Position numbers and translations under genes: made by a program. Positions 1 through 64,000 of a stretch of DNA of 64,000 nt are shown in pieces. Below the pieces are notes generated by a model. It searched no databases and had not been told where the DNA came from. It saw nothing but the letters and a program-made list of their open reading frames with translations. Source of the stretch: a bacterium (GTDB lineage: Bacteria > Myxococcota_A > UBA9160 > UBA4427). Position 1 is the first letter of the stretch. Each line of letters opens with the position of its first letter. Location of the stretch: NCBI GenBank assembly GCA_024742285.1, contig JANSYR010000004.1:124001-188000 (forward strand), in the 5' to 3' direction.

Positions 1-92
1 GGATGGGCAAAGCGCAGGCTCTCCTCGAGCAACCGGGCCCGGGGGGCGTGGGACACGCGGTGTGCGACGACTATAGGGCAGTCGTCGCGCAA
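1..92 (-). CDS. Possible 5' end of a gene leaving the left edge
   Basis: An open minus-strand frame runs off the left edge. It would start at a TTG at 92 or a GTG at 56, and it encodes about 30 residues including LLEESLRFAH. The composition looks coding, but there is no convincing Shine-Dalgarno site and too little sequence to assign a family. It could equally be chance. Nothing else is visible between here and the stop of the acyl-CoA dehydrogenase at 208. Confidence 0.2.
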   Translation of the reverse strand, partial: MRDDCPIVVAHRVSHAPRARLLEESLRFAH

Positions 93-207
93 AGGATGCG
101 CGAGGGCGGCGGGGCGGCGGGGCGGCGATCGATGGGGAGGGCCGCGGGCGCGCGATCGGTTCCGCGCGATCGCGCGCCGCGGAGCCGGACTCGGGGCGTC
201 CCGTCGA

Positions 208-1323
208 TCAGGCCGCGGCGATCATCCGGCCGAGCCGTCGCAGATGATGCGTCGAGCCTCCGAGGATCAGCTCGATGTGGCGGGCGTGGACGTAGTAGCG
301 GTGGACGGGGTACTCGCGGTCGACCCCGATCCCGCCGTGGATGTGCTGGGCGGCGAAGGTCACGCGGAAGCCCGCCTCGCTCGCGAGGTGTTTGGCAATC
401 GCGACCTCTTCGTCGGCCTCGCGACCGACGGCGATCCGCCAGGCCACCTCGAGCGCGGAGAGCCGCACGGTCTGCGTGTCGATGTACGCGTCGCTCTCGC
501 GATGGGACACCGATTGGAACATCGCGATCGGCTGGTCGAACTGCTTCCGCGTCTTCGAGTACTCGGCCGTCATCTCGAGCGCGGCCTCGAGGCAACCGAG
601 CAGCTCGTTGCAGAGGGCGGCGTTCGCACGCAGGTCGATCCACTCGATGATCTCGCGGCCCTGCGTGAGGCCGCCGAGGAGCGCATCGCCGGCGACTTCC
701 ACACCGTCGAGGGTCAGCTTCGCCTCGGGCCGATAGCTCGTCGTCTCGAGCGACTCGATCCTCACGCCGTCCGCCTTCGGATCGACGAGGAAGACCGCGG
801 GCCCCTCGTCGGTCGCAGCGGAGACCAGGACGAGGTCCGCGATCTGGCCCGCCGGCACGTAGGACTTCACGCCGCGAAGCCGGAAGCCCGACTCCGTCGC
901 CGTCGCCTCGACGCCGGGTCGCTCGATCTCGCCCTCTGGCTCGACGAGCGCGGCGGTCAGGATCTTCCGTCCCGCCGCGACCTCCGGCAGGATCGACTTC
1001 TTCTGCTCCTCGGTCCCGAACGCGGCGATCGGGAGCGCACCCAGCACGGCGGTCTCGAAGTAGGGGATGGCCGCCGTGGTCCGACCCACGTGTTCGAGGA
1101 CCCCGCAGACCTCGAGGAACGAGAGACCGCCGCCGTCGTACTCGGACGGGACGGCGACGCCGACGAGCCCGGCTTCGCCGACGGTCGCCCAGAGGTCGGC
1201 GTCGAAGCGCGGACCGTCGCCGCGCTCGAGGGCCAGGAGCTTCTCTGCCGGGGAGCCTTCGGAGAGGATCTGCGACGCGAGGTCGAAGATCGCCTGCTGT
1301 TCTTCGCTGTAGCTGAAGTCCAT
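208..1323 (-). CDS. Acyl-CoA dehydrogenase family protein (short type, 371 aa)
   Basis: This is a flavin-dependent acyl-CoA dehydrogenase, which would put an alpha-beta double bond into a CoA thioester using FAD and pass electrons to electron-transfer flavoprotein. The start MDFSYSEEQQAIFDLA is the usual N-terminal helix of the family, and the C-terminal domain holds HIHGGIGVDREYPVHRYY followed by GSTHHLRRLGR. That ending is typical of the partner-type subunits that work next to a second dehydrogenase. It lies 30 bp downstream of another acyl-CoA dehydrogenase on the same strand, so the two are probably cotranscribed and may form a mixed complex, as known for sterol side-chain dehydrogenases of actinobacteria. 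The substrate cannot be read from the sequence. Confidence 0.9.
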   Translation of the reverse strand: MDFSYSEEQQAIFDLASQILSEGSPAEKLLALERGDGPRFDADLWATVGEAGLVGVAVPSEYDGGGLSFLEVCGVLEHVGRTTAAIPYFETAVLGALPIAAFGTEEQKKSILPEVAAGRKILTAALVEPEGEIERPGVEATATESGFRLRGVKSYVPAGQIADLVLVSAATDEGPAVFLVDPKADGVRIESLETTSYRPEAKLTLDGVEVAGDALLGGLTQGREIIEWIDLRANAALCNELLGCLEAALEMTAEYSKTRKQFDQPIAMFQSVSHRESDAYIDTQTVRLSALEVAWRIAVGREADEEVAIAKHLASEAGFRVTFAAQHIHGGIGVDREYPVHRYYVHARHIELILGGSTHHLRRLGRMIAAA

Positions 1324-1353
1324 GTTCGTCTCGCTCTCTATTCTCGTCTTCTA

Positions 1354-2550
1354 CTACATGCGCGGGATGCGCGGCAGACCGAGGCCGAAGAGACCGATCA
1401 GGTCGCGCTGGATCTCGTTGGTGCCGCCACCGAAGGTCAGGATCAGGAGGCTGCGATAGAGCATCTCGACCATGCCGTCCGCGACCAGCTCGTCGGCCTT
1501 GCCGTCGGGCCGCAGATAGGCGCGCTGGCCCATCACCTCCATCATGAGCCGGAAGGCTTCGAGGAAGAACTCGGTCCCGTAGACCTTGATCGTCGACGCG
1601 TCGGCCGGGTTCAGCTTCCGCCCCTCGGCCGCCGTCCAGGCCACCTTCCAGTTGAGCAGCCGAAGCGCGTGCAGCCCCGCCTTCACCTTGGCGAGATTGA
1701 CCTGGACCCACTCGTCGTCGATCACCCGGCCACCGTCCGGCCGCTTCGTGTCCTTCGCCCACTGGACGACGGCGTCGTAGGCGCCCTCGATCATCCCGGG
1801 CGCGCAGAGGGTCACGCGTTCGTGGTTCAGCTGGCCGGTGATCAGCTTCCAGCCCTGGTTGAGGCCTCCGACGAGGTTCTCCGCCTGGACGCGCACGTCG
1901 TCGTAGAAGACTGCCGCGATGTCGTGGCTCGAGAGCAGGTCGAGCGTGTCGACGCGGATGCCCGGCGTCTTCATGTCGACGAGGAACATCGACAGGCCGC
2001 CGTGCTTGTCGGCCTTCTGGTCCGTCCGAACCGCGAGCCAGCAGTAGTCGGCGTCGGAGGCGAGGCTCGTCCAGAGCTTCTGCCCGTTGATGATGTAGTC
2101 GCCACTCCCGTCGTCGGCGAGATCGGCGCGGGTCTGGAGCGCGGCGAGATCCGTACCCGCCTGCGGCTCGGAGTAGCCGATGCAGAAGTGGATCTCGCCC
2201 GCGAGGATCTTCGGCAGGAAGCGCTTCTTCTGCTCCTCGTTTCCGTTCACCATCAGCGTCGGCCCGACGGTGTTCACCGTCAGCATCGGCACCGGCGCCC
2301 GCGCCCGCATCGACTCGTCGAAGAAGACGAACTGCTCGATCTCGCTCCGCCCCTGGCCGCCGAACTCCTTCGGCCAACCGATCCCGAGCCAGCCGTCCTT
2401 GCCCATCTGGCGCGTGATCTCGCGCGTCGTCGGACCGATGCCGTGCTCCTTGGCGAGCTCGGCCTTGATCTCGGGCGTCAAGAGGCGGCTGTAGTAGGCG
2501 CGCAGCTCCTGGCGCAGCGCCTCCTGCTCTTCGTTGTATCCGATGTACAT
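1354..2550 (-). CDS. Acyl-CoA dehydrogenase (398 aa)
   Basis: This is a full-length acyl-CoA dehydrogenase. The N-terminal helical domain starts MYIGYNEEQEALRQELRAYY. The middle beta domain holds IGYSEPQAGTDLAALQTRA, the usual flavin and substrate segment. The C-terminal domain ends in LTFGGGTNEIQRDLIG, a family hallmark near the flavin. The ATG at 2550 follows a GGAG sequence at normal spacing. It is the first gene of a pair with the dehydrogenase at 208-1323. The long, bulky-substrate-type sequence and the pairing suggest oxidation of a branched or ring-bearing acyl-CoA rather than a simple fatty acid, but that is inference. Confidence 0.92.
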   Translation of the reverse strand: MYIGYNEEQEALRQELRAYYSRLLTPEIKAELAKEHGIGPTTREITRQMGKDGWLGIGWPKEFGGQGRSEIEQFVFFDESMRARAPVPMLTVNTVGPTLMVNGNEEQKKRFLPKILAGEIHFCIGYSEPQAGTDLAALQTRADLADDGSGDYIINGQKLWTSLASDADYCWLAVRTDQKADKHGGLSMFLVDMKTPGIRVDTLDLLSSHDIAAVFYDDVRVQAENLVGGLNQGWKLITGQLNHERVTLCAPGMIEGAYDAVVQWAKDTKRPDGGRVIDDEWVQVNLAKVKAGLHALRLLNWKVAWTAAEGRKLNPADASTIKVYGTEFFLEAFRLMMEVMGQRAYLRPDGKADELVADGMVEMLYRSLLILTFGGGTNEIQRDLIGLFGLGLPRIPRM

Positions 2551-2635
2551 GGCGTTTCTCCAGCGAGAGCTGGAGGATCAGCGAAGCGTGCCCGGGGCGC
2601 CAGCGCGGCGACCGGCGAGCCACGGCTCGCGCGAC

Positions 2636-3400
2636 TCAGTCGCTACGCGGGCGCGCGGCGCCCATCGCGACCAGCCCCAGCCCGAGCAGGAGCGCTATCG
2701 AGGGCTCCGGGATGACGAAGAGCACGTCGAGGCCCTGCGGGTTACCGCGGGTCCAGGGTTGCCGGATCGTGAAGTCATACCGCCCGGGCTGGAGTACGCC
2801 CTCACGGCGGATCGATTGATATCCGGCCGGCGCCCGTAGGCCGAAGATCGATTCGAAGTCATTGATCGGGAAGTTGGGATTCCGAAGAAGACCAATCCGG
2901 CCGTCGCCGGGGCCCGGCGGCGGCCGATTCACGCTCGTCACGTCGATCATGTACGGCGTCGGCTGGTCGATCTGGAGGACTGCGCGCAGCCAGGAGCGTC
3001 CGTTCCCGCCGGTTCGCTCGATCGTGAAGTAGTTCCAGTCGACGAGGTCGGGATCAGCGACGCCGACCGAGGAATCCTCTCCGATGCCCGTCACGCGCGT
3101 CGAGAACGCGATCCGCGTGGGCGTCACCTCCGACTCGAGCGCGATTCGACCGTAGCCGTCCGCCACGCGCTCGCTTCCCGCCATCCGTTCTTCGAGCGTG
3201 GGATTCCAGACTCCGAAGTCCTCGGATTCAGCCTGATGGGGCGAGAAGTCCGTGACGAACCCCCAATAGGGTTCGTATGTGTAGGACGCGAAGACCTCGA
3301 TCTCGCGCCGCACCTCGACGATCGAGGCCGACGCCGGGCCGGACGCCAGAATGGCGATCGCCACCATCGTGCAACGGATCCACGCGCGGCCTCGAGACAT
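2636..3400 (-). CDS. PEP-CTERM sorting domain protein, secreted
   Basis: A 254-residue exported protein. Residues 1-25 form a signal peptide (basic start, hydrophobic core, ASA-type end). The C-terminus has IPEP at about 230-233, then a hydrophobic stretch and a basic tail, the PEP-CTERM signal that exosortase (EpsH/XrtA type) recognises and cleaves. The body is beta-rich and gives no family match by eye. Such proteins are usually surface or matrix proteins made with exopolysaccharide. No exosortase gene is in this window. The start codon sits just behind a Shine-Dalgarno sequence that lies in a perfect hairpin (3405-3423), which suggests control of translation. Confidence 0.85.
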   Translation of the reverse strand: MSRGRAWIRCTMVAIAILASGPASASIVEVRREIEVFASYTYEPYWGFVTDFSPHQAESEDFGVWNPTLEERMAGSERVADGYGRIALESEVTPTRIAFSTRVTGIGEDSSVGVADPDLVDWNYFTIERTGGNGRSWLRAVLQIDQPTPYMIDVTSVNRPPPGPGDGRIGLLRNPNFPINDFESIFGLRAPAGYQSIRREGVLQPGRYDFTIRQPWTRGNPQGLDVLFVIPEPSIALLLGLGLVAMGAARPRSD

Positions 3401-3404
3401 GATT

Positions 3405-3423
3405 CTCCTCTGCTGGAGAGGAG
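3405..3423 (-). promoter_or_regulatory. Hairpin covering the ribosome binding site of the PEP-CTERM gene
   Basis: Read on the minus strand, CTCCTCT (3423-3417) and AGAGGAG (3411-3405) form a perfect 7-bp stem around a CCAGC loop. The 3' arm contains the AGGAG Shine-Dalgarno sequence, four bases before the ATG at 3400. When folded, the leader would hide the ribosome binding site. This could be a simple translational switch (thermosensor, protein- or sRNA-controlled) or a chance result of a purine-rich site. Confidence 0.5.
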
Positions 3424-3523
3424 TGGTCCCGAGGGGCCGATTGTGGGGAGGAAGTTCGCGGGCGCGCTCACGAATTCGCGATCGGCAATCTCTTCACGCC
3501 TCGCCGATCGCTCGACCTCCTCT

Positions 3524-4204
3524 TCACGCGTCGGGCAGCGGCCCCGTCCACTGCGCCCGTTGCGAGATCTCGAGCAGGTTCCCGTCCGGATCACGGACCA
3601 TCGCCATCCGCGCCACCTCGCCGAGATTCATCGGGCGGACGACGACCTCACCCCCGGCTTCCTCGACCCGCGCCGTCTCGGCGTCGCAGTCGCGGATCTG
3701 GACCGTCAGGTAGAGCCACCCGCGCTGGGCCTGCGCGAATCCGCTCGGCGCGTCGTCGCGCTCCTCGAAGAGCAGGACCGAGTCGCCGCACCGCACGCGA
3801 TCGCGCGCCTCCTCCGTGAAGCCCAGCACGTCCCGGTAGTACGCCATCGTCCGGGCGAGGTCGCGGACCGCGATGCGAACACCGATCTGTGTCACCCCCT
3901 CGGTCCCGGTCGGTACGAAGACGACGCGATTGCCGTCCGGATCCGCCATCTCGCGCGGGGCATCGAGCTCGTCCCGCGCGATCAGCAGCGCCTGAATCCC
4001 CGAGCGCTGGTCCCCCGTGAGCGCTTTGCGGACGTTCACCTTCACGACCGTCCCGCGTTCGTCGAAGCGGTACTGGACCTGATCCTTCACGACCGGGATC
4101 GAGTGGTCGAAGACGAGCCCCGCCTCGTCCCGCCAGAAGTCCACGACGGCGGGATCCTCGCTCACGAGGCCCACGTCGAGCTGGCTCTTCACGACCTCGA
4201 TCAC
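3524..4204 (-). CDS. VOC (glyoxalase/dioxygenase fold) protein, two-module
   Basis: A 226-residue vicinal-oxygen-chelate protein with two beta-alpha-beta-beta-beta modules. The first covers about 1-110 (LDVGLVSEDPAVVDFWRDE). The second covers about 115-220 (IGVRIAVRDLARTMAYYRDV and then MVRDPDGNLLEIS, the usual metal-ligand end). VOC proteins bind a divalent metal and act as lyases, dioxygenases or isomerases, and the exact reaction is not evident. The GTG at 4204 overlaps the TGA of the upstream SDR gene (GTGA), so the two are translationally coupled. I chose this start because longer versions of the frame only run through the SDR gene in the wrong frame. Confidence 0.8.
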   Translation of the reverse strand: MIEVVKSQLDVGLVSEDPAVVDFWRDEAGLVFDHSIPVVKDQVQYRFDERGTVVKVNVRKALTGDQRSGIQALLIARDELDAPREMADPDGNRVVFVPTGTEGVTQIGVRIAVRDLARTMAYYRDVLGFTEEARDRVRCGDSVLLFEERDDAPSGFAQAQRGWLYLTVQIRDCDAETARVEEAGGEVVVRPMNLGEVARMAMVRDPDGNLLEISQRAQWTGPLPDA

Positions 4205-5115
4205 GCACTCTCCTCCGCGAGCGCCGCGTCGACCGCCTTCGCCAGGTCGGCCTGCGTCCACGGGCCGTCTTCCGGCGCTCTCGCCCCGACCGGCTTCTCC
4301 TGCACGATCGGGAAGAGGCCGACGTAGGGGCCGGAGGCAGTGAAGATCCGGCCGTTGACGTGCTTCGCCGCGTCGCTCAGCAGGTACGCGTAGATCGGCG
4401 CGCACTCTTCGGGCGGCGGCGAATTCAGGCTGATCTCGGCGAGCCCGTCCGACAGGATCCCCCGCGCCTCGAGCCCGCGGATCATCTCCTCGTAGTCGGG
4501 CCCGGTCGACAGACGGGTCTTCGCGCCGGGGCAGACCGCGTTGCAGCGGATCCCGACCTCGGCGAGATCCGTCGCCATGCACCAGGTGAGCGAGTTGATG
4601 CCGCCCTTGGCCGCGGGGTAGGCGCTTCCGCCGTACATGCCGAGGAAGCCGTGGCTGCTCGTGTTCACGATCACGCCGCCGCCTGCCTCCCGCAGATGCG
4701 GAATCGCGGCGCGGGAGCAGAGGAAGGTGCCGTCGAGGTGGACGGAGACGACTCGGGACCAATCGTCGATCTCGATCTCCTGGATCCCGTTCGCCGGCTT
4801 CCCGGGGATTCCGGCGCAGTTCACCAGTCCGTCGAGGCCGCCCCAGGTGTCGACCGCGGTCCGCATGATCGCCTCCGCCGCCGAGGGCTCCGCGACGGAC
4901 CCCACGCAGGCGGCGCCCTGGCCTCCCGCCGCGACGAGCTCGTCGACGAGCCCGGCGAGTCGCGCCTCGGCCGCCGCACGGCCGCCTTCGCCCCCTCCGG
5001 ACGCGTTCACGACGACCCGTGCGCCCTCGCTCGCCAGGCACAGGGCGATCGCCCTTCCAATGCCTTCGCTCGAGCCCGTCACCACGATTCGAAGCCCTTC
5101 GAGGACCCGCGTCAT
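4201..5115 (-). CDS. SDR family NAD(P)-dependent oxidoreductase
   Basis: A classical short-chain dehydrogenase/reductase of 304 residues. The cofactor site VTGSSEGIGRA is at the N-terminus. The active-site Ser lies in NTSSHG and the catalytic Tyr-Lys pair in AYPAAKGG. The start at 5115 (MTRVLEG) follows an AGAAAGGA ribosome site; the ATG 11 codons upstream would add a basic stretch outside the fold. The gene is first of a two-gene unit with the VOC protein at 3524-4204 and is divergent from the amidohydrolase-like gene at 5202. Its setting beside acyl-CoA dehydrogenases suggests it oxidises or reduces a hydroxyacyl or ring intermediate; the substrate is unknown. Confidence 0.88.
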   Translation of the reverse strand: MTRVLEGLRIVVTGSSEGIGRAIALCLASEGARVVVNASGGGEGGRAAAEARLAGLVDELVAAGGQGAACVGSVAEPSAAEAIMRTAVDTWGGLDGLVNCAGIPGKPANGIQEIEIDDWSRVVSVHLDGTFLCSRAAIPHLREAGGGVIVNTSSHGFLGMYGGSAYPAAKGGINSLTWCMATDLAEVGIRCNAVCPGAKTRLSTGPDYEEMIRGLEARGILSDGLAEISLNSPPPEECAPIYAYLLSDAAKHVNGRIFTASGPYVGLFPIVQEKPVGARAPEDGPWTQADLAKAVDAALAEESA

Positions 5116-5201
5116 GAGTCGATTCCTTTCTCTATGATGGGCGCGCACCGTCGACCGGCGACGCAGCTCCGCGCGCCAATGAAACCCCAGGAATCCAGAC
5201 C

Positions 5202-6068
5202 ATGCCCATGCCCAGCGACATCCCGATCATCGACTGCATGATCGGCTTTCCCGCCAACGATTTCTCCCAGTACGAGTTCATCCGCAAGCAGCTGAAGGAT
5301 TCGCAGTCGCGGGACTCGTTCGACTTTCCCGTCGAGTACATGTTCAAGAACGTGCCCAAGGAGCTCTACGGGACCGAGAACCCGATCGACGTGACGCTCC
5401 ACGAGATGGACCGCTTCGGCGTCGAGAGGGGGCTGATCGGCGTGGGCGGCGACGTCTCGGCTAAGGCCTTGAAGGACCACCCGGATCGCTTCATCGCGAG
5501 CGGCTCCGTCGACCCGAACGAGGGCATGGACGGCATCCGCAAGATGGTCCAGCAGTACGAGGAATTCGGGGTCCGCGCGTTCGGCGCCTTCCCCGCCGGC
5601 TGCAACCCGCAGGTCGCGATCGATGCGCCGCAGTTCTATCCGATCTACGCGAAGTGCGTGGAGCTCGGCGTCCCGATCTTCGTCTGCGCCGGCGTGCCCG
5701 GACCGCGCTTCCCGATGGACTGCCAGCACGTCGAAAAGATCGACCGCGTCATGTACGACTTCCCCGAGCTCGTCTTCGTGACGCGCCACGGCTGCGAGCC
5801 GTGGGAGAAGCTCGCCATGAAGCTGATGCTCAAGTGGCCGAACCTCTACTACTCGACGTCCGCGTTCGCGCCCAAGCACTACCCGGACGAGATCGTGAAC
5901 TACGCGAACACCCGCGGCGCGGACAAGATCATCTACGCCGGCTACTTCCCGATGGGCCTCTCCCTCGAGCGGATCATGACGGACATGCCGAGCGTGCCCT
6001 TCCGCGATCACGTGTGGCCGAAGTTCCTCCGAGAGAACGCCGCGAAGGTGCTGAAGCTCGACCAGTAG
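5202..6068 (+). CDS. Amidohydrolase-2-like TIM-barrel protein with altered metal site
   Basis: A 288-residue protein with the layout of the amidohydrolase-2 family, which hydrolyses or decarboxylates ring carboxylates. Two hallmarks look changed. The N-terminal HxH metal motif is replaced by IIDCMIGFP. The late FGSDYP segment, whose Asp is catalytic, reads IIYAGYFP. The mid-barrel histidine in VTRHGCEPW is kept. Members of this shape are common beside lipid-degradation genes, but their activity is not settled, and a non-hydrolytic role is possible. AGGA eight bases before the ATG supports the start. The thioesterase gene follows 57 bp later on the same strand, probably in one transcript. Confidence 0.75.
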   Translation: MPMPSDIPIIDCMIGFPANDFSQYEFIRKQLKDSQSRDSFDFPVEYMFKNVPKELYGTENPIDVTLHEMDRFGVERGLIGVGGDVSAKALKDHPDRFIASGSVDPNEGMDGIRKMVQQYEEFGVRAFGAFPAGCNPQVAIDAPQFYPIYAKCVELGVPIFVCAGVPGPRFPMDCQHVEKIDRVMYDFPELVFVTRHGCEPWEKLAMKLMLKWPNLYYSTSAFAPKHYPDEIVNYANTRGADKIIYAGYFPMGLSLERIMTDMPSVPFRDHVWPKFLRENAAKVLKLDQ

Positions 6069-6125
6069 ACGAGTCGCTCCGTCTTTCTTCACGCCCCCGC
6101 CCTACGCGATCCGCCCCGAGAATCC

Positions 6126-6812
6126 ATGGACCGAACCGAACCCGACTACGACGCCCTCGAAGGCGCCGTCGGCGCCGTGCGCCGCCTGATCACCCATCTC
6201 CGCAAGACGACGGCCGATCCCGACGTGCTGCGCCGGATCGAGAAGGAGGCGAACGGCTTCGCCGACGAGCTGGCGCCCTTCGACCACGCCGGACCGTTTC
6301 AGCAGCGGAAGCTGATCCTCCGGGACGACGAAGACGGCAAGACCCCGCCGGAGACGAAGGACGCCGCCGAGTACTTCCCCTACAGCCCGGTCGTCGGCCC
6401 CCTCAATCCGATCGCCCCGAAGATCGAGTTCGAGCTCGTCGGCCGCGAGTACCACGCGACCCACGTCTTCGAGCCCCAGTACAACGGTCCGCCGACCGCC
6501 GTCCACGGCGGCGTCGTGGCCCTCGTCTTCGACGAGCTGCTCGGCGCCCTCGGCGCGATCCTCGAGGTCGGCGGCTTCACCGGCACGCTCGAGGTCGTCT
6601 ACCGCTCGCTCACCCCGCTCCACCAGCCCGTGCGCATGCGCAGCTGGATCGACGGGGAGGAAGGCGTGAAGACCTTCATCAAGGGCACGATGCACACGAC
6701 GGACCCGGACGGGACGGAGCGGCTGTGCGCCGAGGCGAAGGGCATCTTCATCCGCCCGAAGACCTCGTTCCTCGAGCACGCCCTCGCCCGCAGCAGCGCC
6801 GCGAAGGGCTAG
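6126..6812 (+). CDS. PaaI-type hot-dog thioesterase family protein
   Basis: A 228-residue protein. The C-terminal two thirds is a hot-dog domain with the family signature AVHGGVVALVFDELLG at about 125-140, in which the Asp (or the His-Gly-Gly turn) serves the thioester-hydrolysing site. The first 90 residues form a helical and linker extension seen in some family members. The expected role is cleaving acyl-CoA thioesters in the cytosol, which fits the nearby acyl-CoA dehydrogenases. A GC-rich hairpin follows the stop at once. Confidence 0.8.
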   Translation: MDRTEPDYDALEGAVGAVRRLITHLRKTTADPDVLRRIEKEANGFADELAPFDHAGPFQQRKLILRDDEDGKTPPETKDAAEYFPYSPVVGPLNPIAPKIEFELVGREYHATHVFEPQYNGPPTAVHGGVVALVFDELLGALGAILEVGGFTGTLEVVYRSLTPLHQPVRMRSWIDGEEGVKTFIKGTMHTTDPDGTERLCAEAKGIFIRPKTSFLEHALARSSAAKG

Positions 6813-6815
6813 ACC

Positions 6816-6835
6816 CGCCCGGAGCCCACCGGGCG
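6816..6835. terminator. Convergent GC-rich hairpin, likely terminator
   Basis: CGCCCGG (6816-6822) pairs with CCGGGCG (6829-6835) across a 6-base loop. It lies in the 28-bp gap between the convergent thioesterase and TraB-like genes. There is no long T-run, only ATTCGT, so termination strength is uncertain. It could serve both strands. Confidence 0.5.
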
Positions 6836-6840
6836 ATTCG

Positions 6841-8055
6841 TCAGGAGCTCGCCGGCTCCGCGACCGTGAGCGCGCCCCACAGGTTGCGCCACGAAATGAG
6901 CCGGACGTAGCGCATCGGGCCGGGCTCGAAGCCCTTCTCTTCGAGGACCCCCGCGACGCCGGGCATGTGCATCGCGCCCCAGGGTACGACGACCACGCGA
7001 TGCGTCTCGAGCTCGCGACCGATCGTGCGGAGCAGATGCTCGTTGCGGTACTGGACGATGTCGGACATCACGACCTGCATCAGCTGGGGCGACGACAGGT
7101 GCTGCTGGTAGAGGGAGAGCAGCACGCTCAGGGACGAGTCGGTTTCGTAGAGACGACCGACCCCGCCGATCCAGTCAACCGTCACTTCGCCGAAGTCGGA
7201 TACGTCGACATCGGCATGAAGGAACTCCGGCAGAGACCCCGGCTCCTCGTTTCGCTCCACCGACTCCCACACGTAGCGCTCGATCGGCTGTTGCTGCTCG
7301 AGCCCGAGAACGGCCGCGACCCCCTCGTAGTCGAGCTCGCCTTCGAGCAGTCCCTGCTCGTCGGTCACGCCTTCGGTCAGGACGACCACGGAGTGATCGG
7401 AGCGGGTGAGGCCTTCGAAGATCGCGTCGTAACCCTCGCGCTCCCCGATATGCATCATGCCGATCAGGTGGACCCTTCGATCCCCTGCGTGATAGACGCG
7501 GTTCCCGATGAGTACGCCTCGCCCGTCGAAGCGGACGAAGTCGTCGGTGAGACGGGTGAGCGATGAGACGACGATGGTCAGCGAGAACGCGATGAACGCC
7601 AGGAGCGCGTAGGCGATCATGCTCGTTCCGACCAGGAAGAAACGCGGAATCGAAACCCCCGGCTTCTCGAACCACCCGCGATCGAAGAGCAAGCGCCCGC
7701 CGCCGCGCACGGCCCAGACCACCGAGTGCGCGTAGACGGCGATTCCCATCTGGACGCAAGCGGCCGGGATGCCGATGGCCGCGGTCGTGCCGAACACGTC
7801 GGCGAACGAGGCGACGAGGACGAAGCCCGTCGCGGAGACGATGATCGGTAGAAAGATGCGGAGCGGCAGCCTCCGGTCGAGGCTGACGAGCGGGATCGCG
7901 AGGACGCTGAGCCCGAGCGCGAGGTTCGCGAGATGGAAGCGAGGGGTCTCCAGGGCCGTCCAGCGGGTCAGCTCATGGACGAGGGAGACGGCCCCGTCGA
8001 CGGTGTACGCCAGGAGGACCGCGTTCGCGAAGATCTGCAGGAGGCGAGGGGGCAC
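6841..8055 (-). CDS. TraB/TIKI-like membrane protein
   Basis: A 404-residue protein. Residues 1-165 hold about four or five hydrophobic segments. The rest is a soluble domain of the TraB/TIKI/GumN type, with HLIGMMHIGE at about 196-205 (the metal-binding GxxH), VVLTEGV shortly after, and GAMHMPGV near the C-terminus. The fold is related to EreA/ChaN; TIKI members are metalloproteases. Here the catalytic part is fused behind membrane helices, so it may act at the membrane face on a peptide or signalling substrate, but this is inference. GTG start at 8055. Confidence 0.7.
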   Translation of the reverse strand: MPPRLLQIFANAVLLAYTVDGAVSLVHELTRWTALETPRFHLANLALGLSVLAIPLVSLDRRLPLRIFLPIIVSATGFVLVASFADVFGTTAAIGIPAACVQMGIAVYAHSVVWAVRGGGRLLFDRGWFEKPGVSIPRFFLVGTSMIAYALLAFIAFSLTIVVSSLTRLTDDFVRFDGRGVLIGNRVYHAGDRRVHLIGMMHIGEREGYDAIFEGLTRSDHSVVVLTEGVTDEQGLLEGELDYEGVAAVLGLEQQQPIERYVWESVERNEEPGSLPEFLHADVDVSDFGEVTVDWIGGVGRLYETDSSLSVLLSLYQQHLSSPQLMQVVMSDIVQYRNEHLLRTIGRELETHRVVVVPWGAMHMPGVAGVLEEKGFEPGPMRYVRLISWRNLWGALTVAEPASS

Positions 8056-8088
8056 GCGCTCAGCATAGGGCCCCCGCGATCCGCGCGC

Positions 8089-8652
8089 CTAACGTGGATC
8101 CAGCCGATAGACCCAGACCGTCCGCTCGGGATCGCGGTCCGCGACCGCGATGTCGTAGCGGGCTTCGATCGCCCGGCGCGCGGTCTCGTATTCCGCCCCG
8201 CCGTAGGGGAGCCGAAGCGCGCGGCGTTCGAAGACCTGGTCGCCGAGACGGATCCGCACCCGGTCGTCGTCGCTCACGTGGGCGACCCAGCTCCGGCCGG
8301 TCGGATCCTTCGGACCCAGGATCATCGACGTCGGCACGTAGAGCTTCCCGCCGACCGCGCCCCACCAGGTGTTGACCGAGTGGGGGTCGCCCGGGCGCGT
8401 CTCGAGCTGGGCGTTCTCGACCGCGTCCGCGAAGGACCAGTCGGCGACGACCGCGGGGCCGACTTCGCCGTCCAGGGCGCCCCCCGGAATCGGGCCGATC
8501 GGACCGCAGCCCGCGAACACGAAGGCGATGACGACCGCCCATTTCACGACCCAGAGCACCGCCGCCCCCGCCAGGCCCTGCCGGCCGCGACGACCGAGTC
8601 GGCCTTGCAGTCGCTCTCGCAGTCGGTCTCGCCACGTCTTCGCTTCGTCCAT
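8089..8652 (-). CDS. Membrane-anchored protein of unknown function (split-barrel-like)
   Basis: A 187-residue protein. After a basic N-terminus (residues 1-27) there is one hydrophobic segment (about 28-46) ending in a GCG motif that could also be a lipobox. The soluble part contains NTWWGAVGGKLYVPTS and VSDDDRVRIRLGDQVFERRA, resembling the strands of pyridoxamine-oxidase or deazaflavin-oxidoreductase split barrels. I cannot show a cofactor site. The start at 8652 (MDEAKTW) is chosen because the frame upstream is not protein-like. It lies 33 bp downstream of the TraB-like gene and may share its transcript. Confidence 0.6.
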   Translation of the reverse strand: MDEAKTWRDRLRERLQGRLGRRGRQGLAGAAVLWVVKWAVVIAFVFAGCGPIGPIPGGALDGEVGPAVVADWSFADAVENAQLETRPGDPHSVNTWWGAVGGKLYVPTSMILGPKDPTGRSWVAHVSDDDRVRIRLGDQVFERRALRLPYGGAEYETARRAIEARYDIAVADRDPERTVWVYRLDPR

Positions 8653-8782
8653 GCCACCCTCTCTTCGCCGATCCCGGGGCGCGGTGTCCGACGCCCGGCC
8701 GGGGCCCGCTTTGGACGCGGGAGCCGCTCGGGTGTGCCGATGGTGCCGCGTTCGGTTCCCGCATGCCCACGCCGCGGGGTAG

Positions 8783-8804
8783 GATTCGCGCCGACGAGCG
8801 AATC
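8783..8804. promoter_or_regulatory. Inverted repeat in a divergent promoter region
   Basis: GATTCGC (8783-8789) and GCGAATC (8798-8804) are perfect inverted arms separated by 8 bases. The site lies in the 202-bp region between the divergent genes at 8652 (minus) and 8855 (plus), about 50 bp before the epimerase start. It may be an operator or a small hairpin in the leader. No regulator can be assigned. Confidence 0.3.
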
Positions 8805-8854
8805 GACGAACGCGCGGGGAGCTCGGAAGAGCTAAGAGGAGTCCGGAGAGCGGG

Positions 8855-9898
8855 ATGCGGGTCATGATGACGGGAGGGACGGGCTTCGCGGGCTCCCACA
8901 CGGTCCGCCGATACGTCGAGGCCGGGCATGACGTCCGGCTCCTCGTTCGCGATCGCGAGAAGGTCCGAAAGGTCTTCGATCCGCAGGGAATCACCATTCC
9001 CGAAGCGGACGTGATCGAGGGCGACATCGCCGATCTCCCCTCCGTAGAGCGCGCCATGGAGGGCTGCGACGCCGTCTACCACGGCGCCGCCCTCGTCGAC
9101 ATGCGACGCAAGATGGCGGACCGCGTCCTCGAGACGAACGCGCGCGGCGTCGCGAACGTCGTCGGCCACGCGGTCAAGCGTGGCCTCCCGCGGATCGTCT
9201 ACGTCTCGAGCGCGAGCATCTTCTTCCTGCCCGGCTCGGGCCCGATCCATCTCGACATGGCGATCCAACCCGGCACGACCGCCTACGCGAAGAGCAAGGC
9301 CCAGGCCGAGCAGGTGATCCGTACGCTGCAGGACACGGGCGCGCCGATTCGCGTGTCCTACCCCACCGGCATCGTCGGCCCCGACGATCCGGGCCTCTCC
9401 GACGCGAACGAAGCGGTGTACATCTTCTTCAAACAGACCGGCGTGACGACGTCGAGCGGCTTCCAGATCGTCGACGTGCGCGACCTCGCGAACGTCCACC
9501 TCCGACTGCTCGAGCGCGAGGGCGGCGCGGCCCGCGCCCTCGCGGCGGGACCGATGCTCGACTGGGCGTCGACGTACCGGATCCTCGACGAAGTGACGGG
9601 GACCCGTCTCTGGCGATTCCCCTTTCCGGGGGGACCCCTGCGCTTCCTCGGCAGTGTCGGTGACGTGCTCAAGCGCTTCGTCTACGACTTCCGATTTCCG
9701 CTCACCCGGGACGCGATGGAGTACGCGACGCAGTGGCCGGGGGCCAGCGGCGACGAAGCGGCGCGCGAGTTCGACGTGACGTTCCGGAGCGCGCGCGAGA
9801 CGTATACCGACACGGTCCGCTGGCTCTACGAAGCGGGCCACCTCGAGGAGCGGCACGTCGGCAAGCTCGCCGAGGGGGGACGCGGAGCTTCCGCCTAA
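8855..9898 (+). CDS. NAD-dependent epimerase/dehydratase family (extended SDR)
   Basis: A 347-residue extended short-chain dehydrogenase. The NAD site is GGTGFAG at residues 7-13, the catalytic Ser lies in VSSASIF, and the Tyr-Lys pair in TAYAKSKAQAE. It is closest by eye to dihydroflavonol-reductase and 3-beta-hydroxysteroid-dehydrogenase-like members, so it may reduce a ketone or aldehyde or act on a sugar nucleotide. A GGAG site precedes the ATG. The last 4 bp overlap the convergent histidine phosphatase gene. Confidence 0.85.
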   Translation: MRVMMTGGTGFAGSHTVRRYVEAGHDVRLLVRDREKVRKVFDPQGITIPEADVIEGDIADLPSVERAMEGCDAVYHGAALVDMRRKMADRVLETNARGVANVVGHAVKRGLPRIVYVSSASIFFLPGSGPIHLDMAIQPGTTAYAKSKAQAEQVIRTLQDTGAPIRVSYPTGIVGPDDPGLSDANEAVYIFFKQTGVTTSSGFQIVDVRDLANVHLRLLEREGGAARALAAGPMLDWASTYRILDEVTGTRLWRFPFPGGPLRFLGSVGDVLKRFVYDFRFPLTRDAMEYATQWPGASGDEAAREFDVTFRSARETYTDTVRWLYEAGHLEERHVGKLAEGGRGASA

Positions 9899-10605
9899 CG
9901 TCCAGGAACGTGCTTCGAGAACTCGCCGGCGAGGTGGACCCAATCGCCGTTCGGCTTCTTCTCGAGGAGCACGCAGCCGAGATAGTCCATCGAGAGGCCG
10001 GCGACGTGCCGTACGTCGATCGCCCCGAGGACGACCGCGGCGTGCCGTAGACATCCGCTGTGCGCGACGAAGAGGCGTGCGACGTCCCGGGGATCGTCGT
10101 CCGGAATGGAATCGATGCTCGCCGCCACGCGCGACGCGACCCGGGCGCCCGCCTGCATGAGCGACTCCGCCCCGGGCAGCGGTAGTCGGAACTCGGGCAT
10201 TCGACGCCAGCCCTCGGGCAGCGGTCCGAGGCGAGGATCCGTTCCGAGAAGCTCTGCGATCTCGGCGAAGGTCAGGTTGGCCGCGCTGCCGAGACCGCGC
10301 TCGATCAGCTCGTCGCGTTGGATCACGTGATGACTTCGGCCGGTCTCCGGCGCCAGCTCGGAGGCGAGCACCATCGCCGTCTGCCATGCGCGGAGCAGCT
10401 GCGAGGCCTCGATCCGCTCGTCGATCGTGAGCCCGTGATCGCGACAGAGTCCAGCGATCCTGGCCGCAGCCGCCCGCGCCTGCGCGTGGCCCAGCTGCGA
10501 GAGGGCGCGCGGCGAATGGGCGCTCGCCGTGTTCTCCGGTCGATTGAAGTCGCCGTGTCGAACGAAGGCCGCGATCCGCCGACCGCACCGAGTCTCGTTT
10601 TCCAT
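9895..10605 (-). CDS. Histidine phosphatase family protein
   Basis: A 236-residue phosphatase of the phosphoglycerate-mutase/SixA superfamily. The catalytic RHG triplet is at about residues 16-18 (AFVRHGDFN). SQLLRAWQTA carries the second phosphate-binding Arg, and the second catalytic His lies in FVAHSG. Enzymes of this group remove phosphate from small molecules or phosphohistidine proteins; the substrate is not evident. I prefer the ATG at 10605 over the GTG at 10629, which would add only an Arg-rich stub. Confidence 0.82.
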   Translation of the reverse strand: MENETRCGRRIAAFVRHGDFNRPENTASAHSPRALSQLGHAQARAAAARIAGLCRDHGLTIDERIEASQLLRAWQTAMVLASELAPETGRSHHVIQRDELIERGLGSAANLTFAEIAELLGTDPRLGPLPEGWRRMPEFRLPLPGAESLMQAGARVASRVAASIDSIPDDDPRDVARLFVAHSGCLRHAAVVLGAIDVRHVAGLSMDYLGCVLLEKKPNGDWVHLAGEFSKHVPGR

Positions 10606-10747
10606 ACGTGCCTCTCGTCCTCGAGCCACCCGAGATTACACGGGCCCCCGCTTCTCTTCATCGGCCGAATGGTTCGAAGTACCTGAGATCGACGCGACTG
10701 CCGGTCGCTCTGGGCTTCGTGTCACATGGCACGATTGCGACACACTT

Positions 10748-10760
10748 GCACCCGAGGTGC
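10748..10760 (-). terminator. Small hairpin after the Cys-cluster gene
   Basis: GCACC and GGTGC form a perfect 5-bp stem with a 3-base loop directly after the stop codon of the YkgJ-family gene. There is no clear T-run, so it is at best a weak terminator. Confidence 0.3.
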
Positions 10761-11348
10761 TCATCTCCCGCGGGCGAGGCGTTCGAGTGCGCGCCGTCGC
10801 CGCCACACCGACAATCGCCTCGCCATCCGCTCGAGCCAGGGCAACCGGCGAGTCTCTCGCAACACACCCTTTGCGTGAACCTCGATCCGTTCCCCTTCGA
10901 CCCGTTGCTCGATCCCGTCGGCGAGCAGGACCCGGAAGGGGCGATCGGGATTCTCGAGATCGGCGGTGTCGGTGATCCGAACCGGCATCTGACTGCGGTA
11001 GCGCTCGGCGATCGCCTGGAGCGCGGGCGAGGTGTCGAACGCGCCGGGGCGGACTTCGCGAATGGAGAGCTGGACCGCAGCACCCACCGCTTCGAGGTCG
11101 ACGATTCCGCCGGTGCGGTCCGGACGCTCGTCGTCCTCGAGTCCGCCCTGCAGCCAGAGACAGTGGTAGCGGCGGCAGATCGACGGGCGCGTCTCGTGGA
11201 TGCCGCAGCCGCCGCCCGTTCGCTGGTGCTCGCAGTCGAGGCCCGCCGGCTTCGCGAGCTCGTCGACCCGCAGCACGTGACAGCATGCCGAGCAGGGTCC
11301 GCAGCTGCGCTCGGCGGCACGCTCGAGGTCGGCAGAAAGCTGGGCCAA
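10761..11348 (-). CDS. YkgJ family cysteine cluster protein
   Basis: A 195-residue protein with eight cysteines near the N-terminus (about 16, 19, 22, 23, 39, 48, 58, 63). They are arranged as CGPCSACC, then GCGIHETRPSICRRYHC, the YkgJ/UPF0153 pattern thought to bind a zinc or an iron-sulfur cluster. The family's role is unknown, although some members are linked to protein modification. The start is a TTG at 11348. It lies 29 bp downstream of the cupin gene on the same strand. A second gene with this signature was not seen here. Confidence 0.8.
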   Translation of the reverse strand: MAQLSADLERAAERSCGPCSACCHVLRVDELAKPAGLDCEHQRTGGGCGIHETRPSICRRYHCLWLQGGLEDDERPDRTGGIVDLEAVGAAVQLSIREVRPGAFDTSPALQAIAERYRSQMPVRITDTADLENPDRPFRVLLADGIEQRVEGERIEVHAKGVLRETRRLPWLERMARRLSVWRRRRALERLARGR

Positions 11349-11377
11349 GGCGGGTGGACCGTTCCGCTACGCGCGGC

Positions 11378-11728
11378 TCAGAGGTCCGCGCCCGATGGAC
11401 CGCCCGTGCCGAAGAAGACCAGGAGCGAGAGATCCTCGGTGATCTCGCTGAACTCGTGCTCGGTATCCGCGGGGACATAGAGGATCGAGCCCTGCCCGAT
11501 CTCCTGGGGCTGACCGCTCAGGGTGATGCGGCCGCGGCCCTTGAGGACGAAGTAGACCTCGTCCTCGTCGTGGGTGGTCTGCGTATCCGTCGCGCCGGCT
11601 TTGAGGGTGTAGATTCCCGCCGACAGGGTCGGTACGCGCAGGAACTCGAGGTAGGGCGCGTCCTGCTGCTCCGCCATCGAGACGACCTTCGCCAGATCGA
11701 ATGCTTTCCACGCCGCTTCTTCGCTCAT
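11378..11728 (-). CDS. Cupin domain protein
   Basis: A 116-residue single-domain cupin. Motif 1 includes TTHDEDEVYFVLKGRGRI and motif 2 ILYVPADTEHEFSEI, which together supply the His/Glu metal ligands of the small beta-barrel. Such proteins bind a metal and act as small dioxygenases, isomerases or ligand sensors. The start at 11728 (MSEEAAW) excludes an Arg-rich upstream extension. It probably forms an operon with the YkgJ-type gene. Confidence 0.82.
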   Translation of the reverse strand: MSEEAAWKAFDLAKVVSMAEQQDAPYLEFLRVPTLSAGIYTLKAGATDTQTTHDEDEVYFVLKGRGRITLSGQPQEIGQGSILYVPADTEHEFSEITEDLSLLVFFGTGGPSGADL

Positions 11729-11853
11729 TCGCGATCTCCGCCACCGCGACCGGATTCCGACCGAGGGGCTCACGGCGGAAAAGCTAGCTCTCGGCGATCC
11801 CCGTCGCACCGCGCAGCTCCTGTGCAGCCCGTACGCGCCCGGTTCCGGGACAC

Positions 11854-12999
11854 ATGGCCCCCCGCGCGAAGCCGAGGCATCCTCTGCTCGTGTCGCCTGA
11901 TCGCAGCCACCCGACCTCGAACGTCCTGCTCGCGATGGCCTCGATCGTGGTCATCGTCGCCGGCCTCAAGGCCGCAAGCTCCCTCCTCGTGCCCTTCTTG
12001 TTGGCGGGCTTCATCGGACTCCTCTGCGCGCCCCTCCTTTTCTGGCTGCGCGACCGAGGTGTCCCCAATCCGATCGCGCTGATCATCGTCCTGCTGGGGC
12101 TCTTCGGAATCGGGGCCGTCTTCGGCGGACTGATGAGCACGTCGATCAACGAGTTCACCCGGCTGCTGCCGTCCTATCAGGAGCGCTTCGGCTCCCTCGT
12201 CGTGTCGCTGACCGCCACGCTCAAGCAATACGGGATCGACTTCGGCTCGAATCCCGAGGCGGCCAACCCCTTCGACCCTCAGGCGGCCCTCGGCATGGTC
12301 GGCGGGCTCGCGGGCAACCTGGGTTCGCTCCTCAACAACGCGTTCCTGCTCTTCTTGATCGTCTGCTTCATCCTGCTCGAAGCCGCGAGCATCCCGCGCA
12401 AGGTCCGCGACGCCTTCGGCGACTCCCCGGAGATGGAGACGCGGATGAACGAGATCGGCACGTCGATCCGCCGCTATCTCGGCATCAAGACGCTCACCAG
12501 CATGCTCACCGGGGTGCTCATCTACTGGTCGCTGTTCCTGCTCGAGGTCAAGTTCGCGCCACTCTGGGGGCTGGTCGCGTTCCTGCTGAACTTCGTTCCG
12601 GCGATCGGCTCGGTGATGGCGGCAATCCCCGCCGTCGCCCTCGCCATGGTCGACAACAGTCTCCAGACCGCCGCGGTGGTGACGGCAATCTACCTGACGG
12701 TCAACATCTCGATCGGCAACTTCCTCGAGCCGCGCGCACTCGGTGAAGGGATGGGGCTCTCGCCGCTGATCGTCGTCACGTCCCTGATCTTCTGGGGCTG
12801 GGTCCTCGGACCGGTCGGGATGGTTCTTGCGGTCCCGCTGACGGTCATCCTCCGGATCACGCTCGACAGCCAACCGCAGACCCAATGGGTCGCCGTGCTT
12901 CTCGGACCCGCTTTCCCCGTGCCGGCCTTCGGGATCGCCGCGAAGAAGAAGCGCTCTCTCGCCCAGGAGAAAGCAAAGGAAACGGAGGCCTCCGCATGA
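11854..12999 (+). CDS. AI-2E family transporter
   Basis: A 381-residue inner-membrane protein with about seven or eight hydrophobic helices. The first two are at roughly 25-70 and the long C-terminal block at roughly 200-345. It has the conserved AI-2E features ISIGNFLEPRALGEGMGLSPL and the late VGMVLAVPLTVILR segment. Members export small molecules such as autoinducer-2, or exchange Na+ for H+. A second, diverged member lies at 22603-23676. The TM2 gene starts inside its stop codon (ATGA), so the two are coupled. Confidence 0.87.
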   Translation: MAPRAKPRHPLLVSPDRSHPTSNVLLAMASIVVIVAGLKAASSLLVPFLLAGFIGLLCAPLLFWLRDRGVPNPIALIIVLLGLFGIGAVFGGLMSTSINEFTRLLPSYQERFGSLVVSLTATLKQYGIDFGSNPEAANPFDPQAALGMVGGLAGNLGSLLNNAFLLFLIVCFILLEAASIPRKVRDAFGDSPEMETRMNEIGTSIRRYLGIKTLTSMLTGVLIYWSLFLLEVKFAPLWGLVAFLLNFVPAIGSVMAAIPAVALAMVDNSLQTAAVVTAIYLTVNISIGNFLEPRALGEGMGLSPLIVVTSLIFWGWVLGPVGMVLAVPLTVILRITLDSQPQTQWVAVLLGPAFPVPAFGIAAKKKRSLAQEKAKETEASA

Positions 13000-13397
13000 G
13001 CGGCCGAGAAGACACCCACTCCCTCGCGGTCGGCTACGTCCTCTGGATCTTCGGATTCACCGGCGCCCATCGCTTCTACTTCGGGAAGCCGATCTCCGGC
13101 ACGATCTACCTGCTGACCGCCGGGATCTTCCTGATCGGCTGGATCATCGACCTCTTCCTGATGCCGCGGCTCGAACGTTCGGCGGAGCTGCGCTTCAACG
13201 AAGGGCCGCTCGACTACACGATCGGTTGGGTGCTCCTCACGTTCGTCGGCGTCTTCGGGATCCACCGCTTCTATCTCGGCAAGTGGGTGACCGGCCTGCT
13301 CTACCTCCTGACCGGTGGCCTGCTCTTCCTCGGCGTCGTCTACGACTTCTGGACGCTCAACGACCAGATCAGCGAGGAGAACGCGCACCGGGGCTAG
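12996..13397 (+). CDS. TM2 domain-containing membrane protein with two repeats
   Basis: A 133-residue membrane protein made of two related TM2 units. Each has a Gly-rich helix ending in the motif HRFYxGK (GAHRFYFGK near residue 24, GIHRFYLGK near residue 90), followed by a second helix. The TM2 family has no settled biochemical role. The ATG at 12996 overlaps the AI-2E stop codon, implying joint expression and possibly a shared membrane job. Confidence 0.8.
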   Translation: MSGREDTHSLAVGYVLWIFGFTGAHRFYFGKPISGTIYLLTAGIFLIGWIIDLFLMPRLERSAELRFNEGPLDYTIGWVLLTFVGVFGIHRFYLGKWVTGLLYLLTGGLLFLGVVYDFWTLNDQISEENAHRG

Positions 13398-13516
13398 ACG
13401 CGATCCCTCATCTCTCGTCCGCGTCCCGAGGAGGCGAGCCCACGAAGCTCCACGCTCCGCTCGCGAGCCCGCCCGTCGCCCTCGGAGCCGAGCATCCGCC
13501 GGCGACGAACGAGTCG

Positions 13517-14002
13517 CTAGCTCGCCGCGGCGATCGTTGCGAAGGCCTGGATGACCTCGTCGGGGGCCTGGACCAGCTCGACGAGGACGCCCTCGGAGCC
13601 GATCGGGAAATCGTCGTTGCCCTTCGGATGGATGAAGCAGACGTCGTAGCCCGCGGCGCCCTTGCGGATGCCCCCCGGCGTGAACCGCACGCCCTGTCCT
13701 TCGAGCCATTCGACGGCGGTCCGCAGATCGTCGATCCAGAGCCCGATGTGATTCAGCGCCGGGTCGTGAACCTTCGGGCGCTTCTCGGGATCGATCGGCT
13801 GCATCAGGTCGACCTCGACCTTGAATGCGCCCGCGCCCGTCTCGCAGATGTCCTCGTCGACGTTCTCGCTCTCGCTCTTGTAGGAGTGCCCGTAGGTCAG
13901 TCCCATGATGTCGACCCAGAACTTCTTGAGCTTGTTCTTGTCGAGGCCACCGATGGCGACCTGCTGGACGCCGAGGACGTTGAAGGGGCGGGAATCGGAC
14001 AT
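13517..14002 (-). CDS. VOC family protein (single module pair)
   Basis: A 161-residue glyoxalase/dioxygenase-fold protein. It starts [20 protein letters not shown], with [12 protein letters not shown] (VOC strand-helix unit) and [20 protein letters not shown] in the second half. It ends with [10 protein letters not shown], where a metal ligand (Glu) is expected. The length is standard. The reaction is unknown; methylmalonyl-CoA epimerase-like proteins share this outline. It stands alone between convergent and divergent neighbours. Confidence 0.78.
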
Positions 14003-14122
14003 GGGGGGTCTCCTGACTGGGGACGCGACGAGACGGACGCCGCTCGAGGGGCGCCGAGTCTAACGGATCCGCCACGGGGGCTCACGCACACGGCTCGCTA
14101 CTCTGGCGGGAAGGAGTCGGCC

Positions 14123-14923
14123 ATGACGCGACCCGCCCGCGACGACGCTCCGCCCGCACGCGCCGGCCTGCCTGGCGGCTGGCGGCGCATGCGGGCCGGC
14201 GCGGCGGGCCTCGCGCTCGGCCTGCTCGCGGCCTGCGGAATCGGACCCGGGGACCACGGCGGAGACGCGAAGTCCGAAGACGAGCCCCTCGCGGCGCTGC
14301 GCGCACGAATGGTCGAGGAGCAGGTCGCCGCACGCGGACTCCGGGACGAGCGCGTGCTGGCGGCGCTGCAGACCGTGCGACGCCATCGCTACGCAGGGGA
14401 CACCGATCCGCGTCGTGCCTACGCGGACACCCCGCACCCCATCGGCCTCGGGCAGACCATCAGCCAGCCCTACATCGTGGCGCTGATGAGCGACCTCGCC
14501 GGGATCGAGCCGCCCTGCCGCGTGCTCGAGGTCGGCACCGGATCCGGCTACCAGGCCGCCGTGCTCGCCGAGATGGGCTGCGAAGTCTGGTCGATCGAAA
14601 TCATCGAGGCTCTCGCGGAACGGGCGCGCGCGACCCTCCGGGCCGAGGGGTACGGTGATCGCGTGCACGTCCGCGCGGGCGATGGCTATCGCGGCTGGCC
14701 GGAGGAGGCGCCTTTCGATGCGATCCTCGTGACCGCCGCCGCGCCCCGGGTACCCGAGCCGCTCCTCGAACAGCTGCGGATCGGCGGGCGCCTCGTCGTT
14801 CCCGTCGGCGAGCCCTGGCAGATGCTCGAGATCCACCTCCGGACCGAAGACGGCTTCGAGAAGAAGGCGGATACGGCGGTGCGCTTCGTGCCGATGACCG
14901 GGGAGATCCGGGACGGGCGTTAG
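14123..14923 (+). CDS. pcm: Protein-L-isoaspartate O-methyltransferase, lipoprotein-type
   Basis: A 266-residue protein. The core is a standard isoaspartate methyltransferase, which uses S-adenosylmethionine to methylate damaged aspartyl residues. It has MVEEQVAARGLRDERVLAAL, IGLGQTISQPYIVALM and the SAM loop VLEVGTGSGYQAAVL. The first 40 residues are unusual: basic, then hydrophobic, ending in the lipobox GLLAAC (Cys 38). This predicts export and lipid anchoring rather than a cytosolic enzyme. The ATG at 14123 follows AGGAG. The gene is isolated from neighbours. Confidence 0.88.
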   Translation: MTRPARDDAPPARAGLPGGWRRMRAGAAGLALGLLAACGIGPGDHGGDAKSEDEPLAALRARMVEEQVAARGLRDERVLAALQTVRRHRYAGDTDPRRAYADTPHPIGLGQTISQPYIVALMSDLAGIEPPCRVLEVGTGSGYQAAVLAEMGCEVWSIEIIEALAERARATLRAEGYGDRVHVRAGDGYRGWPEEAPFDAILVTAAAPRVPEPLLEQLRIGGRLVVPVGEPWQMLEIHLRTEDGFEKKADTAVRFVPMTGEIRDGR

Positions 14924-15264
14924 GTGAGGCGATCCGGGCGTGGGTCGCTCCGGTCGTTCGGCGGGCGCTTCCTCCGCTCGCCCTCTTCCCGGGTTCGCGT
15001 CCCCGCGTACCGTCGATCAGTGGCTCCCCGGGGTCTGGTCCCCTGCCGAGAGGACGATGTTAGAGTCCGGACGGGACTTCGAGAGTGTCGGATCACGCAG
15101 TGGCGCTCGGCCGACACGCACGCGGCCGCCTTCGCGCTCGGGACCCGCAGGTTCGTCGAGGGAGCGACTTCGCGCCGATTGGTGCGCGAGGACGTCGCGA
15201 TCGACTGGTAGCGGACAGTCCAACGAATCGATCCCGGTACGCAGGTCGGGATTCGGGAGGGAAC
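14924..15264 (+). other. Intergenic region, no gene recognised
   Basis: This 341-bp stretch lies between the methyltransferase stop and the LuxR-type regulator. Its open frames are Arg/Ser-rich in every reading and match nothing. It most likely holds the regulator's promoter and a long leader. The only clear element is a GGGAGGGA ribosome site just before 15265. Confidence 0.5.
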
Positions 15265-15987
15265 GTGCCATTGGAGAATGACGAGGGCGCCTGGTCCATC
15301 CATCCGACCTACGGGCAGATCCGAGCCGTCCTGGACACGCTCAATGCCGGCGTGCTGGTCCGCACCGTCGCAGGTCGGATCCTCTTCGCGAACGATCGGA
15401 TGCTCCACTGGCTCGGCTACGCCGCCGCGGAGCTCGACGGCCAGGACTTCCGCATTCTCGTCCCTCCCGAGCTCAGGGAACCCCTCGAGGCCGAGCTCCA
15501 GGACATCCATTCCGGAGACGAGCGACTCCGCGTGACCATCATGCAACGCAAGGACGGTCGGACGCTGCCCATCGTTTCCTGCCCACACGTTCTCCGGAAC
15601 GACGACGAGATCCTCGGCGTCGTGACCGTGGTGATGGACCTCGGCGAGGTGCAGACGGCTCGACACGTCGACACCGCCCGTCCGACCGGGCTCGTGGCGA
15701 GCCTGCGCCGGATCGCGGACGAGCTCCATACGATCAGCCTCTTCGCCGGCGGCGCGGCCGTGGGCGACGTTCCTCACGACCATCCCGATCTGGCGCTTCT
15801 GACGCCGCGAGAGCGTGAGATCCTGACCGAACTCCTCTCGGGATCACGCGTTCCCGCGATCGCGAGGAAGCTCTTCATCAGCCCCCATACCGTCCGCAAC
15901 CACCTGAAGTCGATGTATCGGAAATTCGAGGTCGCGGACCAGGCGTCGCTGATCGATCGCATCCGCGCGCTCCAGAAAGGCTCCTAG
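15265..15987 (+). CDS. PAS domain LuxR-type transcriptional regulator
   Basis: A 240-residue DNA-binding regulator. Residues about 12-125 form a PAS sensor (LNAGVLVRTVAGRILFANDR, then IMQRKDGRTLPI). The C-terminal 60 residues are a LuxR/GerE helix-turn-helix (LTPREREILTELLSG, then FISPHTVRNHLKSMYRKFEV). There is no receiver domain, so activity should depend on a ligand, redox or partner signal through PAS. The GTG at 15265 has a good GGAGGGA site; longer frames lack one. A large palindrome lies just behind the gene (16002-16032) and might be its target or a terminator. Confidence 0.85.
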   Translation: MPLENDEGAWSIHPTYGQIRAVLDTLNAGVLVRTVAGRILFANDRMLHWLGYAAAELDGQDFRILVPPELREPLEAELQDIHSGDERLRVTIMQRKDGRTLPIVSCPHVLRNDDEILGVVTVVMDLGEVQTARHVDTARPTGLVASLRRIADELHTISLFAGGAAVGDVPHDHPDLALLTPREREILTELLSGSRVPAIARKLFISPHTVRNHLKSMYRKFEVADQASLIDRIRALQKGS

Positions 15988-16001
15988 ACCGATCGATCGT
16001 C

Positions 16002-16032
16002 CCGCGATGGCCAATCGATTGGACCATCGCGG
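16002..16032. promoter_or_regulatory. 31-bp near-perfect palindrome
   Basis: Outer arms CCGCGATGG (16002-16010) and CCATCGCGG (16024-16032) enclose the perfect palindrome CCAATCGATTGG (16011-16022) plus one extra A. As RNA it would form a long hairpin with a bulged A. It starts 14 bp after the LuxR-type gene and 85 bp before the next start. It has no T-run, so a protein-binding site is as likely as a terminator. Confidence 0.55.
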
Positions 16033-16116
16033 TCATCGTGGGAAATGAACGGAGTGCGAAGCTCCCGCCCGCCGTTCCCGTGGACCGCACGAGAGGGACG
16101 ACGAGGAGACCTCGCC

Positions 16117-16419
16117 ATGCATCAGCCGGACCGACACCGCGACTTCGACCGCCTCTCGCGCAGCGAGCAGGAACGACTCTTCCTGGACGTTCTCGCCAAG
16201 CCCGCGCACGCGACGAGCGGAACCTGGAGCGAGTGGTTCCACGCCTGGCTCGAGGACCAGTCTGCCGAGGGGCGACCGCTCGGCGAGATCGCAAAGCGGT
16301 TCGACCTGCCCCCGTACGACGACGGGAACGGTGACGCCTGGGAGCTACTGGTTCGACACGTGCGATGGATGGTCGCGTCCGGCCACGCCCGCGTGGTGCG
16401 GATCGAGGTCGTCGACTGA
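16117..16419 (+). CDS. Small protein of unknown function (100 aa)
   Basis: A soluble, charged 100-residue protein beginning MHQPDRHRDFDRLSRSEQER and ending HARVVRIEVVD. A GAGGAG ribosome site at good spacing supports the ATG at 16117. The sequence is Trp-rich in the middle (SGTWSEWFHAWLED). I do not recognise a family. It follows the PAS-LuxR gene and the 16002 palindrome, so it may be a small target or effector of that regulator. Confidence 0.55.
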   Translation: MHQPDRHRDFDRLSRSEQERLFLDVLAKPAHATSGTWSEWFHAWLEDQSAEGRPLGEIAKRFDLPPYDDGNGDAWELLVRHVRWMVASGHARVVRIEVVD

Positions 16420-16443
16420 TCGAGACACGGCGAGGACGAGGCG

Positions 16444-16599
16444 TCAGACGAGCCAACGAAGGAGCGCGGCGAGGGCGACGAGCACCAGCCAGACGCCCGA
16501 TCCGAAGATCACCCCGAACACGAGACCTCGCATCGGGGAGGCCACCGGCCGGCAAGGGCGGATCTCGTCCGCAGACCGATCGTTCGTCGGGGTTCCCAT
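16444..16599 (-). CDS. Small single-pass membrane protein
   Basis: A predicted 51-residue protein. A polar N-terminus with MGTPTNDRSADEI is followed from about residue 23 by a basic MRGL start and one strong transmembrane helix running almost to the end. Codon composition matches neighbouring genes, but no clear ribosome site was seen, so the start could be elsewhere. The layout resembles the many small Gly/Leu-rich membrane proteins of unknown role. Confidence 0.45.
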   Translation of the reverse strand: MGTPTNDRSADEIRPCRPVASPMRGLVFGVIFGSGVWLVLVALAALLRWLV

Positions 16600-16738
16600 C
16601 ACGTGGGAAGCGTACGAGATACGACGGGAAGTCCGATGACCGACATGGGTCGTTCGCATGGCCGGGCTGGACCAATCCCGGCGCGACCGACACGGGCTCG
16701 CGGAAGACGCCAATGCGACCGACGTCGGAACCAGGAGG

Positions 16739-18205
16739 CTACTGCGTGCCGTCCACTTCGCGCCGAAGGATCTTCATCCGCTCGCCACCCTCGTAGATCT
16801 CGTGACCGAGGAGCCCGTTGATCAGCGCCGTCTCGGCGGGAGACCAGAGCGTCCCGGTCCGCGCGCCGAAGGTCGTGACGTCTTCGCCGCTCCGCGCGAG
16901 CTCGATCCGGAGGCGGTTCGTGCGGATCTCGGCCCGTCGGGCGGGATCGAGAGGCCCGAAGCTGCGCGTAGACAGCAGGATCGGCGGCGCATAGCGATTG
17001 CCCGCCGCGACCGGGCTCGCGCCGACGATCCGCCACGTCGACTCCGCGAAGGGGAAGAACGTCACGAGCGCTTCGACCTTGCCGCCGACGGGACCCGCGT
17101 GGATCGAGTAGCGGATGCCCTCGATCTCCCCGAGGCGGACCTTGTTCTTCTGCCGCACCTCGATGGAGACATCCTGGGAGAGCTCTTCCACGAAGTCGTC
17201 CGCGATCTCGACCAGGTCGCCCTTGGGCAGGTCCGAGGTGAGAAACACGACCGCGTCGCGGCGTGGAGACTGCGCACCGACGGCCTGGGCCGTGTTCTGG
17301 GTCGACCATCCGGGCGGGAAGCGCATCTGGAAGTCGAGCCCCGGGTGCAGGAAGTAGTCGCCGATGAAGACGCCGGTCTCCGGGCGCTCCCCGATCACCA
17401 TTCCGTCGATCCGGTCGAGCAGCCGTTTGCGGGTGTCGCCGAGGGACGGGTCCGGTGACCAACGAAGCTCCCGGGAACGCATCGCGTTCATCGAGGCACG
17501 CTCGCGGGAACCGGGATGGGTGTCGTAGAAGGTGGGGTTGCGCGGTGCCCCGATCAGCAGCCGCTCCCGCTGGTCGAGGCGGCGCATGAACGTGGACATG
17601 CCCATCGGGTCGTAGCCCGCCGCCGCGGCGAGGCGCTGACCCAGCTCGTCCGCCTCCCGCTCCATGTCGCGCCCGTAGGCCGCGAGCGTTTTCGCCCGCG
17701 TCCAGGGCATCGAGAGTTTCGGCAGGCTCCTGGCCACGGCCTGCTGCTGTTGCGAATGCCGGCGCGCCGCGTGGATGATCTCGTGCCCGATGACGTTGGC
17801 GAGCTCGTCCTCGGTGTTCGCGAGAGCGAGGAGACCACGCGAGACGAAGACGTAGCCGCCGGGGAGCGCGAAGGCGTTCGGCTCCATCTGGTCCACGATC
17901 GCGAACTTGTAGGCGAAGTCTCGGTACGGCAGGCCACGCAGGAGCTTCTTGCCGATCCGCTCGACGTAGGCGACGAGCTCCGGGTCGTCGAGCGTGCCGA
18001 TCTGCGCGGCGACCTGCTCCGCCCCTTCGCGGCCGACCCGGACGTTGTCCTGGGTCGTCATGATCACCGTCCGCCGACGTTCCTTGGCGCGCTCGTCGGC
18101 GGCTTCCTTGTTCCGCGAGCCCGACGACGCGCAACCGAAGCACGCCAGCAGAAGCGCGACGAGCACGACACCGACGAGGCGAGTCGACCTGCGAGAAGAC
18201 CTCAC
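16739..18205 (-). CDS. M48 family metalloprotease, lipoprotein
   Basis: A 488-residue Zn protease of the M48 family. The N-terminus has a signal peptide with lipobox LLAC (Cys about 22). The zinc motif HEIIH is at about 141-145, preceded by AFALPGGYVFVSRGLL, which is typical of the BepA/LoiP type that acts on outer-membrane proteins in the periplasm. The C-terminal half (about 260-488) is a substrate-side extension. Its ATG lies inside the stop codon of the solute-binding gene (ATGA), indicating coupling. It probably helps maintain the outer membrane. Confidence 0.88.
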   Translation of the reverse strand: MRSSRRSTRLVGVVLVALLLACFGCASSGSRNKEAADERAKERRRTVIMTTQDNVRVGREGAEQVAAQIGTLDDPELVAYVERIGKKLLRGLPYRDFAYKFAIVDQMEPNAFALPGGYVFVSRGLLALANTEDELANVIGHEIIHAARRHSQQQQAVARSLPKLSMPWTRAKTLAAYGRDMEREADELGQRLAAAAGYDPMGMSTFMRRLDQRERLLIGAPRNPTFYDTHPGSRERASMNAMRSRELRWSPDPSLGDTRKRLLDRIDGMVIGERPETGVFIGDYFLHPGLDFQMRFPPGWSTQNTAQAVGAQSPRRDAVVFLTSDLPKGDLVEIADDFVEELSQDVSIEVRQKNKVRLGEIEGIRYSIHAGPVGGKVEALVTFFPFAESTWRIVGASPVAAGNRYAPPILLSTRSFGPLDPARRAEIRTNRLRIELARSGEDVTTFGARTGTLWSPAETALINGLLGHEIYEGGERMKILRREVDGTQ

Positions 18206-19059
18206 GGCATCTCCGAGAGCCAGTCGCCCGCGCTCATCCAGTGCATCTTCAGCTGCATCAGCTCGCCCGTGTACTCGAGCGTGTTGAGGTAGTTCTGGAC
18301 GAGGTTCGCGAAGAGCGGCGAATTCGGAGGGAGCGCCACCCCGAGTGGCTCGGTCGTGAACGGGGCCGGCAGGGACGCCAGTCCGAGCCCCGGATGTCGG
18401 GCGAGCTGGAACTGCACGAAGGGGACGTCGGCGAAGAGACCGTCGATCTCTCCCGAGCTGATCTGCGCGACCGCCGCCCCCGCGTCCTCGAGCGGTATGT
18501 AGGTGGCGAGGGGAAAGAGATCGAGGATCAGCGCCTCGCCGGTCGAGCCTCGGAGCGCCGCCCAGCTTCTCTCCGCGGCGTTCATCGCCGAAGCATCTGC
18601 CAGGGAGTCGACGAGGTCGGCGCGAGAGAGGAGCGAAGAGCCCGAGATCATGTACGGCCCCGCGAACGCGACGCGGGCGTTGCGGGCCGGCGTGATCGTC
18701 AGGCTCGAGATCACGAGGTCGATCCGACCTGCTTCGAGGTTCGGGAGCAGCTCGGCGAAGGGCGTCTCCACCAGCTCGAGGTCGACCTGCATCGCGTCGG
18801 CGAGGGCCTGGGCGAGCTCGATGTCGAGCCCGATCAGATCCCCCCGTTGGTTCTTCATCGTGAGCGGGGGCTGGGTTCCCGACGTGCCGACGCGAAGCGT
18901 GCCTCGATCGATGATGTCGTGCAGGGCCTCGCGGTTCGCGGCGTCGGTCCCGAGGATCGAACCCGCCCCATTGCAGCCGAGCACGACGAGGAGAAGGGCG
19001 AGGAGCACGACGGGCAGTCGTGCGATCCGTCGCAACGGCGATCGGGAGTTCGGGTTCAT
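18202..19059 (-). CDS. Family 3 solute-binding lipoprotein
   Basis: A 285-residue periplasmic binding protein of the amino-acid ABC type. The signal peptide ends in a VVLGC lipobox. The family core includes TLRVGTSGTQPPLTMKN, DLIGLDIELAQALADAM and LVISSLTITPARNARVAFAG. It would bind a polar amino acid or similar ligand. No permease or ATPase gene adjoins it; instead it is coupled to an M48 protease, so a sensing or wall-related role is possible. Confidence 0.85.
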   Translation of the reverse strand: MNPNSRSPLRRIARLPVVLLALLLVVLGCNGAGSILGTDAANREALHDIIDRGTLRVGTSGTQPPLTMKNQRGDLIGLDIELAQALADAMQVDLELVETPFAELLPNLEAGRIDLVISSLTITPARNARVAFAGPYMISGSSLLSRADLVDSLADASAMNAAERSWAALRGSTGEALILDLFPLATYIPLEDAGAAVAQISSGEIDGLFADVPFVQFQLARHPGLGLASLPAPFTTEPLGVALPPNSPLFANLVQNYLNTLEYTGELMQLKMHWMSAGDWLSEMP

Positions 19060-19116
19060 GGTCGAGCTTTCTCCGGGTGTTTCGCGGACGAATAGTGAAT
19101 GGACGGTGCGACGACC

Positions 19117-19245
19117 TCAGGAGGGCGAGGACACCCGAACCTGGATCGTTCGGAGGACGGGGACCAGGCCCAGCGTGAGCACCGTAGCGAAGGCGAGACG
19201 GCCCGCGATCGGGACGGCCATAGCGTCGTAGAGGGGACCACGCGA
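19117..19245 (-). pseudogene. Remnant of an RND efflux permease C-terminus
   Basis: The minus frame ending at the TGA at 19117-19119 encodes RGPLYDAMAVPIAGRLAFAT and then VLTLGLVPVL. This matches the last transmembrane helix of RND pumps such as the one at 25711-28836 (there GGPMWEPMAIAIIFGLAF and VLTLGVVPVL). Upstream of about 19245 the similarity stops and no start or body remains. Only about 40 of roughly 1,040 residues survive, so this is a deletion relic. Confidence 0.7.
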
Positions 19246-19292
19246 GCGGCAGTCATGCGCGGGGTCCACTTTGTCGGTCGGGATCGGAGCCA

Positions 19293-20285
19293 TCACTCCG
19301 GACCACGCGCGCCCGGCAGACCCTCGCGGATTCGGCGGGAGAAATCGAGTGCGTCCCCCGCCGCGCGGGCCCGCTCCCCGATCTCACTGCGCGCCCGCAG
19401 CTCTTCGAAGGGCAGACGGGTGTCGAGATTCCCGCGCTCGTACCCCATCTCGTCGATGTAGCCGTTCACCAGCAGACGCCAGTCGAGGGGATTGCCCCGG
19501 GCGACGTGCTGGACGTGGTGCCGGATCGTCGTCGTGCAGTTGTGCGAGGCCGCGTTGTACCAGACCGGCTCCGTGCCGAGCGCGTTGATCTCCTCGAAGT
19601 AGTCGAGCAGGATCGCACGCGCGACGTCGGCGCGAACCGTCAGGCGGTAGAGATAGACCGTCTCTCCCCGATGGTTGGTCCTCAGGCCGACCAGGTCCCG
19701 CTCGTCCGCCACCACGTAGTAGACCTCGAACTGGCGGAAGAAGCCGAGCACCGCCGAGTAGGCTTCCCCCACTTCCTTTCGCGTCTCGATCGAGATCGCG
19801 AGGGGGCGCCCGTCTCCGAAGTCCCAGCTCGCGATCGTATGCGCGATGTGCGGCGAGCCCCAATAGGACAGGAACAGGTCGACGCCCTGGAGCTTCGAGA
19901 GGTCGTACTCCCGGGTCTCCCAGCGCTCCGTGTAGTCCTCCTCGGAGCGGTACTCGAAGTTGCGTACGTTGTGGACGACGAGCCGGTCACCGTCGATCTC
20001 GGCACGCGGCAGCTTTGCCACGTCCCGCAGCCATTCCCGGTCGTTGCTGGGCGCGAGAGAGAGCCACCACGCCACCACCACGACGAAGGGCACTCCGCTC
20101 AGCAGGACCCGTCGAACCGGTCCCCGGCCGAGTCTCGCCGCACCCGCAGCGGCGACGCCGTAGACCACGATCGACAGGACGGCTGCCGCTCGATTCGTAG
20201 GCCCGTCGATCCAGATCGCTGCCACGCTCCAGAGATGAACGAGGAGCATTCCCGGAGCGAGCAAAAGCGCGAGGAAGTTCCTCAC
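19293..20285 (-). CDS. DUF4105 (Lnb N-terminal-like) membrane protein
   Basis: A 330-residue protein. Residues 1-80 contain two or three hydrophobic segments. The rest is a DUF4105 domain, with VHNVRNFEYRSEEDYTERWE, WGSPHIAHTIASWDF and the Cys segment YNAASHNCTTTIRHH, the family's presumed catalytic site facing the periplasm. DUF4105 is the domain of the lipoprotein N-acyltransferase Lnb, though activity here is inferred. Its ATG overlaps the stop of the upstream lipoprotein hydrolase gene (ATGA), so the two are made together. Confidence 0.82.
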   Translation of the reverse strand: MRNFLALLLAPGMLLVHLWSVAAIWIDGPTNRAAAVLSIVVYGVAAAGAARLGRGPVRRVLLSGVPFVVVVAWWLSLAPSNDREWLRDVAKLPRAEIDGDRLVVHNVRNFEYRSEEDYTERWETREYDLSKLQGVDLFLSYWGSPHIAHTIASWDFGDGRPLAISIETRKEVGEAYSAVLGFFRQFEVYYVVADERDLVGLRTNHRGETVYLYRLTVRADVARAILLDYFEEINALGTEPVWYNAASHNCTTTIRHHVQHVARGNPLDWRLLVNGYIDEMGYERGNLDTRLPFEELRARSEIGERARAAGDALDFSRRIREGLPGARGPE

Positions 20286-22204
20286 GGGAGGTTGAGCTCT
20301 TCCGGTCCGCGCCGTTCGAGACCCACGTGCGACAGCAGGATCCGCCGCAGCTCACCGATCGTCCACGGATGATTCAGGCAGGAATGACCGCTCGGCACGA
20401 CGAGCTGAGACGACACGCCGTCGATCCGCGCGCTCTCGTACATCACGACGCCGTCGGAGGCCTTCCTTCGATCGCCCGCGTCCTCGAGGTCTGGATCGCC
20501 CCGTACCGCGATGATCGAATGGCTCGTGATCTGCGGAACGACCGGCTGCTCGACCAGCGCGGCGAGGAAGTCGTTCCCCGGCGACATGTTGTCGATCGAG
20601 CCCGAGGTGCGCGCGAGCTCGCGGCGCGACTGTGCCTCGGCGTCGTCCGTCGCGAGTTCGACGACCGCGTCGGCGACGGCGATCGGACTCCGCGCGAAAC
20701 GACCGATCCATTTCGCGATGCTGCGATTCGCCATGTAGCTCCCGCGATGGGGCGTCGCGATGAAGACGACGCGCTCGACCATGGGCAGCGGATCGACCAG
20801 GAGCGAGCCTTCGAGGATCTCGCGACTCTCCGGGTCCAGCTCGGCCTCCGCGGGCGGCTTGTCGCTGAGGAGTTGCCAGAGCGAGAGGCCCGCATCCACC
20901 GCCATCAGCTTGGTCAACAGGCCACCCTGGCTGTGACCGACGACGATCGTGCGTTGGAGTGCCGGATCGAGGCCATCGGGATCGAGGCTCGTGACCAGGT
21001 CGTCGATCGCGCGGCGAAGCAGCCAGGCCGAGTAGGCGACCGGATTGCCCGTGTTGTAGTCGAAGACCCAGAACTGGAACCGACTGCGGATCTCCGGATC
21101 GTTCGTCAGGTCGTTCACGACCTCCGCCCAGGTGTAGGCGCTCGAGAACGTGCCGTGCACCAGGACGACCGGAATCCGGCCCGGTCGATAGGGATCGAGC
21201 GAGACGAGTCCGTCCCGTGCCTGGGCGAGATCGCCGGCGAAGAAACGCTTCAGGTCCCTCCAGAGCGGATTGCGATCCGTCATCATCGACGCGATGGACG
21301 ACGTGGGCTCCATCTCCAGCGGAACGGTACGCCCTTCGATCTCGACCGTCTCGCCGTCCGGTGCCGCGTGGATCTCGAGTCGTGCGCGGACCACGCCAGT
21401 CTCGATCATCTCCTCGTTGCGCTCGAAACGAAGCAGCGCAGCGACGGGCAGGCGCAGACGCGGGCTCAGGTAGGCATCGCGACGATCATCGGGCGCGACC
21501 GGCTCGAGCACGGCAGCGAAAGGCGCGCCGAGGCCGCGCCAGCGATAGCGATTGCGAAGCCCGCGGACTTCGAGCTCGGACACGGGAACGAAGTCGACCA
21601 GCTTGCGATCACCCCAGACGAGACTCGACTCGTCCAGCGAGATCTCGAGCTCCCCGACCGGAAGCGGGATCGTCTCCGCCTCGAGGCGTACCTTGTCCGA
21701 GATCTGATCTACGAAAGCGAGCGTCACGCTCCGGTTGTAGAGATCAGCGGCGAGGCGCAATCGCGGATCGAAAGGATCGGGAGCCACGGCAGCGTTATTC
21801 GGAAAGAGGAAGAGCCAGGCGTAGAACGCGGCGGCAAGGAAATAGCGGCGGTCCCTGGTCTTCTCCGCGTGAGAAAAGCTCAGCTCCGCGAGGGAGATCA
21901 GGGTGCGCGCCGAGACGACTTCGCCCCGTTGGGCGTCTTCCAGAAGCAGTCGGTGCACGAGCTCGATCACGTCCGCGGGCCGCTTCGAGAAATCCGACTC
22001 GAGGTTGGCGAGACGCAGCACGTTCCGGGTCGGGTCGCTGAGATCCCTCGAATTCAGGATGCTCTGCGTGAGCTCGCGCTGGACGACGCGCGAATCCACG
22101 CGCTTGACGCCGATCGGCGAGGCGCAGGCGGAAGCGAAGAGCGCCACGACGAGGAGCAGGGCTGCGAACCGAACGGCCGGGACGGAGATGGATCGGGAAC
22201 GCAT
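20282..22204 (-). CDS. Alpha/beta hydrolase lipoprotein
   Basis: A 640-residue lipoprotein (signal peptide ending near FASAC). The first 320 residues are an unclassified domain. The C-terminal half is an alpha/beta hydrolase, with the oxyanion segment VVLVHGTFSSAYTW, the nucleophile elbow VVGHSQGGLL and a late SGHSCLNHP carrying the probable catalytic His. It is likely an esterase or lipase acting in the periplasm or on the outer membrane. Its ATGA overlap with the DUF4105 gene suggests a shared pathway in lipid or lipoprotein handling. A 15-bp palindrome sits about 70 bp upstream. Confidence 0.82.
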   Translation of the reverse strand: MRSRSISVPAVRFAALLLVVALFASACASPIGVKRVDSRVVQRELTQSILNSRDLSDPTRNVLRLANLESDFSKRPADVIELVHRLLLEDAQRGEVVSARTLISLAELSFSHAEKTRDRRYFLAAAFYAWLFLFPNNAAVAPDPFDPRLRLAADLYNRSVTLAFVDQISDKVRLEAETIPLPVGELEISLDESSLVWGDRKLVDFVPVSELEVRGLRNRYRWRGLGAPFAAVLEPVAPDDRRDAYLSPRLRLPVAALLRFERNEEMIETGVVRARLEIHAAPDGETVEIEGRTVPLEMEPTSSIASMMTDRNPLWRDLKRFFAGDLAQARDGLVSLDPYRPGRIPVVLVHGTFSSAYTWAEVVNDLTNDPEIRSRFQFWVFDYNTGNPVAYSAWLLRRAIDDLVTSLDPDGLDPALQRTIVVGHSQGGLLTKLMAVDAGLSLWQLLSDKPPAEAELDPESREILEGSLLVDPLPMVERVVFIATPHRGSYMANRSIAKWIGRFARSPIAVADAVVELATDDAEAQSRRELARTSGSIDNMSPGNDFLAALVEQPVVPQITSHSIIAVRGDPDLEDAGDRRKASDGVVMYESARIDGVSSQLVVPSGHSCLNHPWTIGELRRILLSHVGLERRGPEELNLP

Positions 22205-22273
22205 GAGGCCTCGCTGTCCAGAGTCGCGCCGGGTGTCGGATGACCGCGAAGCACTGACCGCCCGATCTCCGAC

Positions 22274-22288
22274 GGGTAGATTCTACCC
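22274..22288. promoter_or_regulatory. 15-bp palindrome upstream of the lipoprotein hydrolase
   Basis: GGGTAGA (22274-22280) and TCTACCC (22282-22288) are perfect inverted arms around one T. The site lies 70-84 bp upstream of the gene starting at 22204, within a 398-bp region that otherwise has few features. It is suited to binding a dimeric repressor, but no regulator is nearby. Confidence 0.4.
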
Positions 22289-22374
22289 TTCGCGATCGAA
22301 CCCACCACGAGACGGAGGCGACCCGCGCTCTCGGTTGGCGCACGCGTTCGGGACATCCTCCCCTGACGATCGGC

Positions 22375-22584
22375 GTGACCGAGTGCCTCCTCTTCGTCCC
22401 GTTGCTGATCTACGGGATCGCGCACCCTCGCCCGGTCGCCGAGGGGAAGCGCTTCTTCGCCGTCGCGAACGGGCGCCTGCCCTTCGCCGTCACGATCCTG
22501 GTCGCGACGAAGGCTTCGATCGGGAACGGCTACCCGTTCCTCGCGACGTGCACGACGGCGCCCGGTTTCGACCAGGCCATGTGA
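22375..22584 (+). CDS. Doubtful 69-aa ORF or gene fragment in a long intergenic gap
   Basis: A GTG-started frame of 69 residues begins TECLLFVPLLIYGIAHPRPV and ends GYPFLATCTTAPGFDQAM. Nearly every codon ends in G or C, so it looks coding on this strand, and the N-terminus is hydrophobic. There is no ribosome site and I recognise no family. It may be a relic of a larger membrane protein gene. The rest of the 22205-22602 region shows only the 22274 palindrome. Confidence 0.3.
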   Translation: MTECLLFVPLLIYGIAHPRPVAEGKRFFAVANGRLPFAVTILVATKASIGNGYPFLATCTTAPGFDQAM

Positions 22585-22602
22585 CGTGCGAGGCGCCAAA
22601 CG

Positions 22603-23676
22603 TCACGAAACCGCGCTCTCGGATTCACCGTCCGCGCGCAGCCAGGCGAGAAGCAGGTCGTTCACGAGCACCACGACGATTGCACCGGTGAAGAGGCCGA
22701 GAAACCCACTCGCCGCGAAGCCGCCGAGGGCTCCGATGAAGATCACGAGCATCGGGGCTTCGACGCCACGACCCATCAACAGAGGCTTGAGCACGTTGTC
22801 GGCCAGCATGACCGGCACCATGTACGCCGCGAGCAGGCCGGCCTCGAGCACGGGCATGGCGGAGAACTGGTAGATCACGATCGGGATGACCACGATGCCC
22901 ATGGGCAGCTGGATGATGCCCAGGATCAGGCAGACGAGAGCCCAGACGCCGGCGAAGGGGACGTCCGCGACGAGCAGCCCGAGCCCCACCAGGACGGACT
23001 GGATGATCGCGACGCCGACCACGCCGGCGGCGACGCCGCGGACCGTCTGCTCGCTGAGCAGGAGCAGGCGTTCGCCCGATTGGGGCGCCAGCCGATCGAA
23101 GAGAGCCCTCGCGAACCCGGTCGTCCGCTCCCGCTGGGCGAGCAGGAAGCCGGCCAGGATCAGGGAGCCCGCGAACTCGAGGAGCGCCAGCACGGCCGCG
23201 CCGGCCGCGCGCACCAGACTGGCGCCCAGCTCGACCAGGCGATTCGATGAGCGTTTCAGTACCGCATCGACGTTGGTCGAGGCCTGACTCCACGTATCGA
23301 AGACGCGCTCGCCGACCACGGGCCATTCCTTCACCGAAGCGGGCGGCGGCGGGATCTCGATCTCGCCGTCGGCGACCTCCTGGGCCACTTCGTACGCCGT
23401 CGTGCCGAGCGCGTCACCGAGCAGGAAGCTGGGCACCACGATGAAGAGCAGCGCACCGAGGGTGAGCACCGCGGCGGCTCGCCCGGCCGCGTCGCCCAGG
23501 CGCTGCTTCAACCAGAGATGGGCGGGACCGAGCGCGACCGCCAGGATGATGCCCCAGACGAGGATCTCGAGGAACGGCGCGATCGCACGGATCGTCATGT
23601 AGAGCAGGACGCCGAGCACGCCGAGTCGGATCACGATCTCGAAGAGCCGATGGGATTCGAATTCTCTCTCGGGCAT
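22603..23676 (-). CDS. AI-2E family transporter (second copy, diverged)
   Basis: A 357-residue polytopic membrane protein. Helices are at about 12-60, a soluble stretch with IPPPPASVKEWPVVGERVFD is at about 105-130, and a C-terminal helix block is at about 190-345. That block contains VPFAGVWALVCLILGIIQLP and ends LGLFTGAIVVVLVNDLLLAW. This is the AI-2E outline of a small-molecule exporter or cation exchanger. It differs clearly from the copy at 11854. It is transcribed alone. Confidence 0.85.
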   Translation of the reverse strand: MPEREFESHRLFEIVIRLGVLGVLLYMTIRAIAPFLEILVWGIILAVALGPAHLWLKQRLGDAAGRAAAVLTLGALLFIVVPSFLLGDALGTTAYEVAQEVADGEIEIPPPPASVKEWPVVGERVFDTWSQASTNVDAVLKRSSNRLVELGASLVRAAGAAVLALLEFAGSLILAGFLLAQRERTTGFARALFDRLAPQSGERLLLLSEQTVRGVAAGVVGVAIIQSVLVGLGLLVADVPFAGVWALVCLILGIIQLPMGIVVIPIVIYQFSAMPVLEAGLLAAYMVPVMLADNVLKPLLMGRGVEAPMLVIFIGALGGFAASGFLGLFTGAIVVVLVNDLLLAWLRADGESESAVS

Positions 23677-23738
23677 GATCGGATTCCTCCGTAGGGTCGG
23701 CCTCGACCGACTCGTCCTCTCTCTTCTCTATATCGCGT

Positions 23739-24262
23739 TCAGAAGACCAGGCTGAGACCCACCGTCAACCGGAAGTCATTTCGATTCGGGCGCTGCCCGT
23801 CTTCGTCGCGCTCGGGCTCCTCGACTCGATCCGGATATCCGCCGACAGCCAGGTGGATGTCCTGGGGGAAGTCGAACCGGGTCCATGCTCGGTGGTTGTT
23901 CGCGGTGCCGTCTCCCTCCGTCTTGCTGAAGGCTCCGTTGGACCTCGTCGTCCACCGCGTGAAGGCGGTGCGCCGGTCCAGCTTCGCGCTGGCCGTCGAG
24001 GCTGCCTGGTCCGTTTTGCCCGAGCGAGCAGCGGGATTGGCCCGACCTGTATACGCCAGTCTCTCCGCTCCTCCTCCGAGGTGTAGTCGATGCTGCGAAG
24101 CTCGTCCGCCGAGAATTCGAGCGGCCCGTCCTGAGGCGTGACGACCCGAACGGTGCCGTCCCGCAGCTCGCCCGTCCCGGCGTAGATCCGGTCTCCCTCG
24201 ATACGAAAGACCCGCGGTCGCGCGAGGCGCAGCTCGATGACGTTCTCCTCGACGGATCCCAT
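23739..24262 (-). pseudogene. Broken DUF481/YdiY-type outer-membrane barrel gene
   Basis: Two minus frames together spell one protein. The first, from an ATG at 24262, gives GDRIYAGTGELRDGTVRVV and ADELRSIDYTSEEERRDWRI. After about 24050 the match continues in the next frame with ARSGKTDQAASTASAKLDRR and ends LTVGLSLVF at 23739, a typical outer-membrane C-terminus. A one-base loss at GTCGGGCC (about 24040-24047) explains the switch. The barrel is also too short: ANNHRAWTRF runs straight into DFPQDIHLAV, so roughly 120 residues seem missing. A sequencing error could account for the frameshift but not for the shortening. Confidence 0.65.
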
Positions 24263-24538
24263 GAGAGTCTTTCTGCGCCCCGAAGCGACGCCCGATACGA
24301 GGAAGCCAACGCTGGGTTCTCCGATCCCCGGACCGCAGGGAGTCGAGATGACCTCGACCTCCCGGTGGCCGACGGGAACTCTCGCGAACCAGACCTCGAC
24401 GGCAACGCCTGTGTCCACCGGACCCCTCGGACAGCATGGCGTCCCATCCGATCGTCGAGGGCCCAGCTGCCACCAAAGCAAGGCGGGGGGACCACGGTCC
24501 CACGACCTCCAGGGTCGCGGAGCTATGCTGCTCGCGAG

Positions 24539-25696
24539 ATGGCGATTATCCCTCCTTCGTCCGACCTGCTCCCCGCCCGAGCCGCCGTCCGCGGCCCGAA
24601 CGCCACGCGACGCGCCGTCCTTCTCCTCGTCGGCGGTCTGGCGACCACGCTCGCCGGTTGCTCGGAGACCGACGTCATTGCCGACCCCGTCGTCCGGCCC
24701 GTCCTCGTCCATCCGGTCGCGCCCGGATCCGACGTGACGGAACGGCGCTTCCCCGCCCGCGCACGGGCTGGCAGCGAATCCGAGTTGAGCTTCAAAGTGG
24801 CGGGACAGATCCGCGAGCTCTTCGTCTCCGTGGGCGAGACCGTGCGCCAGGGTCAAGTCATCGCAGCGCTCGACGACAGCGATCTCAAGCTGGAGCTGCG
24901 CCAGGCGGAGGCCGGCTACGCCGAGGCCAGCGCCCGCGACCGCAACGCGCAGGCGGAGTACGAACGGACGAAGGTGCTCCATGATCGAGACGCGACCTCG
25001 GACAACCAGCTGGAGGCCGCGGAAACCGAGGCCGTGTCGGCCCGAGCCCACCTGCAGGCCCAGGCCCAGGCCGTCGCGCTCGCCCGCTCGAGGTTGGGCT
25101 ACGCCGAGCTGCACGCGCCGACGGACGGCTTGATCGCTTCGGCGCCGGTCGAGCGCAACGAGAACGTGAACATCGGCACGCCGATCGTCATCCTCAACGC
25201 CGGAGGACGTCCCGAGCTCGCATTCACCGTACCCGAGAGCGTGGTCGGCTCCGTGGAGCGCGGGATGCCCGCCACGGTCCGCTTCACGACCCTCCCGGAC
25301 ACGGTCTTCCCCGCCGAGATCGTCGAGATCGGCGTCAGCTCGGGGCGTGTTGCCTTTCCCGTGACCGCGCGCCTTCTGAACGGAGACGAGCGCATCCGCT
25401 CGGGCATGGTGGCCGAAGTGACCATGCGATTCTCGCGTGAACGCGGCGAAGGTCCCCCCAAGCTGATGGTGCCGAGCTTCGCGGTCGCCGAGGACGCAGC
25501 GGGCCGGTTCGTCTACGTCGCCGAGCCGACCGAGGGCGAGCTCGCCCGTACGGAGCGTCGCGAGGTCGAGATCGGCGAGCTCACCACCGAGGGACTCGAG
25601 ATCGAGAAGGGTCTCGAGGCAGGAGACCAGGTCGTGATCGCCGGGCTCCGCTTCGTCGAGCCCGGACTGACCGTCCGCATCATGTACCGCGAATAG
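24539..25696 (+). CDS. RND efflux periplasmic adaptor subunit, lipoprotein
   Basis: A 385-residue membrane-fusion protein that links an RND pump to an outer-membrane channel. The signal peptide ends in lipobox LAGC (Cys about 41). The order is beta-barrel strand, lipoyl half (SFKVAGQIRELFVSVGETVR), coiled-coil hairpin (about 120-180), second lipoyl half (LHAPTDGLIASAPVERNENV), then barrel and membrane-proximal domains. It is 14 bp upstream of the pump gene. The 24263-24538 gap before it shows no clear promoter. No TolC-type gene is present. Confidence 0.9.
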   Translation: MAIIPPSSDLLPARAAVRGPNATRRAVLLLVGGLATTLAGCSETDVIADPVVRPVLVHPVAPGSDVTERRFPARARAGSESELSFKVAGQIRELFVSVGETVRQGQVIAALDDSDLKLELRQAEAGYAEASARDRNAQAEYERTKVLHDRDATSDNQLEAAETEAVSARAHLQAQAQAVALARSRLGYAELHAPTDGLIASAPVERNENVNIGTPIVILNAGGRPELAFTVPESVVGSVERGMPATVRFTTLPDTVFPAEIVEIGVSSGRVAFPVTARLLNGDERIRSGMVAEVTMRFSRERGEGPPKLMVPSFAVAEDAAGRFVYVAEPTEGELARTERREVEIGELTTEGLEIEKGLEAGDQVVIAGLRFVEPGLTVRIMYRE

Positions 25697-25710
25697 CGGA
25701 GCGAGACCGC

Positions 25711-28700
25711 GTGGACCTCACACGACTCGCCATCGAGAAGAACCGCGTCACGATCGCCCTGCTCGCGGTCGCACTCCTCGGCGGACTGATCGCGTTCAAT
25801 GGCCTGCCCCGCGCCGAGGACCCGGGCTTCGTGATCCGCACCGCGCAGGTGATCACCCGATTCCCCGGCGCAAGTCCGGAGCGCGTCGAAGACCTGGTCA
25901 CCCACAACCTGGAGCGTGCGATCCGGGAGATCCCCGAGCTCGAGAGCGTCGAGAGCACCTCGAAGACCGGCGTCTCGATCATCACGGTCAACATCCAGGA
26001 GAAGTACAAGGAGATGCGTCCCATCTGGGACTCGCTCCGACGGAAGATCGAGCGCGAGGCACCGCAGCTGCCCAGGGGCGCGCTCGATCCGATCGTGAAC
26101 GACGAGTTCGGCGACGTCTTCGGCATCGTGATGGCGCTGACCGGCGACGGCTTCAGCTACGCCGAGCTCAAGGAGGTCGCGGACGCGACCCGCGACCGTT
26201 TTCTCCAGCTTCCCGACGTCGCGAAAGTCGAGATCCTCGGCGTGCAGGAGGAGCGGATCTTCATCGAGTACGAGAACGCTCGACTCGCGGAGCTCGGTCT
26301 CGCCCCGACCGAGCTGTCCGACATCCTCGAGGCGCAAAACATCGTGACGCCGGGCGGCAGCATCCGACTCGGGCCCGAGCGCATCGTGATCGAGCCCTCG
26401 GGCAGCTTCGAATCCCTCGAGGACGTACGCCGAGCGATTCTCCAGCTTCGCGACAGCGACGAGGTCCTCTATCTCGAGGACATCGTCGAGATCCGACGCG
26501 ACTACATCGACCCGCCCGTGGAACGCGTGCATACCGGACGAGGCGCCGTACTCTACCACGCGCTGGAGCCCACGTTCCCCGTCGACGACCCCAAGACCGC
26601 GGCGCTCGTCATCGCGGTCTCGATGCGCGAGGGGGGACGGCTCACGGCGCTGGGCGACCAGGTCGAGGACCTGATCCGCTTCTTCAACGAGATCTACCCG
26701 ATCGGACTCCAGCTCGATCCGATCATCTTCCAGCCCGACGACGTCCGACAGGTGATCGACAGCTTCGTGTCCAATCTGGTGCAGGCGGTCGTCGTGGTGA
26801 TGGCCGCGATGCTCGTCTTCCTCGGGCTGCGCACTGGCCTCGTGATATCGGCGCTGATCCCGATGGCCATGATGACGACGCTCCTCGTCATGCAGCTCAC
26901 GGGGATCGGCCTCGACCAGATCTCCCTGGCGGCGCTGATCATCGCGCTGGGCATGCTCGTCGACAACGGCGTCGTCGTGGCGGAGTCGATCGTCGTCGGC
27001 ATGCAGAGCGGCGAGAACGGAAAGGACGCGGCGATCCGATCCGCGAAGGAGCTCCGCGTCCCCTTGTTGACCGCGTCGCTCACGACCAGCGCCGCGTTCC
27101 TGCCGATCTACCTCGCGGAATCCGCCACCGGGGAGTACACCGCCTCGCTCTTCACCGTCGTCACGATCGCGCTCCTCGCTTCCTGGATCCTGGCGCTCAC
27201 GATGACGCCGATGCTCTGCGCGACCCTGCTCCGCGCACCCGCGGACGAGACCGGACCGAAACGGTCGGGGGCCTTCTATCGGGCCTACCGCACGGTCCTG
27301 ACGAACCTCCTGCGGCATCGAGCGCTCACGATCGCGGTCGTCGTGCTCGCGTTCGTCGCCTCGGTCTGGGGAGCGCGCTTCGTGCCGGCGCTCTTCTTTC
27401 CTCCCTCGGATCGACCGAGTCTGGAGGTCGAGATCGAGCTGCCGCCTGGCACCGACATCGAGTACACACGACACGTCGTCGAAGGCCTCGAGGCCCATCT
27501 CGTCGAGCATCAGCTCGTCGGCGAAGATCGAGACGAGGGCATTCTCGACTGGGGCAGCTTCATCGGGCGCGGCGGACCGCGGTACTACCTGAGCTACGGG
27601 CCCGAGCCCCAGAACCCCGCCTACGCGATCATGCTGGTGAGCACGACGTCCCACGAGGCGCGCGACGCCGCGATCGCCGACATCCGCGACTACTTCTGGA
27701 CGCGACACCCGGAAGTCCTGGCCAACGTCCACCCCCGACGCCTCGGTCCCCCGGTGAGCCACCCGATCCAGATCCGGATCACCGAGGGAGGCTACGGCGC
27801 GACGACGCTCTTCGAGACCGTCGAAGAGGTGAAGGCGCATCTGCGGACCCTCCCCACCGCGCGCAACGTCGGCGACGACTGGGGCCTGCGCACGAAGAAG
27901 ATCCTCATCACCGTCGACCAGGTGCGCGCCCGCAACGTCGGGGCGACGAGCCAGGACGTCGCCCTGTCGCTCCAGACCCTCTTCACCGGGCTCGAGGTCA
28001 CGCAGTACCGCGAGGCGGAGAAGGTGATCCCGGTGACGATGCGCTCGAACGAGGAGGGTCGCCTCAGCCTGGACGCCCTGTCCGCCGCGAACATCTACGT
28101 CCAGGGCACGGGCCAGACCGTCGCGCTCAGCGAGATCGCGACCGCCGAGATCGTGTGGGAGCCCTCGAAGATCCTCCGCCGGAACGGGTCGCGCTCCGTC
28201 TCCGTCCTGTCGGACGTCGCGCCGGGCACCCTCGCCTCGGGGGTCACGGCGGAGATCGTGCCGTGGCTCGAGGAGACCTCGAAGCGCTGGCCCCTCGGCA
28301 CGACCTGGGAGCTGGGCGGCGAGGACGAAGCCTCGTCCAAGGCGAACGCTTCGATCGGCGCCAAGTTGCCCCTCGGTGCCGGCATCATCCTGCTGCTGCT
28401 CGTCACGCAGTTCAACTCGTTCCGCAAACCGCTCATCGTGCTGCTCACGGTTCCGCTCGGACTGATCGGCGTCGTGCTCGGGCTCCTCGTAGCACGGTCG
28501 TATTTCGGCTTCATGACCTTCCTGGGTGTGATCTCGCTCTTCGGCATCGTGATCAACAACGCCATCGTCCTGCTCGACCGCATCCAGATCGAGATCGACG
28601 AGAACGGGCGCACGCCGGCGGAAGCGATCCCCCTTGCGGCCGAAGCGCGGCTGCGGCCGATCCTGCTCACGACCGCTACGACGATTCTCGGTCTCGTCCC

Positions 28701-28836
28701 GCTCTATCTCGGCGGCGGTCCGATGTGGGAGCCGATGGCGATCGCGATCATCTTCGGACTCGCCTTCTCGACGGTCCTGACCCTCGGCGTCGTGCCCGTG
28801 CTCTACGCGATCTTCTTCCGCGTGCGCACCGGGTGA
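25711..28836 (+). CDS. RND efflux transporter permease
   Basis: A 1041-residue inner-membrane pump of the AcrB superfamily with 12 helices and two large periplasmic loops. Helix 4 has LGMLVDNGVVVAESIV, where the usual Asp pair is Asp-Asn. Helix 10 has FGIVINNAIVLLDRI, with Asn where AcrB has its key Lys. This pattern is shared by a large subgroup, so proton coupling probably differs from AcrB. The GTG at 25711 follows GGAG. It probably exports lipophilic compounds together with the adaptor at 24539. Confidence 0.92.
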   Translation: MDLTRLAIEKNRVTIALLAVALLGGLIAFNGLPRAEDPGFVIRTAQVITRFPGASPERVEDLVTHNLERAIREIPELESVESTSKTGVSIITVNIQEKYKEMRPIWDSLRRKIEREAPQLPRGALDPIVNDEFGDVFGIVMALTGDGFSYAELKEVADATRDRFLQLPDVAKVEILGVQEERIFIEYENARLAELGLAPTELSDILEAQNIVTPGGSIRLGPERIVIEPSGSFESLEDVRRAILQLRDSDEVLYLEDIVEIRRDYIDPPVERVHTGRGAVLYHALEPTFPVDDPKTAALVIAVSMREGGRLTALGDQVEDLIRFFNEIYPIGLQLDPIIFQPDDVRQVIDSFVSNLVQAVVVVMAAMLVFLGLRTGLVISALIPMAMMTTLLVMQLTGIGLDQISLAALIIALGMLVDNGVVVAESIVVGMQSGENGKDAAIRSAKELRVPLLTASLTTSAAFLPIYLAESATGEYTASLFTVVTIALLASWILALTMTPMLCATLLRAPADETGPKRSGAFYRAYRTVLTNLLRHRALTIAVVVLAFVASVWGARFVPALFFPPSDRPSLEVEIELPPGTDIEYTRHVVEGLEAHLVEHQLVGEDRDEGILDWGSFIGRGGPRYYLSYGPEPQNPAYAIMLVSTTSHEARDAAIADIRDYFWTRHPEVLANVHPRRLGPPVSHPIQIRITEGGYGATTLFETVEEVKAHLRTLPTARNVGDDWGLRTKKILITVDQVRARNVGATSQDVALSLQTLFTGLEVTQYREAEKVIPVTMRSNEEGRLSLDALSAANIYVQGTGQTVALSEIATAEIVWEPSKILRRNGSRSVSVLSDVAPGTLASGVTAEIVPWLEETSKRWPLGTTWELGGEDEASSKANASIGAKLPLGAGIILLLLVTQFNSFRKPLIVLLTVPLGLIGVVLGLLVARSYFGFMTFLGVISLFGIVINNAIVLLDRIQIEIDENGRTPAEAIPLAAEARLRPILLTTATTILGLVPLYLGGGPMWEPMAIAIIFGLAFSTVLTLGVVPVLYAIFFRVRTG

Positions 28837-28843
28837 GCCGCGC

Positions 28844-31078
28844 TCACTCCTCGAACGACTCGTCCTGTTCGTCGAGCTCGTCGACGCTCCGATCGAACCG
28901 GGGCGTCGTCGAAGACGAGCCTCCAAGCGTCTCCGCCAGCTCCGTCGAGCGACCACGAACGACCTTCGCCGTGTCGCCGCCCGGGATTCGAGCGAAGAGT
29001 GGCTTCCTGATCCGTTCGGGCAGCGTCGACTGCAGGTATTCCAGGGCGGTTCCGCGCGCATTCGGGTCGCCGAAGTAGATCGCGCGGAGCGTCGACGCCA
29101 TCAGTTCGTGGCCGAAGAGCGCCGCCAGGGCGGTGAAGACGAGCTCCAGGTTTCGGTCGATGTGGACGAGCTCCTTCGCTTCGAGCAGCACCGACTCGTC
29201 GCGGGTCTGTCCACGGCGCCGCCCTCGCTGGTCCCATTTCCAGGGATCGACGGCGAGGGTCCGCTCGACCACCTCGAAGACGTCCTCACGGTCCGGCGTC
29301 TGTTCGGTGGCTTCGACCACGCGAAGGGCCGAACGGACGCACTCGAGCTCGACGTCGAAGTCCGGATCGCCGAAGCCGAGCGAAAGGCCCAGAAGCACAC
29401 GCTCCCCAGGCGACGCCTCCAGAACGCCCGGAATCCGGCGACGAACCAGCGCCTCCTGCTCGGCGTCGAGCAACGCATCGACGAGCTGGCCCGTGATCCG
29501 ATCGCCGAAGCCACGAAGAAACGACAGGGCCTCCTCGGCGACCGTGGGCCGACCCAGCATGGGGATGACGAGCGGCACCAGCTCGACGCGCGCTTCCGCC
29601 TCGGAGAGCGCCGCCCGAATCCGTTCCGGATCCGCGGACTCGAGCTCGCTGACCAGGGGCGCGACCGGGTCCCCCCTCCGCGTCTCCGACTCCGACGCAC
29701 CGTCGACCCCGTCGCGAGCCGCCTCCTTGGCCAGATCGAGCTCGTGCAGACGCGCGATCAGCTCGGCTCGATCGATCGTCACGCGACTGTCGACGAGCGT
29801 ATCCGGCTCTCTCGGCAACGGCGCTCCGAACTCGTCGCCGACCCGCCCGCCTTCGCGGAGATTCGTGGCGAGCTGCGACACGTAGCCAGCGTGCAACCGC
29901 AGGACGAGCAACAACGAAACCAGCGAGAGCGCGGCAGCGAGGGACAGCATCACCGACGTCGGCGCATCGCTGATCCAGGCGACCAGGAAGAGCACGAGAC
30001 CGCTGCCGATCAGCTCCCCCAGACCGCTGGCGCCGACGTCGACGTAGATCTTCGCTCGGCGCTTGTCCTGTGCCGGCACCGGCGTCCAGAGAAGTTCGAA
30101 GCTCGCCTTGAAGAGGGACGTTCCCAGCACGCTGGTCGAAGCCCGTGCGAGGGTCGCGGTCGCGAGTTGATGGAACGCCGCAGCGCCCGCGCTCGTCGCG
30201 GCGACCAGTGCAGGAGCCAGTGCGAGGGTTCCCCCGACGCCGAGCTTGCGGAGCAGCTTCGGACCGACGCTCGTCTGAAGGACGAAGGCCGTCACGTTCG
30301 CGACCGTGTAGAAGACTGCGAAGAAGCGGACGAGGTCCGTCTCGCTCGCATAGGCATCGGCCGCCGCGGCCTTGAACGCGTAGTCGATCAGCTTCTCCGT
30401 CCCCTCGATCGCAGCGACGAGCATCGCCATCCGCAGAATCAGCGCGTTGGACCGCCATCCGCGCGAGTCCTCGTCGCGATCGTCCGTCTCGGCCGAGGGA
30501 GCGGGGGCCCCGAGCATCGGCCGCCCCAGACGGAAGATCACGAAGGCGGCCAGCAGGTGGAACACCGCGAAGCCAGTGAGCATCTGCTCGATGCCCACCC
30601 GGGGCGCGATCTCGGCCGCGACCGTGCCTCCGAGTACGCCTCCCAGGGCACCGAAACCGCTGATCCGAGGCACGATCGCCTTCGCCGTGTAGGGGTCGAA
30701 GCGCTCATTCACGAGGGACCAGAAGCCGCTGAAGAGAACGAGGGAGAGCGACGTCAGATGGAGGTAGACGGCGATCGCGCCGAGCCCCGGCGACGCGCGC
30801 ACGAGCAGCCACTCGCCGAAGAGCAATCCCGCCGAAAGCGAGACCGTGAGGGGGACCGTTCGCGCGGGGCTGAAACGGGAGAGGAAACGGGAAACGGCGA
30901 TCGCCGCGAGGAGCGAAGCCGCCGAGCCCGCGATCATCATCTTCGGCAGGTCGGTGACTTCGAAGCTCGAAAGGAAGAGCGTGTCGCGTACGGCCTTGCC
31001 CGCGACGTGCACGGCCACCAGAACGAGGGCTCCTGCCGCCGCGAGAATGGCGCCGCTCTCTCCCCGTGATGTCGGCAT
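28844..31078 (-). CDS. ATP/ADP-translocase-like MFS protein with C-terminal soluble domain
   Basis: A 744-residue protein. Residues 1-410 hold about 11-12 hydrophobic helices with features of the NTT/translocase-like MFS group (AGKAVRDTLFLSSFEVTDLP, SGFWSLVNERFDPYTAKAIV). Residues about 440-744 are soluble, helical and repeat-like (HEAT-type), with PLVIPMLGRPTVAEEALSFL. Proteins of this fused form occur in free-living bacteria, where nucleotide exchange is unproven. It lies 29 bp downstream of a sensor kinase gene on the same strand. The kinase and transporter are probably one unit. Confidence 0.75.
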   Translation of the reverse strand: MPTSRGESGAILAAAGALVLVAVHVAGKAVRDTLFLSSFEVTDLPKMMIAGSAASLLAAIAVSRFLSRFSPARTVPLTVSLSAGLLFGEWLLVRASPGLGAIAVYLHLTSLSLVLFSGFWSLVNERFDPYTAKAIVPRISGFGALGGVLGGTVAAEIAPRVGIEQMLTGFAVFHLLAAFVIFRLGRPMLGAPAPSAETDDRDEDSRGWRSNALILRMAMLVAAIEGTEKLIDYAFKAAAADAYASETDLVRFFAVFYTVANVTAFVLQTSVGPKLLRKLGVGGTLALAPALVAATSAGAAAFHQLATATLARASTSVLGTSLFKASFELLWTPVPAQDKRRAKIYVDVGASGLGELIGSGLVLFLVAWISDAPTSVMLSLAAALSLVSLLLVLRLHAGYVSQLATNLREGGRVGDEFGAPLPREPDTLVDSRVTIDRAELIARLHELDLAKEAARDGVDGASESETRRGDPVAPLVSELESADPERIRAALSEAEARVELVPLVIPMLGRPTVAEEALSFLRGFGDRITGQLVDALLDAEQEALVRRRIPGVLEASPGERVLLGLSLGFGDPDFDVELECVRSALRVVEATEQTPDREDVFEVVERTLAVDPWKWDQRGRRRGQTRDESVLLEAKELVHIDRNLELVFTALAALFGHELMASTLRAIYFGDPNARGTALEYLQSTLPERIRKPLFARIPGGDTAKVVRGRSTELAETLGGSSSTTPRFDRSVDELDEQDESFEE

Positions 31079-31107
31079 GGCACGAGCCTACCCCGGCCCG
31101 CTCGATC

Positions 31108-33237
31108 TCACGAGGCGGGGGTCCGCTCCGCGAGCTCGATCCCGGTAGGCAACGTTCCCGTGCTCGTCCCCGTCTCGCGTTCGATCCGCTTGGCCGCTTC
31201 CCGCTCCTTCCAGACCTGCCACCAGAGGCGAGCGTCCTCTGAGGTCCAGTCTTCGAGGACGACACACTCCTTGAAGCGAGCAAGGAGAACTCCCGCGTCC
31301 GACGGACGACGCTCCGGCTCCTTCGCGAGGCAATCGAGGATCAGCTTCTCGAGCGAGGACGACACGGTTCGACCGAGCGCCTCCGAGGGCGGGCGAGGCG
31401 TCTCGTGGACGTGCTTGATCATCACCTCCATCGGCGACTCCGCGGATAAAGGCGGCGTACCCGTGAGCAGCGTGTACGCGACGAGTCCCAGCTGATAGAC
31501 GTCCGAACGTGTATCGAATGCCTCGGAAGATCGTACGGCCTCGGGCGGCATGAAGAGGGGCGTACCCGTGAGCGCGGTCGCATCGGTCAGCGCCGCATCC
31601 TTCGGCTGCTCGATCGGACGAACGAGCCCGAAGTCGAGCACCTTCGCGAAGTCGTGGAGTCCACCCCGAACGCAGAGCATCACGTTCGATGGTTTGATGT
31701 CCCGATGGATCAGGCCCGCGGCGTGTGCCTCGGCAATCGAACCGCAGATCTGCTCCATTACGTGCAGGACGCGCCTCTCGGGAAGGGGACCCTCCTGCTT
31801 CGAGATCTCGGCGAGGGTGCATCCTTCGACGTACTCCATCGCGTAGTAGAAGGTGCCGTCCGACGCGTGACCGTAGTCGTAGATCTCGATCGTGTTCGGA
31901 TGCATCAGGGCCGCCGAGGTGCGCACTTCGCGTTTGAAGCGCTCTATTCCGTCCTTTCCCGCCCGCTCCGTATTCAACACCTTGATGGCGGTCGGACGTC
32001 GGAGCAGGGAGTGGCGGGCGAGGTACACCGTGCCCATTCCACCCTTCCCGATCCGGGACTCGATCTCGAAGCGTCCCAGACGACGGACTGCATCGGCCTC
32101 GCGACCCAGACGGCGACCCCACATCGCGTAGAAGAAGAGCGCCGTCGAAGAGAGGAGCAGGAGCCCCATCACTGCGACGAAGGATCGACGGACCGCGAGC
32201 ACCGAGGCGTACGCCTCGTTCCAGTCGACCTCGCTCGCGAGGCCGAAGCCGAGACTCGGGAGCCACGTCCAGGCGCCCACGACTTCGACGCCGCGGTAGT
32301 CGCGATATCCGTCCGTGTCCACGCCGCTCTCGCCAGCGATCGCGCCTGCGGCGGACTTCGTGAAGGGCCGCGCGGCGACGGACCGTTCGGGAACGAACCC
32401 ATCCGTCAGGTCGCCGCCGGGATCGCGGACCTGCACGTTCATGACCGAGGGCCGACCTTGTTCGAGCAGCCCCAGCCCGTAGAGCGCTTCCTCGAAGCGG
32501 CTGGGCGTCAGGAGCTGCCCGTCGCGGTCGAAGACGTAGGTCTCGCCCGATCCCGCCAGGCGTGCCGTCCGAAAGAGTTGATCGAACTCGGCGCCAGGAT
32601 CGATCCGGTATCCGATCGCGCCGACGACGTTCCCCGCGTCGTCGCGAATCGGCGCGCCTGCGAGCATCGAGCGTCCCAGCCGCTTCGGCAACAACTCGTC
32701 GTCGTCGGTTTCGTCACTCGGAGGAAGAGGCGCGTCGACCTCGATCAGCACGGGGCGGGTCAGGATCGTCCGTCCCTGGAAGATCGGGGCGACGATCGGG
32801 GGCAGTCCCGGATCGAACGAGCCGACCCAGTCCGTCTCGTCGTGGGCGACGAAACGGCCGTCGAGACCGACGACGGCGTAGCCGGGGTGATCCCGACGCG
32901 GGTTGGAAGAACGCAGCTCGGCGGCCAGGACGGCCTGCGCCGGCGACGACAGCAACGCCCGACGAGCATCCGGCCCCGTTCGTCCGATCCGCAGGAGCTC
33001 GACCGCCGCTTCTCGTACGACGGGCTGGTCCACGAGCAGCTCGACGTAGATCTTCTTCTCTTCTGCCCAGATCTCGAGGGCGTACGCCGTGGTATCGCGG
33101 CTCGCGACGAGCTTGGATTCGAGCTCCTCCATCTCGGTGGTCCAGAGGCCGCGAAAGATCAGGTAGCCCGAGCCGCCGAGGAGCAGCGCGAACGAGAGGG
33201 GCAGAATCCATGCGTGGCGAAGCAGTAGGCGAGACAT
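31108..33237 (-). CDS. Membrane sensor Ser/Thr protein kinase
   Basis: A 709-residue kinase with an extracytoplasmic sensor. Helix 1 is at about 11-30, a Cache-like sensor at about 35-340, helix 2 at about 353-371, and a Hanks-type kinase at about 389-660. Kinase motifs are the Gly loop IGKGGMGTVYLARH, the Lys in AIKVLN, the catalytic loop HRDIKPSNV and DFG in KVLDFGLVRP. The start at 33237 (MSRLLLRHAW) is chosen because earlier starts run into the opposite-strand gene at 33314. Cache sensors usually bind small carboxylates or amino acids. Confidence 0.88.
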   Translation of the reverse strand: MSRLLLRHAWILPLSFALLLGGSGYLIFRGLWTTEMEELESKLVASRDTTAYALEIWAEEKKIYVELLVDQPVVREAAVELLRIGRTGPDARRALLSSPAQAVLAAELRSSNPRRDHPGYAVVGLDGRFVAHDETDWVGSFDPGLPPIVAPIFQGRTILTRPVLIEVDAPLPPSDETDDDELLPKRLGRSMLAGAPIRDDAGNVVGAIGYRIDPGAEFDQLFRTARLAGSGETYVFDRDGQLLTPSRFEEALYGLGLLEQGRPSVMNVQVRDPGGDLTDGFVPERSVAARPFTKSAAGAIAGESGVDTDGYRDYRGVEVVGAWTWLPSLGFGLASEVDWNEAYASVLAVRRSFVAVMGLLLLSSTALFFYAMWGRRLGREADAVRRLGRFEIESRIGKGGMGTVYLARHSLLRRPTAIKVLNTERAGKDGIERFKREVRTSAALMHPNTIEIYDYGHASDGTFYYAMEYVEGCTLAEISKQEGPLPERRVLHVMEQICGSIAEAHAAGLIHRDIKPSNVMLCVRGGLHDFAKVLDFGLVRPIEQPKDAALTDATALTGTPLFMPPEAVRSSEAFDTRSDVYQLGLVAYTLLTGTPPLSAESPMEVMIKHVHETPRPPSEALGRTVSSSLEKLILDCLAKEPERRPSDAGVLLARFKECVVLEDWTSEDARLWWQVWKEREAAKRIERETGTSTGTLPTGIELAERTPAS

Positions 33238-33313
33238 GGGACCGCAAAGTCTAGCCGCTGCGAGGTGGAACCGATCGGGAGATGCCAGCAGATGCGCTGC
33301 TAGCTTTCGCTGC

Positions 33314-33745
33314 ATGGAAACCGTGCGCGCTTTCCTCGAGGGAAATCCCGTCGGGCTGCTCTTCCTCGTGATCGGCCAGCACTGGTGGTCCTTCTCGGGC
33401 GAGAGCAACCTCGACATCGACACACCGCTTGGATCGGTCAGCATCGATCGGCCCGGCGTCAACCTGACCGACGTACAGCCGGTCATCCGGTATCGACTCT
33501 CCCCCAAGACGAACATCGGGATGGCGCCCAACTGGCGGTACAACTGGAAGACCGAGCAACTGAGCCTGCCGATCGGAATCGGCGGCGACTCGCTGTTCAT
33601 GATCGGGCCTCTGCCGGTCAAGCTCGGCGTCGAGACCTACTACTACGCCGTGACCGACGACGACTTCGGGCCGCGATGGCAGGTGCGCTTCCTCATCATT
33701 CCCGTATTCCCGTCGCCGGAGTGGTCGAGGAAGCCGATCTTCTGA
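33314..33745 (+). pseudogene. C-terminal half of an outer-membrane protein gene
   Basis: A 143-residue frame with features of the C-terminal half of large beta-barrel proteins often labelled neuromedin U-like: FLVIGQHWWSFSGES, VQPVIRYRLSPKTNIGMAPN, and the end FLIIPVFPSPEWSRKPIF. Family members are roughly 260-300 residues with a signal peptide. Here there is none, only an ATG in mid-protein with little upstream coding potential. It most likely lost its first half, though translation of the remnant cannot be excluded. Confidence 0.6.
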
Positions 33746-33781
33746 TCCTCGGCGCCCGAAGGAGACCGCCGCTGCGGAACG

Positions 33782-36151
33782 CTACCGCTGCGCCTCCGGG
33801 TAGTAGCGATTCAGATCGTAGATCCCGGCGTGGATCCCGTTGGCCTCGTCGGCGCGCGCCTGGAACCAGTCGTAGAGGGACCAGAAGCGCGGATCCGCGC
33901 GGCTCACCCCGAAGCGATCGAACTTCTTTCGGTACGCCTCGGAACCGTCGAAGTTCGCGAGCACGTCGAAGAAGTCGGGCAGGTGCTCGGCGGACACGTC
34001 GAGGAAGTAGTTCGGGTAGGACCCGATCGGTCCCGCGTGGAAGTCCATCGTGTCCTTCGAAGCGTCGAGGAAGAAGTTCTCGAGGAAGAGCGAGCTCACG
34101 TTGTCGTGCCAGCGGTTGATCACGATCGAGATGAACCGGTCCGATCCGCGGTAGTCGCGAACCCGCACCCACAGCACGTTCGCTTCCGACTCGTTCACCT
34201 CGCGAATGAAGCCCGTGCCGGGCGCGGTCAACGCCCGGAAGCCGTCGAGGACGTCCTCGTGGGTCTCGAAGGCGGTCGGCATCGGGACCGTCCCTCCGTG
34301 CCGCCGGTAGTTGAGCGGGTCGAATTCGATCCCCAGCGAGTCGAGGAGATGATCGTCGACCAGGCGTTCGACGAGCTCACGCTTGGGTTCGTCCGTTTCG
34401 TAGCCGACGCGCGTGGGTCGCCGCGCGTTCAGGATCTCCTGCGCTCGGGTCTCCTCCAGATCGTCGTCGCCGACGTACCAGGATCGGATCATCGGCTCGC
34501 GGACCGGCTGCGGGAGCAGCTGCACGAAGTTGAGCTCCCCTTCGACGCGGAGGAAGTCCATGTAGCGGCGGACGTTCACCTGGTGCGCGACGTTTCCGTA
34601 GACGTCGAACCCGGCGACCAGCGCGTAGTAGATCCGCTCGAGCTGGGTGAAGTCGATCACCCAGAGCGTGCGGGGCAGATCGCCGAGCGGCCCGCGATGG
34701 AGCGAAGCGCTGTCGAAGTGCCGGTAGACCGTGAGCAGCGGACTGTCCTCGGGCACACGTCCGCGCCACACCGAATCGATCGCCAGACCCTCCGGGCGCT
34801 GCTCGTCGTAGAGCCGCATCTTGGCGTCGTAGAACGCGCGATAGCGCTCGCGGTAGTCGTCGCTGAAGGTCTCGACGATCCGGCCCTCGCTGCCGAACTC
34901 GTTCGGCAGTCGTAGATTGCCCGCCTGCTCGGCCAGGAACGCCGGGTTCTGGACGACGAGGTCGGCGTCCGGGTCCATGAAGAAGACCCAGAAGTGGTCG
35001 TGGATGACGTTCAGCGCGACCTGTCCCTTGCAGACCGGCCCCTGCATGAAGCTCTGGATGAAGTACTGCGCGTGGTCCAGCAGGAAGGCGTAGCGGGAAC
35101 GCGGCGGGATCTGCGCATAGACGACGAAGGGATTCGCGTCGACGACTTCCGAGTGCGGCAACACACGCGGCGGCGCGAGCCATTCCGGCTCGATGAACAG
35201 CTCGCGGTATCGAGCCAGCCGCGCTTCGTCGAGCTCCACGACCATGTGCGTCTTGTGGACGAGGGTCGAATGGATCTTCCGGAAGCGGTAGAAGACGCGG
35301 TCGACGCCCGGATCGTCGTAGGGTCGTACGCTCGCGATGACGGCGATCGGCTCGCCCGGACCGGACGTCGAGCGAACGATCTCGTAGAAGTCCTCGGAGT
35401 CCGAGTCGGCGAAGCGAAGGTGCGCCAGGAAGAGGTGCTCGTAGAGATAGCGAGCCGTCATCACGTGCTTGGCGTCGGGCCGATTGAGGAACGACTCCCA
35501 CTCCGTGATCGCGCGCGCGTCCGCGGCGCCCGGCGTCACGAGCGCGACCTGCTCCTGCGGCGTCGGACCCGGCGTCCCCTGCGCCACCCAGGACGCGAGC
35601 ACGCCGTACTCTTCGTCCGACAGCGCGGGGAAGCCGAAGGGCATCCCGCGGTCGGGGTGGAGCGCCAGGAAGACCCCCGCCTCCCGCGGACTCGACGGGC
35701 ACGAGAGATCCGAGGCCTCGGGCCGGTACTCGCCGCGGGGAACGGGATCGCGGCGCTTCGCCTCGAGGAACATGAAGAGGAGCGCGTCGTTTCGCGGACC
35801 CTGAGCGCGATTCTGGAGCACGCTGTGGAAGCCTCTCGCGCGCCAGGCGTCCGTGGTCGGGGCGTCCGTGAACAGTCGCGTCGGTTCCGCCCGCCCGAGG
35901 CGCGAGCTCGAGTAGACCTTTTCCTTGGTTCCCCCGCGCTCCGCTCCCTCGAAGGAGCTCAGCTTGAGCTGGCAGGCCGCGTTGTAGCAGGAGTGGCAGA
36001 CGACGCAGCGGGTGTCGAGCACCGGCTTCACGTCGTCGAGAAAAGTGACCGGACGCGCGAGCTGGGCGGGCTCGGGAAGGCCTTCGGGAGACGGTACGCA
36101 GGCGAGTCCGAGCAGAAACGAGCAGGCGAGGGCGATGACGATTCTCAGCAT
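33782..36151 (-). CDS. cti: Fatty acid cis/trans isomerase
   Basis: A 789-residue periplasmic enzyme that converts cis-unsaturated fatty acids of membrane lipids to trans under solvent or heat stress. It has a signal peptide with possible lipobox GLAC, the cytochrome-c-type heme motif CVVCH at about 49-53 followed by SCYNAACQLKLSSFEG (a Cti hallmark), and PWY-like repeats to the C-terminus. The length is as expected. It occurs beside efflux and envelope genes, which fits solvent or membrane stress adaptation. The secreted protein gene at 36179 lies just upstream (27-bp gap). Confidence 0.92.
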   Translation of the reverse strand: MLRIVIALACSFLLGLACVPSPEGLPEPAQLARPVTFLDDVKPVLDTRCVVCHSCYNAACQLKLSSFEGAERGGTKEKVYSSSRLGRAEPTRLFTDAPTTDAWRARGFHSVLQNRAQGPRNDALLFMFLEAKRRDPVPRGEYRPEASDLSCPSSPREAGVFLALHPDRGMPFGFPALSDEEYGVLASWVAQGTPGPTPQEQVALVTPGAADARAITEWESFLNRPDAKHVMTARYLYEHLFLAHLRFADSDSEDFYEIVRSTSGPGEPIAVIASVRPYDDPGVDRVFYRFRKIHSTLVHKTHMVVELDEARLARYRELFIEPEWLAPPRVLPHSEVVDANPFVVYAQIPPRSRYAFLLDHAQYFIQSFMQGPVCKGQVALNVIHDHFWVFFMDPDADLVVQNPAFLAEQAGNLRLPNEFGSEGRIVETFSDDYRERYRAFYDAKMRLYDEQRPEGLAIDSVWRGRVPEDSPLLTVYRHFDSASLHRGPLGDLPRTLWVIDFTQLERIYYALVAGFDVYGNVAHQVNVRRYMDFLRVEGELNFVQLLPQPVREPMIRSWYVGDDDLEETRAQEILNARRPTRVGYETDEPKRELVERLVDDHLLDSLGIEFDPLNYRRHGGTVPMPTAFETHEDVLDGFRALTAPGTGFIREVNESEANVLWVRVRDYRGSDRFISIVINRWHDNVSSLFLENFFLDASKDTMDFHAGPIGSYPNYFLDVSAEHLPDFFDVLANFDGSEAYRKKFDRFGVSRADPRFWSLYDWFQARADEANGIHAGIYDLNRYYPEAQR

Positions 36152-36178
36152 GATTCTCCCGGCTGACCCGCCGCCTTC

Positions 36179-37162
36179 TCAGCGACCGGCGATCGCCTCG
36201 CGCGCTCGTTCGAGCTCGGCGACGAGCTCCTGGCGGAGGAGCTTGCGGCCGATCGACCGCTTGGCCCCACCCCCGATGCCGGTCACCTGGGCCGTGTAGG
36301 TGTGATTCGTATAGAAGATCGCGGACCACGTCTCCGGCGTCGGGAGGACACCCACCACGATCTGAAGGGCGTCGTAGTCATGGCCGGAGTAAAAGCGCCG
36401 CTCGACGACGATCTCGCCCGCCCCCGCCTCCAGATAGAAGATCCGGTGGATCAGGACCGGCGCAGCGAAGTCGCGTCCCTTCGAGACGGCCCAGGACAGC
36501 ACGTGACGAGCCTTGCCAGGACTCTTCGACGGAATCGTTTCGAGCTCGGCGTCGAAGACGGGATCGCGGGTCAGCTCGCGGATCGCCGCGTTCGCGTGCG
36601 CGAGGTCGAGCTTCGGAGAGCGATCGCTGCCCGCATAGGATTCGATTCCCGAGAGTCCTCGCTTCCAGTAGGCGGCGGCCCGCTCCGCGAGGGCACTTCG
36701 ATAGGCGTCGAGCGCCGCCTCCGCCCCTCGTTCGGCGGCCGCCTCGATCCGGCGCGCCTCCGCCTCCGAGAGATGGAACGTATCTGCAGGCCGTCGAACC
36801 AGCTTCGCGAGGCTTTCGTCGGGAAGCTCCAGGTTCGCGAGCGAAGGACGCGCGGGATCGATCGTTCCGCTCGACAGCGTGAAGGTCTGGACCTCGGCCA
36901 TGCGCTTCGCGTCGAGGAACTCGGTGACCGCACCGACGGGCGCGTCGAGCCGAGCGACCAGCGCCAACGCCAGGTCTTTCTCGCTGGATGCCGCCAGCTC
37001 CTCGGCGACGATCTCGCCGGCGATCACGCGTTCGATCGCCGCCGTCGAGAGCCCGATTTCCTGCGCGAGCTGCCCGGCGCTTCGTGGCTCCGCTTGCGAC
37101 GACCCGACCACGGCCGGGGACAGCAGACACGCGATGAAGAGGGATCGGGCGAAGGTCTTCAC
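36179..37162 (-). CDS. Secreted protein of unknown function (327 aa)
   Basis: A signal peptide (residues 1-24, ending SSQA) leads a mostly helical, Ala-rich domain (about 30-150) and a mixed beta C-terminal domain with FYLEAGAGEIVVERRFYSGH and SAIFYTNHTYTAQVTGIGGG. I recognise no family. It is upstream of cti on the same strand with a 27-bp gap, so the two are probably cotranscribed and it may assist in membrane stress response. Confidence 0.7.
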   Translation of the reverse strand: MKTFARSLFIACLLSPAVVGSSQAEPRSAGQLAQEIGLSTAAIERVIAGEIVAEELAASSEKDLALALVARLDAPVGAVTEFLDAKRMAEVQTFTLSSGTIDPARPSLANLELPDESLAKLVRRPADTFHLSEAEARRIEAAAERGAEAALDAYRSALAERAAAYWKRGLSGIESYAGSDRSPKLDLAHANAAIRELTRDPVFDAELETIPSKSPGKARHVLSWAVSKGRDFAAPVLIHRIFYLEAGAGEIVVERRFYSGHDYDALQIVVGVLPTPETWSAIFYTNHTYTAQVTGIGGGAKRSIGRKLLRQELVAELERAREAIAGR

Positions 37163-37171
37163 GCAGCCAAT

Positions 37172-37474
37172 CTAGCAGCCGTGTCCGTCCGTCGATCGCC
37201 TGAACGCGAAGAGCAGCCCGACGGACAGGGCGATCGGCGTCGCTCCCGTGGGCTCCGGAATCGACAGCGTCCCGATCGCGATATTGCGTCCGCGCGTCGG
37301 CGTGCACGGCACCGTGGGTGGCCCCGTCGCGCCCGCGCCCGAGCAGACGGGATCGAGCAGCGCGGACGCGAGCTCGCCGCCGTCGCGAAGCGGGTCGACG
37401 ACGAGCCGGTCGGGCGATTCTGCACCGCAGCTGCGCCCTCGGGAATGCCGGGGTGCATCGGTCGCCGCTTCGCG
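37172..37474 (-). pseudogene. Truncated PEP-CTERM protein fragment behind rlmE
   Basis: Directly after the rlmE stop codon the same frame stays open for 100 codons. It encodes PDRLVVDPLRDGGELASALL, a Cys-containing linker, and then IPEP followed by a hydrophobic stretch and FRR, a PEP-CTERM sorting tail. There is no usable start codon near its beginning and no signal peptide. It looks like the last third of a surface-protein gene that was cut when it came to lie behind rlmE. A stop-readthrough fusion to RlmE is formally possible but unlikely. Confidence 0.6.
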
Positions 37475-38077
37475 TCAGCCCCGGAAGCCGCGCGCCACGA
37501 GGTACTTCTCCGTACTCCCCTTGCGCGTCGACTGGAGCTTCACGGTCTTCGCCTTCGCGAACGAGTCCTGGACGCGCTTCACGATCGTCTGGGCCTCGGG
37601 CCCTTCGAGCACCTTGACGACGAAGGACCCGCCCGGGGCGAGGACCTTCGGAAGCAGCGACTCGATCGCCTCGAGCAGGCGCTCCTCGTTCGCCCGATCC
37701 GTCTCGCGCACGCCCGTGAGCTTCGGCGCCGCGTCCGAGAGCACGACGTCGGCGGGCTCGCCGCCGATCGCTTCGAGCAGGCGCGCCGGCGTGTCCTCGG
37801 CTTCGAGGTCGCCGACGAGCGCCTTGGCGTTCGGCTGCGGGAGCGGAGGGTCGACCTCCGCGAGGTCGATGCCCACGACGACGCCGTTCCCGCCGACGAG
37901 CCGGACCGCGACCTCCATCCATCCGCCCGGCCAGCAGCCGAGATCCAGCACGCGATGGCCCTTCTCGAGGATCCGGAACTGCTTCTGGATCTCCTCGAGC
38001 TTGTAGGCGGCGCGCGAGCGCAGTCCCTCCTTCTTGGCCTTCTGGTGGAGGTGGTCTTTGCGTTGGTAGCGGGCCAT
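37475..38077 (-). CDS. rlmE: 23S rRNA (uridine-2'-O-) methyltransferase RlmE
   Basis: A 200-residue FtsJ/RrmJ enzyme that methylates U2552 of 23S rRNA in the large subunit's A-loop. The N-terminus is YQRKDHLHQKAKKEGLRSRA, the SAM loop is LDLGCWPGGW, and the catalytic set Lys26, Asp115, Lys155, Glu190 is intact (AAYKLEE, LSDAAP, VVKVLEG, GSTEKYL). The length equals that of the family. It lies 21 bp downstream of the PRISE-type reductase gene. Confidence 0.95.
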   Translation of the reverse strand: MARYQRKDHLHQKAKKEGLRSRAAYKLEEIQKQFRILEKGHRVLDLGCWPGGWMEVAVRLVGGNGVVVGIDLAEVDPPLPQPNAKALVGDLEAEDTPARLLEAIGGEPADVVLSDAAPKLTGVRETDRANEERLLEAIESLLPKVLAPGGSFVVKVLEGPEAQTIVKRVQDSFAKAKTVKLQSTRKGSTEKYLVARGFRG

Positions 38078-38098
38078 GGGCGGCGGGAGGCTATCGGA

Positions 38099-39181
38099 TC
38101 AAGCCCGCGGAATCAGCTTCTTCCGCTGCATCCACTCGATCCACCCGACGAGCATGTCTTCGGAGTCGAGACACTCGTCGAAGCCGGCCTGACGCAGCTT
38201 GATGGTCGAGAGCATGTTGGGTGGCGCCGGGTGTTCGCGACCGAAGCCGAAGTGGAGGTCGGCATAGACGAACGAGTCGCCGACGAACTCCATGAGTCCC
38301 GGCGCGCGCAGCCCGTGCTTCGCGACGATCGCGTCCCACACGTCCGCCTTCGCGGGCATCGTCTCCGCGAGCTTCTCCGGCGACGGCTCGCCGACCTCCA
38401 TGCCGAAGGCCTCCGCGAGTCGCGCCCACACGTTCTCCCAGACGAACACGTCGCCGTTCGAGACGTTGAACACTTCGTTTCGCGCCGCTTCGTTCGAAGC
38501 GCCCCACTCGAGCGCCCGCGCGAGGAGCCGCGCATCCATCGCATCGACGGGTCCAGTCCGTCCCCCCGGCCAGCACAGCCCGCGCCCTTCGTGCTTCGCG
38601 ATCGCGGCGAAGGTCGCGAGCGGTGCAATCGGATTCATGGGGGCACCGAACGCGTGGCCGTAGATGACCGGCGGGCGCCAGACCGTCCATGCATACCCCG
38701 CAGCGGCCGCCCGCTCCCGCAACAGGTCCTCCTGCAGCCAGTAGAAATTGGCGTGCTCGTGTCGCGGCTCGCGCTCGCGACCGGGCACGCGCATGCCTCC
38801 CACGTGCGCGCCATACGCCTTCGTGCCCTGCAGGAGCGAAACGTGCTCGAGGCCCCCGCCGGCTTCGACCCCGGCGAGCAGGTTCTCGAGCATTCGTCGG
38901 TTGATCTCCATCTGGTCCGGATCGAACCAACCTCCGACCAATCCCTCCTTCTCCTGGAGCGCCGCGAAGACGACGTGGGTGATCGGCGGAAGCGCGGCCA
39001 GGCCTTCGCGACAGGCCGCTTCGTCCAGAAGATCGAGCGGGACGTGGCGGCCGACCGAGAGATCCGGTGCGCGGCGCGATACGCCGTACGCCTCCCATCC
39101 CGCCGTCGCGAAGTGTTCAAACGCGGCGCGCCCGACGATTCCGCTGGCCCCGACGACGAGGACGCGTCGCGGCCGGCTCAA
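38099..39181 (-). CDS. PRISE-type SDR (progesterone 5-beta-reductase/iridoid synthase-like)
   Basis: A 360-residue extended SDR. The cofactor loop is VVGASGIVGRAAFEHF with GVSRRAPDL. The PRISE catalytic Lys is in LLQGTKAYGAHVGG and the Tyr in NFYWLQEDLL. These enzymes reduce activated C=C bonds of enones using NADPH, in the cytosol. The start is a TTG at 39181 overlapping the upstream stop (TTGA), so translation is coupled to the phosphoesterase gene. The bacterial substrate is unknown. Confidence 0.85.
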   Translation of the reverse strand: MSRPRRVLVVGASGIVGRAAFEHFATAGWEAYGVSRRAPDLSVGRHVPLDLLDEAACREGLAALPPITHVVFAALQEKEGLVGGWFDPDQMEINRRMLENLLAGVEAGGGLEHVSLLQGTKAYGAHVGGMRVPGREREPRHEHANFYWLQEDLLRERAAAAGYAWTVWRPPVIYGHAFGAPMNPIAPLATFAAIAKHEGRGLCWPGGRTGPVDAMDARLLARALEWGASNEAARNEVFNVSNGDVFVWENVWARLAEAFGMEVGEPSPEKLAETMPAKADVWDAIVAKHGLRAPGLMEFVGDSFVYADLHFGFGREHPAPPNMLSTIKLRQAGFDECLDSEDMLVGWIEWMQRKKLIPRA

Positions 39182-40494
39182 GGCGCCGGCGCCCCGAAGC
39201 GCTCGCGAAAATCGGTGAGCACGATCTCGTACTCCTCCGCCGCCATGAAGTCCTCGTCGCTCATGCCCTTCTGCTCGTGATCGCGGTACCACGCCACGTA
39301 GTCGGGCATCTCGCTCGCGTGCTTCCCGTAATGGGTCGAATACGTCCGCATCGCGATCGTCGGCGGATCGACCGTCGTGTCGAACTCGAGGAGTCGCAGC
39401 CAGCCGTCCCCGAGACCGACCGGCCCACCCCGCTGCGGATCCCGCGGCTGACCCGCGTCGAGGCCGACCTGCCCCCGATCCTGGTAGTCGGCCAGGACCG
39501 TGTGCACGTCGAATCCCGCGACGTTGGCCTCGCGGAGATACGCCTGCCCGTGGTAGTGGCCGCAGAGCACGAGGAAGATCTGCGACTCGAGCGCGATCAG
39601 CTTCTCGAACATCTGCTGCGGCGTGTTGTGGTTCTCCGCGTCCACGAGCGTGAAGTCGAGGAAGCCGCCGGAGATCCGGGTGGCTTTCGGACTCAGGTAG
39701 TCGTGGGTCGATACGATGGTCGGAATACCCGGGTAGTCGGCGATCACGCGCCGCGCCCAGGCCAGCACGTCGTCGCCGGCCTGCATCTCGAGCGCCAGGT
39801 GGAGGAAGCGATAGCCGCCGGCCTCGAAGATCTGCGCGCTGCTCGTCCCGCCTTCGAATGCAGCGACGTACCAGGGCGCATCTCTGAAGAAGGGAGAGGT
39901 CGCTCCGAAGGCGCCGACGAAGCCGCCGAGACCACCCACGTGCAGGAGCCCCAGGTCCTCGACCGTGAACGTGATCTCCTCCGGCGGCTTCGACAGGTTC
40001 GGCGGGTGGGTGTTCACGTTGTACATCGCGTCGTAGTCGTGGTTGCCCGGCGGCACGCCGAAGGGCAGTCCGGCGTCGGCGACCTGCTGGTAGCCCGCGA
40101 TCGCCGTCGGGATCTCGACCTTCGCGACCTTCTCGCTCGGCGTGAAGTGGGCGTCGAAGTAGGGGTTCGGGACCCGCGAGTAGCCCATCGCGGCGTGCTC
40201 TTCGTCGATCGACTCGGTCGGGTGCTGCCAGGTGTCGCCGACGCTGGCAACGAAGACGATGTCGCCGCCCCGCGTGCGCGCGTTGTCCGCGACCCAGGAC
40301 ATCTGTTCCAGAAAGAGCGTCGAGGCGTCGATCGCGAAGCCCTCGGCCGTCTGGTGGGTGTAGTCGGTGTAGTTCTGGGTGTCGGGGATCATCGCGATCG
40401 TGAACCGATCGCCGCCGCTCCCCGCGCCCAGTCCTGCACAGCCGAGGGCGACGAGCACCCCGACGAGTCCGATCCATGCTCCGTAGCGCCGCAT
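39178..40494 (-). CDS. Calcineurin-like metallophosphoesterase, lipoprotein
   Basis: A 438-residue secreted phosphoesterase. The signal peptide ends in VALGC. The dimetal motifs in order are IPDTQNY, GDTWQ, GNHDYD, STHDYL and GHYHGQ, complete for activity. It would act in the periplasm or on the cell surface on a phosphodiester or phosphomonoester. Its stop overlaps the start of the PRISE gene. It is divergent from the haloalkane dehalogenase gene at 40624. Confidence 0.85.
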   Translation of the reverse strand: MRRYGAWIGLVGVLVALGCAGLGAGSGGDRFTIAMIPDTQNYTDYTHQTAEGFAIDASTLFLEQMSWVADNARTRGGDIVFVASVGDTWQHPTESIDEEHAAMGYSRVPNPYFDAHFTPSEKVAKVEIPTAIAGYQQVADAGLPFGVPPGNHDYDAMYNVNTHPPNLSKPPEEITFTVEDLGLLHVGGLGGFVGAFGATSPFFRDAPWYVAAFEGGTSSAQIFEAGGYRFLHLALEMQAGDDVLAWARRVIADYPGIPTIVSTHDYLSPKATRISGGFLDFTLVDAENHNTPQQMFEKLIALESQIFLVLCGHYHGQAYLREANVAGFDVHTVLADYQDRGQVGLDAGQPRDPQRGGPVGLGDGWLRLLEFDTTVDPPTIAMRTYSTHYGKHASEMPDYVAWYRDHEQKGMSDEDFMAAEEYEIVLTDFRERFGAPAP

Positions 40495-40577
40495 CCGTTT
40501 CCCTCCTCGCCGCGAGACCCGCCGCGGCCCGCGAAACGATCGCAGACCCCGGGTTTCGTGGCAGCGGTCCCAGAATC

Positions 40578-40594
40578 TGGCACGATTGGTGCCA
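40578..40594 (+). promoter_or_regulatory. Sigma-54-like promoter and inverted repeat before the dehalogenase
   Basis: TGGCACG begins at 40578, and the GG (40579-40580) and GC (40591-40592) dinucleotides are 10 bases apart, the -24/-12 spacing of sigma-54 promoters. The -24 part is consensus; the -12 part reads GTGCC rather than TTGC. The same bases form an inverted repeat (TGGCAC, 5-base gap, GTGCCA), so an operator is the alternative. A start near 40604 would give a 20-base leader with GGAGG at 40612. No sigma-54 activator gene is nearby. Confidence 0.4.
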
Positions 40595-40623
40595 ATACCT
40601 GCGCCCCCGACGGAGGACCCCCG

Positions 40624-41529
40624 ATGGCCATCGAAGCCCTGCGCACGCCGGACGAGCGCTTCGCGTTCCTGCCCGCCTTTCCGTACGCGCCGAACTACGT
40701 CGAAGACCTGCCGGGCTACGAAGGCCTGCGCATGGCCTGGTACGACGAGGGCCCTGCGGACGCCGAGACGACCTTCCTCTGTCTGCACGGCGAGCCGAGC
40801 TGGTCCTACCTCTACCGCCACATGCTGAAGGAGTTCGTCGACGCCGGACACCGGGTCGTCGCCCCGGACCTCTTCGGCTTCGGCCGCTCCGACAAGCCGG
40901 TGAACGACGCCGACTACTCGATCGACTTCCACCGCGGGAGCCTGCTCGCCCTGATCGAGCGTCTCGACCTCACCAACGTCACCCTCGTCTGCCAGGACTG
41001 GGGCGGGCTGCTCGGCCTGACCCTCCCGATGGATTGCGGCGATCGGTTCACGCGCCTGCTCGTCATGAACACCGCGATGCCGATCGGCGAGTTCGTCTCC
41101 CAGGGATTCCTGAACTGGCGGACCCTCGCGGCGACGGTGCCGGACATCCCTGTCGCCGGACTGATCGCGAGCGACGTGAAGGGCGACTTCTCGCCCCTCG
41201 ACGCCATCGCCTACGACGCGCCCTACCCCGACGACACCTACAAGGCCGGCGTTCGCCGCTTCCCTGAGCTCGTGCCCGTCGAACCGGGCATGGCCGGCAT
41301 CGAACTGTACGTGCGCGCCCGCGCCTTCTGGTCGACCGAGTGGACCGGCGAGAGCTTCATGGCGATCGGCCTGCGCGACGGCGTCCTCGGCAAGGACGTG
41401 ATGGAGGAGCTGCGCAGCATGATCAAGGGCTGCCCGGAGGCCCTCGACGTGCCCGAGGCCGGCCACTTCATCCAGGAGTACGGCGGCCCGATCGCGAAGG
41501 CCGCCCTCGCCCACTTCGGACTGGACTGA
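40624..41529 (+). CDS. Haloalkane dehalogenase, subfamily I-like (DhlA type)
   Basis: A 301-residue alpha/beta hydrolase that would cleave carbon-halogen bonds through an aspartyl ester. Key residues line up with DhlA: oxyanion segment HGEP (55-58), nucleophile Asp125 and halide-binding Trp126 in VCQDWGG, acid Asp252 in MAIGLRDGVLGKDVM, and His281 in EAGHFIQEYG. A second Trp at about 165 in the cap could be the other halide ligand. GGAGG sits seven bases before the ATG. It heads a run of four genes on the same strand, beginning behind a sigma-54-like motif. Confidence 0.85.
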   Translation: MAIEALRTPDERFAFLPAFPYAPNYVEDLPGYEGLRMAWYDEGPADAETTFLCLHGEPSWSYLYRHMLKEFVDAGHRVVAPDLFGFGRSDKPVNDADYSIDFHRGSLLALIERLDLTNVTLVCQDWGGLLGLTLPMDCGDRFTRLLVMNTAMPIGEFVSQGFLNWRTLAATVPDIPVAGLIASDVKGDFSPLDAIAYDAPYPDDTYKAGVRRFPELVPVEPGMAGIELYVRARAFWSTEWTGESFMAIGLRDGVLGKDVMEELRSMIKGCPEALDVPEAGHFIQEYGGPIAKAALAHFGLD

Positions 41530-41535
41530 CGACCC

Positions 41536-42477
41536 TTGGACATCCAGGAAGCCCCCGACGCCGCCGTCCGCGCGCTCCCGGACTATCCGTTCGAGAGCCA
41601 CTACGCGGCGGTTCCGCGCGAGCCCGGCTCCGCCGAGACGCTCCGGGTCCACTACGTCGACGAGGGGCCGCGGGACGGGCGCCCGGTCGTCTTCCTCCAC
41701 GGCAACCCGGGCTGGACCTACATCTGGCGCGAACCCGTGAAGGCCGCCGCGGCCGCGGGCTTCCGCGCGATCGCCGTCGACCACGTCGGCATGGGCCTGT
41801 CGGACCGCCCGACCGAACTCGACGACTACACCGTCACGCGTCACGTCGAGTGGCTGCGCGCCGCCCTCTTCGACGTGCTCGACCTGCGCGACTTCGTCTT
41901 CGTCCTCCAGGATTGGGGCGGAATCCTCGGCTGCCGTCTGCTCGCCCTCGCGCCCGATCGCGTCGCCGGCGTCTGCTGCACGAATACCGGCTTCCCGGAG
42001 CGCGACCCCTCCATTCCGCTCCCCGACGACATCGAAGCCTCCGGCCCCTTCGTCGCCTTCCAGGCGATGGCGGCCGCCGCGCCGGTCTGGGAGCCCTGGA
42101 AGCTGCTCCCGATGGTCACGGTCACGCCGCTCTCGGAGGACGTCGTCGCCGGCTATCGCGCGCCCTACGCCGAGTCGCCCGCGCGCGGCAGCCAGGCCTA
42201 TCCGGCGCTGCTGCCCACGCGACCGGACAATCCGATGCTCCCGGACAATTTCGAGGCGTGGAAGGTCGTCGAGACCTTCGACCGACCCTTCGTCACGATC
42301 TTCAGCGACCAGGACCAGATCGCACCCGACGGCTGGAAGCCGCTCGTCGCGCGGATCCCCGGCGCGAAGGACCAGCCCCACCAGATCCTCGAAGGCGGTG
42401 GCCACTTCCTCCAGGAAGACATCCCCGAGGCGTATACGAAGGCCGTCGTCGATTGGCTGACGACGACCTTCGCCTAG
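41536..42477 (+). CDS. Second haloalkane-dehalogenase-like alpha/beta hydrolase
   Basis: A 313-residue hydrolase starting at a TTG 6 bp after the first dehalogenase gene. It has HGNPGWTYIW (oxyanion, with Asn57), nucleophile Asp126 plus Trp127 in LQDWGG, an acid at Asp258 or Asp260, and His290 in GGGHFLQED. The Asn-Trp pair is the halide site of the LinB/DhaA group, whereas its neighbour uses the Trp-Trp plan of DhlA. The two are therefore not recent duplicates and may have different substrates. A different esterase or epoxide-hydrolase activity remains possible. Confidence 0.78.
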   Translation: MDIQEAPDAAVRALPDYPFESHYAAVPREPGSAETLRVHYVDEGPRDGRPVVFLHGNPGWTYIWREPVKAAAAAGFRAIAVDHVGMGLSDRPTELDDYTVTRHVEWLRAALFDVLDLRDFVFVLQDWGGILGCRLLALAPDRVAGVCCTNTGFPERDPSIPLPDDIEASGPFVAFQAMAAAAPVWEPWKLLPMVTVTPLSEDVVAGYRAPYAESPARGSQAYPALLPTRPDNPMLPDNFEAWKVVETFDRPFVTIFSDQDQIAPDGWKPLVARIPGAKDQPHQILEGGGHFLQEDIPEAYTKAVVDWLTTTFA

Positions 42478-42512
42478 CATTCTCCTCTCGACCCGAACGG
42501 ACACGACGACCC

Positions 42513-43157
42513 ATGATCTACGTCAAGCAGAGCTACAACATCGACCCCGCTGCCCCCTCGACTCGCGATCGCGTGGTCGACGTCGTCGAGAAGTACGTCG
42601 TCCCCGCGAACGAGCGGTACGGCGCGCGGCTCGTCGGCGCCTTCTTCGCCCACGAAGAGTGGTACAGCCAGGTGATCCACCTGACGGAGTTCGACGACTT
42701 CGCCGCCTACCAGGCCTACCGAACGTCCGCCGCGACCGACGGAGACGCCAACGAGGGCGTGGCGCAGATGACGAATCTGGCCCCCGAACAACGGGTCGAG
42801 ATCCTCGAGCCCCTCGGTCCGGTCGCCCCCGACGAGCTCCGGCAGGCGATCGCGGATTCGCTCGAGAAGCCGGTCGGCGTCTACACCTTCGCGATCCTCG
42901 ACGTCACGCCGTCGAAGATCGAGCCCTTCACCGCGATGCTCAGCGCCGCCGCGAGCAATCTCCCGATCATCGCCGCCCTGCGCGACGTCTCCGGCAACCC
43001 CTACCGCGTGACCGATCTCTGGGCGACGGATACCGGCAAGCCCGGATACGCGCCCAACGACGATCAGCAGGAGTCCTTCTTCGGACCCCTCCGACAGGTG
43101 GCGCCGCGTGAGAAGATGATGCGGCTCCACGTCATGCCCTACTCGCCGCTTCGTTAG
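42513..43157 (+). CDS. Dimeric alpha/beta-barrel-like protein of unknown function
   Basis: A 214-residue soluble protein that appears to be two ferredoxin-like halves, with VGAFFAHEEWYSQVIHLTEF in the first and GVYTFAILDVTPSKIEPFTA in the second. It resembles NIPSNAP or antibiotic-monooxygenase-like barrels, which bind small hydrophobic molecules. It follows the second hydrolase by 35 bp and is followed 52 bp later by a related-looking membrane-anchored protein, so it is probably part of the same pathway. Confidence 0.6.
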   Translation: MIYVKQSYNIDPAAPSTRDRVVDVVEKYVVPANERYGARLVGAFFAHEEWYSQVIHLTEFDDFAAYQAYRTSAATDGDANEGVAQMTNLAPEQRVEILEPLGPVAPDELRQAIADSLEKPVGVYTFAILDVTPSKIEPFTAMLSAAASNLPIIAALRDVSGNPYRVTDLWATDTGKPGYAPNDDQQESFFGPLRQVAPREKMMRLHVMPYSPLR

Positions 43158-43209
43158 GTCGAGCCATGCCGAGCGCTCGACCCGACGACGCAACAGGAGA
43201 CCCGCGGAC

Positions 43210-43833
43210 ATGAACGGCTTCGTGATCTGGGGCGGCGCGCTCCTCCTCTATCTCGGCTTCCGGGCCTGGTACGAAGGGCTGCGAAGGCGCCCGCTCACTG
43301 CGGCGGAGATCGATTCGCTCATGAAGCAGGCGGAGCGCTCGAGCATCAGCGAGGCAAGCTCGCTCGAGGAGATGCGCGACTTCCTCGAAGCGGACGACGG
43401 GAAGGAGTTCGTGATGCTCAACCTGGTGAAGCTCCACCCGGAGCCGGTCCCCCACCCCGACACCGGCGTCCCGACGAAGGCGCGCGCGATTCTCCAGGAA
43501 TACATGGCTGACTTCCTGCCGACGCTCCTCAGGACCGGCGGACTCCCGCTCATGCAGGCGCGCAAGGTCGGACCCTACGTGGATTCCTGGAACGTCGAGC
43601 CCGACCCCGACTGGACGATCGTCGGCTACATGCGTTACCGGAGCCGGCGCGACCTGATGAAGCTGGCCGTGGACCCGCGCTTCCAGGGCGGTCACGGCTA
43701 CAAGTTCGCCGCGATCCCGAAGACGCTCTCGTTCCCGACCCAGCCGAGCCCGATCGGATTCATGGGTCCGCGAGTCTGGGTCGCGCTCGTGCTCGCGCTG
43801 ATCGCCGCGCTGCTCCACCTCGCGATCTCGTAG
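43210..43833 (+). CDS. Membrane-anchored barrel-like protein of unknown function
   Basis: A 207-residue protein with a hydrophobic N-terminal segment (residues 3-17) and a C-terminal helix (about 188-206). In between is a soluble domain containing KEFVMLNLVKLHPEPVP and PDPDWTIVGYMRYRSRRDLM, reminiscent of DUF1330-like dimeric barrels. Both membrane ends suggest tethering to the inner membrane. Strand, spacing and neighbours place it at the end of the dehalogenase run, 10 bp from the convergent HxlR gene. Confidence 0.6.
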   Translation: MNGFVIWGGALLLYLGFRAWYEGLRRRPLTAAEIDSLMKQAERSSISEASSLEEMRDFLEADDGKEFVMLNLVKLHPEPVPHPDTGVPTKARAILQEYMADFLPTLLRTGGLPLMQARKVGPYVDSWNVEPDPDWTIVGYMRYRSRRDLMKLAVDPRFQGGHGYKFAAIPKTLSFPTQPSPIGFMGPRVWVALVLALIAALLHLAIS

Positions 43834-43843
43834 ACACCGAGCG

Positions 43844-44212
43844 CTAGCGGAGACCCCGGGCCCAGCTTCGCGCCCAGCCGTCGAGGGGCAGCAGGTGCTC
43901 CGAGAGCGCGTGGGCCTGCTCGGTCAGGACGTAGCCCTCGCCTTCGCTCCGATCGACGAGGTTCGCGTCGCGAAGGGCACGCAGCCGCTCGTTCAGCACG
44001 CTCGGCGAGACGTCCTCCATCGCATCCCGCAGCTGCCGGAAGGTCATCGGCCCGGCCCGCAGCTCCCAGAGAAGGCGAAGCGTCCAGCGGCGACCGAGCA
44101 GGTCGAAGAGGACCATGATCGGTCGCCCGGTCCGGCTTCCGCGGACCGCCTTCGTCTTCTTCGCCGCCCTACCGGTGCTCTTCGCCGTCTTCGCCCGGGC
44201 TCTCGCTGCCAT
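43844..44212 (-). CDS. HxlR family transcriptional regulator
   Basis: A 122-residue winged-helix regulator. After a Lys/Arg-rich, cysteine-free N-terminus (about 1-30) the family core begins PIMVLFDLLGRRWTLRLLWE, with the recognition region GPMTFRQLRDAMEDVSPSVL. The usual N-terminal sensor Cys is absent, so a ligand rather than redox input is expected. It is divergent from the carboxymuconolactone-decarboxylase-like gene. Half-sites GTAGCG in the shared promoter region suggest it controls both. Confidence 0.85.
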   Translation of the reverse strand: MAARARAKTAKSTGRAAKKTKAVRGSRTGRPIMVLFDLLGRRWTLRLLWELRAGPMTFRQLRDAMEDVSPSVLNERLRALRDANLVDRSEGEGYVLTEQAHALSEHLLPLDGWARSWARGLR

Positions 44213-44242
44213 CCCGACTCCCCGTCCTTGCGCTTCGAAAAA

Positions 44243-44286
44243 CGTAGCGTATGATCGCCGACGAAAACGCTACTGATTTCGTAGCG
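44243..44286. promoter_or_regulatory. Probable HxlR operator with three GTAGCG half-sites
   Basis: CGCTAC (44268-44273) and GTAGCG (44281-44286) are perfect inverted arms with a 7-base spacer TGATTTC. A third copy in direct orientation, GTAGCG, is at 44244-44249. All lie in the 106-bp gap between the HxlR gene (start 44212) and the divergent enzyme gene (start 44319). This is the arrangement expected of an autoregulating local repressor. Confidence 0.5.
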
Positions 44287-44318
44287 CGCCCGATCGACAT
44301 CCCACGGAGACCGCGACC

Positions 44319-44876
44319 ATGGCTCGAATCGAACCGCTTGCCCCGCCCTACTCCCCCGAGACCCAGGCACTCTTCGACCTCGCGATGCCGGAAGGGATGG
44401 CGCCCCTGGCCCTCTTCCGGGTGCTCGCCCGGAACGAGCGCCTGCTCCCGCGCTTCATGCGCTCGGGCGTGCTCGACCGCGGCCCGGTCCCGATCCGGGA
44501 TCGCGAGATCGTGATCCACCGGACGACCGCGCGCTGCGGCGCGGAGTACGAGTGGGGCGTGCACGTGAACGGGTTCGGCCGGCCCCTCGAGCTGGGCGAC
44601 GAGGTCTTGCGCGCGACGGTCGACGGAGACGCCGACGATCCCGCCTTCGACCCGCGCCAGGCACTGCTCGTGCGGATGGTCGACGAGCTGCACGACGACG
44701 CGACGGTCTCCGATGGGACCTGGCGGGCGCTCCGCGACGAGTACGACGAGCTCCAGCTCCAGGAGCTCATCTACACCGTCGGCTTCTACCACACGGTCAG
44801 CTTCCTCTGTAACGGACTCGCCCTCGAGAACGAGCCGTTCGGGGCGACCTTCGAAGAGCTGCGCGCGGGCCGCTGA
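44319..44876 (+). CDS. Carboxymuconolactone decarboxylase family protein
   Basis: A 185-residue protein of the CMD/AhpD group. The family core RTTARCGAEYEWGVHVNGFG, at about 68-87, supplies the Cys, Glu and His of the site. Only one Cys is present there, so it is not an AhpD-type disulfide peroxidase partner; a decarboxylase or lactone role in ring catabolism is more likely. It is divergent from the HxlR regulator and ends just before a strong terminator. Confidence 0.82.
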   Translation: MARIEPLAPPYSPETQALFDLAMPEGMAPLALFRVLARNERLLPRFMRSGVLDRGPVPIRDREIVIHRTTARCGAEYEWGVHVNGFGRPLELGDEVLRATVDGDADDPAFDPRQALLVRMVDELHDDATVSDGTWRALRDEYDELQLQELIYTVGFYHTVSFLCNGLALENEPFGATFEELRAGR

Positions 44877-44883
44877 ACGAAGA

Positions 44884-44911
44884 AAGGCCACCGGGTCGCC
44901 CCGGTGGCCTT
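44884..44911. terminator. Strong bidirectional terminator
   Basis: AAGGCCACCGGG (44884-44895) pairs with CCCGGTGGCCTT (44900-44911) in a perfect 12-bp stem with a 4-base loop. On the minus strand it is followed by TTTCTT, as expected for rho-independent ending of rplC. On the plus strand it lies 8 bp after the CMD gene with a weaker TCTCC tail. Confidence 0.85.
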
Positions 44912-44947
44912 CTCCAGTATCCACTCGCGTGAAACGGGGCGCCGACG

Positions 44948-45670
44948 TTATTCGGCGGCCTCCTCCGCGGGGGCTTCGGCGTCGTCGCCGCCCACCTTCT
45001 GGCCGGGCGGGGTGCCGAGACCCTGGTCGCCCTTCTTGATGGCGGTGCGGATCTTGACGAGGCCGTTCTTGTGTCCGGGGACGGCGCCGCGCACGAGCAG
45101 GAGGTTGCGGTCGCTGTCCACGCGAATCACCTCGAGGTTCTGCGTGGTCACGCGGGCGTTGCCGTGCTGACCGGCCATCTTGAGACCCTTGATGACCTTG
45201 CCCGGGTCCGCGCCGGCGCCGATCGAGCCGCCGTGTCGGAAGAACTCGTGGGTACCGTGGCTGCGCTTCTTGATCGCGAAGCCGTGACGCTTGACGACGC
45301 CCGTCATACCGCGGCCCTTCGAGGTGCCGATGGCGTCGACGCGCTGGCCGGGGCCGAAGATGTCGACGGTGATCTCCATCCCTTCTTCGAGGGCTTCCGC
45401 TTCTTCCTCGGTCAGGCGGCACTCGGAGAGATGACGCTTCGGGGCGTCGACGCCGTGCTTCTCGAAGTGCGTCTTCTCGGCCTTGGAGAAGAGGCTCTCG
45501 CGGCGCTCGCCGAAGGCGAGCTGGACGGCGGTGTAGCCGTCCTTGTCGGCCGTCTTCTTCTGGACGACGACGTTGGGTCCCGCCTCGAGGACGGTCACGG
45601 GGACGGCTTCGCCGGAGTCGACGAAGACCTGGGTCATGCCGAGCTTCTTGCACAGCAGTTCGATGGCCAT
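44948..45670 (-). CDS. rplC: 50S ribosomal protein L3, stand-alone gene
   Basis: A 240-residue L3 that binds 23S rRNA early in large-subunit assembly and reaches the peptidyl transferase centre. Diagnostic parts are LLCKKLGMTQVFVDSGEAVP, TSKGRGMTGVVKRHGFAIKK, HEFFRHGGSIGAGADPGKVI and GNARVTTQNLEVIRVDSDRN. It has an acidic 14-residue C-terminal tail ending EEAAE. GAGGAG precedes the ATG at 45670. Unusually it is not in an S10 operon: no rpsJ or rplD adjoins it and it has its own terminator. Confidence 0.93.
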   Translation of the reverse strand: MAIELLCKKLGMTQVFVDSGEAVPVTVLEAGPNVVVQKKTADKDGYTAVQLAFGERRESLFSKAEKTHFEKHGVDAPKRHLSECRLTEEEAEALEEGMEITVDIFGPGQRVDAIGTSKGRGMTGVVKRHGFAIKKRSHGTHEFFRHGGSIGAGADPGKVIKGLKMAGQHGNARVTTQNLEVIRVDSDRNLLLVRGAVPGHKNGLVKIRTAIKKGDQGLGTPPGQKVGGDDAEAPAEEAAE

Positions 45671-45968
45671 GGGATGGTTCTCCTCGTCCGGATTGGAACG
45701 CGCGTTCGTTGCTGCGTTCGTCGCGGGCGATGCTTCCCTGGTCGACTCACCCAGCGCTCGTCGCGGGGATCCTCTGGCGGGAGGGAAGGCGGGCCGAAGG
45801 CCGCGCCGCATCTTCGGTTTTCAGCGCTCGGGGACCACGCCGGAGAGCCCGTCGGGTCGCGAGAGCGCGGCAACTTACCACAGGGGATCGGGTGGGGCGA
45901 CTTCGCTCCGAATACGACAAGAAAGCCAATTTGCGTCGCATTGCGTCGCCAGCGAGGTGTGTGCCTCC
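45671..45968 (-). other. Upstream region of rplC
   Basis: About 300 bp without a convincing gene. Its frames are Arg-rich shadows. It contains a tandem TTGCGTCGC repeat at about 45931-45949 and an AT-richer patch at about 45905-45930 that may hold the rplC promoter. I could not fix clear -35 and -10 boxes. Confidence 0.4.
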
Positions 45969-46385
45969 CTAGAGCGAGAGCGCGACGCGGACCAGCAGCG
46001 CGAAGAGCGTTGCCGACGCGAGCGCGAAGACGCTGAAGCGGACCATGATCGGGTTCTTCGTCGCCTGGATCAGCGAGTGCACGACCCGCAGCCCGACGTA
46101 CGCCCAGGCCAGTCCGACCGACAGCCCATCGGTCGCGCCCGCGAGCTGCCCGCACAGCGCGACCGCGTAGAAGAGCGTGGGCTGCTCGTGCAGATGGTTG
46201 TAGTTGTCCGCGACGCGAGCGACCTCGGGCGGGAGCACGAGCGGCGCGCCGGTTCGCGACAACTCTTCCACGTCGATGTCGGCGCGCTGCATGGCGGGCA
46301 CGCGCGTGACGTACATCCACACCCAGAGCACGAAGGTCCAGCCCACCAGGGCGAGGACCGGAGCAAGCATTCCGGCATCATTCAT
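45969..46385 (-). CDS. MAPEG family membrane protein
   Basis: A 138-residue four-helix membrane protein of the MAPEG group. It has VPAMQRADIDVEEL near residue 30, NYNHLHEQPTLFYAVAL at about 63-79 and AYVGLRVVHSLIQATKNPIM at about 95-114, the conserved substrate and glutathione region. Bacterial members are of largely unknown function, some with glutathione transferase or peroxidase activity. It is upstream of rplC on the same strand but separated by about 300 bp. Confidence 0.85.
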   Translation of the reverse strand: MNDAGMLAPVLALVGWTFVLWVWMYVTRVPAMQRADIDVEELSRTGAPLVLPPEVARVADNYNHLHEQPTLFYAVALCGQLAGATDGLSVGLAWAYVGLRVVHSLIQATKNPIMVRFSVFALASATLFALLVRVALSL

Positions 46386-46499
46386 CTTCGATTCTCCTCG
46401 AGTCGACGGGGCGTCAGATCCGAACACACTGAATAACACCCGGGCGTCGATCACACCCTCGCTCTCGAAACCCGCCGAGGCTCCGAGTGGATCCCTCAC

Positions 46500-46520
46500 C
46501 CGATCGACGGGGTCGATCGG
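46500..46520. promoter_or_regulatory. 21-bp perfect inverted repeat
   Basis: CCGATCGAC (46500-46508) and GTCGATCGG (46512-46520) are perfect 9-bp arms with a GGG centre. The repeat lies between the divergent MAPEG gene and the phosphatase-superfamily gene (start 46593). It suits a dimeric regulator, but no local candidate exists. Confidence 0.4.
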
Positions 46521-46592
46521 CTAGGATCAAGCAACGCGTGGCGGGCCCTTCCCGCCGCTTCCCCGCCGAGAACCGCTCGGCCGAGAACCCCC

Positions 46593-48314
46593 GTGTCCCA
46601 GCCCGCAGCGCCCTCGCCTCCTCGATCCGAGATCGCCGATCGGCCCCTCCGGCCGGTCCTCGTCCTCGCCCTCGACGGCGCGACCTTCGACGTGATCGAG
46701 CCGATGGTCGCCGACGGCGAGCTCCCGAACCTGGCCGCGTGGATGAAGGAGGGCGGGTACGCCTCCCTTCCCTCGACGATTCCGCCGGTCACCTTCCCCG
46801 CCTGGTCTTCTTTCATGACCGGTCTCGAGCCCGCGGAGCACGGGATCTTCGACTTCACCCAGAAGCGCGAGGGCCAGTACCGCCTCCAGTTCGTGAACGC
46901 GACGGACCGCGCCGCTCCCTCGATCTTCGCGCGGGTGTCCGACGCGGGGGGCGATGTCCTCGTCCTCGGCATGCCCGCGACCCATCCGCCGGAGCCGCTC
47001 GCCGGACTGCTCGTCTGCGGATTCGATGCGCCGGTCTCGACGGGAACGGACGAGCGAAGCGCCTCGGACCCCGAGCTCTACCGCGCGATCGCCGACGAGG
47101 TCGGGCCCTGGATGCGGCCGGAGCTCGACGAGACCGCGAAGGCCGACGACTTCCACGAGCGCGCGGTCGGCACCCTCCTCTCGCGGATCGATCGCAAGTG
47201 CGACTTCGCCCTCGAGGCGATCGCGCAGATGCGGCAGCGGAAGGGCGGCGCGCTGCCGACGCTCACGATGGTCGTCTTCTCCGAGAGCGACACCGCCGGC
47301 CACCACTACTTCCGGGATCACGATCCGAGGTCGCCACGGCACGACCCCGACGCCGGACCCGCGAGACGCGAGGCGCTTCGCGACGTCTACCGGCGGCTCG
47401 ACGACGCCTGCGGCGAGCTCCGCGCGGCGGCGCCGGAGGCGCTCTGCGTCGTCGTCTCCGACCACGGGATGGGCACGGCGACGGACAAGGTCGTCCACCT
47501 GAACCGCCACCTCGCCGAACGCGGTCTCCTCTTCCGGCGCGAGGGGGTCGGCCGCTTCGTCGACCGGCTCGCGCGGCGCGCTCGGGACACCGCCCTCGCC
47601 TGGCTGCCCGCGGTGATCGCCCAGGCCCTCTTCCGCCGGGCGCGCGCCGCCGCCGCGGAGCTCGAGAGTCGGGCCCGCTTCGGCGGGATCGACTGGCGCC
47701 GCACGGTCGCGTTCTCCGAGGAAGCGAACACGAATCCGGGCGTCTGGATCAACCTGGCGGGCCGAGAGGCCCGGGGATGCGTCCCGCCAGAGGAATACGA
47801 ACACGTTCGCAATTCGGTGATCGAAGCCCTTCTCGACTGGAAGCTGCCCTCCGGCGCGCCGGTCGTGCGCCGCGCGCTCAAGCGGGAAGAAGTCCACCGC
47901 GGTCCCTTCGCGACCCGCGCGCCGGACATCGTCGTCGAGCTCGCCCTCGAGAACGGCCATGGCCTCTCCCTCGTCCCGACCCCGTGGTCCGAGGGCGAGC
48001 GACACGGCGAGGGCATTCCGAGCGTCCGGGTCCTCGAGGCCGACGACCACGGCGGCGGCCGCGGGCGCGGCATGAACGGCACCCATCGCGGGAACGGGAT
48101 CTGGATCAGCGAGACGCGCGAGGGCGTCACGCCGCCCGCGCCGCCGACCCGGCTCTCGGCGGTCGCCCCTTGGCTGGCGAGGGCGATGGGCCTAGCCTGG
48201 GAGGGTGCCGCGGCGGGGGATGACGCGGTCGCGACGGGTCCCCGCCAGGCCTACGAGCCGGACGAGGAAGACATGGTCGCGGAGCGCCTTCGCGCGCTGG
48301 GGTACCTCGAATGA
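46593..48314 (+). CDS. Alkaline phosphatase superfamily protein (phosphodiesterase type)
   Basis: A 573-residue metal-dependent hydrolase. The first metal Asp is in VLALDGATFDVIEPM. The nucleophile Thr is in PPVTFPAWSSFMTGLEPAEH. Further ligands are in SDTAGHHYF and VVSDHGMG. It belongs to the type I phosphodiesterase/nucleotide pyrophosphatase branch. There is no signal peptide, so it is either cytosolic or exported another way. It starts at a GTG and is coupled to a GT2 glycosyltransferase by an ATGA overlap, suggesting a role in polysaccharide or lipid-linked sugar handling. Confidence 0.85.
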   Translation: MSQPAAPSPPRSEIADRPLRPVLVLALDGATFDVIEPMVADGELPNLAAWMKEGGYASLPSTIPPVTFPAWSSFMTGLEPAEHGIFDFTQKREGQYRLQFVNATDRAAPSIFARVSDAGGDVLVLGMPATHPPEPLAGLLVCGFDAPVSTGTDERSASDPELYRAIADEVGPWMRPELDETAKADDFHERAVGTLLSRIDRKCDFALEAIAQMRQRKGGALPTLTMVVFSESDTAGHHYFRDHDPRSPRHDPDAGPARREALRDVYRRLDDACGELRAAAPEALCVVVSDHGMGTATDKVVHLNRHLAERGLLFRREGVGRFVDRLARRARDTALAWLPAVIAQALFRRARAAAAELESRARFGGIDWRRTVAFSEEANTNPGVWINLAGREARGCVPPEEYEHVRNSVIEALLDWKLPSGAPVVRRALKREEVHRGPFATRAPDIVVELALENGHGLSLVPTPWSEGERHGEGIPSVRVLEADDHGGGRGRGMNGTHRGNGIWISETREGVTPPAPPTRLSAVAPWLARAMGLAWEGAAAGDDAVATGPRQAYEPDEEDMVAERLRALGYLE

Positions 48315-49054
48315 GCGCGCCGCTCGCGCTTGGCGCCGACACGCCCCAGCTCTCTCTCGTCTTCCCCGCCTTCAACGAGGCGGAGAACCTGCCGACGCTG
48401 CTCGAGAGCGCGACGAAGATCGGGGACCAGCTCGGCGTGGTCTTCGAGATCGTGATCGTCGACGACGGATCCGAGGACGAGAGCGCGACGGTGCTCGACC
48501 GTTGGATGGGCCGCGATCCGCGCATCCGGGGCGTTCATCACGGAACCAATCTCGGCTACGGCGCGGCACTCCGGGCCGGACTCCGCGAGGCGCGGGGCGA
48601 CCTGGTCTTCTTCAGCGATGCCGATCTCCAATTCGACCTGCGCGAGATCGCCGACCTCCTGGTCCACGCCCACGACGTCGAGATCGTCGCCGGCTACCGC
48701 GCCCCGCGCCGGGATCCGTGGCTCCGCCGGGTGATCGCCCGGGTCTGGGGCGACCTCGTCCGCGCCCTCTTCGATCTCCCGGTCCGCGACATCGATTGCG
48801 CCTTCAAGATCTTCCGGCGGGAGGTCCTCGATGCGATCCCGATCGAATCGATCGGCGCCTTCGTGAACACCGAGATCCTGGTCCGGGCCCGGGCCGCCGG
48901 ATTCCGGATTCGCCAGGTCCCGGTCACCCACCTGCCGCGCCAGTCCGGACGCCAGACCGGCGCCCATCCCCGCGTCATCTTCCGTGCGCTCGCGGAGCTG
49001 GTCCAGCTCTACGGTGCCCTCGGCAAGGCGACCCGCTCGCCGCATCGCCCCTGA
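48311..49054 (+). CDS. Glycosyltransferase family 2 (polyprenyl-phosphate sugar transferase-like)
   Basis: A 247-residue GT-A enzyme of the dolichol-phosphate mannose synthase type. It has LVFPAFNEAENLPTLLESA, the nucleotide site VIVDDGSEDES, the metal motif FFSDADLQFDL and DIDCAFKIFRREVL. It lacks the C-terminal membrane helices found in some members, so it would be a soluble or peripheral transferase loading a sugar onto a polyprenyl phosphate. Its ATG overlaps the stop of the phosphatase-superfamily gene. Confidence 0.9.
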   Translation: MSAPLALGADTPQLSLVFPAFNEAENLPTLLESATKIGDQLGVVFEIVIVDDGSEDESATVLDRWMGRDPRIRGVHHGTNLGYGAALRAGLREARGDLVFFSDADLQFDLREIADLLVHAHDVEIVAGYRAPRRDPWLRRVIARVWGDLVRALFDLPVRDIDCAFKIFRREVLDAIPIESIGAFVNTEILVRARAAGFRIRQVPVTHLPRQSGRQTGAHPRVIFRALAELVQLYGALGKATRSPHRP

Positions 49055-49068
49055 CCCGGGCGCCCACG

Positions 49069-50331
49069 ATGCGGCTGCTTCTCGTCGGCGCCTTCCCCTA
49101 CCCGCATCACCAGGGCTCCCAGGTCTACTTCCAGGAGCAGGCGATCGCGCTCCGCGCCGCGGGGGCGGAGGTCGAGCTGCTGACCTACGGGCGACGCGAC
49201 GACGCGCCCCCGGAAGACCCGGAACGCTGGCGCGCGCTCGACGGCTTCGTCCACCACACGATTCCCCGGAGCGCCCGCCCTCGGTCTTCGGCTTCGGGGC
49301 CTTCGTTCGCGAAGCCTCGCGCCGACCAGGCCCTGCGCCGCGCCCTGCATGACGCGATTGCGTCAAGAATCGAATCCGACGCGTCATTCGATGCGTTGTT
49401 GACGCACAATGTCGAAGCCTGCGTCATTTCCCTGTCGGCGCGCGTCATGCGTTCGCAACCGCCGCCTCCGATCCTCTACTGCGTTCACACCCTCCTGCGT
49501 CACGAGCTGTCCGCGTACATCAAGCTCATTAAAAACAGGGACTTGAGCGGCTCCGAGACCCGCGTCATGAATTGGACGCGAAGCGTCAAGAACCTCGTCG
49601 ACGGCGTCGGCTCGAGCCTCGATCGCTTTCTGGCCAGGCGGGCTGACGGATGGATCGCATTGACGCAATCCGCGTCACGCGTCATGCGACAGTACAGCGA
49701 CCGCCCAGGCGCGATCATCGCGCCGCCCCTGCCGGACCCCCGACATCGCTTCTTCGACCACGATCCGGCGCCTTCGTCGCCCAGCGGGCCTTTCTTCCTG
49801 TACTCCGGCAACCTCGATCCGTACCAGGAGCTCCCACTGCTCGAGGGCGCCGCACGCCGTCTCGCGAGTCGTGGAGGACCCGTTCCCCGGATCGTCGTCG
49901 CGAGCTTCGACTCGAGCGTCGACGCACCGGGACGATCCTGGGCGCCCGGGATCGAGCCCCGCCACGTGACGAGCGAGGCCGAGATGCAGGCGCTGACGGC
50001 CGCCGCTCGCGCGACGCTCGTGCCTCGGCGCGCGGTCGGCGGGTTCCCGATCAAGCTGGCCAACAGCCTCGCGAACGGCACACCGGCCATCACCTTCCAC
50101 GACCGCGAATGGGGCCTCGAGGACGGTCGGAACGTCCGCGTCGCGGACCGGGCGCGTCCGGTCGACGGACTCGCGGAGGCGATCGCCCGGCTCGCGGACG
50201 ACCCGGAGCAGGCACGCGAAATGGGGGTCAATGCCCGCGCTCGCTACGAGGCCGCGCACCTCCCGGCGGTCACGGCGGATCAGACCCTGGGCCTGATCGA
50301 AGAGGTCCGGATCGCGGCTCGGCGACCCTGA
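49069..50331 (+). CDS. GT4-like glycosyltransferase
   Basis: A 420-residue GT-B-type glycosyltransferase. The N-terminus is LLVGAFPYPHHQGSQVYFQE. The middle holds LTHNVEAC and ILYCVHTLLRHELSAY. The C-terminal nucleotide-sugar half has YSGNLDPYQELPLL and LVPRRAVGGFPIKLANSLAN. It is in one unit with the GT2 and phosphatase-superfamily genes (14-bp gap), probably for a surface glycan. Bases 49350-49684 are more AT-rich than the rest and contain a remarkable GCGTCA array overlaid on the coding sequence. Confidence 0.83.
   Translation: MRLLLVGAFPYPHHQGSQVYFQEQAIALRAAGAEVELLTYGRRDDAPPEDPERWRALDGFVHHTIPRSARPRSSASGPSFAKPRADQALRRALHDAIASRIESDASFDALLTHNVEACVISLSARVMRSQPPPPILYCVHTLLRHELSAYIKLIKNRDLSGSETRVMNWTRSVKNLVDGVGSSLDRFLARRADGWIALTQSASRVMRQYSDRPGAIIAPPLPDPRHRFFDHDPAPSSPSGPFFLYSGNLDPYQELPLLEGAARRLASRGGPVPRIVVASFDSSVDAPGRSWAPGIEPRHVTSEAEMQALTAAARATLVPRRAVGGFPIKLANSLANGTPAITFHDREWGLEDGRNVRVADRARPVDGLAEAIARLADDPEQAREMGVNARARYEAAHLPAVTADQTLGLIEEVRIAARRP
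49350..49684. repeat. Dense GCGTCA/TGACGC array inside a glycosyltransferase gene
   Basis: Twelve copies of the hexamer GCGTCA occur in 335 bp. Nine are direct (49360, 49381, 49421, 49442, 49497, 49562, 49583, 49672, 49679) and three inverted (49350, 49400, 49661). I found none in the rest of this gene. They fall in all three codon phases and both orientations, so they do not reflect a peptide repeat or codon choice. Three neighbouring spacings are exactly 21 bp, two helical turns. A binding-site array is the simplest reading. Confidence 0.7.
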
Positions 50332-50394
50332 CCCGACCCGCTGGAAGAGAGAAACAGCAGGTCGACCGCCAGGGCCCTCGCTGGGGGGCGAGGT

Positions 50395-50544
50395 TCAGAG
50401 GCCGAGCCCGATCCGGTGCGGCGCGACCACGAGCGCCACCACCGAGATCAGTGCGAGACCGAAGACGATCAGCTCCGGCGGGAGTCCCGCCGAGGCGTTT
50501 CGGGCTTCGTCGGCATCGATGCTCGTCGTAGACGTGGTGGCCAT
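50395..50544 (-). CDS. Small single-pass membrane protein (49 aa)
   Basis: A small gene with an AGAGGGGA ribosome site at good spacing before the ATG at 50544. The 49-residue product has a polar Thr/Ser/Asp-rich N-terminus (residues 1-22), one hydrophobic helix (about 23-41) and a short basic-hydrophobic end. Codons end mostly in G or C. No family recognised. A modest GC hairpin (CCTCGC at 50376, GCGAGG at 50388) lies just past the stop. It is antisense to nothing and divergent from mfd. Confidence 0.55.
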   Translation of the reverse strand: MATTSTTSIDADEARNASAGLPPELIVFGLALISVVALVVAPHRIGLGL

Positions 50545-50874
50545 GATCGCGTCCCCTCTCTGACCGGGCGGTGCGTCCCTTCCGCCCGATGGAGACAGGA
50601 TCGCCGCGATCGGGGCGCCGCTCCGTGAAGGGCTTCACACAAGGGTCGATTCCGGGGCCCGGACGGTCGATCCGTCGAATGGCCGATCCGGCCGGAACAT
50701 CCGGATTCCGCCGGCACACCCGTGCCAATCCCGGCGGGATCCCTACACTGCGGCGCGCCCGGTCCCCCCATTCGAGGGGAACCGGGCTTTCGGCGTTTCG
50801 CACCGCCCGGGATCCGGGTCCGGGCGATCGCCATCACGATCAGCAGCAGGACGACCGAGGACGACTCGCCGGGA
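50545..50874 (+). other. Intergenic region upstream of mfd
   Basis: About 330 bp between the divergent small membrane-protein gene and mfd. It contains a possible -10 box TACACT at about 50744 and a strong hairpin at 50757-50790. The mfd frame is open back to 50722, but the peptide there is unlike Mfd. I see no other gene. Confidence 0.45.
50757..50790 (+). terminator. Hairpin with T-run in the mfd leader
   Basis: GCCCGGT (50757-50763) with following Cs pairs with GGGG and ACCGGGC (50776-50787), and TTT follows. It is about 85 bp before the mfd start and downstream of a possible -10 box. It may end transcription entering from upstream, or act as an attenuator or 5' stabiliser of the mfd mRNA. 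Confidence 0.45.
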
Positions 50875-54441
<3,567 letters not shown>

Positions 54442-54468
<27 letters not shown>

Positions 54469-55209
54469 GCCCGCGAGCGAAGCGAGAACGCCCACCGTCA
54501 GTGCACTCGCCACTCCGGGTTCGGGAACCGCGAGTCGAATGCGCGCGTTCGTCGCGCCTTCCGAGACCGGCACCCCGAACTGACCGAGGATGACCCCGCC
54601 CAGGTCGTCTCCGGTCCCGATCGTGATCTCGGTGATCCCGTCGGAGAGGCCTTCGAAGGTCACGCTCGCATGGGCGTCACCACCTCCGAGCACGCCGTCG
54701 AGGCCGAAGTCGTCCGGCCCGCCGTCGGTCCCGACGACCGTGCTGACGTGTTGCCAGACGAAGAACGCGCGCACCCGCGGCTCGCCGACGAGCGGTACGC
54801 CGGGGAAGACGGTGTCTTCCACCAGCGTCCGGTTCGGACCCGGCAGGGCAGAGCCCGCGTAGTTCGGGAGGTCGTCCGCGCACGTCGGCGGTGGCCCGGC
54901 GAAGAAGCAGAAATTCGAGAAGATCTGCGAGACCGCCTGACCCCCGACGAAGCCGAGGCGCGCCCCGTCGTAGCCGTAGTAGGAGATTCCGAAACCGCTC
55001 CACACGCTGGCCGTCGGATCGCCGAGGCGGATGTCGACCGTGACCGTCTCGCCGACCGGCAGAAGCACGAGGTCGCCCTGGACGGAACCGCCCGACACGC
55101 TCAGATCCTCGATCGACACCTCGATCGCCTGCGCACTTGCCGCGAAGAGCATCGCCGTCGTGAGAAGGAGCGTCGCGGCCACTCGCTTCCCTTCGGCTCG
55201 CATGCCCAT
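54442..55209 (-). CDS. PEP-CTERM sorting domain protein, secreted
   Basis: A 255-residue exported protein. The signal peptide covers residues 1-29 (ending SAQA). The body resembles a cohesin-like or PEP-CTERM adhesin fold, with VSGGSVQGDLVLLPVGETVT and VDIRLGDPTASVWSGFGISY. The C-terminus has VPEP, a hydrophobic helix and LRRRQ, the exosortase signal. The ATG overlaps the stop of the TSP3-repeat gene (TGATG), so the two secreted proteins are coupled. A role in matrix or surface assembly is likely. Confidence 0.85.
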
Positions 55210-55604
55210 CACTGCCCCTGCGTCCGGATGCCGGTGAAGAGCTGTTCCCAGATCGCGAGGTCGCCGAGGGTGAGCTGTCCGTCGCCGTCGTGGTCGTAGA
55301 TCAGCGCGGAGCCGACGAGCGGACCCTCTCCCTCGATGACCAGAGCCAACAGCGGCCCGTAGTCGCCGGTCGTGACGCTGCCGTCCTGGTTGTAGTCCGC
55401 ATCGCACGCGTTCCCGATTCCGTCGAGGTCCGTATCGACCTGGTCGGACAGCTCGGCGGAGCCGTTGGGCGTGAGCGGGCAGTTGTCGCTTCCGTCCGGC
55501 ACGCCGTCGCCGTCGGTCCCGGCGACCGCGACGGACGCGGTCAAGCCGACGATCGCCGCGACGGCGATCGCTCCGTGCCTCAGGAGAGTTCTCGGATTCG
55601 TCAT
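55209..55604 (-). CDS. Secreted TSP3-repeat, calcium-binding protein
   Basis: A 131-residue exported protein. A signal peptide (1-32) leads thrombospondin type 3 repeats ([17 protein letters not shown], then [16 protein letters not shown]). Two EF-hand or dockerin-like loops follow ([15 protein letters not shown] and [16 protein letters not shown]). The closely spaced Asp residues predict Ca2+-dependent folding. Dockerin-like loops pair with cohesin-like domains, and the next gene encodes a beta-rich PEP-CTERM protein that could be a partner. Confidence 0.82.
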
Positions 55605-55762
55605 CACACCGCTCCTCGTGGTTGGACTCGACCGCGAGTCTATGGCGGAAGCGGAATCGCATGCGAAAAAAGACCGGGGCACGCGCGGATCGGCGTCGAA
55701 TCCGAGACGAGGCGGCGCTCGGCGGATTCGGACGGTGCCTCAGATCTCGCGGGGTCCGTTCG

Positions 55763-56347
55763 CTATCGAAGGCGCGCTCCGAGCGCGGGGTGGAGGCGAA
55801 CGAGGGTGTCGACCACACCGTCCCGCCCGGCGCGGGACGGATCGTCGAGCCACCAGAGGATCGTGCCGACCTCCATCGCGAGATAGGCGCGCGCCGCGAG
55901 GTCCGGATCGAGGGCCGGGTCGACGCGACCTGCGGCCTGGAGGCGGCGGAGCCCGTCTGCGGTCGGCCGGGTCGACTCGGACACGACCGGCCCATGGGCC
56001 GTGGCTCCAGCACGCTCGCGGCCGAAGGTCACGCGATACGCCTGGGCATGCGACTCGGCGAAGGCGACGGCGGCCCCCGCCGATGCCCGCACCTGGGCTT
56101 CCGGATCGGTCCCGGCGCCGCGCGTCGCCTCGACCCGCGCGGCGCGCAGCGCGCCGACCGTCCGGTTCTGGATCTCCCGGAGGAGGGCGTGCTTGTCAGG
56201 GAAGTGGTTGTAGAAGGTGCCGACCGCCAGCTGGGCGCGTTTTGCGATCGCGTTCGTATTGACCCGCTCGGTCCCACGCCGGGCGAAGAGATTCAGCCCT
56301 GCGGCGAGCAGGCGGTCTTCGGCGTCTTCGATGCGGGGTCTCGGCAT
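55763..56347 (-). CDS. TetR family transcriptional regulator
   Basis: A 194-residue TetR-type regulator. The helix-turn-helix covers residues about 10-55 (LLAAGLNLFARRGTERVNTN, then AIAKRAQLAVGTFYNHFPDK). The helical C-terminal ligand domain includes AYLAMEVGTILWWLDDPSRA. It is divergent from the cytidylyltransferase operon, and the 312-bp gap holds three similar TGA-N4/8-TCA sites that are probably its operators. The ligand is unknown. Confidence 0.88.
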   Translation of the reverse strand: MPRPRIEDAEDRLLAAGLNLFARRGTERVNTNAIAKRAQLAVGTFYNHFPDKHALLREIQNRTVGALRAARVEATRGAGTDPEAQVRASAGAAVAFAESHAQAYRVTFGRERAGATAHGPVVSESTRPTADGLRRLQAAGRVDPALDPDLAARAYLAMEVGTILWWLDDPSRAGRDGVVDTLVRLHPALGARLR

Positions 56348-56360
56348 GCCTGAATCCTAA

Positions 56361-56527
56361 TCGATTGATCTCTCATTATCGATCGACTCGGATTCGGTCG
56401 GGTGTTCTTTGGATCGATGCGCCCGAGCTCCTATATGATTCACCTCTCATAAACTGACTTCGCCTCCGAGTGTGCGAAGGCCGGCGCTCCAAGCGCGCTC
56501 GATCCATATCGATTGATTCCTCATTAA
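56361..56527. promoter_or_regulatory. TetR/operon control region with three related sites
   Basis: Three AT-rich elements occur in an otherwise GC-rich gap: TCGATTGATCTCTCATTAT (56361-56379), TATGATTCACCTCTCATAAA (56434-56453) and TCGATTGATTCCTCATTAAC (56509-56528). All share TGA...TCA inverted cores and a CTCAT direct motif. The first also has CGAT and ATCG outer arms. This gap separates the TetR gene from the sugar-nucleotide operon, so they are probably the TetR operators. Confidence 0.55.
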
Positions 56528-56659
56528 CTTCTCGACCCGCTCAGTTCGATCTCACGCTCTCCGACACGAAAGTGCACAGTTTCTGCCGGCGTTCTGCCGA
56601 TCAATCCGTGGCGGAATCTTCGGCTGCGACTTCGCGCCGGGAAGAGGGCGGAACGGGAC

Positions 56660-57448
56660 TTGGGCAAGACGATCGGCATCATCCAGGCGCGAATGGGTTC
56701 GGAGCGCCTGCCCGGGAAGATCCTGGCGCCGCTCCAGGGGCGACCGGTCCTCGGACTGGTCGCGGACCGCCTCCGCGCCGCCCGCGTCGACGAGTGGTGG
56801 CTCGCCACGAGCGAAGGCCCCGCGGACGACGTGACCGAGGCCTGGGGCTTCGAGCTCGGGCTTCGGGTGTTCCGCGGCCACCGCACCGAGGTCCTCTCCC
56901 GCTTCGTCGCCATCGCCGAGGAGACGGACGCCGAATGGCTCGTCCGCGTGACGGCCGACAACCCCTTCGTCGACGCCCGCTGCGTCGACCTCCTCGTCGA
57001 TGCCCGCGACGCGAGCGAGTGCGCCAAGCGGGCGGATCTCCTGAAGCTCCACGGCGGCCTTCCGCTCGAGAGCGAAGGCGGTGTCGAGACGACGCCGCGG
57101 TTGCCCGTCGGCTATGGCGTCGAGCTCGTGCGTCGCGATGCCCTGGTCGTCGCGGACCGCGAGATCCCGGCGAGCGAGCCCTATCACCGCACCCACGTCA
57201 CGTCCTGGCTCGGCGCGAACGCGAACCACCACGCGGTCCCGACGCCCTTCGATTGGCCGGACCGACCCGACTGGCGCTGGACCGTCGACACCTACGAGGA
57301 CCTCGCGATGGCACGGAGTGCCTTCCGGCTCTTCGGACCGACTGCTTCGACGATCGACTACCCGACGATGGTCGAACGTCTCGACCGCCATCCCGAGATC
57401 ACGGCGATGAATCGACACGTCGAGCAGAAGAAGCTGGAGGAGGGATGA
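56660..57448 (+). CDS. Cytidylyltransferase/NTP-transferase family protein (SpsF-like)
   Basis: A 262-residue nucleotidyltransferase. The nucleotide site is IIQARMGSERLPGKILAPL, with metal Asp in LVRVTADNPFVDARCVDLL and the late WRWTVDTYEDLAM. This is the SpsF/acylneuraminate cytidylyltransferase type, which joins CMP or similar to an acidic or keto sugar. The start is a TTG at 56660 with upstream GAGGGCGG. It leads a coupled unit with the SDR and aldo/keto reductase genes. Confidence 0.85.
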   Translation: MGKTIGIIQARMGSERLPGKILAPLQGRPVLGLVADRLRAARVDEWWLATSEGPADDVTEAWGFELGLRVFRGHRTEVLSRFVAIAEETDAEWLVRVTADNPFVDARCVDLLVDARDASECAKRADLLKLHGGLPLESEGGVETTPRLPVGYGVELVRRDALVVADREIPASEPYHRTHVTSWLGANANHHAVPTPFDWPDRPDWRWTVDTYEDLAMARSAFRLFGPTASTIDYPTMVERLDRHPEITAMNRHVEQKKLEEG

Positions 57449-58281
57449 CCTCGCGAGCGAGCCACTCCACCCTCGCGAACGACGCGCTCACCGGTCTCGG
57501 AATCGGCGTGAGCGGGGGTGGGACCCATCTCGGTCGCGCGATCGCACTCGCGCTGGCCGCGGCCGGCGCCGAGGTCGTCGTCTTCGGCCGGCGAGCCGAA
57601 CCCCTCGAAGAGACACACGCCCTCGCCCGCGACCTCTCCGGCCACGTCCATGCCGAGATCGCCGACCAACATCTCGACGAGGATCTCACGCGCGTCTTCG
57701 ATCGGATCGACAAGGAAGCCGGCTGCGTGCATGGGTGGGTGAACAACGCCTGTGGCGTCGCCGCCCACAGTCAGGGCGGCCCGGTCACGCTCGATCGCCT
57801 CGAACGCCAGGCCGTCGAGAACACCCTCGAATCGACCCTCTCCGACGTGATCCTGGCGACCGAGGCCGCCGCCGAGCGAATGCGGCGCTCTGGAGCCGGG
57901 CAGGGCGGTGCGATCGTGAACGTATCCTCGATGTACGGACTCGTGTCGCCGCAGCCCGCGACCTACGACGCACATCCGGGCTTCCACAGCCCGCCCGCGT
58001 ACGGCGCCGCGAAGGCCGGTGTCGTCCAGTTCACACGTTATGCGGCCTGCCACTACGCCGGCGACGGGATCCGCGTGAACAGCGTGAGCCCGGGCCCCTT
58101 CCCGAGCGAAGCGGTCCAGCGCGACGCCGCCTTCCTCGCGCAGCTCGAAGCGCGCGTGCCGCTCCGACGGATCGGCGACGCGCACGAGATCGCCGGCCCC
58201 GTCGCCTTCCTGCTCTCGCCCCTCGCCAGCTACGTGACCGGACACGACCTCGTCGTCGACGGAGGATGGACTTCTTGGTGA
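57445..58281 (+). CDS. SDR oxidoreductase of a sugar-nucleotide unit
   Basis: A 278-residue short-chain dehydrogenase. The cofactor loop GIGVSGGGTHLGRAIA deviates from the usual TGxxxGIG. The active site has Ser in NVSSMYG and Tyr-Lys in PAYGAAKAGV, with the end YVTGHDLVVDGGW. It overlaps the cytidylyltransferase stop (ATGA). It may reduce or oxidise a sugar or nucleotide sugar; the substrate is unknown. Confidence 0.85.
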   Translation: MTSRASHSTLANDALTGLGIGVSGGGTHLGRAIALALAAAGAEVVVFGRRAEPLEETHALARDLSGHVHAEIADQHLDEDLTRVFDRIDKEAGCVHGWVNNACGVAAHSQGGPVTLDRLERQAVENTLESTLSDVILATEAAAERMRRSGAGQGGAIVNVSSMYGLVSPQPATYDAHPGFHSPPAYGAAKAGVVQFTRYAACHYAGDGIRVNSVSPGPFPSEAVQRDAAFLAQLEARVPLRRIGDAHEIAGPVAFLLSPLASYVTGHDLVVDGGWTSW

Positions 58282-59291
58282 CCATGGACCTGACGACCTG
58301 GCAGGGGATGCGCGCTCGCGACCCCCGAAGACTGACCCTCGGTAGCGCCCAGTGGGGCATGCCGTACGGCATCGCCAATCACGCCGGACCGCCCGACGAC
58401 GACGCACTCCGCGCCATGCTCTCGCGCGCACGAGACGCGGGTGTCCGCGCGATCGACACCGCCCGCGCCTACGGCGAGAGCGAGGCACGGATCGGGACGA
58501 CGCTCCGGGACGTGCCCTCGAACGAGGGCTGGCGCGTCGTGACGAAGCTCGCCCCCGACGTCCACGAGACCGGGGTCGGCATCGCCGAATGCCTGGAACG
58601 CGTCTCGCAGAGCCTCTCCGAGAGCCGGATCGCTCTCGGCCAGGACGCGCTCCCCGTCGTCCTCCTCCACCGCTTCGCCCATCGCCACGCCTGCGGCGGG
58701 AAGCTCTGGCGCACCCTGCTCGCGGAACGCGATGCGGGCCGGATCGGCCAGCTCGGCGTCTCCGCTGCGACCCCGGAGGAGGCGTGGTCCGCCCTCGACG
58801 ATCCCGACCTCGAGGTCCTGCAGGTCGCATCGAGCCTGCTCGACCTGCGCCTGCTCCGTCAGGGGTTCTTTCCTCGGGCCCGGGAGCTCGGACGCACGAT
58901 CTACGTCCGCAGCGTCTTCCTGCAGGGGGTGGCCCACCTCGATCCGACGACCCTTCCCCGATTCCTGGATCCCGCGGCCGAAGCGCTCCGGACGATCCAT
59001 GCCGCTGCCGCCCAGCTGAGCGTGACGCCGCGGGCGCTCTTCCTGGGCTTCGCCCGGGAATTCCTGCCGGGCGCGCATCCGATCGTCGGCTGCGAGACTG
59101 ACGCGCAGCTGAGCGAGCTGCTCGACGATTGGTCCGACGAGCGGATCGATGTGGGTGGCCTGGCCGCGCTGGTGGACCGGCTGCCGACCCTGGAAGCCGA
59201 CGTCGTGGATCCCTCCCGCTGGCCGACCGCGGGTTCGGAGCCGCGTACGAACCAGACGACCCCGCGGAGCGTCGCTACCATCCCGCGCTGA
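58278..59291 (+). CDS. Aldo/keto reductase family protein
   Basis: A 337-residue TIM-barrel reductase. The catalytic set is in DTARAYGES (Asp, Tyr), VVTKLAP (Lys) and VLLHRF (His), with GSAQWGMPYGIAN at the N-terminus. It is of the group that occurs with SpsF-like cytidylyltransferases. The GTG at 58278 overlaps the SDR stop (GTGA), with GGAGG 12 bases ahead. ATG at 58266 or 58284 are alternatives, so the start is uncertain by up to six residues. Confidence 0.83.
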   Translation: MTMDLTTWQGMRARDPRRLTLGSAQWGMPYGIANHAGPPDDDALRAMLSRARDAGVRAIDTARAYGESEARIGTTLRDVPSNEGWRVVTKLAPDVHETGVGIAECLERVSQSLSESRIALGQDALPVVLLHRFAHRHACGGKLWRTLLAERDAGRIGQLGVSAATPEEAWSALDDPDLEVLQVASSLLDLRLLRQGFFPRARELGRTIYVRSVFLQGVAHLDPTTLPRFLDPAAEALRTIHAAAAQLSVTPRALFLGFAREFLPGAHPIVGCETDAQLSELLDDWSDERIDVGGLAALVDRLPTLEADVVDPSRWPTAGSEPRTNQTTPRSVATIPR

Positions 59292-59322
59292 TGCGGCCCC
59301 GGGGCCGCGCCCCGGAGGTTTC

Positions 59323-60339
59323 GTGCGCTTCCTTTCTCGTCCTCTGCTTCTGCTCTCGTCCCTGACCCACTCCCGTGCGCTCGGGGCGGTCACCGGACTC
59401 GCGCTCGTGCTCGCGTCCCCGGCCGTCGCCGAGGAGCAGCTCGTCGAGGGCATCGCCGCTCAGGTCGGCAACGAGATCGTCCTCGCCTCCGAGGTGATCG
59501 AGATCTCGCGTAGCGTCGAGGAGCGCATGCGCGCCGCCGGGGTGCCGCCGGCGGAGATCCTGAAAATGCGGCGCGATGCCCTCGAGCGGCTGATCGACAA
59601 CAAGCTCCTGGCCTCGGTCGTCGAGCGCCTCGAGCTGACCGCGGATCGCGAGGAGGTCGACGGCGCGATCGAAGCGATCGCCGGCGAGAACGGCCTTTCC
59701 CTCGAGCAGCTGCTCTCGAGCGTGACGAGCCACGGGCTCTCCGTCGAGGAGTATCGGGCCAAGATCAAGGGCGAAATCGAACGGGGCAAGGTCGTGAACG
59801 CGATGGTCCGCTCGCGCGTCTCTCTCGAAGAGGAAGAGGTTCGCGCGCTCTTCGACCAGCGCTTCGGGGACCAGCCGAGTGGCGGCGAAGAAGTCTACGT
59901 ACGGCACATCGTCGTGATGCCCGACGGTCGCGCAGCACGGAGCGCCGACGAGGCTTGCTCGCTCGTCGGCGACGCCCGCGCGCGAATCGAGCGCGGAGAG
60001 ATCGACTTCGCCACCGCGGCACGCGAGATCTCCGACACCAACGTCGAGCGCGGTGGCGATCTCGGCTGGCTCCACACGAAGGACCTCGCAGGCTGGATGG
60101 GCCGCCCGCTGTCTTCGCTCCAGCCCGGTCAGCTCTCCGAGCCGATCTCGATGCCCTTCGGCTGCAACCTCCTCCATCTCGTCGATCGTCGGACCTTCAC
60201 GCCCATCACCTACGAACAGGCCGCTCCCCAGCTCCAGCAGTTCCTGCTCGGTCAGAAGACCGAAGAGCAGTACATCGAGTGGATGGAAGTCCTCCGCAGC
60301 CAGACCTACATCGACCGCAAGGGCGCGTTCGGTGGCTAG
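59323..60339 (+). CDS. SurA-like periplasmic peptidyl-prolyl isomerase
   Basis: A 338-residue chaperone/isomerase. The signal peptide is at 1-35 ([11 protein letters not shown] end). A SurA-type N-terminal helical domain follows ([40 protein letters not shown]), then one parvulin domain ([35 protein letters not shown]). E. coli SurA is 428 residues with two parvulin domains, so this is a one-domain form that assists outer-membrane protein folding. The GTG at 59323 follows GGAGG. uvrA begins 24 bp later. Confidence 0.87.
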
Positions 60340-60363
60340 CGGCCGACGTTAGTCCGCGTCGCG

Positions 60364-63345
60364 ATGGCCGAAGGAAGCACGAACGCCGACGCCGCGGCGA
60401 GCCTGGTTCGCGACGCGACACCGGAGAGTGTCGTTGCCGCAGGCTGGGCGACGGGACCGGATCGACTCGCCGGGGACTTCGCGACGATCGCCGCGCTCGC
60501 GGAGAAGGGCGACCCCCAGGAGATCGCGATCCTCGGGGCGCGAACCCACAATCTCCGGAACGTCGACCTGCGGATCCCGCGCGGACGTTTCGTGGTCGTG
60601 ACCGGCCCCTCGGGCTCCGGCAAGTCGAGTCTCGCCTTCGACACCCTCTACGCCGAAGGTCAGCGTCGCTACGTCGAGAGCCTGTCGACCTATGCGCGCC
60701 AGTTCCTCGACCAGCTCTCGCGTCCGGACGTCGACGAGATCGAGGGGCTCTCTCCCGCCGTCGCGATCGAACAGAAGAGCGTCGGCCGGAGTCCGCGCTC
60801 GACGGTCGGCACGATCACCGAGATCGCCGACCACCTCCGGCTCCTCTACGCCCGCGCCGGGACCGCCTACTGCTGGGAATGCGATACCCCGATCACGAGC
60901 CAGGGTCTCGAGGAGATGGTCGATCGCGTGATGTCCCTCGAGGCGGGCACGAAGATCCAGGTCCTCGCGCCGGTCGTGCGCGGGCGGAAGGGGCAGTACA
61001 AGAAGGAGCTCGACCAGTTCCGCCGGGACGGCTTCGTGCGCGCCCGGATCGACGGCGAGATCCACGACCTCTCGGAGGAGATCCCGCTCGCCCGCGGCGC
61101 CCGCCACGACATCGAGATCGTCGTCGATCGGCTGGTCCTCAAGGAGTCGATCCGCGCGCGTCTCTCCGAGTCCCTCTCGACGGCCCTCCGCCTGGCCGAC
61201 GACCTCGCGATCATCGACGTCGTCGGGGACGAGCCCTGGTGGCTCTCCCGGAGCGGCGCCTGCCCGACCTGCGAGAACTCCTTCCCGGAGATCTCGCCCC
61301 GGCTCTTCTCCTTCAACAACCCGTTCGGCGCCTGCGACGGCTGCAACGGGTTGGGACAGGTGTCCGAGTTCGATCCGAAGCGCATCGTCCCCGACGAATC
61401 CGTCTCCCTCGCCGACGGGGCGATCGCCGCCTGGGATCTCGGCGAGGCCCGCGGCTACTACCGGCGGCTGCTCGAGACGATCGCGGCCGATCATCGGATC
61501 GATCTCGACAAGCCCTGGAAGAAGCTCACGAAGAAGGCGCGGAGTCTGATCCTCGAGGGCGCGTCGGACTACGAGATCGAGATGTCCGTCCCGGTCGCGG
61601 GGCGCGGAAGACGGCGACGCGCGCGAACCGAGAAGCTCGTACGCACCTACGACGGTGTCCTCGGGGATCTCGCGCGACGCGAGGAGGCCGCGAGCGGCGC
61701 TTCCGCGACGGCGCTCAAGAAGTTCAAGCGCGAGACGCCGTGCCCGGATTGCGAGGGCGACCGGCTCCGGGTCGAAGCGTGCTCGGTCCGGCTGGCGGAA
61801 CACTCGCTGCCCGCGCTCTCCCGACTCCCCATCTCGGACGTGATCGCCTTCCTCGACGACCTGACCCTCCCGGCCCAGGCCGCGAGGGTCGCGGATCGGA
61901 TCCTCGGGGAGGTCCGCGAGCGGCTCGGCTTCCTCGAGCAGGTCGGGCTCGGCTACCTGACCCTCGACCGGCGCGCGGCGACGCTCTCCGGCGGCGAGGC
62001 CCAGCGCATCCGCCTGGCCACGCAGATCGGCGCGCGTCTGATCGGCGTGCTCTACATCCTCGACGAGCCGTCGATCGGGCTCCATCCGCGGGACAACGAC
62101 CGGCTCCTCGAGAGCCTCGAATCGCTCCGCGACCTCGGCAACAGCCTGATCGTCGTCGAGCACGACGAGGCCACGATCCGCCGCGCCGACCACGTGATCG
62201 ACATCGGCCCCGGCGCCGGCATCCACGGCGGCCGCATCGTCGCCCAGGGCGCGCCCGCGACCCTCGCCGACGTCCCGGACTCCACCACCGGCGACTTCCT
62301 CGCCGGCCGCCGCGGCTTCGCGGTTCCGGAGCGCCGCCCCGTCGACCCGTCGAGGGTCATCCGCCTCGAGGGCTGTCGCGCCAACAACCTCAAGAACGTC
62401 GACCTCGAGATCCCGCTCGGCTGCCTGACCGTCGTGACCGGAGTCTCGGGCTCCGGCAAGTCGACCCTGATCAACGACACCCTCCACCGCGTGCTCGCCG
62501 GCGCCCTCCACGGCGCCCTCGCCACCCCGGGCGCCCACGACCGCGTCGTCGGCCTCGACCGGATCGACAAGGTCGTGGACGTCGACCAACGCCCGATCGG
62601 CCGCAGCCCTCGAAGCAACCCCGCGACCTACAGCGGCCTCTTCTCGGCGATCCGCAATCTCTTCGCCGGCCTCCCGGAGTCGCGGGTGCGCGGCTGGGAG
62701 AGCGGACGCTTCTCGTTCAACGTGAAGGGCGGACGCTGCGAGGCCTGCGAAGGCGACGGCGCGATCCGGGTCGAGATGCAGTTCCTGCCCGACGTGTTCG
62801 TGACCTGCGAAGTCTGCGGCGGTCGCCGGTACGATCGCGACACGCTGGCGATTCGCTACCGCGGCAAGTCGATCGCCGACGTCCTCGAGATGACCGTGAC
62901 CGAGGCTCTCGAGCTCTTCGACACCGTCCCCGCCGTCGCGCGCCCGCTCCAGAGCCTGGCCGACGTCGGCCTCGGCTACATCCACCTGGGACAGAGCGCG
63001 ACGACCCTCTCCGGCGGCGAGGCTCAGCGCATGAAGCTCGCCAAGGAGCTCGCCCGCAAGAGCACGGGCAGCACGCTCTATCTCCTGGACGAGCCGACCA
63101 CCGGCCTCCACTTCGTCGACGTCGAGCTCTTGCTGGGCCTGCTCTCCCGGCTGGTCGAGCGCGGCAATACCGTCGTCGTGATCGAGCACCACCTCGACGT
63201 GATCCGACACGCCGATCACGTGATCGACCTCGGGCCCGAGGGCGGCGCCGAAGGCGGCGAGATCGTCGCGACGGGCACACCGGAAGCCGTCGCGCGTTGC
63301 GAACGCTCCCATACGGGCCGCGCTCTCGCGGGAGCCTTCGACTGA
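60364..63345 (+). CDS. uvrA: Excinuclease ABC subunit A
   Basis: A 993-residue DNA damage-recognition ATPase of nucleotide excision repair. The first Walker A is GPSGSGKSS near 81-89 and the second GVSGSGKST near 693-701. Two signature LSGGEAQR motifs and the zinc module [19 protein letters not shown] with CEVCGG are present. It is somewhat longer than the usual 940 residues because of an N-terminal extension of about 45 residues. It is 24 bp downstream of the SurA-like gene. Mfd, its partner in transcription-coupled repair, is 6 kb upstream. Confidence 0.97.
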
Positions 63346-64000
63346 TGTTCCCCTACCAGCCGCCCGAAGACGGAGGTCCCGATCCGAACGAGCCCTATCC
63401 CGGGATCGGTGCGTCGCTCATTCTCGTGATCATGGCGATGTTCGCGTCGGTGTTCACGGCGGTCGCGCTCCTCGGACTCGGCGAGATCGCCGCGCAGGGC
63501 ATCGGCCGCACGATCGGCTTCGGCGCGGTCGCGAGCATGGCCATCCAGCGGATCGGCCCGCCGCAGGGAAGGCGGCTCGGGCTGCGTCGCCTCGAGCCGG
63601 ACGCGATCCCGCTGATCCTGTGCCTGGTACCCGCCGTCTTCCTGATGAGCGAGCTCGACAACTACGCCTACGACTGGGCCCCGGACGAGCCGAACCTGCT
63701 CGAGAGCCTCGCACCGGCGCCCTCGCCGGAAGACGCGACGGACGCGGCCCCGGAGAGGGGTGCGTCCGGCCTCGCCGAAGCGGGGGAAGCCGATCCGACC
63801 GACTCCGACGCGGACGCAGGGGACGCGGGGGTCGGCGAGCGGAGACTGATCGACCCCGAGGATCGCTGGTCGGTGCTGCAGGGGCTGATCCTGATCGCCG
63901 GACTCGTGCCGCTGATCGACGGCTTCTTCTTCTTCGGCGTGATCCAGCAGGGACTGGTCCGCAAGCTCGGCCTCTTCCAGGGCGTCTTCTTCGCCGGGCT
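63345..64000 (+). CDS. CPBP-like membrane protein with degenerate site, cut by window end
   Basis: A partial protein (at least 218 residues, no stop before 64000). The ATG at 63345 overlaps the uvrA stop (TGATG). Two hydrophobic helices (about 22-48 and 85-105) are followed by an acidic Asp/Glu/Ala-rich linker (about 120-165), then helices with PLIDGFFFFGVIQQGLVRK. This matches the EExxxR core of CPBP intramembrane proteases in position, but the Glu pair and the Arg are replaced by Asp-Gly and Phe. It is probably an inactive or altered member. Confidence 0.55.
   Translation, partial: MFPYQPPEDGGPDPNEPYPGIGASLILVIMAMFASVFTAVALLGLGEIAAQGIGRTIGFGAVASMAIQRIGPPQGRRLGLRRLEPDAIPLILCLVPAVFLMSELDNYAYDWAPDEPNLLESLAPAPSPEDATDAAPERGASGLAEAGEADPTDSDADAGDAGVGERRLIDPEDRWSVLQGLILIAGLVPLIDGFFFFGVIQQGLVRKLGLFQGVFFAG

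Follow-up and report, generated by a model that had tools for sequence, protein, structure and literature searches.

A selected hexamer array near the replication origin of a Myxococcota_A bacterium: a candidate DnaA-box cluster in an order with altered DnaA base contacts

We report that a glycosyltransferase gene near the replication origin of a bacterium of the Myxococcota_A carries a dense array of the hexamer GCGTCA, in which selection acts on the DNA sites rather than on the protein. We lean, by a modest balance of the evidence, towards reading the array as an oriC-proximal cluster of DnaA boxes resembling datA or the DnaA-box clusters (DBCs) of Bacillus subtilis, in which a re-coded box, WTGACGCR, would be bound by DnaA and would titrate or reset it. 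The window, that is, the whole 64,000-nucleotide stretch that was analyzed, spans positions 124001–188000 of a 440-kb contig (C4) of a 6.5-Mb draft genome (G000).

The first-pass annotation, made from the window sequence alone, had reported 12 copies of the hexamer within 335 bp, placed in all three codon phases, with three 21-bp spacings and in a stretch richer in AT than its surroundings. Recounting bore this out (Table 1): the rest of the open reading frame contains no further GCGTCA or TGACGC, all three phases are occupied, three same-strand neighbors are spaced by 21 bp, and the array stretch has a GC content of 59.7% versus 69.0% in the gene. No other hexamer of the window clusters as densely over 335 bp as GCGTCA. 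Overall, it shows no enrichment there, since the window total of 48 copies, 36 of them in the remaining 63.7 kb, lies below the shuffled mean of 62. When synonymous codons were shuffled with the protein and the codon usage kept, a mean of 4.4 sites and a maximum of 10 were obtained in 3000 trials, and 12 was never reached; permutation with the array's own codons only gave a mean of 3.9 and a maximum of 9 in 5000 trials. The array is the only cluster on the 440-kb contig. Genome-wide, a triple-site pattern matched the array alone in 6.5 Mb, and pairs elsewhere were isolated.

Table 1 Features of the array and its host gene (window coordinates)
Feature	Position	Strand	Evidence
Putative DnaA-box cluster: 12 YGCGTCAW-type sites (9 GCGTCA, 3 TGACGC)	49350..49684	.	
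Inverted pair TGACGC-gatt-GCGTCA	49350..49365	.	sequence
TTGACGCA box, at a place common to several genus orthologues	49399..49406	-	codon alignment
TTGACGCA ... GCGTCAT pair, with an 18-bp spacing of the outer sites	49660..49685	.	codon alignment; in 9/9 genus genomes
Host gene, GT4-family glycosyltransferase, 420 aa, frame intact	49069..50331	+	Pfam, orthologues

Orthologues in all eight other same-genus genomes examined carry 8–12 sites each, on both strands and in all phases; unlike the loci described below from elsewhere in the order, they were not picked by site pattern. Among the nine genus genomes some site positions persist and others change. The window's genome has an extra site at 49672 inside the otherwise shared terminal pair, and in G008 five sites lie inside an insertion that is absent from the other eight. 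Between G000 and G007, 10 of the 12 sites are common, whereas other hexamers of the region are identical in only 4 of 213 cases. Per-gene codon permutation never reached the observed site count in any of the nine genomes. Since all eight orthologues hold 8–12 copies in all phases and the sites turn over, we conclude that the DNA, and not the protein, is under selection. An orthologue alignment of the kind that the first-pass annotation had called for thus shows hexamers kept beyond protein needs within the genus; the two outcomes it had named as adverse, a common genome-wide rate and hexamer-free orthologues, were both looked for and neither was found there.

These data also bear on the proposal of a DNA uptake or transfer signal, for which the motif is suitably short and repeated. 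GCGTCA does not show the hundreds of dispersed copies above expectation by which uptake sequences are recognized: the array is not dispersed but unique in the genome, its site count was never reached in codon permutations, and it is conserved across the genus. This lack of genome-wide dispersal contradicts an uptake signal, and a transfer signal finds no support. Uptake, transfer or chance as the origin of the array is scarcely credible.

Outside the genus, homologues of the host gene contain no array, and in many of these genomes an array lies elsewhere near the origin. Pattern searches across the order, UBA9160 of the Myxococcota, located GCGTCA clusters at the bioD–MXAN_5187_C junction, in nagA, near rho–prfA–prmC and near rpmH, while some genomes of the order gave no array with the patterns used; because the non-genus loci were chosen by pattern, site counts at them are ascertained. 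Pooling 295 sites from 32 arrays yielded the motif YGCGTCAW (reverse complement WTGACGCR), of which GCGTTA is the sole clearly enriched near-variant. Flanking bases are preferred, and same-strand neighbor spacings peak near 11–13 and 21 bp, or about one and two helical turns. Together with the protein-independent selection on the hexamers, these features lend good support to the earlier suggestion of a protein-binding array. At the bioD locus the array is flanked in many families by a gene for an MXAN_5187 C-terminal domain (NF041621; L085, L087, L094 and a set of 18 loci). We rejected this gene as the trans-acting factor, since it neighbors no array other than that of the bioD locus and no DNA-binding domain was found in it.

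The first-pass annotation had listed functions for such a protein in general terms only (nucleoid, segregation or repression). The location of the array points to origin control or segregation, and the idea of a local operator is left without support. A cluster of operators for a transcription regulator of the host or a neighboring gene could appeal to promoter palindromes made of the same half-sites in other families. The array, however, lies within coding sequence, and the arrays of other families are at unrelated genes (bioD, nagA, the rho region) yet near the origin, so that we regard operators as improbable. In other Myxococcota families (L115, L117–L122, L134, L138 and L104), TGACGC/GCGTCA pairs or palindromes, in many cases tandem TGACGCnnnGCGTCA copies at 24 bp, adjoin genes for coiled-coil, phasin-like proteins without a Pfam family. 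DnaA scores are normal in the Myxococcota that have TGACGCnnnGCGTCA palindromes upstream of coiled-coil genes, and these palindromes could point to another protein.

The contig of the window has the gene order gyrA, gyrB, dnaN, rpmH, rnpA, yidC, jag, parA, parB, atp, and the array lies on the origin side of the chromosome, as it does similarly elsewhere, with G016 as an exception. Within the genus, rpmH and the array share a contig and are separated by 27.4 kb (G000), 30 kb (G003), 26.7 kb (G005) and 27.7 kb (G006). In most other families the distance is 13–18 kb, on the atp side, with outliers at 0.9 kb (G015), 33.5 kb (G048) and 119 kb (G016). ParB, bactofilin and the atp operon are among the neighbors common across loci. 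In three genomes the dnaA gene does not adjoin rpmH and is found ~80–120 kb from it (G000 C4 at ~77–79 kb, G005 C98 at 197 kb, G003 C9 at 196 kb); a gene at C4:199057–200634, considered as dnaA, is dnaN. A TetR-family gene at window positions 55766–56356, beside mfd and 6 kb from the array, is kept in the genus, and no strong site was found near it.

The array is not parS. The latter is a 16-bp palindrome, TGTTYCACGTGRAACA, whereas the sites of the array are hexamers that show no fixed pairing, and a canonical parS separate from the array is present in 46 of 80 genomes of the order, often 10–30 kb off on the same contig. Exact GTTNCACGTGNAAC is absent from the G000 genome; four degenerate, asymmetric parS-like GTTCCACGGGGAAC sites precede parA at C4:204552–204699, outside the window. 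A GCGTCA pair with a 20-bp spacing recurs near parS (L214, L215, L230, L231, L235, L239 and G005 C98:290019–290044); in G005 it lies within an rsmG-like gene.

Might the array be the replication origin itself? No other box cluster was found in the origin region, and the array has sites in mixed orientations and is AT-richer than its surroundings. The strand-corrected GC3 skew, however, switches at 186–202 kb in G000, where the array (173 kb) fits worse by 5.7 lnL, and at 278–282 kb in G005, where the array (259 kb) fits worse by 26 lnL; G030, where the contig is a scaffold interrupted by N stretches, was left out of this test. Moreover, the atp genes, which lie between rpmH and the bioD-side array of other families, look leading-strand there, and they look the same in the genus, whose array is on the other side. 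The dnaN–rpmH gap, for its part, holds a conserved AT-rich DNA unwinding element (DUE), DnaA-trios and tandem box-like elements, an architecture that matches the one described in PMC8287927. On the basis of the GC3 skew and of the conserved unwinding element with DnaA-trios, we conclude that oriC is at dnaN–rpmH and that the array is separate from it; that the array is the origin is highly improbable.

The oriC boxes of the order bear on the DnaA reading in both directions. They run as TTGTCCG, TTATCCG/A and TTGACGA; box 6 is TTTTGACGA in G022, and box 7, directly before the trios, is TTGACGCC in G013 and G017, which belong to two genera, this last match having been noticed after the fact and in two genomes. 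Because the boxes extend from TTGTCCG through TTATCCG/A and TTGACGA to TTGACGCC, TTGACGC falls within their range. In the window's own genus, however, the oriC boxes are TTGTCCG and CTGTCAC, not TTGACGC. We count this against the DnaA reading, along with the absence of a cluster from the dnaA promoter region of G000 and G005, the occurrence of TGACGCnnnGCGTCA palindromes in Myxococcota with normal-scoring DnaA, and the genomes of the order that gave no array with our patterns.

Escherichia coli DnaA contacts bases through R399, P423, D433, H434, T435 and H439 (PMC7561715). Alignment of domain IV of the G000 protein to E. coli 1J1V showed that R399, D433 and H434 are kept and that P423, T435 and H439 are replaced by T, P and N, respectively (numbering from the 1J1V alignment). 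Across the order, 24 of 30 sequences have proline in place of T435, the H439 position is mostly N, and the Bac_DnaA_C score is among the lower ones of the phylum. Judged by these alignments, the DnaA of the order lacks up to three of the six base-contact residues (P423, T435, H439). The sequence TTATCCACA does not occur in the 440-kb contig around the origin. Direct pairs of it number zero in 91 of 91 genomes of the class, and the pair search does not discriminate within the class because the count is zero in all 91. A single DnaA of the 30 has a fully canonical recognition helix (G018:C185; L280, L349); it is encoded on a 3-kb contig and may represent contamination or replacement. We discarded G018 as a control combining canonical DnaA with no pattern array, since its dnaA contig could be a contaminant and pattern matches are likewise absent from many other genomes.

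Known systems offer partial parallels. The DBCs of B. subtilis, like the array, are clusters outside oriC yet near it, and deletion of all six oriC-proximal clusters causes early initiation (PMC5295017); they use the canonical TTATCCACA-type box, whereas the array has WTGACGCR, to which DnaA binding is putative. E. coli datA acts partly via gene dosage soon after initiation (PMC5742627) and shares with the array a compact form and a place on the origin side of the chromosome, but it is non-coding, combines canonical boxes with an IHF site and is ~470 kb from oriC, while the array is inside a gene, 27 kb from rpmH. According to the excerpted account in PMC10316083, Thermotoga maritima DnaA reads a divergent box, ACCTACCAC, adjoining TAG repeats. 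Our alignment places His-Pro in its recognition helix, as in the DnaA of the order; its box sequence differs, and that excerpt describes no distal cluster.

The main and serious rival, which we nevertheless hold to be less likely, is that a different origin-domain DNA-binding protein, with a role in segregation, polar anchoring or nucleoid organization, uses the array as a centromere-like element beside ParB–parS, comparable to the ram sites of RacA. The ram consensus of B. subtilis RacA is TGACGCCGGCGTCA, and half of it is TGACGC. RacA sites, like the array, are origin-proximal protein-binding sites and are dense near the origin (PMC6593407); the 14-mer TGACGCCGGCGTCA was also used as ParA substrate DNA in one paper that does not name RacA. 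In favor of such a protein are the origin-proximal position of the array, the several small clusters near parS, including the recurrent 20-bp-spaced pair beside it, and the half-site in promoters elsewhere in the phylum. Yet ram sites are GC-rich 14-bp inverted repeats spread along the chromosome, whereas the array is one dense cluster of single half-sites in mixed orientation and with many spacings, not of 14-bp palindromes. Another protein would also leave unexplained the changed DnaA contacts and the TTGACGCC box beside the DnaA-trios.

A DnaA-box cluster, our preferred reading, suggests the following mechanism. The DnaA of the order keeps R399, which reads the 5′ TT, together with D433 and H434, and replacement of P423, T435 and H439 would have shifted the 3′ half of the box. 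Such a DnaA would bind the many good-match boxes cooperatively, 27 kb from oriC. Copied early after oriC fires, the cluster would double in dosage and either draw DnaA off oriC or reset its nucleotide state, so that re-initiation would not occur; datA has this effect in E. coli, and the DBCs of B. subtilis appear to have it. Because the boxes are short and tolerated by coding sequence, the cluster could be housed within a gene and could arise again at other loci close to the origin.

We tentatively extend this to the order as a whole, an extension that we judge somewhat short of probable: the initiator may have been re-specified, with up to three of six DnaA contacts lost and the box drifted to WTGACGCR, and a locus for initiation control may have wandered between genes of the origin area, its boxes rebuilt in codons by selection. 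A regulatory array that runs across coding sequence, in host genes that differ by family, would be missed by annotation pipelines and by motif searches for the canonical box. Few protein–DNA pairs of bacteria are as conserved as DnaA and its box; both have apparently changed here, which would make this order a natural experiment in the rewriting of an essential code.
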